DNA of 32,171 nucleotides. It comes from Chthonomonadaceae bacterium. GTDB lineage: Bacteria > Armatimonadota > Chthonomonadetes > Chthonomonadales > Chthonomonadaceae. This document shows, one piece after another, positions 1 through 32,171 of this stretch. The stretch covers positions 1-32,171 of the forward strand of contig JANXSG010000247.1 of NCBI GenBank assembly GCA_025352825.1, in the 5' to 3' direction. How positions within the stretch are numbered: position 1 is the first letter of the stretch; each line of letters begins with the position of its first letter. Below the pieces are notes generated by a model that saw only the letters and a list, made by a program, of their open reading frames with translations, made no database searches and had not been told where the DNA came from. A program made the translations under genes and the position numbers.

Positions 1-28
1 CACGAAGGACGGCTGTCATGTTTCCTAC

Positions 29-197
29 AGGGGATACAACTAATGCACAGGTTCCCCTGGCGGGATTTAAACCCGCTAGCGAAGTGCGCTGTGAGGCGCA
101 CCCGAGTGTGCTTCGCACACGATTCTAGCATCATCGAATCCCGTGTCCGAAGGACACTTAGCCGCAGGCTACCAAGCGAAGAAATTCATTTCGTCGC
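29..197. repeat. Chain of eight small hairpins
   Basis: Consecutive short palindromes lie almost end to end: 29-34/53-58, 60-64/72-76, 84-89/96-101, 106-111/115-120 (loop TTC), 121-125/136-140, 143-148/152-157 (loop GAA), 159-163/167-171 (loop GCA) and 176-184/189-197 (one mismatch). Stems are 5-9 bp, several with three-base loops. No convincing reading frame or tRNA crosses it. A similar chain is seen at 31486-31591. It could be a structured RNA, a protein-binding array or a composite of palindromic repeats; the sequence alone does not decide. Confidence 0.6.
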
Positions 198-302
198 ATA
201 AAATCTACTGTGAAACCCTATTTTACAACTTAACCTAACGCTTATGGGGCCGGGGGGTGAGGGCTGGACAAATGAATTCGCCATGATGATTATCGAATAA
301 TA

Positions 303-460
303 TTTTTGGTTCTGGCTACGCCAGCTTAGGGGACGTGAAAGTATTTCAATATTCTGCGGTTTCCGGAAGTTGGAAAGTCCCAGCATCAAAAAACAGGCGT
401 TTTACAGTCGCGAATCACACATGTCCCGAGATGTCCTTTTGGTTCTGGCCATGCCATCTT
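303..460. repeat. Dispersed repeat with internal duplication
   Basis: Two diverged copies of a motif beginning TTTTGGTTCTGGC lie at 303-328 and 437-460, each with a small TGGC-NNN-GCCA hairpin. Between them, 329-412 is clearly related to 31499-31572: both start GGGGAYGTGAAAGTA, pass a CCGG-AAGTT/AGTT hairpin region and share AAAAAACAGGCGT followed by CAG-CGCG. The stretch 1-485 holds no gene that I can support; it consists of this repeat, the hairpin chain and a G-rich fragment (about 245-262) resembling the end of the element at 5244-6080. Confidence 0.6.
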
Positions 461-485
461 TTGGAGATTATAGACGTAAAAGTGG

Positions 486-746
486 TTAAGTTAGTTGGTT
501 AAGTTGAGCTGCAGCATGTTCGCGCAAGACAGTTTCCAGCTGCTGAGTAAAATCTTTTCCTTGAGATAGATACCATTGAAAGGTTGTGGAATCCATTCTT
601 ACCGGAACAATGCGCGTTCCATCCGGCAGCCTTATCCAGCCTTTTCGTGCTCTCTCTTCCGTTATGAGAGGGCTATCCGAAAAATCGATGGATTTGTCAG
701 AATCTATTTTCGTAGTATGAATTGCTGTTTTAGATTTCACGCTCAT
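486..746 (-). CDS. brnA: BrnA-type antitoxin
   Basis: Small 86-residue protein that should neutralise the BrnT toxin encoded just upstream and repress the shared promoter. The C-terminal half (about residues 45-80) reads like the ribbon-helix-helix segment of the BrnA/DUF4415 family: VPVRMDSTTFQWYLSQGKDF, followed by an amphipathic helix with LETVLRE. It overlaps the toxin gene by 17 bases, with the toxin first, which is the usual BrnT-BrnA order. The N-terminal 40 residues are charged and presumably form the toxin-masking part. Pairing and order raise confidence above what the short sequence alone would allow. Confidence 0.75.
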   Translation of the reverse strand: MSVKSKTAIHTTKIDSDKSIDFSDSPLITEERARKGWIRLPDGTRIVPVRMDSTTFQWYLSQGKDFTQQLETVLREHAAAQLNQLT

Positions 747-1002
747 AAATCCTGCGCTCCTTCGTCGTCGCTCTTCTCAGTGAAATGATCCTGATTGATG
801 TATCATTCAATTCACAATAGACCACTACTACAAAATTTCCATTTAAGAAACCAATCCCTTGATAGCGTGTTTCTCCATAGTCCTCGCGGTCATCTTCGAC
901 GGCGAACATTGGAAGCTCGAAGATATGATAAGCATCGGCGAAATCCAACCCATGTTTATGGAGATTGTTGACACGTTTATCTTCATCCCATACGAAATTC
1001 AA
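730..1002 (-). CDS. brnT: BrnT family ribonuclease toxin
   Basis: About 90 residues when read from the TTG at 1002, giving the family's typical short start (MNFVWDEDKRVNNLHKHGLD). Family signatures are visible in order: WDEDK, NLHKHGLDF, the DDREDYGE turn, VVVVYCE, RIISLRRAT and the closing ERRIYE. BrnT proteins are RelE-fold ribonucleases that cut RNA until bound by BrnA. An upstream TTG at 1035 would keep the frame, but an extended -10 promoter at 1018-1026 lies inside that extension, so the shorter start is preferred. No residue of the conserved core appears lost, so the toxin may be active. Confidence 0.85.
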   Translation of the reverse strand: MNFVWDEDKRVNNLHKHGLDFADAYHIFELPMFAVEDDREDYGETRYQGIGFLNGNFVVVVYCELNDTSIRIISLRRATTKERRIYEREI

Positions 1003-1017
1003 TACACACTTCAATAT

Positions 1018-1026
1018 ATTATAACA
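1018..1026 (-). promoter_or_regulatory. Extended -10 promoter of brnTA
   Basis: On the minus strand the sequence reads TGTTATAAT, a perfect TG-N-TATAAT extended -10. Transcription would begin near 1011, leaving about nine bases before the TTG at 1002. There is no convincing -35 hexamer, which extended -10 promoters can tolerate. Confidence 0.5.
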
Positions 1027-1142
1027 CGATTTCAAATTACAATTATGAACTAGTGTTCACTTTAGAAGTAATGCAATAAAGTTTGATAGCTTAAACACCT
1101 CGTAATATATTCAAAAATGGCAATTACACTACTTTATGCATC

Positions 1143-1283
1143 TCATTTGTTTTTCACATGCTGAATAAAATCACCTAGATGTGCCTTCACCTAGTCTGCG
1201 CGGGTATTCCACTTGTGGTTGTCTGCGCCGGAGATTTGATGGAACTGAAAATGTGGTAAAAGTGAAGCCACCTGCTTGACCAA
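1143..1283 (-). pseudogene. Remnant of a protein C-terminus, possibly an alpha/beta hydrolase
   Basis: A 47-codon stretch on the minus strand reads as protein-like sequence interrupted by one stop (TAG after NHKWNTRAD) and ends in TGA. Segments such as LLPHFQFHQISGADNHKWNT and, after the stop, VKAHLGDFIQHV resemble the end of alpha/beta hydrolases, where a histidine near GADNH closes the catalytic triad. A TGA precedes the segment, so at least two stops break the frame. The rest of 1036-1381 shows only AT-rich spacer and the short frame at 1299-1346. Confidence 0.4.
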
Positions 1284-1298
1284 TCAGGAAGGAGTTAA

Positions 1299-1346
1299 AT
1301 GTCCTGGGAGGAAAGAATACTTCATCTGAAGAATAAAATTAACTAA
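1299..1346 (+). CDS. Possible 15-codon leader or gene-start remnant
   Basis: ATG at 1299 follows an unusually good ribosome binding site (AAGGAG, six bases upstream) and opens MSWEERILHLKNKIN before TAA. It ends 35 bases before the secreted hydrolase-like gene. It could be a leader peptide, the first codons of a lost gene, or chance. Confidence 0.2.
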   Translation: MSWEERILHLKNKIN

Positions 1347-1381
1347 ATCCGTTTAAACTGTTATTCGAATGAGGTTCTCCT

Positions 1382-2593
1382 ATGTCCATCTACCTTGCTT
1401 CTGCTCTTGTCTGCCTCCTGCTTAATGCCGGATCACCAAAGTCTGACATAAAAATGTGGAAACAGAACCGGATTATAATCACATTCTGGTCTGCACCGCC
1501 CGCAACAGACTCTGCGCTTGCTACAGTAGCTGCTGAGGGATATAACTTAACCTGGGCTCCCGAATCTGGCCTGGATACCGTACAGAAGTACGGACTTAAA
1601 GCCATGCTTCAGGACAGCCTCCTCATCCCGGAAACACTCGATAAACCGGATCAACGGGCAAAACTGGATGCTCTGATACAGCGAGTGAAGAAACATCCCG
1701 CTCTGGAAGCGTATTTCATTACTGATGAACCTGGCGCGGCTGCCTTTCCTGGGCTGGGCAGGCTGACCGCTTACCTGCATGAGCACGATCATGCACACTA
1801 TGCCTATATCAATCTTTTACCCACCTATGCCAATAACGAGCAGCTAGGAACCAAAGGGGATACCGCTGCGGCGTATCAGGAGCATCTTACTCAATTTATA
1901 AAGCAGGTCAAACCAGAGATACTCAGCTACGACCACTATCACTTTTTCAAAACGAACGATGGCGAGCAGTATTTCCTGAACCTGGGACTAATCAGGCAAA
2001 ATGCTCAGACAGCGGGAGTACCATTCGTCAACATCATTCAGGCATGTACCATTGAAAAAACCTGGAGGCTGCCCGTAGCTGATGAAGTGCGTTGGCTCGT
2101 CTACACGACACTCGCTTATGGCGGGCGAGGGATTAGTTACTTCCTGTATTCCGGGCCAGTATCTTATGGTGGACTTTATCAAGAAGGAAAGAAGACGCCG
2201 CTGGCAGACGACGTCGTAGTTCTCAATCATGAGATCGCCGCCTTGAGTCCCGTCTTGATGCATCTTGAGAGCCAGGGAGTCTATCACACCGATCCACTGC
2301 CGCAGGGTGGCGCTGCAATACCGGAGTCATCGCCTGTGCATGTCGTGGGGCCGGGCGAGTTTGTGCTTGGCCTGTTCGGCAAGAATGAGAAAACGACGGC
2401 TTTCATGGTAGTCAACCGGAGTTACAAGAGTATTTCTGAAGCGAGACTCAGTACGCCAAAAAGCACGCTAAATATTCAGGAGTACGATCGAGCCTCGAAG
2501 AAATGGATCAAGTACCCTGCACTTGGTGCGGATGGCATCCTTACGGTTTCGCTAAAGCCTGGCGACGGCAGGCTCTTCCGCCTGATGAGATAA
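1382..2593 (+). CDS. Secreted TIM-barrel glycoside hydrolase-like protein
   Basis: A 403-residue protein with a short hydrophobic N-terminus (residues 1-18, ending near NAGS) consistent with export. The body looks like a clan-A type (beta/alpha)8 glycosidase: ITDEPG near residue 114 has the Asp-Glu-Pro arrangement often holding the acid/base glutamate, followed by ILSYDHYHFF and a tryptophan-rich segment ending in GGRGISYFLY. The last 100 residues (FVLGLFGKN..TAFMVVNR..GDGRLFRL) look like the beta-sandwich that commonly follows such barrels. I cannot assign a GH family or substrate. The gene stands alone; GAGG about eight bases before the ATG supports the start. It could also be a catalytically inactive barrel. 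Confidence 0.6.
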   Translation: MSIYLASALVCLLLNAGSPKSDIKMWKQNRIIITFWSAPPATDSALATVAAEGYNLTWAPESGLDTVQKYGLKAMLQDSLLIPETLDKPDQRAKLDALIQRVKKHPALEAYFITDEPGAAAFPGLGRLTAYLHEHDHAHYAYINLLPTYANNEQLGTKGDTAAAYQEHLTQFIKQVKPEILSYDHYHFFKTNDGEQYFLNLGLIRQNAQTAGVPFVNIIQACTIEKTWRLPVADEVRWLVYTTLAYGGRGISYFLYSGPVSYGGLYQEGKKTPLADDVVVLNHEIAALSPVLMHLESQGVYHTDPLPQGGAAIPESSPVHVVGPGEFVLGLFGKNEKTTAFMVVNRSYKSISEARLSTPKSTLNIQEYDRASKKWIKYPALGADGILTVSLKPGDGRLFRLMR

Positions 2594-2609
2594 AGATACA
2601 GCCTGTTGC

Positions 2610-2766
2610 CTGACGCCCCGGCCCCCTTTCCCTTCTCAAGCAAACGATACAGCTGTTTGTGTTAAGGAAGGGGGAGCACTAACGATCAAGATTCCCCCTT
2701 CCCTCCGAGGTACGAGGGAATCTGGGAAGGGGGTCAGGAGGTTAGGCAAAAACAGTACTTTTGCAA
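2610..2766. repeat. Double C/G-rich hairpin element
   Basis: Two C-run/G-run hairpins in tandem follow the hydrolase-like gene. The second has a perfect 10-bp stem, CCCCCTTCCC against GGGAAGGGGG. The right side ends ACTTTTGCAA (2757-2766), the same terminus as the MITE-like elements at 12690-12938 and 20607-20857, but no matching left terminus is seen. It may also stop transcription between the convergent genes on either side. Confidence 0.5.
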
Positions 2767-2774
2767 CTACCTCT

Positions 2775-2838
2775 ATTGGCAAATAAATATATACAGTCGT
2801 TTTTATTTGCACATTTTGTGCTTTTTTTGCGGCTAACT
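2775..2838. repeat. Short inverted repeat plus GTGCTTTTTTGCGGCTA-type repeat
   Basis: GCAAATAAA and TTTATTTGC form a nine-base inverted pair, followed by TTGTGCTTTTTTTGCGGCTA. The same terminal sequence occurs at 15730-15751 and, as an inverted pair, at 20550-20567 and 20911-20928. Confidence 0.5.
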
Positions 2839-2850
2839 CATACTCTCATA

Positions 2851-4077
2851 TCACTTCAGTTTAGGGTACCATCTTTTCACCTGGTCAAGGGCCCACTCTG
2901 GAGTTTTATCTTGGTGGCAGAGGTTACAACTGTTCGGGTTTGGCTTGCCAATAGATGCTGCCGGGGAGACGAAATTAAAGGTGTGATCCCGCGATTCAGC
3001 CCCCACAGAGTTCTCACCAGTTTTGGGCATGTGGCAGCTGATGCACTGACTGCCTGTACTATTTGGAGAATGGTGAGTATGTTCAGAAATTACTGCATAC
3101 TTCGGTCCAACGGTTTTTCCCGGTCCATGGCAAGTGAAACATAGTGCATTTGTAGAAGCAGACTTGATCGTCATCGAAACCTGCCTTGATCCATGTGAAT
3201 CGTGGCAGTTGGAACACTGGAGCCCTGCCGCATGCATGATGCTGTGTGTGAAGGTGTTGCCCTGCACTCGATTTTTATGCGCGGTACCATTGCTCCAGAA
3301 CTCGGAAGTCTGCTTATCCGCTTGAGGTTCAAATCCCTGCCAAAACTCCGAGAGTTTTTTCCCTGCCTGATATCCCACCGCCCAGGCATACTCGTTTCCT
3401 TTCGGTTTGCCTGCCTGATGGCAAGCAAGGCAGACCTCTATGGATCGTTCGGTGCTCAGCCTGGCGGGATTGACGATATTTTCGATGCTGGGCTGTTTTG
3501 AATGCGCTTTACCCGGACCATGGCAGCTCTCACAAGTAATGTTCTGCTCCGCCCAAGTGCTAGAAACAGGGTCTACTCCGGTGCTGTGGCAGCCCGCGCA
3601 GAGCTTGAAATTGGAACGAGTCTTCCAGTCTGGATGCAGAGGATACCACCAGTCCGCTTTGCCGTGATAAGGCTGCCATTTCTTATCTTTGATACTCCAC
3701 TGCCCAGGAAATACGACCTCCTGCCCATTCACTACTCCTATGAATCGCTGCTTCCATCGATGGCCAATGACCCACTTAACATCTTTTAGTTCGAACGTGC
3801 GATCTGGGCTTGGTATACTGAAATCAGCCAGAATAGTTCTGTTAGGTCCTTCTGAGATGGCAGGGCGGATCATTTTATTGTGCGCCGAATCCTTCCAGCT
3901 ATCGTAGTAAGTCTTATGGCACTCTGCGCACTTTTTCGATCCGGCATACTGCGTTTGATCCAGACGAGGCCAGGTCTCCGGCTGCACAGGGTCGGTATGC
4001 GCCCCACCAATGAACATCGAACTGCCAAGTCCCGCAAGGAGAAGACATAGCGCACTCAGGCAGAATAGTAGTTTCAT
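2851..4077 (-). CDS. Octaheme c-type cytochrome
   Basis: A 408-residue exported electron-transfer protein. A signal peptide covers roughly residues 1-25 (MKLLFCLSALCLLLAGLGSS). Eight CXXCH haem-attachment motifs are visible at residues 50, 160, 182, 216, 288, 313, 345 and 384. The first haem region and the spacing resemble the cytochrome c-554/doubled-CXXCH superfamily. Haem ligand histidines are plentiful (for example HHSPNSTGSQCISCH). No hydroxylamine-oxidoreductase crosslink tyrosine or nitrite-reductase CXXCK motif is apparent, so the substrate is unknown; electron transfer in the periplasm is the safe call. It has no partner oxidoreductase next to it, and the following gene on the same strand is an unrelated cytosolic protein. 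Confidence 0.85.
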   Translation of the reverse strand: MKLLFCLSALCLLLAGLGSSMFIGGAHTDPVQPETWPRLDQTQYAGSKKCAECHKTYYDSWKDSAHNKMIRPAISEGPNRTILADFSIPSPDRTFELKDVKWVIGHRWKQRFIGVVNGQEVVFPGQWSIKDKKWQPYHGKADWWYPLHPDWKTRSNFKLCAGCHSTGVDPVSSTWAEQNITCESCHGPGKAHSKQPSIENIVNPARLSTERSIEVCLACHQAGKPKGNEYAWAVGYQAGKKLSEFWQGFEPQADKQTSEFWSNGTAHKNRVQGNTFTHSIMHAAGLQCSNCHDSHGSRQVSMTIKSASTNALCFTCHGPGKTVGPKYAVISEHTHHSPNSTGSQCISCHMPKTGENSVGAESRDHTFNFVSPAASIGKPNPNSCNLCHQDKTPEWALDQVKRWYPKLK

Positions 4078-4108
4078 TTTAGATCTCCTGTAGCAGATGG
4101 AAAACAGA

Positions 4109-5149
4109 TTAGTTCCTCAGTCTTTCCCTTGTCGCCACTGCTATCGGTTCAAGCGCCTCATCCGGGAAAGGATATACAGAGCTAACATTTATTTCACACA
4201 AGACATAAGTGTCGTCACCGGAAGAAGTTTTCGGGCCGAATAGAAAATCAGCATCCCAGATGATCGGCAGCGACTCTGGTTCTATATGTAATATATGGCA
4301 CATAGCATCCAGCCATTCATTCTCCATTTTCATTTTAATCGGCTGAAAAGCAGTTGTATCTGGCGGGTAATAATGACGAGGGCCAGGTTGTGGTGCATGT
4401 CCGGAAGCACAGCCAGAAGGCGCGGGGAACAGCGCGTTGATCGCCTGGCGCCCAAATCCAACCACCTTATCGCCAGTGAGATAGCATCGTACCATGCCAT
4501 CGATTAGCCGATCTTGATAGGGCTGGTCTATGATACGGCCTGAACCATTGAAATAGACTTCAAACTGGTTAAAGAATTCTGCGAGAGGCAAATCTTGCTC
4601 AATACTGCCACGAAGTGCATGGCGGACACGGATGAGTTCGGGATCGGAGGGATGTTTTTCCACCTTCCAGACTCCGTTTCCACCATTGCCACGGTACTGT
4701 TTTAGAACTCTTGGCTTACCTTTCGCCAAACTGGCAGGGAGCTGCTCGCGAAACTGCTCTATGGTCGAATAAAGCTGAGTATCACATCCCCATCTCATTT
4801 CCCTTGTCAGGAACAAGACTTCTTTTGTTCCCATCTTTAGTATAACATCAGGATGGGCGCTGACAAATACACCTTTGCCAGATAATTCTCTGAGAAGATT
4901 ATCGAGTATGGTTCTATCGCACTCCTGTTCGATAGGGTTCACCCATACTAGAACACCGTCAACACCTGAAAGCTGATCTCTGACTTCGTCGGCGAATTCA
5001 TCGTTATAAACTGCCGGTTCCGCTTCTATCCCAACACCTCGCAGTACCTGAGCAACACCGCTGAAGCGATGTCCTACTAACGTGGCAGTATTCCTGGCTT
5101 CACGGTCGCCATGCCACAGCAGCGCCACTTTAGGTGATTTCACTGCCAT
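4109..5149 (-). CDS. Cj0069-family ATP-grasp-like protein
   Basis: A 346-residue cytosolic protein matching the Cj0069 family from end to end as I recall it: the opening VALLWHGDREAR, the AEPAVYNDEF and DGVLVWVNPI segments, the family signature SAHPDVILKMGTKEVLFLTR, and VLKQYRGNGGNGVWKVE, which looks like an ATP-grasp glycine-rich nucleotide loop. The C-terminal CEINVSSVYPFPD resembles the metal-binding E-x-N of ATP-grasp enzymes. The reaction is unknown; ligation of a carboxylate to an amine or thiol would be the class expectation. AAGGA lies about ten bases before the ATG at 5149. It sits 31 bases upstream of the cytochrome gene on the same strand and may be cotranscribed. Confidence 0.75.
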   Translation of the reverse strand: MAVKSPKVALLWHGDREARNTATLVGHRFSGVAQVLRGVGIEAEPAVYNDEFADEVRDQLSGVDGVLVWVNPIEQECDRTILDNLLRELSGKGVFVSAHPDVILKMGTKEVLFLTREMRWGCDTQLYSTIEQFREQLPASLAKGKPRVLKQYRGNGGNGVWKVEKHPSDPELIRVRHALRGSIEQDLPLAEFFNQFEVYFNGSGRIIDQPYQDRLIDGMVRCYLTGDKVVGFGRQAINALFPAPSGCASGHAPQPGPRHYYPPDTTAFQPIKMKMENEWLDAMCHILHIEPESLPIIWDADFLFGPKTSSGDDTYVLCEINVSSVYPFPDEALEPIAVATRERLRN

Positions 5150-5300
5150 TATCGTAGGTTCCTTCTTTCATGTAGTGTTTAGTTCATCTAATTGCAGCAC
5201 AAAATATCGAGTGTGGGACGATGATATGATAGCATAAGCCTCATACAAAAGCCCCAAAGTAGTTGAACACTATTCACTCCCTCACCCCCCGGGTTGAAGT

Positions 5301-5372
5301 GACGCGGCACTAAAGTACCGGTCTGGAATTGCGAAGCCCATCTCCGGTCGCTTCGGCTCCCTGCATGGGCTG
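5301..5372 (+). repeat. Dispersed repeat A, copy 1
   Basis: About 72 bases starting GACGCGGCACTAAAGTACCG and ending CCCTGCATGGGCTG. A nearly identical inverted copy is at 5962-6028 and a direct copy at 31644-31716. The differences between copies are a few substitutions, so spread is fairly recent or the sequence is under constraint. The tail GCCCAT...ATGGGC can pair, giving a hairpin of about 35 bases. Confidence 0.8.
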
Positions 5373-5471
5373 AATTCAGTTTCGATTTCCGATTCTTGTG
5401 GGTGGACTCGGATGTATCACGCTAACCTTGCAGGGGAAAATAAATGACATTTCCGCTTCGATAGCCAGATA

Positions 5472-5942
5472 TTGAGTGTAGATCAAGATCAATCATTCGA
5501 ACTTGCAGGAAGTCGGCGAGTGCATAATGAATTAACAGATGACACTCTATTATCTCGAAGGATAACCCAGAAGCTATGCCACGTCAATCAGGTCGTGCTC
5601 GATACCGATACCTGGGAAAGATCGGCAGCATATGTACTGGAGACACATCATAGTGTTCAATGTTGTGTCCGTAACGACCATCTCGGATTCAGTATTCCCT
5701 ATGAATACGATGGTGTTGCACATGCCTATTTCCCAGATTTTATTATTCGCCTTAAAAGTGGGCTTATGGTAATCTTTGAAGAAAAAGGATATTTAACCGA
5801 CATAGTAAATGCTAAAACAGAAGCCGCAAAACGCTGGACCCGTGCAGTGAATCAGAGCGGTAAATTAGGCAGATGGTATCATCACATTAATGTGACCCCA
5901 CCGCTTTTGTCAGAGGAGCTATCCGAAATCGCTTTAATGTAA
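5472..5942 (+). CDS. PD-(D/E)XK nuclease fragment of a type III restriction enzyme
   Basis: A 156-residue frame corresponding only to the C-terminal nuclease domain of a type III restriction subunit, a protein normally near 1000 residues with a large helicase part. Recognisable pieces are WERSAAYVLETHHSVQCCV, NDHLGFSIPYEY, then YFPDFIIRLKSG...VIFEEKG, which supplies the PD...ExK catalytic residues, and KRWTRAVNQSGKLGRWYHH. The catalytic Asp, Glu and Lys all appear intact. An in-frame TGA 27 bases before the TTG start shows the helicase part is not attached here, and no methyltransferase (Mod) gene is nearby. The start has no strong ribosome binding site. It is either a captured remnant or, less likely, a free-standing nuclease. 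Confidence 0.75.
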   Translation: MSVDQDQSFELAGSRRVHNELTDDTLLSRRITQKLCHVNQVVLDTDTWERSAAYVLETHHSVQCCVRNDHLGFSIPYEYDGVAHAYFPDFIIRLKSGLMVIFEEKGYLTDIVNAKTEAAKRWTRAVNQSGKLGRWYHHINVTPPLLSEELSEIALM

Positions 5943-5961
5943 TATTCAAATGCAATTAGGT

Positions 5962-6028
5962 CATGCAGGGAGCCTAAGCGACCGGAGATGGGCTTTGCAA
6001 ATCCAGACCGGTACTTTAGTGCCGCGTC
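5962..6028 (-). repeat. Dispersed repeat A, copy 2 (inverted)
   Basis: Reverse complement of the copy at 5301-5372, running from the CATGCAGGGAGCC end to GCCGCGTC. The two copies face each other across the nuclease fragment and form the inner inverted repeat of the element. Confidence 0.8.
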
Positions 6029-6118
6029 TATCCAACCGGGGGGTGAGGACTGAAATATGCGTTTGCACTTACTTTTGCAATTAGCCCAGAAGAATGAGAG
6101 AAAATCAACGTTTTGATT

Positions 6119-7147
6119 TCAAACGCCTAATTTTATATTCGGGAAGGCTTTGGCATATATCATTGTGAGAAGTTCGACGGATGGACGGGCTTCTCTGCCA
6201 TCGACCAGTGGGGCACGGTGTTCACGTACGGCAGCATAGAAGTCGCGAATCTGTGCATCATGGCCAGCCAGGCTGATTGCGAACGGGTCGGAGCCACCAC
6301 CGGTCTGCTCCATCTTAGGTGGAAGTGTGTGCATCAAATCTTCGCCATTCAGACCGAATCGAACTACCGTGGCATCCTGTAGCGCAGCAGAACCGTTGGT
6401 TCCGTAGATTTCCAGACGTGTTGAGAGATCGGGCTGGCAGCAGGTGGTCACTTCAATAGTACCGCGCGCACCATTCGCAAAACGTACCACTACTATTCCC
6501 ATATCCTCAGCCTCCAATTGATGTGAAGCAGTCTCCAGATGGGCGTACTCCACCTCCGCCACAGGGCCGGCGAGCCATATCATCTGATCTAGCGAATGGA
6601 TACCCTGGTTAGAAAATGCGCCGCCATCCAGCGCCCATGTTCCGCGCCAATCGTCCTTATCGTAGTAGTGCTGCGTGCGCCACCACTTCACCGAGACACT
6701 GCACGACAGGATTCTCCCCATACCGCCTTCCGCGATGGTACGCTGCACCACTCCGGCAGCCGCGCTCATGCGGCGCTGAAATATACAGCCCAGTCGGACA
6801 TCCATCTTATCACAGACTGCAATGAGTCGATCCACTTTCTTCAGGTCGATATCGAGTGGCTTTTCGCAAAGAACATGTATTCCGCGTTCTGCCGCAGATA
6901 TTCCCTGAAGAGCGTGAAGCCCAGAGGGCGAGCAGATATGAACGATATCTGGCTTGGCTTCATCCAGGAACTTCTCGTAATCCAGCCAGGCCTGTACCTG
7001 ATGCTGCGCTCTCATCCGTTGCGCACGTGCTTCTCGCTGATCGCAGACACCCACCAGTGAAACATGAGGAATTCGAGCAATCAGCTTTAGGTGCTCATTT
7101 CCCATACCCCCGCAGCCCACCAGTCCAATTCGCAATTTATCCGTCAT
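6119..7147 (-). CDS. Gfo/Idh/MocA family NAD(P)-dependent oxidoreductase
   Basis: A 342-residue cytosolic dehydrogenase. The N-terminal Rossmann fold shows GLVGCGGMG (residues 8-16), and EKPL at 95-98 is the family's conserved lysine-containing motif. The C-terminal alpha/beta domain includes WRGTWALDGGAFSNQGIHSLD, where the GG...H.D pattern is usually the substrate and catalytic region. Members oxidise or reduce sugars, inositols or related polyols; the substrate cannot be read here. It lies six bases downstream of the PhyH gene, so the two probably form an operon, as sugar-derivative catabolic clusters in this kind of bacterium often do. Full length, no defects seen. Confidence 0.9.
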   Translation of the reverse strand: MTDKLRIGLVGCGGMGNEHLKLIARIPHVSLVGVCDQREARAQRMRAQHQVQAWLDYEKFLDEAKPDIVHICSPSGLHALQGISAAERGIHVLCEKPLDIDLKKVDRLIAVCDKMDVRLGCIFQRRMSAAAGVVQRTIAEGGMGRILSCSVSVKWWRTQHYYDKDDWRGTWALDGGAFSNQGIHSLDQMIWLAGPVAEVEYAHLETASHQLEAEDMGIVVVRFANGARGTIEVTTCCQPDLSTRLEIYGTNGSAALQDATVVRFGLNGEDLMHTLPPKMEQTGGGSDPFAISLAGHDAQIRDFYAAVREHRAPLVDGREARPSVELLTMIYAKAFPNIKLGV

Positions 7148-7153
7148 ACAGCG

Positions 7154-7939
7154 CTACCCCTCAGAAACTACAGGGAACATATCTCCCGTAAGTGGTTCGC
7201 CAATGATGGGGTGAATCGGGTCCGTAACCACATGCGGCCTGCCGTTATAAGTGATGCCGTCTGGCATATAGATAGTGATCATCGCACGGCGCGGTTTGTC
7301 CGTTTGATTTGGGCTGGCGTAGTGGAATGTCAGGCCGTTGTGGAAAGTGCAGCTTCCAGCAGGCATAGGCATGGGAACAGGCGTGAAATCCTTTTTTTCT
7401 GGTTCTGGCACCAGATCGAAAATCGACTGCGCATCCACCAGGTTTATAGGTTCAAATTTCCCCCACGAATGCGATTTCGGAACGAACTGCATACAGCCGT
7501 TCTCGATAAAAACATCATCCAGAGCCATCCAGCAGGAGAGCGCCCCGGTCTCGACCATTGGCCAATAAGGGAGATCCTGATGCCAATCGGATGCTCGGCT
7601 GTCGCCAGGAAGTTTGATCAGGGCGTGGTCGTGCCACAATCGAACACGTTTACTGCGAGACAACCGGCGAGCGATACTAGCTATTTTCGGGCTGAGCACA
7701 TACTGTTTTATGCTTTCGAAATCCCGACACAAATTCACCTTCTGAATAAATATCTTTTCATATGTCGAGTTCTCATCTCCGACTCGCACACGGTGATCGT
7801 TACCGCGTTCGTTGACTTCATCGAAAGCGCTTCGGATCTGCTCAAGTTCAGCCGGCGTGAGTACATCGAAAAGCTGGATGTAACCATTGAGTTGATAGAA
7901 CTCTATCTGATCTTCGCTGATGGCATATTCTGAGCTCAT
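7154..7939 (-). CDS. Phytanoyl-CoA dioxygenase (PhyH) family protein
   Basis: A 261-residue Fe(II)/2-oxoglutarate-dependent oxygenase. The metal triad is visible as H120 and D122 in DWHQDLPYW, with a distal histidine in FHNGLTFHYASPN (about residue 206). The arginines of KPRRA just after it are placed to bind 2-oxoglutarate. The family hydroxylates a wide range of small molecules and the substrate here is unknown. It is first in a two-gene unit with the downstream oxidoreductase; GGGAG stands about ten bases before the ATG. A long reading frame on the opposite strand is composed of shadow codons. Confidence 0.85.
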   Translation of the reverse strand: MSSEYAISEDQIEFYQLNGYIQLFDVLTPAELEQIRSAFDEVNERGNDHRVRVGDENSTYEKIFIQKVNLCRDFESIKQYVLSPKIASIARRLSRSKRVRLWHDHALIKLPGDSRASDWHQDLPYWPMVETGALSCWMALDDVFIENGCMQFVPKSHSWGKFEPINLVDAQSIFDLVPEPEKKDFTPVPMPMPAGSCTFHNGLTFHYASPNQTDKPRRAMITIYMPDGITYNGRPHVVTDPIHPIIGEPLTGDMFPVVSEG

Positions 7940-8092
7940 GGTAGTTTGACTCCCGCTAAATATTTGGTGAGGAATACTCCGGTTTCCACACGAGAAGCTT
8001 AAATTCCTGCGGCGTTTTCATACTAAACATTCTCACCCTGCCCCAGAGCCTTAATTAAAGGCTATTGAGGTTTGGGAGGAAAGGGGAATAGT

Positions 8093-8419
8093 GTGAGATT
8101 GTTAAAATATCCGACATTTCGCACTGAAGGAGATCTGGAAAACCTGTTTTCTCAATCCGGCCGAGTGAAAGATGTCTCTATCATTACCGATCGTTACACA
8201 GGACAGGCCAAAGGATTTTACTTAGTCGAAATGGAGAACGATGGCGTAGCAGAAGCAGCGATCAATGCTCTCAATGGCACTCAGTTGGGAAGGCGAACGC
8301 TCACAGTGAATGCAGCCAAGCCTCGTGAAGACCGGCCCAGAGGCGGCGGGTATTGCGGGGGAGGCGGTCGTGATGGCGGCGGTGATGGTGGTTTTGGCTG
8401 CGGTGGAGATCGCTGGTAA
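8093..8419 (+). CDS. Glycine-rich RRM RNA-binding protein with degenerate RNP motifs
   Basis: About 108 residues: one RRM fold followed by a tail of Gly, Arg and Asp (from residue about 83). Core family sequence is clear in DLENLFSQSGRVKDVSIITDR, TGQAKGF, AINALNGTQLGRRTLTVNAA. Such proteins bind single-stranded RNA and often rise in the cold. Two key motifs are off consensus. RNP2, normally like LYVGNL, reads LLKYPTF. RNP1, normally KGFGFVEF-like, reads KGFYLVEM, losing one of the stacking aromatics. The GTG at 8093 follows GGAGGAAAGGGG with normal spacing and is preferred to a TTG at 8072. It may be a diverged paralogue or an early pseudogene. The following 8420-8694 shows no gene. Confidence 0.75.
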   Translation: MRLLKYPTFRTEGDLENLFSQSGRVKDVSIITDRYTGQAKGFYLVEMENDGVAEAAINALNGTQLGRRTLTVNAAKPREDRPRGGGYCGGGGRDGGGDGGFGCGGDRW

Positions 8420-8694
8420 ACATCACCGAATCACTAAAAGTGCAATCATAACTCTTATTTCAGGACTGATCTCTTAAAAGGCAGTTGCAGAAGACAATAT
8501 AAACAGTACATTTCAGACATCACCCTCACAACCTTTTCGAAAAAAGCAGGTGATAGGAGCTTAAGTTGTTGAGTTCACTTCTCACGCTTAGTGGGAGATG
8601 CAACGATATAAAGATCAAAGACTTATTTCGAATGATAAAAACATGCCATAATTCCCCGCTCTTATTATTTGTGAGCATCAGCCTTTATCTCACT

Positions 8695-9507
8695 TCAAAG
8701 GCAAACAGGTCGGATTTTTTCAATCCAATTCAGATATTCTGGCTGCCCGTCTGCCGCGAGGATGCAAGCCTCCCTTTCAACCGATAAAAGATCGTCTCCC
8801 CAGAGGACTTTACCTATATCCTGCGCGATACCCTTGTCTGGCTGCCAGTCTCGGCTGACGAATTTTTGGGTTGCGTCCACCACGGCGCCGTCGAACAAAA
8901 TCCCAATTGTCCAATAAACATCCGCGATAATACGCTGCACATCGGGGAGGTGAAGCTGTCCTCGAGCATGTGGACTGCGGCCATGATAGATTTCGCGTGG
9001 AAAGAGCCCGTAGAGGTTTTTGATCACACTGCTAATAAGCACTTTGCCATTGAGTGTTGTTCTTTTAAGGCATCCGATACTGATTCTGCAGTCGACTTCG
9101 CTCAGCAAAACAGGGGCAGACATCTCTCGGTATCGCTGGGGGGAAGGGCTCATGTTCGGGTATTTTCGGTGTGGGAGAGTGTCAGCGTCGAGGAAAGTTA
9201 CTCCGAACTCAGACTGCAGTGATTCAAGTCCGAGTCTATTCGCGATATCCAGGGCGGATATTTTACTGCAAACTCCTTCTAAAATCAATATCTCCACGGC
9301 TGGATTTACGCGTTGTAATCCTGTGATCACTTCTCTCATTACAGGGATACTCACCGTCACAGGATGAAGTACAGGATATCCCCAGTTCGGCTTGAGCAAA
9401 ATCCGATTTGCTCCTGTTGCCTTCAAAGGCGGAAAATAAGAAAAGGAATCGCTGTCTGCAATACGCACTATATTCTCAGAATCGTTCAGATTAAGTTCAT
9501 CCAGCAT
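8695..9507 (-). CDS. DUF362 domain-containing protein
   Basis: A 270-residue protein of the DUF362 family. Typical elements are ILLKPNWGY (residues 36-44), the VMREVITGLQ helix, ILILEGV, then DCRISIGCLKRTTLNGKVLISSVIKNLYGLFPRE, whose K-T...G..L..KNL.G pattern is the best-known family signature. Many DUF362 proteins carry a C-terminal ferredoxin domain with cysteine clusters; this one lacks it. The function is undefined; links with redox or cofactor proteins are reported for the family. The start at 9507 has only a weak ribosome binding site. It stands alone between the RRM gene and a broken SRPBCC-like gene. Confidence 0.8.
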   Translation of the reverse strand: MLDELNLNDSENIVRIADSDSFSYFPPLKATGANRILLKPNWGYPVLHPVTVSIPVMREVITGLQRVNPAVEILILEGVCSKISALDIANRLGLESLQSEFGVTFLDADTLPHRKYPNMSPSPQRYREMSAPVLLSEVDCRISIGCLKRTTLNGKVLISSVIKNLYGLFPREIYHGRSPHARGQLHLPDVQRIIADVYWTIGILFDGAVVDATQKFVSRDWQPDKGIAQDIGKVLWGDDLLSVEREACILAADGQPEYLNWIEKIRPVCL

Positions 9508-9547
9508 AGTATCACTTCTGTACGAACAGATTCTCAGATTTGAAGAC

Positions 9548-9897
9548 CTAAGGTATCAGTTCGGTGGTTTGCTCGGAGATGTGTTTTATTGTAAGCATCA
9601 TTTTACGTTCCATGATGAAATGTGCTGGTTCAAAAGAGTGTAATATCCCAGGATTGACAGCAGTTCTGTATTCGTTTCCGACAGGCCTCTGATCAGAAGC
9701 CTGGTGGTGTTTTCATCACCCTGTTTGAGTATAAATGCCCATGTACAGGGCATTTTCATATTACTGCCAAGCACCAGCGTAAGCTCTGATCCAAGAATTA
9801 GAACTGCTGGAACTAAATGTTGATTTTGTACATTATACAGGAAACTCCACGATTTTTCATCAGCAAAATGAAGGATTGAATCATACGATAAGAATGT
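9548..9897 (-). pseudogene. C-terminal remnant of an SRPBCC-like protein, frameshifted
   Basis: Two overlapping minus-strand frames together read as one protein end. The first, open for about 100 codons with no usable start, contains KMPCTWAFILKQGDENTTRL and LLIRGLSETN; the second contains HFIMERKMMLTIKHISEQ and ends at TAG 9548-9550. The W-x-F-x-L...TTRL-x-x-R pattern followed by HFIMERKMM-x-x-IK is what I recall from the end of a membrane-associated SRPBCC-like family. The frame change occurs near 9613-9618. The N-terminal half is missing. The rest of 9508-9981 holds nothing else I can support. Confidence 0.55.
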
Positions 9898-9981
9898 TTA
9901 TTTCCAGCGAAGCAGGAAGAACCTCAACCAGATAGAATAGAGAGAGTGAAACCATTTGTTTTTAGCCGGGAGGAATTACGA

Positions 9982-11151
9982 ATGAACCAAATATCCTCAC
10001 CTAATAAGCGTGAAATCGTTAGGAGTAGACCTGGAAGATGGTACTGGATTTTAAGCATTTTAACACTGCTAACGGTGGTTGTGATACGCGCAAGCTATAT
10101 GCATCGACACACTAAATCCGAAAGCCCTTTGAAAGGCGATGCTGATGAAGCGAGTGGCGCCATGGCGGATATCCTGAGAAAAACGCCCCTTGATAAACGT
10201 CTCCCCATGCTGCGAAAATACATCAATGACTCGAACCCTGGAGCTCGGTATGCTGCGGTGGACGCTCTGGGAGATACGGGAGATCCATCGGTTGAGGCTG
10301 ATATTGAGAACGCCTTCAAAGATTCTGCATCCATCGTTCGCCAGAGAGCTATGGAATCGCTGATAAAAATCGACAGAGAACGCGGACTTCGGCTGCTTCT
10401 TATCGGACTTCGCGATGAAGACAAATGGATTCAGGAGGCCGCGATAAGCCAGTTATCCAGCGGTGTGAAGAGCCGTCCGGCGTTCGTGGACAAGAGGGCA
10501 GTACCATTCTTGATGCAGGCGCTAGATAGTCCAAATTCGGTGATTTCTACTATTGCGCTGAGCCCGCTGCGAAAGCTAACGGGTCAGCTCTGGAAGACTA
10601 AAACAGGAATGACCGAACTAGAGCGAAGAGCGGTTCTTAAAAGATGGAAAGACTGGTGGAAACAGGCAGACGGTCAGTATCCTATCGCTTCGGAGTTCGC
10701 CAATCTTCAGCCCGTTCGCCCTGAGAGAATGGATCCATCTCCGCACTTTCGGATTACCGATCTGGAAGGTAAGGAAATTAGCCAGCAAAGCCAGAAGGGC
10801 AGAGTGACTCTTCTGAACTTTTGGGGAACCTGGTGCCCTCCCTGTCAGCAAGAGGTGCCAGATCTGGCTCGGCTGGATAAACTCCATCGGGCGGATGGGC
10901 TGGATATTATCGGGATTGCCCTGAATGAGACGGATGGTGCGAATGGTCTCCGAAAATGGTGCGAATCCCATGGAGTACAATACCAACAGTCTCTTTCCAC
11001 CGAAGAGATAACTCATGCATTTGGAGACATACAAGAGGTACCCGTCTCAGTATTAATCGATAAGAAAGGGTTTATTAGGTATCGCTGGGAAGGTGAGCGC
11101 GATCTCGCTACCTTCCAAAGCGCCGTGGAAAGATTATTACAGGAACAGTGA
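9982..11151 (+). CDS. Membrane-anchored HEAT-repeat / TlpA-like thioredoxin fusion
   Basis: A 389-residue protein. One N-terminal membrane segment (WYWILSILTLLTVVVIRASY) anchors it with the rest probably outside the cytoplasm. Residues about 60-200 are HEAT-like helical repeats (YAAVDALGDTGDPSVEADIE, RQRAMESLIKI, WIQEAAISQL). The C-terminal domain is TlpA/ResA-like: TLLNFWGTWCPPCQQEVP with the redox pair C285-P-P-C288, and the cis-proline loop in IQEVPVSVLID. Its likely job is thiol-disulfide exchange on exported proteins, with the repeats choosing the partner. GGAGG eight bases before the ATG at 9982 decides the start; a GTG at 9946 is in frame but poorly placed. No cytochrome-maturation gene is adjacent. 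Confidence 0.8.
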   Translation: MNQISSPNKREIVRSRPGRWYWILSILTLLTVVVIRASYMHRHTKSESPLKGDADEASGAMADILRKTPLDKRLPMLRKYINDSNPGARYAAVDALGDTGDPSVEADIENAFKDSASIVRQRAMESLIKIDRERGLRLLLIGLRDEDKWIQEAAISQLSSGVKSRPAFVDKRAVPFLMQALDSPNSVISTIALSPLRKLTGQLWKTKTGMTELERRAVLKRWKDWWKQADGQYPIASEFANLQPVRPERMDPSPHFRITDLEGKEISQQSQKGRVTLLNFWGTWCPPCQQEVPDLARLDKLHRADGLDIIGIALNETDGANGLRKWCESHGVQYQQSLSTEEITHAFGDIQEVPVSVLIDKKGFIRYRWEGERDLATFQSAVERLLQEQ

Positions 11152-11184
11152 TGCTTTTGCAATAAACCCAATGTATGCAATATT

Positions 11185-11802
11185 CTACAGAATAGTACAG
11201 ACCTCTTCGAATGCAAGCCGAGGATTACGGGGGAACAGTTTTTCAGAGTTTCCATAGCCCAGATTACAAAGCAAGTTCACTTTGTATTTGCCATCAGGGA
11301 AAAACTCTGCATTCAGTTTTTCGGCATCAAAACCAGACATTGGCCCGCAGTCCAGACCGAGAGCTCGCGCGGCAAGCATGAAATAGGCTGCCTGCAGTGA
11401 GCTGTTTCGAAATGCGCTCTCCTCGGCTAGCTTCTGGTTTCCAGTAAACATTGGGCGCATATCGTATTGTGGGAAAAGTATTGGCAGCTTTTCATAAAAT
11501 TCTAGATCGTGAGCGATGATTGCAACGACTGGCGCGGACATGGTTTTTTCCACATTCCCCGGAGCAAGGGTGGGAAGAAGCCGTTGTTTAGATTCTTCGC
11601 TTTTCAGCAAAACTAGTCTCATTGGCGACATGTTTGCGCTGGTAGGTCCCCATTTCGCAAGCTCGTAGATATCCTTCAGAAGGTCATCAGACACTGGCTT
11701 GTCGAGCCAAGCTGTATGGGTTCGGGCTTTTCTAAACAGAACATCAAGCGCTGCATCATCAAGATAGCAGTCTTTGTTAGTGTTATCGATTGTGGTTGTC
11801 AT
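11185..11802 (-). CDS. rutE: RutE/HadB-type nitroreductase (malonic semialdehyde reductase family)
   Basis: A 205-residue flavin-dependent reductase matching the RutE family throughout: ARTHTAWLDKPVSDDLLKDI, LAKWGPTSANMSPMRLVLL, APGNVEKTMSAPV, LAARALGLDCGPMSGFDAEK and LLCNLGYG. The arginine near the start and the GPTSANMSP loop are placed to bind FMN. RutE in pyrimidine degradation reduces malonic semialdehyde, but no other rut gene is present. Position opposite an HxlR regulator suggests instead a stress-inducible role on quinones or reactive carbonyls, by analogy with YodB-controlled nitroreductases (inference). Expression is probably set by the promoter and operator at 11853-11882. AGGA precedes the ATG. 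Confidence 0.85.
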   Translation of the reverse strand: MTTTIDNTNKDCYLDDAALDVLFRKARTHTAWLDKPVSDDLLKDIYELAKWGPTSANMSPMRLVLLKSEESKQRLLPTLAPGNVEKTMSAPVVAIIAHDLEFYEKLPILFPQYDMRPMFTGNQKLAEESAFRNSSLQAAYFMLAARALGLDCGPMSGFDAEKLNAEFFPDGKYKVNLLCNLGYGNSEKLFPRNPRLAFEEVCTIL

Positions 11803-11852
11803 AAAGATCCTTTCATCAAACGGTTTGGTTTACGCAACAGTTCATTAAGCGC

Positions 11853-11882
11853 ATTATATTATATATCACTATATAAAGTCAA
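11853..11882 (-). promoter_or_regulatory. Nitroreductase promoter with operator in the spacer
   Basis: On the minus strand TTGACT (11877-11882) and TATAAT (11853-11858) are separated by 18 bases. That spacer, 11859-11876, is exactly the perfect palindrome TTATATATCACTATATAA. A dimeric repressor bound there would block polymerase. The divergent HxlR protein is the obvious candidate. Confidence 0.7.
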
Positions 11883-11914
11883 GTGCACTATAAAATATCT
11901 TGATGCGCTATAAT
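11867..11914 (+). promoter_or_regulatory. Phased CRCTATA repeats and -10 of the HxlR gene
   Basis: CACTATA at 11867, CACTATA at 11886 and CGCTATA at 11906 are spaced 19 and 20 bases apart, close to two helical turns, so they lie on one face of the DNA. The last overlaps a consensus TATAAT at 11909-11914. Transcription from it would start at or next to the ATG at 11921, implying a leaderless or nearly leaderless message and autoregulation. Confidence 0.55.
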
Positions 11915-11920
11915 AGTAGA

Positions 11921-12301
11921 ATGAAAGATATTGAACCCACCAAAGATGGTCACTTGAACTGTGATATTTCGCCCGCGCTGATACGAGGGATGCTGCTGCT
12001 CCAGGAGAAGTGGGCACTGCTTATTGTGTGTGGATTAATGAAAGGGGCAATGGGCTTCAATGAGCTGAATCGGCAGGCTGAGGGAGTCAATACTACTACT
12101 CTATGCCAGAGGCTGACTCTGTTGGAGCAGGTGGGAGTGGTGGTAAAAACCATTCATTCGACCATGCCTCCTAGAACTAGCTATGAACTGACGGAATCGG
12201 GACGGGCTTTACAGCCGATTCTGGAAGCTATCGAAGACTGGAGTGAGAAATATCTTGCCGGTATAGGACGTCCTTCTGCGTGCACAGGGTCTGCTGAATA
12301 G
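11921..12301 (+). CDS. HxlR-family (DUF24) transcriptional regulator
   Basis: A 126-residue winged-helix regulator from the ATG at 11921. The family core is clear: LLLQEKWALLIVCGLMKGAMGFNEL, then TTLCQRLTLLEQVGVV as the recognition helix region, and RTSYELTESGRALQPILEAI. A cysteine (LNCDISP, about residue 14) sits before the first helix, close to where thiol-sensing relatives such as YodB and HypR carry their reactive cysteine; two others occur at CGLM and CQRL. Divergent arrangement with the nitroreductase and the operator between them suggest repression relieved by electrophiles (inference). Upstream in-frame TTG/ATG at 11900/11903 lie across the -10 and are not preferred. Confidence 0.85.
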   Translation: MKDIEPTKDGHLNCDISPALIRGMLLLQEKWALLIVCGLMKGAMGFNELNRQAEGVNTTTLCQRLTLLEQVGVVVKTIHSTMPPRTSYELTESGRALQPILEAIEDWSEKYLAGIGRPSACTGSAE

Positions 12302-12316
12302 GAAGAGTAATACGGT

Positions 12317-12592
12317 TTATTCAATAGATTTCCAGTTCCACCATTTGAGTTTTTCCGGTTCGGGGTCAGTGGTCTCAGCGTAATAAACAGCACATCTGAA
12401 AACGTAGAGTACACACCGATCGACCGGCCTCCCCTCCATTTCGATAAGACGATCGTAAAGCGTTTCGGGATTCTGGCCAACCAGTTCTGGAACGGTGTAG
12501 TATCCCAATCGTTCCAGATCATTGCATAACGAAGGGCCAACGCCGGGAATCTCCTCCAGTGGATGTTTTGCGACGGCTGATTTTCGAGCCAT
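12317..12592 (-). CDS. Cdd1-like helix-hairpin-helix protein
   Basis: A 91-residue protein matching the Cdd1 (pathogenicity locus) family over its length: LEEIPGVGPSLCNDLERLGY is a helix-hairpin-helix element of the type that binds DNA backbone, followed by PETLYDRLIEMEG, DRCVLYVFRCAVYYAE and KLKWWNWKS. The molecular function is not established; DNA or nucleic-acid binding is suggested by the hairpin motif. It converges on the HxlR gene with 15 bases between stops. AGGA lies just before the ATG. Full length, no defects seen. Confidence 0.8.
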   Translation of the reverse strand: MARKSAVAKHPLEEIPGVGPSLCNDLERLGYYTVPELVGQNPETLYDRLIEMEGRPVDRCVLYVFRCAVYYAETTDPEPEKLKWWNWKSIE

Positions 12593-12689
12593 GATGGTTC
12601 CTCTAATATATGATAGGTACTATTGTATCAAATATGTGGAATTTTGTCGATTGCATAAAGCAATAGTTTCATGTGCTTCGGAGTAGCCT

Positions 12690-12938
12690 TTTACAAAAGT
12701 CTCAAAATGGTTAAAATGCTCTTCACGCCCTCACCCCCCGACCACCTCTCCCAAAAACAGGAGAGGGGGTGACTATGGCACGATTATTTCAGTATTATAT
12801 TGGGTTTTGATCTTACTATAGGCGCGTATTCGTGAAATGGGAGATAGGAAACCAACGATTTAAAGCTCCCCCTCTCCTGTTTTTGGGAGAGGGGGTCGGG
12901 GGGTGAGGGCAGAAATACGCGGCGCATACAACTTTTCC
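12690..12938 (+). mobile_element. MITE-like element, copy 1
   Basis: About 249 bases with no gene. Ends: left TTTACAAAAGTCTC, then CTTCACGCCCTCACCCCCC; right GGGGGGTGAGGGC..ATACGC..ACTTTTC. Just inside each end is a hairpin with a ten-base stem (CTCTCC...GGAGAG within C and G runs, loop around AAAAAC). The 100-base centre is about 85% identical by eye to the inverted copy at 20607-20857. The rest of 12593-12997 is AT-rich spacer before the response regulator. Confidence 0.7.
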
Positions 12939-12997
12939 GAGCGCAGTCTCAGAAAAGACCTGGGATCTAACTCCTTAAGAATAAGGATTGAAATAGT

Positions 12998-13624
12998 TTG
13001 AAACCTCCTATTCGCGTACTTATTGCAAACAGCAACACGATCTTCCGTGAGGGGCTAAAGAAAATCCTCGAAATGGAGCCCGATATCGAGATAGTGGGCG
13101 AGGCATCGGATACTCTAGAAACTGTTTCAAAATATCTCCGACATCTCCCCGATATCACCATTATGGATTTGCGTTTACCGGAAACAGAGTGCACGGACGC
13201 AATAACAGCAATTCGGAAAGAGAACTCGCATGCACGAATTGTCATTCTTACTTCCTATGGGAGTGAAGAAGATATTATTCGCGGACTTTATCTTGGAGCC
13301 AGCGGATATCTGCTCAAAGATTCGTCACCAGAAATAATTATTCAGACTATCCGTGCAGTTATTTCTGGTGAAGAGAGCCTCTCCCCAGAGATTGCCGCCA
13401 AAGTTACAAAACACGCTGCTTCGAAAAAGCTTTCCGAATGCGAACGCGCCGTTCTCGATAATATGGCACTGGGAAAGAGTAATTCACAGATCGCGGAATC
13501 GCTCACACTGTCGGAAAGTACCATCAAGTTTCATGTGAACAACATCCTTTTCAAGCTCGAAGCTGCCAATCGTACTGAGGCTGTTGTGAGTGGGTTGAAG
13601 CGGGGGCTGATTCGTTTGAGTTAG
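12998..13624 (+). CDS. NarL/FixJ-type response regulator lacking the acidic pocket
   Basis: A 208-residue two-domain protein. The receiver domain (1-120) keeps the phospho-acceptor D57 in ITIMDLRLPE, T85 in VILTS and K107 in YLLKDSS. The metal-binding acidic pair, normally the DD after the first strand, is replaced by N11-S12 (VLIANSNTIFREGL). The C-terminal LuxR-type helix-turn-helix is intact: LSECERAVLDNMALGKSNSQ, STIKFHVNNILFKLEAANRTEAV. No histidine kinase is nearby. Loss of the pair usually weakens Mg-dependent phosphorylation, so it may act without phosphorylation or sense something else. Start TTG at 12998 follows AAGGA with normal spacing. Confidence 0.85.
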   Translation: MKPPIRVLIANSNTIFREGLKKILEMEPDIEIVGEASDTLETVSKYLRHLPDITIMDLRLPETECTDAITAIRKENSHARIVILTSYGSEEDIIRGLYLGASGYLLKDSSPEIIIQTIRAVISGEESLSPEIAAKVTKHAASKKLSECERAVLDNMALGKSNSQIAESLTLSESTIKFHVNNILFKLEAANRTEAVVSGLKRGLIRLS

Positions 13625-13707
13625 CGCCGTGTATCATCCATCAATTCCTCAATCACTCACCCCCGTCCCCCATAGGCATTAAGTTAACGAACATCTTGCT
13701 GCTTAAA

Positions 13708-13838
13708 TTGAACCGCATAGACACAGAGAGCGCAGAGACATGCTGAGGAAATACATAAACCTAGAAGATTAATCATTACTTTTCAATTCTTTCATTCTCT
13801 AAATATTTCTCTGCGCTCTCTGTGTCTTTGCGGTTCAA
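13708..13838. repeat. Inverted-repeat element with 33-base ends
   Basis: 13708-13740 and 13806-13838 are inverted copies differing at two positions; they begin TTGAACCGC and contain ACACAGAGAGCGCAGAGA. The 65-base centre is AT-rich and non-coding. The rest of 13625-14009 holds a C-rich fragment and the upstream region of the MhqO-like gene; no gene is seen. It could act as a bidirectional terminator or be a small MITE. Confidence 0.75.
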
Positions 13839-14009
13839 AAAAATATTTGTAGGGATTGGCGCTCGACTAATCGTCTGTGCCCCTGTCGCATTTATTTTGT
13901 ACAATTATCGACATTTGCAGCTATCTCTATTACAAAACCGATCTTTCGGATAGGTATTCATTCACATCCGCAGCCGTATAGATTAATATATTCCGATGGG
14001 AGGTTTTGA

Positions 14010-14975
14010 ATGAACGATCAAATATCCGGATTACATCATGTTACGGCGATTGCCAGTGATCCACAGCAGAATATCGATTTTTATACAGGTGTACTTGGTT
14101 TGCGACTTGTAAAAATCACGATCAACTACGACGATCCGAGTTCGTATCACTTCTACTATGGCGATGAGGAGGGCAGCCCCGGATCCATACTCACCTTTTT
14201 TGCCTGGCCAGGCGGCCATCCTGGCAGACGTGGGACGTCGCAAGCGACTGTCACTTCATTCTCCGTTCCGGAAGGAAGCCTGGGCTGGTGGCTGCAGCGT
14301 TTCGATCTAAATCAAATCCGACACGAGACGCCAATCACACGATGGAATGAGGAAGTGGTGGTATTTTACGATCCCGATGGACTGCAGCTTGAACTGGTGG
14401 CGCATCTCGGAGCCGAAGAGAGAGCCGCCTGGAAGGACGGCCCAATTCCTCTGGAGTATGCCACGCGCGGCTTTCACAGTGTGACACTATCAATCAAGGA
14501 TAGCTCACGAACTGCGAGTCTGCTGACCGAAACGATGGGATTCCAGAAGTTCCGCGAAGAGGGAAACCGCGTGCGCTACGTAACTGGAGACAAAGGAACT
14601 GCCCGAATGCTTGATGTACTCTCCATGCCGAATGTTCCGACCGGAGTGGTGGGTGTGGGAAGTGTCCACCATATCGCCTGGCGCACCCCGAACGATGAAC
14701 AGCTGGAAAGATGGCTGCAACAGCTCTCCGAACAGAGATACCAAGTCTCCCCTGTGATGGATAGGCAGTATTTCCACTCCATCTATTTCCGCGAGCGTGG
14801 TGGTTTACTTTTCGAAATTGCGACAGACCCACCTGGCTTCACTGCAGATGAATCTGTTGAAAATTTGGGATCGAGTCTCCGGTTGCCTTCATGGATGGAG
14901 ACAAATCGTGAGATAATTCAACGCGGCCTGAAACCACTGAACTTGCCGAACGTGGTAAAAGAAGCGCAACCATGA
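14010..14975 (+). CDS. mhqO: MhqO-like ring-cleaving extradiol dioxygenase
   Basis: A 321-residue two-domain vicinal-oxygen-chelate protein. The first domain starts ISGLHHVTAIASDPQQNIDFYTGVLGLRLVK; the second starts TRGFHSVTLSI. Metal ligands are the histidine in GLHHV, the histidine in VGSVHHIAWRT and the glutamate in LLFEIATDPPG. In Bacillus the homologue belongs to the mhqNOD operon and is induced by hydroquinones, which supports aromatic ring opening or quinone detoxification here. It overlaps the downstream hydrolase gene by four bases (ATGA), so the two are translated together. GGGAGG seven bases upstream of the ATG gives a strong start. Confidence 0.85.
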   Translation: MNDQISGLHHVTAIASDPQQNIDFYTGVLGLRLVKITINYDDPSSYHFYYGDEEGSPGSILTFFAWPGGHPGRRGTSQATVTSFSVPEGSLGWWLQRFDLNQIRHETPITRWNEEVVVFYDPDGLQLELVAHLGAEERAAWKDGPIPLEYATRGFHSVTLSIKDSSRTASLLTETMGFQKFREEGNRVRYVTGDKGTARMLDVLSMPNVPTGVVGVGSVHHIAWRTPNDEQLERWLQQLSEQRYQVSPVMDRQYFHSIYFRERGGLLFEIATDPPGFTADESVENLGSSLRLPSWMETNREIIQRGLKPLNLPNVVKEAQP

Positions 14976-15628
14976 CAAATTCCACCGTTGAAACATTGGG
15001 GTTAGTGCATCGATACATTCCGACTGAGCAGTCAGAGAATGCCACTACACTGCTTCTACTGCATGGAACCGGCGGTGACGAGAACGATCTAATCTCACTT
15101 GGAAAAGCATTGGCTCCTGAGGCAAACTTACTCAGCCCCAGAGGAAACGTATTGGAAAGAGGGTTGCCGCGTTTCTTCCTAAGATTGGCAGAGGGAGTGT
15201 TCGATCAGCAGGATCTGAAGTATCGCACAGCAGAGCTGTCTCAGTTTATCGTGGATGCCTCAGTTAGGTATGGCTTTAATTCTGAGCGAGTTGTCGCGGT
15301 CGGGTATTCAAATGGAGCAAACATCGCAGCCAGTCTGCTGCTGAGTGAACCTGATCGTCTGATATGCGCAATTCTCTTCCATCCGATGGTACCGTTTGTG
15401 CCGGATGCTCTGCCGAATTTGAATAGCCGGACGATCTTTATTGGCGCAGGAGAAAACGATCCTATAGTGCCTGTTTCGAACACAAAGGAGTTAGTTAGCA
15501 TGTTTCAGCAAGTTGGAGCGCAGGTCACCATTCACTGGCATCGAGGTGGACATGCTTTGATACAAAAAGAGGTAGAGGCGGCGCAGAAGTGGTTTCAAAT
15601 GAGCAAATTCAGTTCAGGCAGCTACTAG
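14972..15628 (+). CDS. mhqD: MhqD-like alpha/beta hydrolase (carboxylesterase)
   Basis: A 218-residue cytosolic serine hydrolase. LLLHGTGGDENDL (about residues 28-40) forms the oxyanion region, GYSNGAN holds the nucleophile S113, and D163 (GENDPIVP) and H194 (GGHAL) complete the triad. It matches the phospholipase/carboxylesterase group that includes MhqD. Coupling to the MhqO-like gene recreates the O-D part of the Bacillus mhqNOD operon; it may hydrolyse the ester or lactone product of ring cleavage (inference). The nitroreductase member (N) is not in this operon, but a nitroreductase gene lies 2.2 kb upstream. Confidence 0.85.
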   Translation: MTNSTVETLGLVHRYIPTEQSENATTLLLLHGTGGDENDLISLGKALAPEANLLSPRGNVLERGLPRFFLRLAEGVFDQQDLKYRTAELSQFIVDASVRYGFNSERVVAVGYSNGANIAASLLLSEPDRLICAILFHPMVPFVPDALPNLNSRTIFIGAGENDPIVPVSNTKELVSMFQQVGAQVTIHWHRGGHALIQKEVEAAQKWFQMSKFSSGSY

Positions 15629-15642
15629 ATATATAAGTAAGA

Positions 15643-15751
15643 AGCCACAAAAGCACAAAATTTTAACCCCGTACTCCTTTTTACAAATCAGTTATCACTT
15701 TGTTGCAGGAGTAGATTAGTCTTTTTGCGTTTTTTGTGCTTTATTGCGGCT
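15643..15751. repeat. Inverted-repeat element, GCACAAAA / TTTTGTGC type
   Basis: AGCCACAAAAGCACAAAA at 15643-15660 is inverted at 15730-15751 as TTTTTTGTGCTTTATTGCGGCT. The right end also occurs near 2815-2838 and in the pair at 20550-20567/20911-20928. No gene lies within it. It sits directly after the MhqD-like gene and could help end transcription. Confidence 0.65.
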
Positions 15752-15795
15752 AAATCTCTCTCATAAATATGCGTGAGAATTCAGATTTTCCAATA

Positions 15796-15913
15796 CAAGC
15801 AGGACGTCAGGAACAAAGGATGATAGGAAAGCGTGAATAAAAACTGCATAAAGAAAATTAATTTTAATTTATAATTCTGTTCCTAGTTTCCTTTGTTCAT
15901 GCCTTCCTGCTTG
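15796..15913. repeat. Inverted-repeat element at the broken end of the vWA gene
   Basis: 15796-15820 and 15889-15913 are inverted copies matching at 21 of 25 positions, starting CAAGCAGGA and ending TCCTGCTTG, with a 68-base AT-rich centre. Its right edge coincides with the point where recognisable vWA-protein sequence begins, so it probably inserted into that gene and removed or displaced its start. Confidence 0.65.
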
Positions 15914-16868
15914 AATCATTTGGGGCGCGACCCTCAAATCTGGAATTTAGCCTGCGATTCCCTCATCAACAGCTGGCTGATCGAGATAGGGGTTGGTCGA
16001 CTGCCAACGGTGGGACTTCTATACGACCCTCGTTTACAGGGAATATCTGCAGAGGCAGTATACGATCTGCTTGTTTTAGACCCTCGCCGATGTAAGAGCT
16101 TACGCGGTTTCCGAGGTAAATTGGGCGACATACTCATGGACATTCCTGGGCGGATGATCTATCGAGCAGACGTGACCACAATTGATGATATTGTACGCCG
16201 TTGTATGGCTGCAGGATTATCTTCTTCCTCCCGTGGAACAGTTCCAGCCGGGCTGATTGAGGAGGTCAATTCACTCTTCACTCCGCCTGTACCCTGGGAT
16301 GTCGACCTGGCACGATGGATGGAAGCTCATGTTTCTGTACTTCGAGAGAAACAGCTAACTTATGCACGGGCGAGCCGCCGCCAATCTTCCACTCCAGACA
16401 TTCCTCGAGCTGCCAGATATGTACCGCAGGAGAACAGAGATGCGTGTACCTTCGGAGTTGTTCTTGACACTTCGGGATCTATGGACAGAGAACTGCTTGG
16501 GCGTGCACTGGGCGCTATCGCTTCGTATTCCGAAGCCCGCGTAGTTCCTGCGGTTCGGCTTGTACTGTGTGACGCTGCTCCTTACGATCAGGGATTTGTG
16601 GAGCCCACTGCACTGCGGGGTCTCTTCCCTGTGAAAGGCCGCGGAGGTACCGTGCTACAGCCTGCCATCAACTATCTGCTGACTCGTGCGGATTTCCCAC
16701 CAAGTGCGCCGCTCATGATTATCACCGATGGCTGGTGCGAGGAAAATGCTGTCAGTTCCGAGAGATCACTGTTTTCTCTTGCCACGTAAAAGGTTGAAGG
16801 AAGGGGCCGTACCGCTGCAAAACAGCGCACCGATTTTTCGAGTTCTGAAAGAGTCACATCTCGAGTAG
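15893..16868 (+). pseudogene. vWA / DUF2201-type protein, 5'-truncated and frameshifted
   Basis: Remnant of a protein joining a zincin-like metallopeptidase N-domain (DUF2201) to a vWA-like domain, often found beside a MoxR ATPase. Clear family pieces are IWNLACDSLINSWL, SSSSRGTVPAGLIEEV, TYARASRRQSSTPDIPRAAR, the metal-site motif VVLDTSGSMD, GRGGTVLQPAINYL and LMIITDGWCE. The expected N-terminus with HExxH is missing: the frame starts inside an inverted-repeat element. At the 3' end the frame reads out to a stop at 16787-16789, but the family ending VPRDHCFLLPRKRL continues in another frame from about 16755 to TAG 16866-16868. Two lesions make this a pseudogene. Confidence 0.75.
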
Positions 16869-16878
16869 TTGAAGTATT

Positions 16879-17304
16879 TCATCTAGCAATGAGGACAGTA
16901 AAGCCTTCTTGATCGAATTGGCGGTCATTGGTCAGAACCTCGGTTATTCCTTCATTGTGGCAAGCGTTCATGGAGATGCAGTCTGTAAGGCTGTATCCTT
17001 TGTCAGTACGACGTTCATAGAGCGTGAGACCATCCAAGAATGATTGTCTCGATTGCGGGATAACGTCGACATCAGAATCCAAGATTATTTCACGGACCAT
17101 ACTAGCACCTTGTTCTCGAAAATATTGTCCGCCTCCCGCGAGGGCAGTCAGAAATTCTGTGAGTGCTTCATCCGTAGTAACCAGCTTCACTTCACCAATT
17201 CTGTGTCTTGCTTCTAGCGCTGGTCGATTCCAAGAATCGTCCGTCACTGTTCGTGCTATCCAATATAGTGTATCGGCAAATACCCGCTTCACTTTTTCGG
17301 CCAT
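16879..17304 (-). CDS. PIN-domain toxin (VapC-like)
   Basis: A 141-residue protein with the PIN nuclease pattern: D11 in VFADTLYW, E50 in TTDEALTEF, D108 in SLTDCISMN and D127 in VLTNDRQF, the four acidic residues expected to hold Mg for RNA cleavage. Its start overlaps the end of the small upstream gene by 16 bases, the usual antitoxin-toxin coupling. It converges on the broken vWA gene with ten bases between. The active site looks complete, so it may still be a working ribonuclease toxin; the RNA target is unknown. Confidence 0.8.
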   Translation of the reverse strand: MAEKVKRVFADTLYWIARTVTDDSWNRPALEARHRIGEVKLVTTDEALTEFLTALAGGGQYFREQGASMVREIILDSDVDVIPQSRQSFLDGLTLYERRTDKGYSLTDCISMNACHNEGITEVLTNDRQFDQEGFTVLIAR

Positions 17305-17540
17305 CCGTAGATGTAATGATACAGGTTATCCGATAAATCGATTGGCAGCTTCAGGCGTTCTTCGGGTGGTATTGCTAGATATAGCGCTGCAATTTTCTCT
17401 TCTATACTAAGTTTTTTCGACGAGGTTTCTACACCCGTTTCGGCGTTGGTTTCTACTGGACTGATGGAGATGTGCATCCGCTGAGTACCATAGTCCGGAA
17501 GTAATGCCTTAATTTCTTCAACGGTACCTTCAAGTTCCAA
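17289..17540 (-). CDS. Putative antitoxin for the PIN toxin
   Basis: An 83-residue acidic protein beginning MELEGTVEEIKALLPDYG from a TTG at 17540, ending LSDNLYHYIYGWPKK. I do not recognise a named antitoxin family; it lacks an evident AbrB-type start or ribbon-helix-helix. Its role is inferred from size, acidity and the 16-base overlap with the PIN gene. A TATAAT lies about 30 bases upstream of the start. An in-frame TAG upstream limits any extension, and no ATG or GTG is available in between. Confidence 0.55.
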   Translation of the reverse strand: MELEGTVEEIKALLPDYGTQRMHISISPVETNAETGVETSSKKLSIEEKIAALYLAIPPEERLKLPIDLSDNLYHYIYGWPKK

Positions 17541-17725
17541 TAATGGTTGTGCATAGTACGCGTCCTTATTCTATTATACCGCAGATGAAGAAGTCACCCA
17601 CATTACAATCCAATCCGGAATATATTCATTTCGCCATACAAGTATATTCTCTCGCAGGAGTTTTGAGTGACGTTGTCGAAAAACAACCTACATGAAGGGG
17701 TGATTCGCAAAGGAGAGAACAGGAT

Positions 17726-19747
17726 ATGAGTTTGGATAGTCCATCACTTGGTGAAGAGTGGCAGCAAGATAAAAGTTTTGCACCATCCCTTGCATTTTCA
17801 CAGCAGGCAAACATACAAGACGTTGATATCTACGCTAAAGCGGAAGCCGATTCCGAGGGATACTGGGCCGACTGGGCGAACCAGCTTGAGTGGTCGAAAC
17901 CGTGGGATACTATACTGAAGTGGAACCCGCCACACGCGAAATGGTTCCTGGGCGGGCAGCTCAATGTCAGTGTGAACTGCCTGGATCGCCAGCTCGCGCA
18001 GCGAGGCGATAATCGCGCGATTGTATGGGAAGGGGAGCCAGGGGATCAACGCACCATCACATTCAATGAACTTGCTCATGAAGTCCGTAAGTTCAGCAAT
18101 GTTCTGAAGTCACTAGGAATACAGAAAGGCGACCGTGTTACCCTCTACATGCCTATGGTTCCAGAAGCGGCAGTGGCGATGCTTGCATGCACTCGCATTG
18201 GGGCGGTTCATTCCGTGGTGTTTGGGGGGTTCTCTGCGGATTCACTGAAAGAAAGAACCATCGACTGCGGTTCTAAACTGATTATTACTGCCGACGGATT
18301 CTGGCGGAGAGGCAAGATCGTCCCTCTTAAGCACACCACCGATGAGGCTGTGGCAGACTGCCCCACTGTAACCAATGTGGTAGTTCTGAAGCGGATTGGG
18401 GAAGCCGCGGGAATATCTATGAACGAAGGCCGCGATCTCTGGTGGCATGATCTGATGGAGACTGCATCGGACGATTTTCCTGCAGAACCGATGGACTCCG
18501 AAGACCCACTCTTCATTCTCTACACATCAGGCAGCACTGGCAAGCCCAAAGGGATTCTGCACTCCACAGGAGGGTATCTTACCGGAGTATACGCCACCAC
18601 CAAATGGATATTCGATATCAAAGATTCCGACCTGTACTGGTGCACGGCAGATATCGGCTGGGTGACAGGGCACTCCTATGTGGTGTACGGCCCGCTCGCC
18701 AACGGAGCCACTGTCTTCATGTACGAAGGCTCGCCAGATTGGGGAGTGAGTGACGGTGGTATAGGTAAGGTTTCCCATGCTCAGAACACAGACCGCGCCC
18801 GTTTTTGGGAGATGATCGAACGCCACAAGATCACTATCCTATACACCGCTCCCACTCTTATCCGCACCTGCATGAAGTGGGGGGCGGAGCTTCCAGCGAG
18901 CCGTGATCTCTCAAGTCTGCGGCTGCTTGGCAGTGTGGGGGAGCCGATCAATCCTGAAGCCTGGCTCTGGTACAACGAACATATCGGAAAAGGTAACTGC
19001 CCGATTGTAGACACGTGGTGGCAGACCGAGACTGGCGCTATCATGATCTCGCCGCTTCCGGGCATTACAAGTACAAGGCCAGCATCCGCGACACGCCCAT
19101 TTCCTGGAATCGTGGCCGATGTAGTCGATGAGAAAGGTGTTTCGGTGCCGGATGGTAAGAAGGGGATTCTGGTCATTCGGAAGCCCTGGCCATCCATGCT
19201 GCGCACCCTGTGGGGGAACGATGAGCGGTATAAACAGGTCTACTGGAGCAAGTTCCCTGGCCTTTATTTCCCTGGTGATGGAGCGCTTCGGGATAAGGAT
19301 GGCAACTTCTGGCTGCTGGGACGTGTGGATGATATTATGCTGGTGGCCGGGCACAATATCAGCACCATGGAGATTGAGAGCGCACTGGTCGAGCATCCCG
19401 CAGTGGCGGAGGCTGCAGTAATCGGCAGAGAACACGATGTGAAAGGTCAGGCTCCGGTGGCGTTTGTCATTATTCGTGAAGGCCATGGCCTCGATTCATC
19501 CAATAAAGAATCTATCGCCGCCCTGAGTGCAGAACTGAAGGAGTTTGTGGGTAAGAAACTGGGTCCGATATGCCGCCCGGAAGACGTCATCATCACGGCC
19601 GATCTTCCCAAAACCCGTTCCGGAAAAATCATGCGCCGTCTGCTGCGAGATATCGCGGAAGGCCGCCTACTAGGCGATACAACCACCCTGGCCGATCCTG
19701 CCATTGTAGCCAGCCTGAAAGATAAATACACGAGTGATGAGAGCTAG
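17726..19747 (+). CDS. acsA: Acetate--CoA ligase (acetyl-CoA synthetase)
   Basis: A 673-residue AMP-forming ligase that converts acetate, ATP and CoA to acetyl-CoA, with the length expected for the family. Motifs in order: the N-terminal region with YWADWANQLEWSKPWD, the P-loop-like YTSGSTGKPKG (266-276), VDTWWQTETGA, the GRVDDIMLVAGHNIST hinge region and PKTRSGKIMRRLLRDI, whose lysine (about 634) is the catalytic and acetyl-regulated residue. The hinge sequence MLVAGHNIST differs from the enterobacterial INVSGHRLGT type, so a related short-chain acyl substrate is possible. AGGAGAG precedes the ATG. Monocistronic. Confidence 0.93.
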   Translation: MSLDSPSLGEEWQQDKSFAPSLAFSQQANIQDVDIYAKAEADSEGYWADWANQLEWSKPWDTILKWNPPHAKWFLGGQLNVSVNCLDRQLAQRGDNRAIVWEGEPGDQRTITFNELAHEVRKFSNVLKSLGIQKGDRVTLYMPMVPEAAVAMLACTRIGAVHSVVFGGFSADSLKERTIDCGSKLIITADGFWRRGKIVPLKHTTDEAVADCPTVTNVVVLKRIGEAAGISMNEGRDLWWHDLMETASDDFPAEPMDSEDPLFILYTSGSTGKPKGILHSTGGYLTGVYATTKWIFDIKDSDLYWCTADIGWVTGHSYVVYGPLANGATVFMYEGSPDWGVSDGGIGKVSHAQNTDRARFWEMIERHKITILYTAPTLIRTCMKWGAELPASRDLSSLRLLGSVGEPINPEAWLWYNEHIGKGNCPIVDTWWQTETGAIMISPLPGITSTRPASATRPFPGIVADVVDEKGVSVPDGKKGILVIRKPWPSMLRTLWGNDERYKQVYWSKFPGLYFPGDGALRDKDGNFWLLGRVDDIMLVAGHNISTMEIESALVEHPAVAEAAVIGREHDVKGQAPVAFVIIREGHGLDSSNKESIAALSAELKEFVGKKLGPICRPEDVIITADLPKTRSGKIMRRLLRDIAEGRLLGDTTTLADPAIVASLKDKYTSDES

Positions 19748-19895
19748 TTGAATACCTGTGAGAAACAAATCAACCGATCTCCGAAGAAGAAAAAAGTGGT
19801 TATGTGTATGTACAAGACCGAATTGACGAAGCGGATTGGTTCAATGTATACCACATTATAGATATTTATTAGTATTATACTCTCTGGAGTACAAA

Positions 19896-20315
19896 ATGAC
19901 AGTACACGAAACAACCATTGCCAAAATCCAGCTTATGCCGGAAAAGCTGGTATCAGAAGTTTACAATTTTGTGGATTTTTTAATGACACGTAGTGACAAG
20001 GCTCGGTGGCTGGACTTCCAACTCCTCTCCGAAGGTATGGTACTGACAGATACCAACGCGGACGACTATCTTCCCAATCTCGAAGTGTTTGAGAAATATG
20101 AGAGATACTCATTTACGCACTACTATTTCTGCGCGCCTGATCCTTTACCAGTCGCAGAATGTGTTCCAACTGAGCATAATGATCTAATTCACGGCGCTCT
20201 TCTTCGGTCAAAGTTCCTGATTTTTCACACTCAACGAGCTCCCACACACGTGATTTGGCTTCGTTTGATGGGGTATACTCCAAAATATTTGGAGCATCTG
20301 CCAGCATATTTATGA
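19896..20315 (+). CDS. DUF2281-like antitoxin with a foreign C-terminus
   Basis: The first ~70 residues look like a DUF2281/VapB-type antitoxin: MTVHETTIAKIQLMPEKLVS, EVYNFVDFLMTRSDKARW, ending NLEVFEKYER. From about 20105 the frame continues through the antisense of the neighbouring gene and reads as non-natural sequence to 20315. The genuine end has probably been lost at a recombination point. GGAG seven bases before the ATG at 19896 supports the start; a longer frame from 19836 lacks support. No toxin gene follows. The segment 19757-19870 just upstream contains another short protein-like stretch (SGYVYVQDRIDEADWFNVYH) with no start. Confidence 0.5.
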   Translation: MTVHETTIAKIQLMPEKLVSEVYNFVDFLMTRSDKARWLDFQLLSEGMVLTDTNADDYLPNLEVFEKYERYSFTHYYFCAPDPLPVAECVPTEHNDLIHGALLRSKFLIFHTQRAPTHVIWLRLMGYTPKYLEHLPAYL

Positions 20316-20364
20316 TATCATCTGAAGCAGGCACAGTTTTTAAGTAGTCGGGCATCCTTTCCAA
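20113..20364 (-). CDS. Small HNH-associated-type protein without its nuclease
   Basis: An 83-residue charged protein. The segment SRVWELVECEKSGTLTEEERRELDHYAQLEHILRLVK is familiar from small proteins encoded next to HNH endonucleases in cyanobacteria and related genomes. Its function is unknown; pairing suggests an accessory or antitoxin-like role. No HNH gene follows here: downstream is the truncated DUF2281-like gene, overlapping tail to tail by about 200 bases. The stop TAA at 20113-20115 lies close to the apparent junction, so sequence was probably lost between the two genes. Confidence 0.6.
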   Translation of the reverse strand: MERMPDYLKTVPASDDIINMLADAPNILEYTPSNEAKSRVWELVECEKSGTLTEEERRELDHYAQLEHILRLVKDQARRNSSA

Positions 20365-20549
20365 CTCTCCACCGCACTTTATAAATTATACCATACCAAC
20401 GAAAGCGCCAAATGCCCCATTCAAACATAATTAATGAAACCATTATAATCTAGGATTTTTTTTGACTATTCAGCATAATCAAATCACAGTCATTTACATG
20501 GGAATCCAAATCAAATAAGTATTTATAACCAATATCAGTGAGGATAAAA

Positions 20550-20928
20550 TAGCCGCAAAAAAGCACATAATGCGCAAAGTAACTATTGCATACATACTTG
20601 AGGTAATTGCAAAAGTCAGTGCAAAAGCATATTCCAGCCCTCACCCCCCGACCCCCTCTCCCAAAAACAGGAGAGGGGGAGCTTTAAATCGTTGGTTTCC
20701 TATCTCCCATTTCGCGAGATATGTGCTTCTAGTAAGATCAAAACCCTATATAATATTGAAAACCCCATGTCATAGTCACCCCCTCTCCTGTTTTTGGGAG
20801 AGGGGGATGGGGGGTGAGGGCGTGAAGTGTGTTTTAACCTTTATGAGACTTTTGCAAAAGGCTCACTTGTTGAACAATTTATTGTGCTTAGAAATTCTAG
20901 ATAGTTTTTTTGTGCTTTTTTGCGGCCA
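20550..20928. repeat. Inverted pair TAGCCGCAAAAAAGCACA flanking the inner element
   Basis: 20550-20567 and 20911-20928 are inverted copies matching 17 of 18 bases. They belong to the same repeat type as 15643-15751 and 2815-2838, here interrupted by the MITE-like copy. Confidence 0.65.
20607..20857 (-). mobile_element. MITE-like element, copy 2
   Basis: 251 bases bounded by perfect 11-base inverted ends TTGCAAAAGTC and GACTTTTGCAA. Inside are CTCACCCCCC/GGGGGGTGAG and two hairpins with ten-base stems. It is the inverted counterpart of 12690-12938. It is non-coding, although an accidental frame runs through part of it. Confidence 0.75.
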
Positions 20929-21129
20929 TTAATTTGTCTTGAAGTTCAGTTAGTCTACAGATTCGACGATTTGAGAGTGAAGTCACACTGTATTCGATTA
21001 TGGCGAATCGTCATGCTGAATAGTTAGGATTTTTTTTTCAGACCTTTATGAGGATAGATGTCACCAACTAAAATTGTATCACTTCCGAGCCAAACTAACG
21101 CGAAAGAAGTCTGAACGCAGGAGATAGAT

Positions 21130-22497
21130 ATGCCGTTGTTTGCTGGAGTATGTGAAACTAATATCACGCCGCCAATCGATGTGTGGCTGAGTGGGTATGC
21201 CAATCGCCCAACAGGAGCCGTGGGTGTCCACGACGATCTGTATGCTCGCGCACTGGTGCTGGATAATGGGGATTGTCGGCTGGCAGTACTCTCGATAGAT
21301 CTCATAGGGCTGACTCCCGATATTGTAGATAAGGTGAGATCGGAAATTGCGACTAGGCTGTGCACACCAGTCTCCGCAGTGATGCTCAACTGTTCCCATA
21401 CGCACGGCGGGCCGTCTCTGAGCGGATACCGAGGTATGGGCGATCGTGATGAAGCCTATGCCGATATTCTTACTCGCAAACTGATCGGAGTGGCAGTACA
21501 GGCAGCGGATGAGTTGGTTCCAGCACACCTCAGCTACGGCGAAACATCAGTTCAGATTGGTATCAATCGGCGTGAACAGCTTCCTTCAAATGTGGTTGAG
21601 ATCGGACGGAACTATGGCGGTCCGGTAGCACCTATCGTTCAGACCCTCAGTGTCAATGGTACTGATGGCAAAACCTTCGCACTTCTTTTCTCTCACGCTT
21701 GCCATCCCACCACGATGGAAGGGGACAACCTCCACATCACTGCCGACTGGCCCGGTGCGGCAGTTGCCCATCTCAAAAACCGATTTCGTACAGAAACCAA
21801 AGAGACCGGTATCTCGGCGGATGCTCTTCCAATATTTCTGCAAGGGTGCTGCGGGGATATCAATCCCAACAAGCGAAGCACCTGGGAGGCTGTAGACTAC
21901 GCTGGCAGGCTGGTTGCCGATGCCGGGCATACTGCACGCTGGAATGCGCATGGCAGGATGGATGAGGTGCTAAGCGCTCGCGAAATAACTGTAAATCTCC
22001 CCATGCGTCCGCCGCCACCACTTGAAGAGTGCCAGAAAGAGCTGGTGTTCTGGGAAGCGAAGCTGATCGAGGAGCGACAGGCATGCGTTTCTCAAGGGCG
22101 CATAAACTTTATTGAAGGGTCGATCAACTGGGCAAGAGATGCTGTCGGATTCGCCAGTAAGAGTAATTTCTCCGAGTTCCAGCCATTCACAGTTCAGTGC
22201 CTGAACCTGTGCGGACTGAAGCTCATCGGTTTTCAGGGAGAGATGTTCGTAAAGTACCAACTGGATTTCATCCGCCAGTGCGGCACGCCCGTCATTGCTA
22301 TGGGCTATACGAATGGGTGTTGGAATTATGTACCGACTGCTATTGAATTCACTCGCGGCGGCTATGAAGTCGATGGCGCTCAGCGATACTACGGAACTCT
22401 GGGATTCGCTTCCGACTGCGAAGCGATTCTCCGTGCCGCCGCTTACGACCTTCTCGAAATCGACGACCCGGACACCACTCCTTACGGTCTTATTTGA
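21130..22497 (+). CDS. Neutral ceramidase-like amidohydrolase
   Basis: A 455-residue protein of the neutral/alkaline non-lysosomal ceramidase family. Zinc ligands are suggested by NCSHTHGGPS (H90, H92), SHACHPT in the middle of the chain, the glutamate of GFQGEMFVKY and the tyrosine of MGYTNGCWNYVPT. PIFLQGCCGDINP is a further family hallmark. Classical members cut the amide of ceramide, but many relatives in soil bacteria lack a signal peptide, as here, and have unknown substrates. AGGAGATAG before the ATG supports the start. The stop is two bases from the stop of the convergent TPR gene. No defects seen. Confidence 0.85.
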   Translation: MPLFAGVCETNITPPIDVWLSGYANRPTGAVGVHDDLYARALVLDNGDCRLAVLSIDLIGLTPDIVDKVRSEIATRLCTPVSAVMLNCSHTHGGPSLSGYRGMGDRDEAYADILTRKLIGVAVQAADELVPAHLSYGETSVQIGINRREQLPSNVVEIGRNYGGPVAPIVQTLSVNGTDGKTFALLFSHACHPTTMEGDNLHITADWPGAAVAHLKNRFRTETKETGISADALPIFLQGCCGDINPNKRSTWEAVDYAGRLVADAGHTARWNAHGRMDEVLSAREITVNLPMRPPPPLEECQKELVFWEAKLIEERQACVSQGRINFIEGSINWARDAVGFASKSNFSEFQPFTVQCLNLCGLKLIGFQGEMFVKYQLDFIRQCGTPVIAMGYTNGCWNYVPTAIEFTRGGYEVDGAQRYYGTLGFASDCEAILRAAAYDLLEIDDPDTTPYGLI

Positions 22498-22499
22498 TC

Positions 22500-23243
22500 C
22501 TATGTCAATCCCGATGCAGATCTATGAATCACATCAAGTGTATTCTCCACGATGGCGATATCCGGATGGTCAGTAGGCAAAAGTCGTCGTAGGATGGCAA
22601 GCGATTCGTTGGCAAGCGGTTCAGCTTCGGCATATCTACCGAGATGGAAATAAAGCAGGGCTAAATCGTGCAGTGTAACTGCAGTTAACTGATGTTCCTT
22701 ACCAATAGTTTTCAGCTCGATCGCGAGTGCATCTTGGTATAGCGGTTCAGCTAATTCATATTTCCGCCGTCTTGAATACAACTGCGCCAGATCGTGAAGT
22801 GTCATTGCAGTATCTGGGTGGTTATGCCCTAATATTTTGTCATTGAGATCGACGACTTCTAAATACATCTTTTCAGCTTCAGTGTATTTTCCTTGTAGGG
22901 AGTATGATTGCGCTAATGCGTTGACAGTCTCTAAAGTTTCGGAGTTTTCTCTGCCTCTAAGTTTGATTTTAATAGAAAGAGACTCCAGATAGAGTGCATC
23001 GGCGCCCGAGAAGTTGCCCTGCTTTAAAGAGATAGTTGCTAGATCTTGCATTGCAGCGGCAGTATCAAGATGTTCCTTTCCCAATACATCCGTAAGGGAG
23101 CTCAATGCCTCTAAATAGAGTTGTTCAGCTTTCTGAAAATGTCCAATCGAAAAATACAACTGCGCGATTTGGCTAATCAAATATGTTTCATCAAGACGAT
23201 TGTGGAGGTCTACGGGCAACTCTCGAAGTTGTTCAAGCAGCAT
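22500..23243 (-). CDS. TPR part of an iSTAND-TPR protein
   Basis: A 247-residue helical protein of kinesin-light-chain-type tetratricopeptide repeats. Four to five 42-residue units are visible, each with AE-x-LY-x-EAL, a LG-x-x-HP-x-T turn and an A-x-x-LA-x-x-Y helix (for example GHNHPDTAMTLHDLAQLYSR). Such arrays bind peptides or partner proteins and sense signals in STAND systems. The frame is continuous with the upstream gene except for one TAA directly before this ATG, so it is probably the C-terminal half of a single protein. Separate translation from the TAA-ATG junction is possible. Confidence 0.8.
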   Translation of the reverse strand: MLLEQLRELPVDLHNRLDETYLISQIAQLYFSIGHFQKAEQLYLEALSSLTDVLGKEHLDTAAAMQDLATISLKQGNFSGADALYLESLSIKIKLRGRENSETLETVNALAQSYSLQGKYTEAEKMYLEVVDLNDKILGHNHPDTAMTLHDLAQLYSRRRKYELAEPLYQDALAIELKTIGKEHQLTAVTLHDLALLYFHLGRYAEAEPLANESLAILRRLLPTDHPDIAIVENTLDVIHRSASGLT

Positions 23244-23840
23244 TTAAAGCTCGTTCAGGCGCTGTTGTTTATCTTCCAATGCCAAACCCGATACAGCAGA
23301 AAACCCGAGTGATTGAATGGTAACAGCAGAGGATAGATCATCTGCATTGGAGGGTGTAAAAATGTAGATGCCGCTGCGAACGGAGGCGAAGTCGGGTGCA
23401 CTGCCGATGATTTGGCTGAGCATATATTCAGGCATCCAGAAGACAAGTGGACAAGGGCAGTCTTTGATGAAATGATTCCGAGCCGCGTTCAGGTTCAGGA
23501 GAAATGGGATAGTGCGAGGTTTGGAATCACTGCGTATCCAGTTCTCCAAGCCATAAACGAACACTGCATCGGGCAAGGGAGCTTCAAGAACCGTGCGAAG
23601 GAGATAAGAGAGATGTGGAATCTCTTCGCGAACCGGGACATCCTGAATTCTGAGTTCTGGGACTTCCTCTCGCAGCGCTTTCATTTGCCGGTCTCGCTCA
23701 TCCGCCGAGTTACACAGCGCGAAAACTAGCGAGAATCCTTTAGCGTAACGTAATTCACGAGTTAAAGTAGCCCGTTGTTCATCGTTCTCGGGAAGAGGAC
23801 CATTGAATATATCGTAGAGTTCTGAGGAGTCATCATTCAT
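23244..23840 (-). CDS. P-loop-less STAND (iSTAND-like) domain protein
   Basis: A 198-residue protein that resembles the N-terminal NTPase-like domain normally fused to TPRs. Segments are GFSLVFALCNSADERDRQM, where a Walker A loop would be expected but is absent; AVFVYGLENW in the Walker B position; and LNLNAARNHFIKDCPCPLVF followed by WMPEYMLSQI, a highly characteristic block of this group. It should act by protein contact rather than ATP hydrolysis. Its start overlaps the previous gene's end by four bases (ATGA). It ends RLNEL-TAA, and the next codon in the same frame is the ATG of the TPR part; changing that stop to a sense codon would restore a 447-residue fusion. Confidence 0.7.
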   Translation of the reverse strand: MNDDSSELYDIFNGPLPENDEQRATLTRELRYAKGFSLVFALCNSADERDRQMKALREEVPELRIQDVPVREEIPHLSYLLRTVLEAPLPDAVFVYGLENWIRSDSKPRTIPFLLNLNAARNHFIKDCPCPLVFWMPEYMLSQIIGSAPDFASVRSGIYIFTPSNADDLSSAVTIQSLGFSAVSGLALEDKQQRLNEL

Positions 23841-24289
23841 GGCTTAATAGTTTGTTGCAGCGCTTTTACTGCACTTTTGAATTGCCGCAGTTCGCGAACA
23901 ATGGGATGTATTGCATACCAAGGCTCCGCAGCCTCAAAGACACTTTCATTTTCACCACCATTCATGTATTCAAGCACGCAGAGATTTTCCAGGAGTACTC
24001 GCCGATCCAAATCGTTACTATCCCAAGTCTTGTCCTTTGAGCGTTCGAGTTGCGCCAATAGCGGCCACTGGCTGGTTCGAATGGTGGTACTGTACGTCGT
24101 GACAGATTTCTGTATAGCTTTTTGTGCGGCTAGCAAACCTATAGGTGTGGTTTTCGTCTCTCGTGTTGTCTGTTGGACAAAAGTCATAAATTGCCTAACA
24201 TGTCCGCCACAGTAATTCAACAGAAAATCGAGTGCATCCTCATCAATCACCTCACGAATATTCTGCCTCTTAGCCCGCTTGAGAAGCAT
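23837..24289 (-). CDS. C-terminal part of the STAND-like ATPase (other frame)
   Basis: A 150-residue frame beginning MLLKRAKRQNIREVIDEDAL, followed by DFLLNYCGGHVRQFMTFVQQ, the helical lid typical after a STAND/AAA core, and a predicted winged-helix-like end with ENLCVLEYMNG and AIHPIVREL. It lacks its own nucleotide-binding site and fits directly onto the upstream ATPase if one A is added to the AAA run before its ATG (24289-24291 on the plus strand). It overlaps the upstream frame by 43 bases. It is best read as the second half of one broken or recoded gene covering 23837-25209. Confidence 0.75.
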   Translation of the reverse strand: MLLKRAKRQNIREVIDEDALDFLLNYCGGHVRQFMTFVQQTTRETKTTPIGLLAAQKAIQKSVTTYSTTIRTSQWPLLAQLERSKDKTWDSNDLDRRVLLENLCVLEYMNGGENESVFEAAEPWYAIHPIVRELRQFKSAVKALQQTIKP

Positions 24290-25209
24290 TTCAGTGGTTT
24301 GTCACGCCCTGGCTGGAAACGGAGATGATTTTCCCGTGTGAATGTTTTGACATTTGGAAGAATAAAAGGCTTACGTCCATATAGGGCTTCTAATTGAGGT
24401 TCAATAGAACGTACAAGTCCAAGTGGTATCGTATATATAATATTAGCACGCAGGGCATTAAGTTGAGTCGCACCATCTACAAAAAGTGCCCGCTCAGATT
24501 CGTCTCCCTGAGATTTCCCCGCTACCTGACGTATTCGTTCCATATTATCAACAATCAAAACTATATTATCATATTTTGGCCCACCATCTTGAGGATTGTG
24601 CATCGCCAACCGATTTCGTACATCAATCAGTAACGTGTTTATCTCACTGATTAACGATGGCATTTGTGGTTCGAGATGATTTCTAACTTCGGTGCGGGTT
24701 TTGCGGTCGGCCTGCTTAAGGCCAATTTCTACCTTTCCTTTCCAGAGTGGAATATCTATTTTTTTTACTTCCACATCACTAAAAAGCAAACTTCTAATTT
24801 CTTCCCAGCGCTTTTCAAAATAGCCTGCTTTGAGTCCAATACCTTCTTTCTCATGAAGTTCAGCAGAAATTTCCGCCACAATTGCATGCAGTATCTCCAA
24901 TAGCGAAGAGTCGAATACATCCAAATAATCCAGTACATTTATGACTATGGGAAAGTATCGTTTATGATAGCAATTAGGCCCGTGCCGAAGTAGTTCATGA
25001 GCTAAATGCTCTAGTTCAGACGATTTCCCGCTTCCCAGATGACCGGTAAACAGAGCAGTGATTGATTCTGTGGATTCATCAAAATCCTGGCAAATCTGCT
25101 GGATGAAAACATCCCCTCCACGCACATTTGTTAGGTCCACATACTGATCAGGTTCCGCCGGGAGGAGTGGATGGCAGGCGTTTAACAGTTGCTTAAGGAT
25201 CGCGTCCAT
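24247..25209 (-). CDS. STAND-like P-loop ATPase, N-terminal part
   Basis: 320 residues from the ATG at 25209. Opening NACHPLLPAEPDQYVDLTNV is typical of a group of cyanobacterial and soil-bacterial AAA/STAND ATPases. Walker A is FTGHLGSGKSSEL (G56-S63); Walker B is IVLIVDNME (D221, with N222 where an acidic residue is common). The tail after about residue 297 (PGRDKPLKCFSSG) is out-of-frame sequence caused by a one-base shift near 24290. It is expected to switch on ATP binding and pass the signal to the iSTAND-TPR protein encoded next. AAGGA before the ATG and an extended -10 upstream define the operon start; longer frames to 25521 cross that promoter. Confidence 0.8.
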   Translation of the reverse strand: MDAILKQLLNACHPLLPAEPDQYVDLTNVRGGDVFIQQICQDFDESTESITALFTGHLGSGKSSELEHLAHELLRHGPNCYHKRYFPIVINVLDYLDVFDSSLLEILHAIVAEISAELHEKEGIGLKAGYFEKRWEEIRSLLFSDVEVKKIDIPLWKGKVEIGLKQADRKTRTEVRNHLEPQMPSLISEINTLLIDVRNRLAMHNPQDGGPKYDNIVLIVDNMERIRQVAGKSQGDESERALFVDGATQLNALRANIIYTIPLGLVRSIEPQLEALYGRKPFILPNVKTFTRENHLRFQPGRDKPLKCFSSGLRGRIFVR

Positions 25210-25245
25210 ATCATTACGTCCTTCTGAAGTTGTAACTCTATTGGA

Positions 25246-25254
25246 ATTATACCA
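25246..25254 (-). promoter_or_regulatory. Extended -10 promoter of the STAND operon
   Basis: TGGTATAAT on the minus strand, about 37 bases before the ATPase start codon. Same TG-N-TATAAT form as the brnTA promoter; no clear -35. Confidence 0.45.
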
Positions 25255-25429
25255 TACAGCTGTAACTCGACATGAGTTCGCCTCACTACGCAATCTTTCG
25301 ATCCCTGAGATTGGAATGTAATGAATACATGCAACAAGGCTCGGTCGTTCTTGTCTAATCTGGTGAAATGTCGTGCAATGCAAATGACAGTTATTTCCCT
25401 GATGATAAGAGGGCTTCAAGGTAAGATTA

Positions 25430-27895
25430 ATGCGATTTTCCCGTTTATATATACTTCCCGTTCTGCTCATATCGACTGCACTCCCTGCTATTGCCTCGGG
25501 CTCATTGATCAATAAGTCCAAATCAAATTCATTAATTCCGCTTGTCAGCTATCAAGAAACAATCGCCCCCATATTAAAAGCCAGGTGTTACAGCTGCCAC
25601 GCCGCAGATGCACATAGTGGCGGACTGATACTCGATTCGCCTTTATCACTGTTCAAAGGCGGAGCGAAGACCGCCTCGGCAATTGTCGTGAAGGGAAGCC
25701 CATCCTCAAGTTTGCTGATCAGCTACCTGCGAGGCAAGAAGCAGCCCCGTATGCCTATGAAAGCACCCCCGCTTCCTGCAGATCAGATCGCACTCATTGA
25801 GACCTGGATAAAACAGGGTGCGAAGATCGATCAGATCAAGCTCGGATGGCCTTACACACCTCCAAAACAGTTCGCTGTCCCCCAAGTAAAGAATAGCGCC
25901 TGGGTTCATAATCCTATCGATAACTTTGTGCTCGCAAAGCTGGAATCCAAAAGTTTGAAGCCCGCTGCACCCGCTGCACGAGTTGCGCTGCTGCGCCGGG
26001 TGTACGCTGATCTGGTGGGTGTTCCACCCAATCCAGAGGAGGCCAAGTCCTTCCTTTCAGATACAACGCCAAAAGCCTATGAAAAGTTGGTGGATCGCCT
26101 TCTGGCCGATCATCGGTATGGAGAAAGATGGGGGCGGCACTGGCTCGATCTGGTGAGGTATGCCGATTCGCAGGGATATGAGGCCGACAACACTCGCATG
26201 CGCGCATGGCGTTTCCGCGACTATGTGATCCGCTCCTTCAACAGCGATAAACCCTACGACCGCTTCATCAAAGAGCAGTTGGCTGGTGACGAACTCTATC
26301 CAAGCGACTCCGATGCCATTACTGCAACGGGCTATGCACGCCTGTGTTCCTGGGATGAGCTCTCTACAGATCATGATCAGCGCTGGCAGGACTATCTCAA
26401 CGATGCCACCGACACTACCGGCTCTGTGATGCTAGGTCTCACGGTGGGCTGCGCACGATGCCATGATCATAAGTACGACCGCATCTCTCAGGCAGACTAC
26501 TACCGGATGCAGGCATTCTTCAGACCCACAAAATGGACAGAAGCAAACCTTCCGAATAGTGGAAACGATCCTCCCGCGCTGCGTGAGAAAATCTCCGAGG
26601 CGGAAACGCACCTCGTTCCACTGCGAAAACAGCGTGAGGAACTGAAAGAAAAGTATCGTGCCGCTTCTCTTGCTAAGAAAGAGAAGACTGCAAAACCTGG
26701 CGATAAAGTGGTGGTAAGCGATGACGATATTAATAACGCCATGCCAGAGCACGACCGAATAAAACGCGAGCAGCTGCAGAACGAAATCGGTCACTGGGAG
26801 AGTGTGGAAGAGCCGTTCAAGCCGATTGCAGATGTGATTTCAGACGAGAAAGACATTCCCAAAACCTTCCTCTTAAAGAGGGGGAATCTTCTCACTCCAG
26901 GGTCAGAAGTACAACCAGGGTTTGTGGCTTCACTTGCCGGAGGTGAAGAACGTCCGGCGAAAATCATTCCACCTTCGGGAGGAGCTACGACTGGACGACG
27001 TACTGCACTGGCGAACTGGATAACAAGTGCGAATAACCCGGTCACAGCACGAGTGATGGTCAACCGAATCTGGCAGCATCATTTTGGTCGTGGCATTGTG
27101 GCTACGCCTTCCGACTTTGGAAAAAACGGAGATAAGCCTACCCATCCAGAACTGCTCGATTGGCTGGCTAATCAGTTTGTGAAAAATGGGTGGAGCATCA
27201 AGCAGATGCATCGTTTGATGGTACTTTCTAACACGTACCAGATGTTGACACATACTGATCCGGTGGCAGTTAAGAAAGATCCAACCAATACTCTATTCTG
27301 GCGAATGAATCGCATTCGTCTGGAGGGAGAGGTTCTACGAGACAGTATTCTCTCTGTAAGCGGCAGGCTGAATCCCGAAATGTATGGGCCTGGCGTCTTC
27401 CCCAAACTGAGCGAAGAGGTACTCTCGACCGGCTCTACGCACAAATGGGGAGCTTCCAGCGAAGCTGATAGCCTGCGCCGAACAGTGTATGTATTTCAGC
27501 GGCGCTCGCTCCCACTGCCGATTGTAGAAGCATTCGATGGGCCGGATATGGTAAATACCTGCCCTCGGCGATCTACCACGACCATCTCGCCACAAGCCCT
27601 TGCTCTATTCAACGGTGAGTTCAGTATCAGCGAGTCTAAGAAGATTGCAGAACGCGTGATCCAAGACGCGGGTCCCGATCCGATAAATCAGATTGTACAC
27701 TCTTATGAACTTACTCTCATCCGTAAACCCACATTCAGCCAGCAACAATTGGTGTTAAAATTTATCGAGAACCAGACCAGGCTTCATCTGCAGGATAAAC
27801 AGAATCCGACCGATCTCAGTAATGCGAAGGCGAGTGCCTTGGCCGATTTTTGTCATGTGCTTATAAATACAAATGAGTTTTTGTATCTGGACTGA
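25430..27895 (+). CDS. PSCyt1 / DUF1549 / DUF1553 cytochrome-like protein
   Basis: An 821-residue exported protein. Signal peptide about residues 1-23 (LYILPVLLISTALPAIASG). A planctomycete-type cytochrome domain (PSCyt1) follows with one haem motif CYSCH at 53-57 and PRMPMKAPPLPADQIALIETW. Next come DUF1549 (DNFVLAKLESKSLKPAA, LLRRVYADLVGVPPNPEEA, RYGERWGRHWLDLVRYADSQ) and DUF1553 (NRIWQHHFGRGIVATPSDFG, RSTTTISPQALALFNGEF). A charged helical stretch lies between them. It is followed by DUF1501, the standard partner; the pair is thought to act on polysaccharides or other polymers in the periplasm, but the chemistry is unproven. AAGG precedes the ATG. Confidence 0.88.
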   Translation: MRFSRLYILPVLLISTALPAIASGSLINKSKSNSLIPLVSYQETIAPILKARCYSCHAADAHSGGLILDSPLSLFKGGAKTASAIVVKGSPSSSLLISYLRGKKQPRMPMKAPPLPADQIALIETWIKQGAKIDQIKLGWPYTPPKQFAVPQVKNSAWVHNPIDNFVLAKLESKSLKPAAPAARVALLRRVYADLVGVPPNPEEAKSFLSDTTPKAYEKLVDRLLADHRYGERWGRHWLDLVRYADSQGYEADNTRMRAWRFRDYVIRSFNSDKPYDRFIKEQLAGDELYPSDSDAITATGYARLCSWDELSTDHDQRWQDYLNDATDTTGSVMLGLTVGCARCHDHKYDRISQADYYRMQAFFRPTKWTEANLPNSGNDPPALREKISEAETHLVPLRKQREELKEKYRAASLAKKEKTAKPGDKVVVSDDDINNAMPEHDRIKREQLQNEIGHWESVEEPFKPIADVISDEKDIPKTFLLKRGNLLTPGSEVQPGFVASLAGGEERPAKIIPPSGGATTGRRTALANWITSANNPVTARVMVNRIWQHHFGRGIVATPSDFGKNGDKPTHPELLDWLANQFVKNGWSIKQMHRLMVLSNTYQMLTHTDPVAVKKDPTNTLFWRMNRIRLEGEVLRDSILSVSGRLNPEMYGPGVFPKLSEEVLSTGSTHKWGASSEADSLRRTVYVFQRRSLPLPIVEAFDGPDMVNTCPRRSTTTISPQALALFNGEFSISESKKIAERVIQDAGPDPINQIVHSYELTLIRKPTFSQQQLVLKFIENQTRLHLQDKQNPTDLSNAKASALADFCHVLINTNEFLYLD

Positions 27896-27899
27896 GGAA

Positions 27900-28020
27900 C
27901 CTCACCCCAACCCCTCTCCCATACACTCGTTCCTCGTTGGGAGAGGGACAGATGCACGAATTACTTCTCCCTGCTCTTTCGCGAGCTATCGAGCGAAATG
28001 GGAACGGTGCAGAGGTGAGG
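27900..28020. repeat. Double-hairpin intergenic element
   Basis: CCTCACC and GGTGAGG bracket two hairpins; the first has the ten-base stem CCCTCTCCCA/TGGGAGAGGG and the second includes GCTCTTTCGCGAGCTATCGA. It lies between the DUF1553 and DUF1501 genes and resembles 31733-31790. It could lower expression of the second gene. Confidence 0.6.
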
Positions 28021-28055
28021 TTGAAAATGATTAGTTTTAGATCATGGAGAGCTTA

Positions 28056-29534
28056 ATGTCAGACGAGATTATAATCCGAGGATCGCAGCATTTCCAAGCG
28101 GCGATATCAAGGAGAGAGTTTCTTTCCCGTGCGGGCACAGGATTTGGGGGGATGGCCCTATCGTTCCTGATGGCTCAGGAGGCGGAGGCAGCCGCACGGA
28201 GCGGTAAGGCACGTGTCAATCCTCTTGCTCCGAAGACACCCATGATTCCGGCCAAGGCTAAATCTGTCATTTTCCTTTTCATGTATGGTGGCGTGAGCCA
28301 TGTGGATACATTCGACCCCAAACCCGATCTTGTAAAATACAACGGTAAATCGCTCAATACGGATGTACTCAAGGGTGTAGGTGAAATAAAGACTTTTGGC
28401 GGAGATTCTCACGCTCCATTGATGCGAAGCCCGTTCTCGTTTAAGAAATATGGAAAGTCAGGGATCGAAGTCTCGGAAATCTATCCGAATGTGGGCGCAT
28501 GTGTGGACGATATCTGTTTTGTTCGCTCAATCTACGGCGACAGCAATAACCATGCGCCTGCCCTCTTCGAGATGAACACCGGATCTATTCTACAGGGACA
28601 TCCTTCGGTTGGCTCGTGGGTCACTTATGGGCTTGGCACATCCAACCAGGATCTGCCGGCTTATGTCGTCATGACCGATCATCGCGGCGGCCCTATCGGC
28701 GGCGCGCCAAACTGGTCGAGTGGATTCATGCCTGCCACATACCAGGGCACTGTTTTCCGGTCGAACGGTACTCCGATATTGGATCTGGCGCCGAGTGACG
28801 GCATGTCGGCTGCGGAGCAGAGAGCCAGTCTCGACCTGCTGGGGAAACTTAATGAAGAGCATCTGCAGGCGAACCCGGGTGACAGCGATCTGGAGGCACG
28901 AATAGCGGCTTACGAACTGGCATACCGCATGCAGGCACACGCTCCGGAGGTGGTGGATATTTCGACTGAAACGGAAGAAACGAAGACACTCTATGGTTTG
29001 AATAAAAAAGAGACCGAAGAGTTTGGCCGTAAATGCCTTCTCGCCAGAAGGCTGGTGGAACGCGGTGTTCGTTTCGTGCAGTTGTACAGCGGTGGCGGGC
29101 ACTCGGACGACACCTGGGATGCGCATGGGGACATCGTTTATAACCATGGAATGCATGCCCGCGAAACCGATCAGCCTATCGCGGCGCTGCTAAAAGATTT
29201 GAAACGCAAAGGACTGCTCGATTCTACATTGGTGGTGTGGGGCGGGGAGTTTGGGCGCATGCCGATATCGCAGGGTGGTAAAGGGCGCGATCACAATCCC
29301 GGTGTACAGACGGTATGGATGGCGGGCGGTGGAATTAAAGGTGGTACCGTCGTCGGTTCCTCGGATGAAGTGGGTTATAAAGCTGGGGACACCCCATACC
29401 ATATCCGCGATCTTCACGCCACTATCCTCCATGCCATGGGCTTGAACGATTTACAGCTCACCTACCTTTACAATGGGCGCAATCAGCGCCTCACTGAGAA
29501 TGGCGGCCAGGTGATTAAACAGGCGTTGGCATAG
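28056..29534 (+). CDS. DUF1501 family, Tat-exported protein
   Basis: A 492-residue protein of the DUF1501 family (alkaline-phosphatase-like fold). The Tat signal is clear: SRREFLSRAGTGFGGMALSF (arginines 19-20) ending at AQEAEAA. The mature part shows FLFMYGGVSHVDTFDPKP, HAPALFEMNTGS, LPAYVVMTD, LYSGGGHSDDTWDAHGDI, VVWGGEFGRMP and GRDHNP, matching the metal-site and sulfatase-like segments of the family. It is encoded 160 bases after its usual partner. GGAGAG eight bases before the ATG at 28056 favours this start over the ATG at 28044. It is expected to work in the periplasm with the PSCyt1/DUF1553 protein. Confidence 0.9.
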   Translation: MSDEIIIRGSQHFQAAISRREFLSRAGTGFGGMALSFLMAQEAEAAARSGKARVNPLAPKTPMIPAKAKSVIFLFMYGGVSHVDTFDPKPDLVKYNGKSLNTDVLKGVGEIKTFGGDSHAPLMRSPFSFKKYGKSGIEVSEIYPNVGACVDDICFVRSIYGDSNNHAPALFEMNTGSILQGHPSVGSWVTYGLGTSNQDLPAYVVMTDHRGGPIGGAPNWSSGFMPATYQGTVFRSNGTPILDLAPSDGMSAAEQRASLDLLGKLNEEHLQANPGDSDLEARIAAYELAYRMQAHAPEVVDISTETEETKTLYGLNKKETEEFGRKCLLARRLVERGVRFVQLYSGGGHSDDTWDAHGDIVYNHGMHARETDQPIAALLKDLKRKGLLDSTLVVWGGEFGRMPISQGGKGRDHNPGVQTVWMAGGGIKGGTVVGSSDEVGYKAGDTPYHIRDLHATILHAMGLNDLQLTYLYNGRNQRLTENGGQVIKQALA

Positions 29535-29586
29535 GATATTAGCTGATCTAACTGCAAAATTTACAGATATAATACATTTGAACATT

Positions 29587-29706
29587 AACCGCGAATTACG
29601 CCAATTGCGCGAATGGATGCATAATATTGTTCTGAAAATCATATCTAATGAACAGATGAATTCTGCCAATAAAATTTTTTTTGCGCAATTGGCGTAATTC
29701 GCGGTT
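29587..29706. repeat. Inverted-repeat element with perfect 24-base ends
   Basis: 29587-29610 and 29683-29706 are perfect inverted copies starting AACCGCGAATTACGCC, separated by 72 AT-rich bases. Non-coding, between DUF1501 and the isomerase-like gene. Folding as RNA would give a long stem, so it may terminate transcription; equally it is a small MITE. Confidence 0.75.
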
Positions 29707-29785
29707 TATTTAAGAAATAATGATATCCATCCACACCTGTATAGAAGGTTAGTCTTAGTGGAATGAATTCGAAGGAGATATCGAT

Positions 29786-30655
29786 TTGAAGCTTGCTGCG
29801 TTTCCAAAGTGTTACATGGATGAATTGTGTATCGACCGTACTATGAGTGTGTTCGACTGGATCGACCTCGCAAAAGCCGAGTTAAAACCATGCGGCGTCA
29901 CCGGCCTGGAGATGTATACGGGTTTCCTGACAAGCTACGACTCAGTCTATCTTTCAAAAGTGAAATCGGCACTGGATGCGGCAGGTTTCGAGATGCCGAT
30001 GTTCTGCGCTTCCCCAGATTTCACTTCTCCAGATCCTACTTATCGCCAGGCAGAAATCGAGAAAGAACGCCAGATGATGGCAGTTTCGGCATCTCTGGGC
30101 GGCTCGACATGCCGAGTTCTCTCCGGGCAGCGGCGCCCTGAAGTGAGCCGTGAAGATGGCGTGAAGTGGGTGGTGGAGTGCATAAATTCGCTGCTCGGCT
30201 ATGCTGAAGAAATAGGCGTCATACTCACGATGGAGAATCATTTCAAAGACAACTACTGGGACTACCCCGAGTTTGCTCAGAAAATGGATATTTTCTGTGA
30301 GATTGTGGGCAAAATCGACAGCCCCTGGTACGGAGTAAACTACGATCCCTCCAATACGCTGATTGCCAACGAAGATCCTATCGAACTTCTGCGCAGAGTA
30401 GCTCCCCGTGTGGTGTCCATGCATGCATCTGATAGGAGATTGAAACCGGATGTAGTTCTTGGTCCGGAAGGTGTCTGGGACTATACGCAGCTCATTCACG
30501 GCGAGATTGGCACAGGAATGAACGACTTCGATGAGATTTACAGCATTCTTCGTGGAGTTGGCTTCGACGGTTGGGTATCCATTGAAGACGGTGTGAATGG
30601 AATAGAAGAACTCAAGCGATCTGCTCTCTACCTGGCGAACAAGATGGGCTTGTAG
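29786..30655 (+). CDS. Sugar phosphate isomerase/epimerase (AP endonuclease 2-like TIM barrel)
   Basis: A 289-residue TIM-barrel protein of the xylose isomerase-like group. Metal-binding candidates are visible on successive strands: E in ILTMENHF, D in YGVNYDPSNT, H in VVSMHASDRR and E in GWVSIEDG near the end. Members isomerise or epimerise sugars, ketoses or inosose derivatives; this substrate is unknown. Start TTG at 29786 is supported by AAGGAG about ten bases upstream. It is followed by a strong hairpin and then the protease gene on the same strand. A role beside the Gfo/Idh/MocA enzyme in sugar breakdown is plausible but they are 22 kb apart. Confidence 0.85.
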   Translation: MKLAAFPKCYMDELCIDRTMSVFDWIDLAKAELKPCGVTGLEMYTGFLTSYDSVYLSKVKSALDAAGFEMPMFCASPDFTSPDPTYRQAEIEKERQMMAVSASLGGSTCRVLSGQRRPEVSREDGVKWVVECINSLLGYAEEIGVILTMENHFKDNYWDYPEFAQKMDIFCEIVGKIDSPWYGVNYDPSNTLIANEDPIELLRRVAPRVVSMHASDRRLKPDVVLGPEGVWDYTQLIHGEIGTGMNDFDEIYSILRGVGFDGWVSIEDGVNGIEELKRSALYLANKMGL

Positions 30656-30699
30656 GCGTTTCAACCGACGATGAGACATATTGGGTATACTATGATGTG

Positions 30700-30739
30700 C
30701 CGAGAATGCCGTATCGATAAGAGGATACGGCATTCTCGG
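30700..30739. terminator. Perfect 16-base hairpin after the isomerase-like gene
   Basis: CCGAGAATGCCGTATC (30700-30715) pairs exactly with 30724-30739 around the loop GATAAGAG. No U-run follows, so it is not a classic intrinsic terminator; it may stop transcription with help, protect the 3' end of the message, or be a protein site. Confidence 0.5.
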
Positions 30740-30790
30740 AAGAGTATTGAGCTATTGATATATCCCTGCTGTTGAGTCGAAAGTGAAGCG

Positions 30791-31477
30791 ATGCAAGATT
30801 TGCTGATGTTCCGAGACCCCGAATATTTTCTGGTCCAGATCATTGTGATCATACTAAGTATCTCTCTCCATGAGTTCGGTCATGCCATTTCTGCGGATAT
30901 GCTTGGGGACGATACTCCCCGCAGCCAGGGAAGAGTGACACTCTGGCCAGATAAACACTTCGATCCAATTGGGTTCATACTGATATTTGTCACCATCAAC
31001 GCCGGACGAGGACTGGGCTGGGGGAAACCAGTACAGGTGAACATAAACAGGCTTCGCCATCCTCGCCGTGATATGCTGCTGGTTGCAGCGGCTGGCCCAC
31101 TCATGAACCTTATACTGGCAGTTATAGCCGGTATAATCATGAGGGTATCCTTTTCAACAGGGCACGATCAGTGGCTTGATCAGAACTTGAGCGGCCAGTA
31201 TGCTACGGTATCGGGCGCTTTTGTGACGGCATTCCTCACACTTAATCTCAGCTTGATGTTTTTCAATCTCATTCCTATCCACCCATTGGACGGTTCAAAA
31301 ATCCTAAGCAGTCTTCTTCCGATCGACCTTTCTATTTCATTTGATAGGTTTATTGGTCAGTGGGGACCGTTTTTAATTCTCAGCCTCTGCTGGATCAGCC
31401 CGGGTACATTGGGTTCGGTAATTGGGCCTGCTGTACGGCAGTCGATATCACTCCTCACCGGCCAAATATGGGGATAG
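30791..31477 (+). CDS. Site-2 protease family (M50) membrane metalloprotease
   Basis: A 228-residue integral membrane protein with several hydrophobic segments. The zinc motif HEFGH is at residues 27-31 inside the first membrane span, and the third ligand is D168 in FFNLIPIHPLDGSKIL. GPLMNLILAVIAG between them is a usual M50 feature. It belongs to the short group without PDZ domains, which cuts membrane proteins within the bilayer, often in regulatory cascades. No anti-sigma factor or other substrate gene is adjacent. AAGTGAAG before the ATG supports the start. trpS follows about 480 bases later. Confidence 0.9.
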   Translation: MQDLLMFRDPEYFLVQIIVIILSISLHEFGHAISADMLGDDTPRSQGRVTLWPDKHFDPIGFILIFVTINAGRGLGWGKPVQVNINRLRHPRRDMLLVAAAGPLMNLILAVIAGIIMRVSFSTGHDQWLDQNLSGQYATVSGAFVTAFLTLNLSLMFFNLIPIHPLDGSKILSSLLPIDLSISFDRFIGQWGPFLILSLCWISPGTLGSVIGPAVRQSISLLTGQIWG

Positions 31478-31498
31478 TTGGAATCTCTCCCGGGAGAA

Positions 31499-31591
31499 GG
31501 GGATGTGAAAGTAATGTGTTTTCCGGGAGTTGAAAACTCCCGGCCAGAAAAAACAGGCGTCTTTCAGACGCGTTTTCCGCCCACAGGGCGG
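31499..31591. repeat. Dispersed hairpin repeat, second copy
   Basis: 31499-31572 matches 329-412. It adds clear hairpins: CCGGGAGT...ACTCCCGG (31523-31543), GCGTCT-TTC-AGACGC (31557-31571) and CCGCCC-ACA-GGGCGG (31577-31591). 31478-31959 contains no gene that I can support; an accidental frame runs through the repeats. Confidence 0.65.
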
Positions 31592-31643
31592 TTGGCCGAA
31601 GGCTTCCATGATAGGTATTTCATTGCGCAGGCGATAAGGATGA

Positions 31644-31716
31644 GACACGGCACTAAAGTACCGGTCTGGAATTGCAAAGCCCATCTCCGGTCGCTAGATG
31701 CTCCCTGCATGGGCTG
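31644..31716 (+). repeat. Dispersed repeat A, copy 3
   Basis: Direct copy of 5301-5372 (GACACGGCACTAAAGTACCG through TGCATGGGCTG), here without the nuclease fragment or element ends. It shows that repeat A moves or is copied independently of the element at 5244-6080. Confidence 0.8.
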
Positions 31717-31732
31717 AGAATCCCGATTTAGT

Positions 31733-31790
31733 CACCCCCTCTCCCTTGCGAGCTATCGAGCAATCTGGGAGAGGGGGACGGGGGTGAGGT
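31733..31790. repeat. C/G-run hairpin with GCGAGCTATCGAGC loop
   Basis: CCCCCTCTCCC pairs with GGGAGAGGGGG around GCGAGCTATCGAGC; the loop is shared with the second hairpin of 27900-28020. It directly follows repeat A. Confidence 0.6.
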
Positions 31791-31959
31791 TAAATGATAC
31801 TACTTTCACAGCCCTTTAACCCGTCGTTAAAAGTACAAATGAGCCTTATTCTATCGCTTATGGGCAGGGGTTACGGCTGAAAATCCGCTATAGATCAGAG
31901 CTTCGCAAGGGGCTCTCATAACTAAGTATAATCATCTCTCAACTCAATTAAGGTTCAAA

Positions 31960-32171
31960 ATGACTATTTCGCCCATAGAGAAAAAACGACTACTGAGTGG
32001 TATGCAGCCCACAGGCACGGGAGCGCTTCACCTGGGCAATTTAGAAGGGGCGCTTCGAAGCTGGGTTAAACTGCAGGATGAGTTTGAGATGTTCTGCTGT
32101 ATTGTGGACTGGCACGCACTCACCACCAGATATGATGAGACTGAAAAGATTGCTCCTGCCTGCCGTGAAGT
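31960..32171 (+). CDS. trpS: Tryptophan--tRNA ligase, N-terminal part
   Basis: The first 70 codons of a class I aminoacyl-tRNA synthetase that charges tRNA-Trp; the gene runs off the window. RLLSGMQPTGTGALHLGNLE matches the start of TrpRS, with HLGN as the HIGH-type ATP-binding motif (about residue 24), followed by CCIVDWHALTTRY, also typical. The KMSKS motif lies outside the window. AAGG stands before the ATG at 31960 and a TATAAT at 31927-31932 could be the -10. Confidence 0.92.
   Translation, partial: MTISPIEKKRLLSGMQPTGTGALHLGNLEGALRSWVKLQDEFEMFCCIVDWHALTTRYDETEKIAPACRE

Follow-up and report, generated by a model that had tools for sequence, protein, structure and literature searches.

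Positions 5301-6028 of the window (the whole 32,171-nucleotide stretch analysed here, which is contig C261 of a 4.87 Mb assembly in 298 contigs, 95% complete) hold two ~73-bp copies of a repeat, A, inverted and enclosing a 164-codon open frame for a restriction-nuclease domain. Elsewhere in the genome the same ends enclose a Y1 transposase gene (C294:13237-13842). We read 5301-6028, with a probability of roughly 0.6, as a non-autonomous REPIN/TIRtron-like unit of the same family that has captured a nuclease fragment; the fragment is probably a passenger on a small bacterial mobile element.

Anatomy of the nuclease unit and its surroundings

Inspection of the unit reveals inverted arms of 96 nt that are 86% complementary (5286-5381 and 5948-6043). 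The left A copy (5301..5373, plus strand) matches the A consensus at 95.9%, and the right, inverted copy (5962..6028, minus strand) matches positions 1-67 of the consensus at 100%. Between them lies the nuclease frame (5472..5942, plus strand), with a possible start at TTG 5472 or GTG 5520; a putative GTG start has AGGA upstream by eye, and the stop codon (5940-5942) stands 19 bp from the right A arm. The first-pass annotation had proposed a second inverted pair flanking the nuclease domain at the centre of a larger element, and these arms bear it out.

Judged from its sequence, 5472..5942 encodes the C-terminal PD-(D/E)XK domain of a BPTD_3080-type restriction enzyme. The NCBIfam model NF046055 (restr_BPTD_3080) matches residues 32-151, counted from TTG 5472, with an E value of 5.5e-36 and 123.9 bits over profile positions 847-967 of 970, so that the match covers only 121 of 970 positions at the C-terminal end and falls short of the curated full-length cut-off of 800 bits. 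PADLOC REase_III scores 20.5 bits on the protein, and a search with Pfam profiles returned nothing above cut-off. The protein was aligned with 28 homologues found in relatives: it retains 21 of the 22 columns in which conservation reaches 85%, among them D89, E103 and K105 of the PD-(D/E)XK motif. The 164 codons are free of stops; when the unit interior is shuffled 2000 times, an equally long stop-free frame arises 3 times. The earlier claim of a frame without internal stops and with intact catalytic residues therefore holds, as does the claim that the helicase part is gone: a search of the whole window using 643 aa of a homologue as query detected neither a helicase part nor any other restriction remnant.

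The closest homologue of the nuclease is only 47% identical, the unit is present in a single copy in the genome, and the named-genome collection contains no relatives of the protein. A PDB sequence search gave no meaningful match (best E 0.91), and a single-sequence structure prediction has a mean pLDDT of 34. Solo nuclease frames in the relatives examined are mostly truncated by contig ends or adjoin gene remnants, leaving an independent family of solo nucleases unsupported. One relative carries, on its own, a C-terminal piece from this nuclease family (G002:C1, L139, ~3784-4215), the start of which looks frameshifted by eye and at which neither inverted ends nor a helicase part were detected.

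Read from the sequence, the whole unit appears to interrupt an outer, MITE-like repeat in its palindromic centre. The interrupted left remnant of this repeat (5244..5290, plus strand) matches 12719-12740 (91% for 5270-5291) and, inverted, 20809-20833, and the right remnant (6037..6088, plus strand) matches 20599-20650 in inverted orientation (88%) and C101:2238-2280 (91%). Two intact gene-free copies lie in the window at 12685..12920 (plus strand) and 20599..20863 (minus strand), and the 88% and 91% matches confirm the earlier observation that the outer ends resemble those of two gene-free elements. The element at 12640-12960 occurs at no fewer than 40 places in the genome (40 of 421 candidates were scored), and none of those 40 scored places is a gene-bearing copy; it is the A ends that recur in pairs around genes. 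The proposal that the outer ends carry the gene thus fails, and what survives of the Pack-MITE-like reading is a gene fragment between mobile-looking ends, the carriers being the inner A repeats. In 348 kb of genome searched, no outer-repeat copies with an uninterrupted short centre were seen. On C101 (L030, 2238-2611) a further outer-repeat copy adjoins an A repeat, forming another mosaic of both families.

Near its right end the window holds a B repeat (31577..31626, minus strand, 82% to consensus) and, divergent to it, a lone A copy (31644..31717, plus strand). A further REP-like repeat, found in two copies 79% alike at 355-412 and 31515-31572, has the stem GGGAGTTGAAAACTCCC, and its copy at 31515 has a second stem, GCGTCTTTCAGACGC. 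It is likely a third family, since the two copies share the two-hairpin plan of A and B. More gene-free inverted pairs lie at 13708-13838 and 29566-29727, with arms of 45 and 48 nt; neither came up as A or B.

Repeats A and B and the transposases they enclose

A and B have the common core GGCACTRAAGTACCSGTCTGG and differ in their inner halves. The core has 158 genome matches at three or fewer mismatches (0 for the reversed control), and the inner part of A is found at 84 places. A census of 104 segments (388 kb) around the A and B places from the genome searches counts 92 A copies and at least 70 B copies, the latter a lower bound because B places were drawn from 100 of the 158 core matches. 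Each repeat folds into at least two hairpins on one strand, B more strongly (-17.8 kcal/mol; mononucleotide-shuffle mean -11.2, SD 2.3) than A (-13.0 kcal/mol; mean -9.6, SD 2.1). Across 150 relatives the A arm gives short matches only, in 3 genomes; the exact A core has no match in the named-genome collection, and an Rfam search over 7 sources returned no matches. Assignment of A to the CGTC-tagged REP family was considered but not adopted: A starts with GACG and its complement ends with CGTC, but the tag and tail lie on sides opposite to those of the published form.

Only two Y1_Tnp genes are present in the genome, and each is enclosed by an inverted pair. The TnpA gene on C294 lies between A+ at 13237 and A- ending at 13842, with the arms 464 bp apart; these arms form a 94-nt inverted repeat of 94% identity (L156). 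The gene on C171 (2935-3303, minus strand; L138) lies between B+ at 2782 and B- ending at 3386, 495 bp apart. Both exceed the cut-off of 23 for PF01797, the C294 protein at 94 bits. The latter also passes the IS200/IS605 model NF033573 (72.1 bits, cut-off 55) and stays far under the cut-off of 80 for the REP-associated model NF047646 (REP_Tyr) at 29.4 bits. Its motifs, YIYNQKQHH, DHVH and WQ, fit TnpA_Y1 subclass 1.2 of Quentin et al. 2018, as far as motifs can tell. In the C171 protein, YIENQKTHH and WQ are present, but DRIH stands in place of the HUH motif, possibly reflecting an inactive protein or an assembly error. Relatives of the C294 protein occur in 16 plasmid records, all below 60% identity.

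Enclosure of the transposase by inverted arms extends to relatives across the phylum. A protein search with the C294 TnpA gave matches in 68 of 201 genomes, its own included, and 30 TnpA loci (again including its own) were analysed. The Y---Q--HH motif was read in 28 of the 30. Inverted arms within 300 bp (E≤1e-4) flank 25 of the 30 genes, or 24 of 29 in relatives alone, compared with 1 of 50 control windows placed 950 bp away; direct repeats are also found at 17 of the 30 loci. The arms differ in sequence among relatives, and many consist of a stem with a TGAA/TAAA loop followed by a stem with a CTGC/CTTC loop. In G130 the arm matches 15 places, the sole close pair being that around TnpA, and no passenger unit was found among them. 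A transposase in another relative (G135:C375, L163, ~1360-1985) has 79-nt inverted arms that are 100% identical, making it a candidate for a recently active element.

Pairing, arm kinship and mode of insertion

To describe how the repeats are arranged, neighbouring copies in the 104 census segments (388 kb) were sorted by distance and orientation. Four A-A neighbours lie 200-1100 bp apart, and all four are convergent. They enclose the C294 TnpA gene, the nuclease (C261), a 263-aa frame (C41) and an interior with several shorter frames (C64), the last of which looks decayed. Random uniform placement, which ignores clustering of the repeats in intergenic DNA, yields an expected 0.38 convergent long A-A pairs, with four or more in 0.1% and three or more in 0.9% of runs. 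At the same distance B-B neighbours comprise one convergent pair (the C171 TnpA unit) and one divergent pair, and the two A-B pairs point in the same direction. At up to 200 bp, A-B pairs are convergent in 15 cases, divergent in 8 and in the same direction in 8; A-A pairs are convergent in 3 and in the same direction in 5; and B-B pairs are convergent in 1 and in the same direction in 3. At short range, orientation shows only a partial bias, resembling that of mosaic REP clusters.

The arms of the long pairs also resemble one another. The comparison used the 49 full-length copies of the 92 A repeats, which include both arms of the TnpA and C41 units and, for the nuclease unit, the left arm. 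These arms have a mean identity of 0.951, a value that 0 of 5000 random A sets reach; the random sets average 0.864. With the decayed C64 arms added, mean identity is 0.915 (p 0.0022). This likeness, as a comparison of sequences, ties the passenger units to the A subfamily of the transposase unit, although a C160 copy and one C17 arm are closer to the transposase arms than the passenger-unit arms are. The C41 unit is single-copy in the genome. Its 263-aa protein has one homologue (36% identity) in 200 relatives, around which no inverted repeats were seen on a contig that ends nearby. The units enclose A+T-rich DNA, with a GC content of 0.37-0.43 where the window as a whole has 0.48, and the intact frames of the two passenger units, nuclease and 263-aa protein, are foreign-looking at GC 0.39 and 0.43.

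In the 17 convergent pairs whose ends are clearly defined, no target duplication was found: match lengths sum to 14, against a mean of 19.5 under permutation. This argues against a DDE-type MITE; insertion without target duplication is what is expected of Y1 transposases. The plant Pack-MITE model invoked by the first-pass annotation, with terminal inverted repeats and the target-site duplication of a DDE transposon, is accordingly a poor fit, as the A ends pair around a Y1 transposase and leave no such duplication. Insertion into palindromes was considered as a general rule and set aside: flank complementarity is striking by eye at the nuclease unit and at C294, but over 22 convergent pairs it does not exceed permutation (p 0.68 and 0.48). 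Relatives have orthologues of the two flanking genes at ~70% identity, and the best relative (G009) carries them on separate contigs; neither a syntenic empty site nor a full-length gene at the corresponding position was found.

Explanations for the unit and its place among known systems

If 5301-6028 is a non-autonomous unit, the transposase would recognise the hairpins of the A arms while the DNA is single-stranded at the replication fork, and would cut at the foot of the outer hairpin. The DNA between the arms would be excised and rejoined, and would insert elsewhere without target duplication. Anything lying between two convergent A repeats could travel in this manner; in this unit it would be the nuclease piece from the C-terminal end of a type III-like restriction gene. 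The A unit would later have landed in the palindromic centre of the outer gene-free repeat and split it. We infer this order of insertion, like the cutting, the excision and the past movement of the nuclease unit itself; the anatomy, the ends in common with the transposase unit, the pairing bias, the likeness of the arms and the lack of target duplications are observed.

Alternatively, as the first-pass annotation also allowed, the nuclease may be the last piece of a restriction gene that decayed in place, with two A repeats inserting independently of each other and the outer ends marking a third, older insertion. We consider this rather unlikely, and it keeps its weight because of the bare remnant of the same nuclease domain in G002, which, with no inverted ends or helicase part detected, indicates that such fragments survive without a carrier. 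Decay in place would sit well with the abundance of A repeats (92 found), which are often single, yet at 200-1100 bp all four A-A pairs are convergent; these are admittedly four pairs, one being the transposase itself. A broken gene with another large frame upstream on the same strand, at locus L076, is the kind of locus that decay would leave, but the window holds no other restriction remnant, and the nuclease stop codon lies only 19 bp from an A arm. The single-copy state of the nuclease and 263-aa units and the lack of passenger units at the 15 arm places of G130 count against a mobile unit, and the resemblance of the arms to those of the transposase unit counts against decay. The two accounts shade into one another, since a composite unit would likewise arise from two flanking insertions.

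It is improbable, in our estimation, that the nuclease is a selected cargo, namely a working stand-alone enzyme that aids the element by cutting empty sites or rival DNA, in a role that might be comparable to that of TnpB in IS200/IS605 elements, or that serves host defence. The open frame, the conserved columns (21 of 22), the catalytic residues and the possible GTG start with its AGGA would suit such an enzyme; only the C-terminal domain of a far longer protein is present, however, in one genome copy with a nearest homologue at 47% identity, and the contents of the other units are unrelated or decayed. REPs are common around genes, and A and B could be ordinary REP-like intergenic palindromes that flank transposase genes by chance. 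ISs are also reported to use REPs as targets, in the available part of PMC1525189. We regard chance flanking as very improbable, given that both Y1 genes (2/2) lie within inverted pairs, as do 24 of 29 TnpA genes of relatives, mostly with arms of two-hairpin shape and differing sequence, compared with 1 of 50 control windows.

In the favoured reading, a non-autonomous unit with a captured nuclease fragment, the unit resembles two known systems. REPINs and REPtrons with RAYTs likewise have an inverted pair of short palindromes as the unit, presumed to be moved in trans by a Y1 enzyme; A and B differ in lacking the GTAG foot, in their transposase subclass, in their longer two-hairpin repeats and in their gene-bearing pairs. 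TIRtrons (TIRYT), as outlined in PMC3733652, place a tyrosine (Y1) transposase between long terminal inverted repeats, copies of which are also scattered through the genome in moderate abundance, as singles or dimers. The present family likewise has a Y1 gene (PF01797) with long inverted repeats nearby and dispersed through the genome. In contrast, TIRtron transposases share RAYT motifs in that outline, whereas the C294 TnpA passes the IS200 model and lies far below the REP_Tyr cut-off, and the available part of the description (PMC3733652) makes no mention of transposase-free passenger units.

Similarity to TnpA_Y1 subclass 1.2, as described in the accessible portion of PMC6006769, extends to Y---Q--HH, DHVH, WQ, a small protein and low copy number; the C171 protein departs from the DH[IV]H form of the second motif with its DRIH. 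That portion lists the subclass with REPs 'no', without IS properties and generally without typical terminal IS200 structures, whereas here inverted hairpin repeats bound the TnpA gene. IS200/IS605 elements, the transposase model of which the C294 protein passes, have subterminal hairpins rather than long inverted repeats such as its 94-nt arms at 94% identity. Mobile insertion cassettes use DDE-type IS ends, whereas the ends of the A units belong to the Y1/HUH family. The likeness lies in a non-transposase gene between inverted ends, presumed to be moved in trans, as outlined for e.g. qnrD in PMC3913671. Haloarchaeal PATEs and SMRs, following the partial account available in PMC3119063, are transposase-free palindromic elements without target duplication, and SMRs insert at palindromes within other elements, much as the A unit seems to have done. 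In the same account inverted terminal repeats are absent from PATEs, no transposase is known for SMRs, and cargo is described for neither.

Among the open-licence PMC records listed by our literature searches, none described REP or TIR pairs belonging to Y1 transposases with other genes between them. We tentatively propose that Y---Q--HH (subclass 1.2-like) HUH transposases may form a phylum-wide system with inverted double-hairpin ends, which in this genome would package unrelated genes (the nuclease domain and the 263-aa protein) into non-autonomous units transposed as single strands, a bacterial HUH-type counterpart of gene-capturing MITEs. The inverted hairpin arms at 25 of 30 transposases offer a concrete candidate for the DNA substrate of subclass 1.2 Y1 enzymes. 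If the gene-bearing pairs move, this kind of HUH transposition can capture fragments of genes, parts of restriction enzymes among them, and spread them through bacterial genomes.

Follow-up and report, generated by a model that had tools for sequence, protein, structure and literature searches.

Probable recent inactivation of a conserved, NLR-like two-gene receptor operon in a Chthonomonadaceae genome

Results

Organization of the locus

We analyzed a 32,171-nucleotide stretch of DNA from a Chthonomonadaceae bacterium (here called the window), in which two adjacent minus-strand genes (25209-22500), gene A followed by gene B, are each interrupted once. They appear as four open reading frames (ORFs), at 25209-24247 (320 aa), 24289-23837 (150 aa), 23840-23244 (198 aa), and 23243-22500 (247 aa). 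A preliminary description of this DNA had reduced the four minus-strand frames to two ancestral genes, and this is correct in that the profile and alignments of the relatives cross both breaks. The ATGA overlap that joins genes A and B, which it had reported as intact, was confirmed in the sequence. The features of the operon are listed in Table 1.

Table 1. Features of the interrupted gene A-gene B operon
Feature	Position	Strand	Motifs or basis
Gene A 5' part, ATPase core	24307..25209	-	VRG motif at R30, Walker A G56-S63, Walker B ~D221, sensor-1 strand
Lesion 1, net one-base loss between gene A halves	24289..24301	-	Profile match split across two frames
Gene A 3' part, putative winged-helix-like and helical region	23837..24289	-	GG.VR and PWYA.HP.VREL motifs
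Gene B 5' part, probable STAND-like (iSTAND-type) domain that lacks a P-loop	23244..23840	-	Motifs LNxxRN and APDF.S.RSG
Lesion 2, in-frame TAA	23244..23246	-	Sense codon in relatives (e.g., T, E, or R)
Gene B 3' part, TPR solenoid of the kinesin-light-chain type, five or more repeats	22500..23243	-	Pfam, model, and PDB fold matches

Its two neighbors lie on the opposite strand: a PSD1 gene that diverges from the operon (from 25430) and a ceramidase-like gene that converges on it (to 22497). A defense island setting was considered and rejected because the neighbors of the operon are metabolic genes. A DUF2201_N metallopeptidase-like ORF at 15893-16789 lies several kilobases from the operon and is unlinked to it. 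The operon has a lower GC content than its surroundings, with a third-position GC of 0.35 to 0.48 versus 0.53 to 0.54 in the neighboring genes, as expected of an acquired cassette. PADLOC models gave only weak matches to the operon, and no effector domain or gene was recognized for it. The window genome has no second copy of gene A, a pattern scan of genome contigs found no close relatives of gene B, and a search with a gene A fragment found no viral carriers.

Gene A encodes a STAND-type ATPase

When rebuilt across its break, gene A encodes a P-loop STAND-type ATPase of about 450 aa. Its predicted protein carries both a Walker A motif (GHLGSGKS) and a Walker B motif of the form hhhhD(N/D)hE(K/R), as expected of a STAND NTPase. 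The Walker A glycines and lysine are conserved in 42 to 43 of 43 aligned relatives, which bears out the P-loop assigned to residues G56-S63 in the preliminary description. The VRG motif, a candidate for the N-terminal hhGRE-like motif of STAND NTPases, lies N-terminal of the P-loop, and its arginine is kept in 42/43 loci; past the ATPase core, a region with GG..R and PWY...P is also conserved. The 5' part of gene A is 34 to 41% identical to intact proteins of 457 to 509 aa, and the 3' part shares 32 to 45% identity with intact relatives over their C-terminal third and keeps the conserved columns. Pfam places the protein only as a distant AAA_16, NACHT, or KAP-like ATPase; its AAA_16 match is weak in the window (9.8e-4) and reaches 4.2e-12 in relatives. 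Across the strongly conserved columns, the window gene A keeps 26 of 29, the same number as an intact relative (L028), and neither gene A nor gene B has a lesion beyond its first.

The break in gene A is a change of frame. The profile built from the relatives matches the gene in two abutting pieces, one covering profile positions 12-311 up to 24301 and the other covering 313-455 from 24298 onward in the -1 frame, one base out of register with the first. The upstream frame stays open to a TGA at 24249-24247, out of register past about 24301. A TGA at 24304-24302 closes the -1 frame upstream, which places the change of frame on the downstream side of this codon. Intact relatives read straight through the break point. 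A one-base shift in an A run had been proposed here; the profile frames uphold the shift, but the run has just three bases, forms no slippery heptamer, and does not allow the exact base to be placed.

Gene B carries a P-loop-less domain and a TPR solenoid

The second break is a substitution-type change with no indel. Gene B aligns codon for codon with three relatives (L033, L030, and L032) across the TAA at 23246-23244, where they have a sense codon, in agreement with the earlier proposal that a single TAA breaks the second gene. An ATG follows directly at 23243-23241, where relatives carry other residues. The TAA sits where the STAND-like domain meets the linker to the TPRs.

No P-loop (GxxxxGK[ST]) follows strand 1 of the gene B domain in any of 44 sequences. 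Three residues of this domain (N118, R121, and D150) are invariant, and the window copy keeps 8/8 conserved columns. Outside the breaks, the conservation of both genes looks normal, in line with the constraint that had been suggested. Invariant arginines are present in both the gene A and the gene B proteins. No Pfam model recognizes the N-terminal domain of gene B, and a PDB sequence search with it returned no match. We took the fold from an alignment-based model (pLDDT of 86.5), as a model made without the alignment was poor. It predicts a five-strand alternating alpha/beta domain (residues 37-161) followed by an alpha solenoid (residues 188-442), the latter with a pLDDT of about 90 or above over most of its length. 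By hhalign, the gene B domain matched gene A weakly, over the Walker B and sensor-1 strands (P = 7.6e-4, probability of 25%). Based on the fold model, this weak match, and the position of the domain, we consider the N-terminal domain of gene B a probable inactive STAND-like domain. Of the Walker-less STAND domain described earlier, the lack of a P-loop is thus observed throughout, and the STAND nature is likely.

The C-terminal half of gene B has a TPR_12 Pfam match (E = 1.2e-48), and its best PDB fold matches are the TPRs of KLC1 and KLC2, as anticipated from its kinesin-light-chain-type repeats. All Foldseek/PDB fold matches fall in this half and do not bear on the STAND-like half. The TPR solenoid of the window gene B would bind a protein or peptide.

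Genes A and B form a conserved pair with an exchangeable C terminus

We gathered 45 distinct loci with gene A, the window included. They lie in Armatimonadota and sparsely in other phyla, with further contigs labeled Poribacteria, Planctomycetaceae, Opitutales, Acidobacteria, Polyangiaceae, Dehalococcoidia, Aminicenantes, and Methanosarcinales. Within Armatimonadota itself the gene is sparse (23 of 291 genomes), and the closest relative of the window operon is just about 40% identical. Gene A is normally a single open frame, of 441 to 548 aa in most relatives. In 44/44 testable loci, gene B follows gene A immediately and in the same orientation, and the distance matrices of A and B correlate (rho of 0.65, with 0 of 500 shuffles as high), a correlation to which shared ancestry contributes.

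The N-terminal domain of gene B is constant across loci, and its C terminus is exchangeable. We scanned the C termini of about 20 gene B proteins with Pfam and found TPRs in most loci, LRRs in two (L101 and L105), HEAT repeats with nSTAND1 in L041, nSTAND1 in L037, NB-ARC with an APAF-1 helical domain in L034, NACHT in L109, a metallophosphoesterase with an inactive REase and NACHT in L044, and Roc-COR in L096. Because a constant gene B domain is joined to swapped C termini, the pair probably acts like a split NLR receptor. Its domain arrangement is that of NLR-type receptors, but distributed over two chains, one for the switch and one for the sensor.

Six of these loci (L034, L041, L037, L109, L044, and L096) have the P-loop-less domain fused to a second complete switch, so that one operon can encode a STAND ATPase and another NTPase switch behind an inactive domain. 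In three others (L082, L106, and L092), C-terminal parts of gene B of 150 to 450 aa match no Pfam family and are possibly unrecognized sensor or effector modules. One genome (G036) has at least eight copies of gene A with varied partner C termini (L029, L037, L038, L041, L043, L044, and L109 among them), two of which are in tandem on a single contig (L037).

Small lesions recur in operons of the same bacterial family

Neither break of the window is shared. None of the relatives is split at either point, which rules out conserved split points, and a broken gene B in the same bacterial family (L046, reverse strand, ~1670) is broken elsewhere, by a frameshift in the first TPR about 30 codons past the gene B break of the window. 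Two further operons of this family carry small lesions of other kinds: L032 has a TAG in gene A at 685-687 where relatives have Trp, and L010 (reverse strand) has a TAA and a TAG in gene B, at 2798 and 3554. Within the family, this amounts to 6 small lesions in 4 of about 10 operons. In loci outside the family, we saw no lesions within gene A and the STAND-like domain. Reassignment of the genetic code was rejected since TAA, TAG, and TGA all terminate genes in the window.

As a control, we used PSD1, a housekeeping-like gene that selection may constrain more strongly than it does accessory genes. The 24 PSD1 matches in the window's own genome are free of stops, and about 20 of them lie in open frames of 750 to 1,098 codons; the PSD1 matches listed for the same bacterial family, over 150 in number, are likewise all clean. 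Fisher tests gave an excess of lesions in the operons relative to PSD1 (P = 2e-5) and relative to the same genes outside the family (P = 0.01); these values are indicative only, as the counts are rough and the codon totals were estimated by hand.

Discussion

We propose that the operon in the window belongs to a conserved, NLR-like two-gene receptor family and was inactivated recently, a reading that we consider probable. The system is most likely dead or dying. We infer that the breaks are genuine and, from the still-normal conservation of gene A, that inactivation would be recent; the few lesions so far would reflect too little time since then. Of the three explanations offered in the preliminary description (recent death, assembly error, or tuned expression), recent death is the best supported: the clean PSD1 matches speak against assembly error, and the different small lesions in three other operons of the family speak for a biological cause.

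STAND switches in general bind ATP and then assemble. In the mechanism that we envisage, gene A would supply the ATP-binding STAND switch, and gene B would supply a P-loop-less STAND-like partner that bears an exchangeable C-terminal module, here the TPR solenoid. Judging from the domain architecture, the A and B proteins of intact relatives most likely assemble through their STAND-like domains. A ligand on the repeat module of gene B would relieve the resting A-B complex, and ligand binding by the TPRs may then license ATP-dependent oligomerization of A and signaling. In the window, lesion 1 would part the ATPase core from the C-terminal regulatory part of gene A and lesion 2 would part the STAND-like domain from the TPR sensor, and both breaks together should abolish signaling.

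The main competitor is an artifact of assembly, sequencing, or strain mixture, in which one or both lesions would be false and both genes intact. The draft genome comprises 298 contigs, both genes are hit just once, by a minimal lesion, and are otherwise normally conserved, and the other broken members of the family likewise come from fragmented metagenome assemblies. However, a general assembly error is unlikely given 24 PSD1 matches of the same genome without a stop, and the long neighboring genes on the contig are open. Two lesions inside 1.1 kb would be an unusual local density of errors, and the second is of the substitution type rather than an indel. We therefore regard an artifact as unlikely, though the strongest of the alternatives. 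A smaller chance goes to the view that single mutations repeatedly switch off such modules in this bacterial family, in which variation between working and broken copies may itself be maintained, as for costly immune receptors; at its extreme, the four-fragment operon would still work as a split receptor.

The breaks could instead mark a functional split, with four cistrons translated separately by termination-reinitiation and the fragments reassembling. Every downstream fragment opens with an ATG at or inside the end of its upstream neighbor, which would allow restart at the 43-base overlap as well as at the TAAATG; the location of the TAA at a domain boundary and the apparently normal conservation would fit. 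Against this, none of the relatives is split in these places, and they do not share the ATG at which translation would restart. The second A fragment and the TPR fragment both lack a clear ribosome-binding site upstream, and the break in A cuts the ATPase core from the helical region that STAND switches need. We consider a functional split improbable, slightly more so than maintained variation. The least credible reading is programmed recoding, in which -1 slippage at the A run and stop readthrough would yield low levels of full-length proteins, and expression tuned in this way finds no support: the A run adjoins the frame change, but it has just three bases and there is no slippery heptamer, the relatives are continuous across the site, TAA serves as a normal stop codon for other genes in the window, and a conserved programmed mechanism is excluded, as far as the alignments go, because the lesions are not conserved in relatives.

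With recent inactivation as the preferred reading, the family is more interesting than the lesions, which are ordinary unless reads or sister strains differ. The intact family is apparently a widespread, little-described, and unnamed two-protein version of an NLR-type receptor. It places an ATP switch and its sensor-bearing inactive partner on separate genes and freely exchanges the sensor, which makes the intact pair a simple model for studying the communication between the two. The window copy is an example of the loss of such a system.

Several described systems share parts of this design. The iSTAND ternary systems (MoxR-vWA-iSTAND), a predicted conflict system of aggregating bacteria (PMC7159879, 2020), also have a catalytically inactive STAND domain, but we rejected this assignment because genes for the MoxR ATPase and the vWA protein are neither in nor next to the window operon. 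Bacterial NLRs such as Avs, bNACHT, and CARD-NLRs such as LypABC (PMC13236601) likewise combine a STAND ATPase with C-terminal TPR sensors. They differ in having switch and sensor in one chain, with effector domains or genes, whereas the window pair has switch and sensor on two proteins and no recognized effector. The closest published design, compared by description rather than by sequence, is nSTAND2 (PMC8195603, 2021, Figure 6C), a mobile two-gene operon of two STAND proteins, one of which has eroded NTP-binding motifs and is joined to variable C-terminal modules. Both proteins of nSTAND2 have a conserved arginine finger, and they show sequence kinship to Dap3, RNA12, and CR-ATPases (PMC8195603). 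The pair described here likewise has a predicted active STAND gene followed by a probable eroded STAND gene with a variable C terminus, in all of the testable loci, and it is at this level of design that the suggested kinship to predicted conflict systems is supported (PMC8195603). The modules differ: those of nSTAND2 are most commonly a GT4 glycosyltransferase or a HEPN RNase (PMC8195603), neither of which occurs in the gene B proteins that we scanned with Pfam, whereas gene B carries TPR, LRR, HEAT, NB-ARC, nSTAND1, NACHT, or Roc-COR modules.
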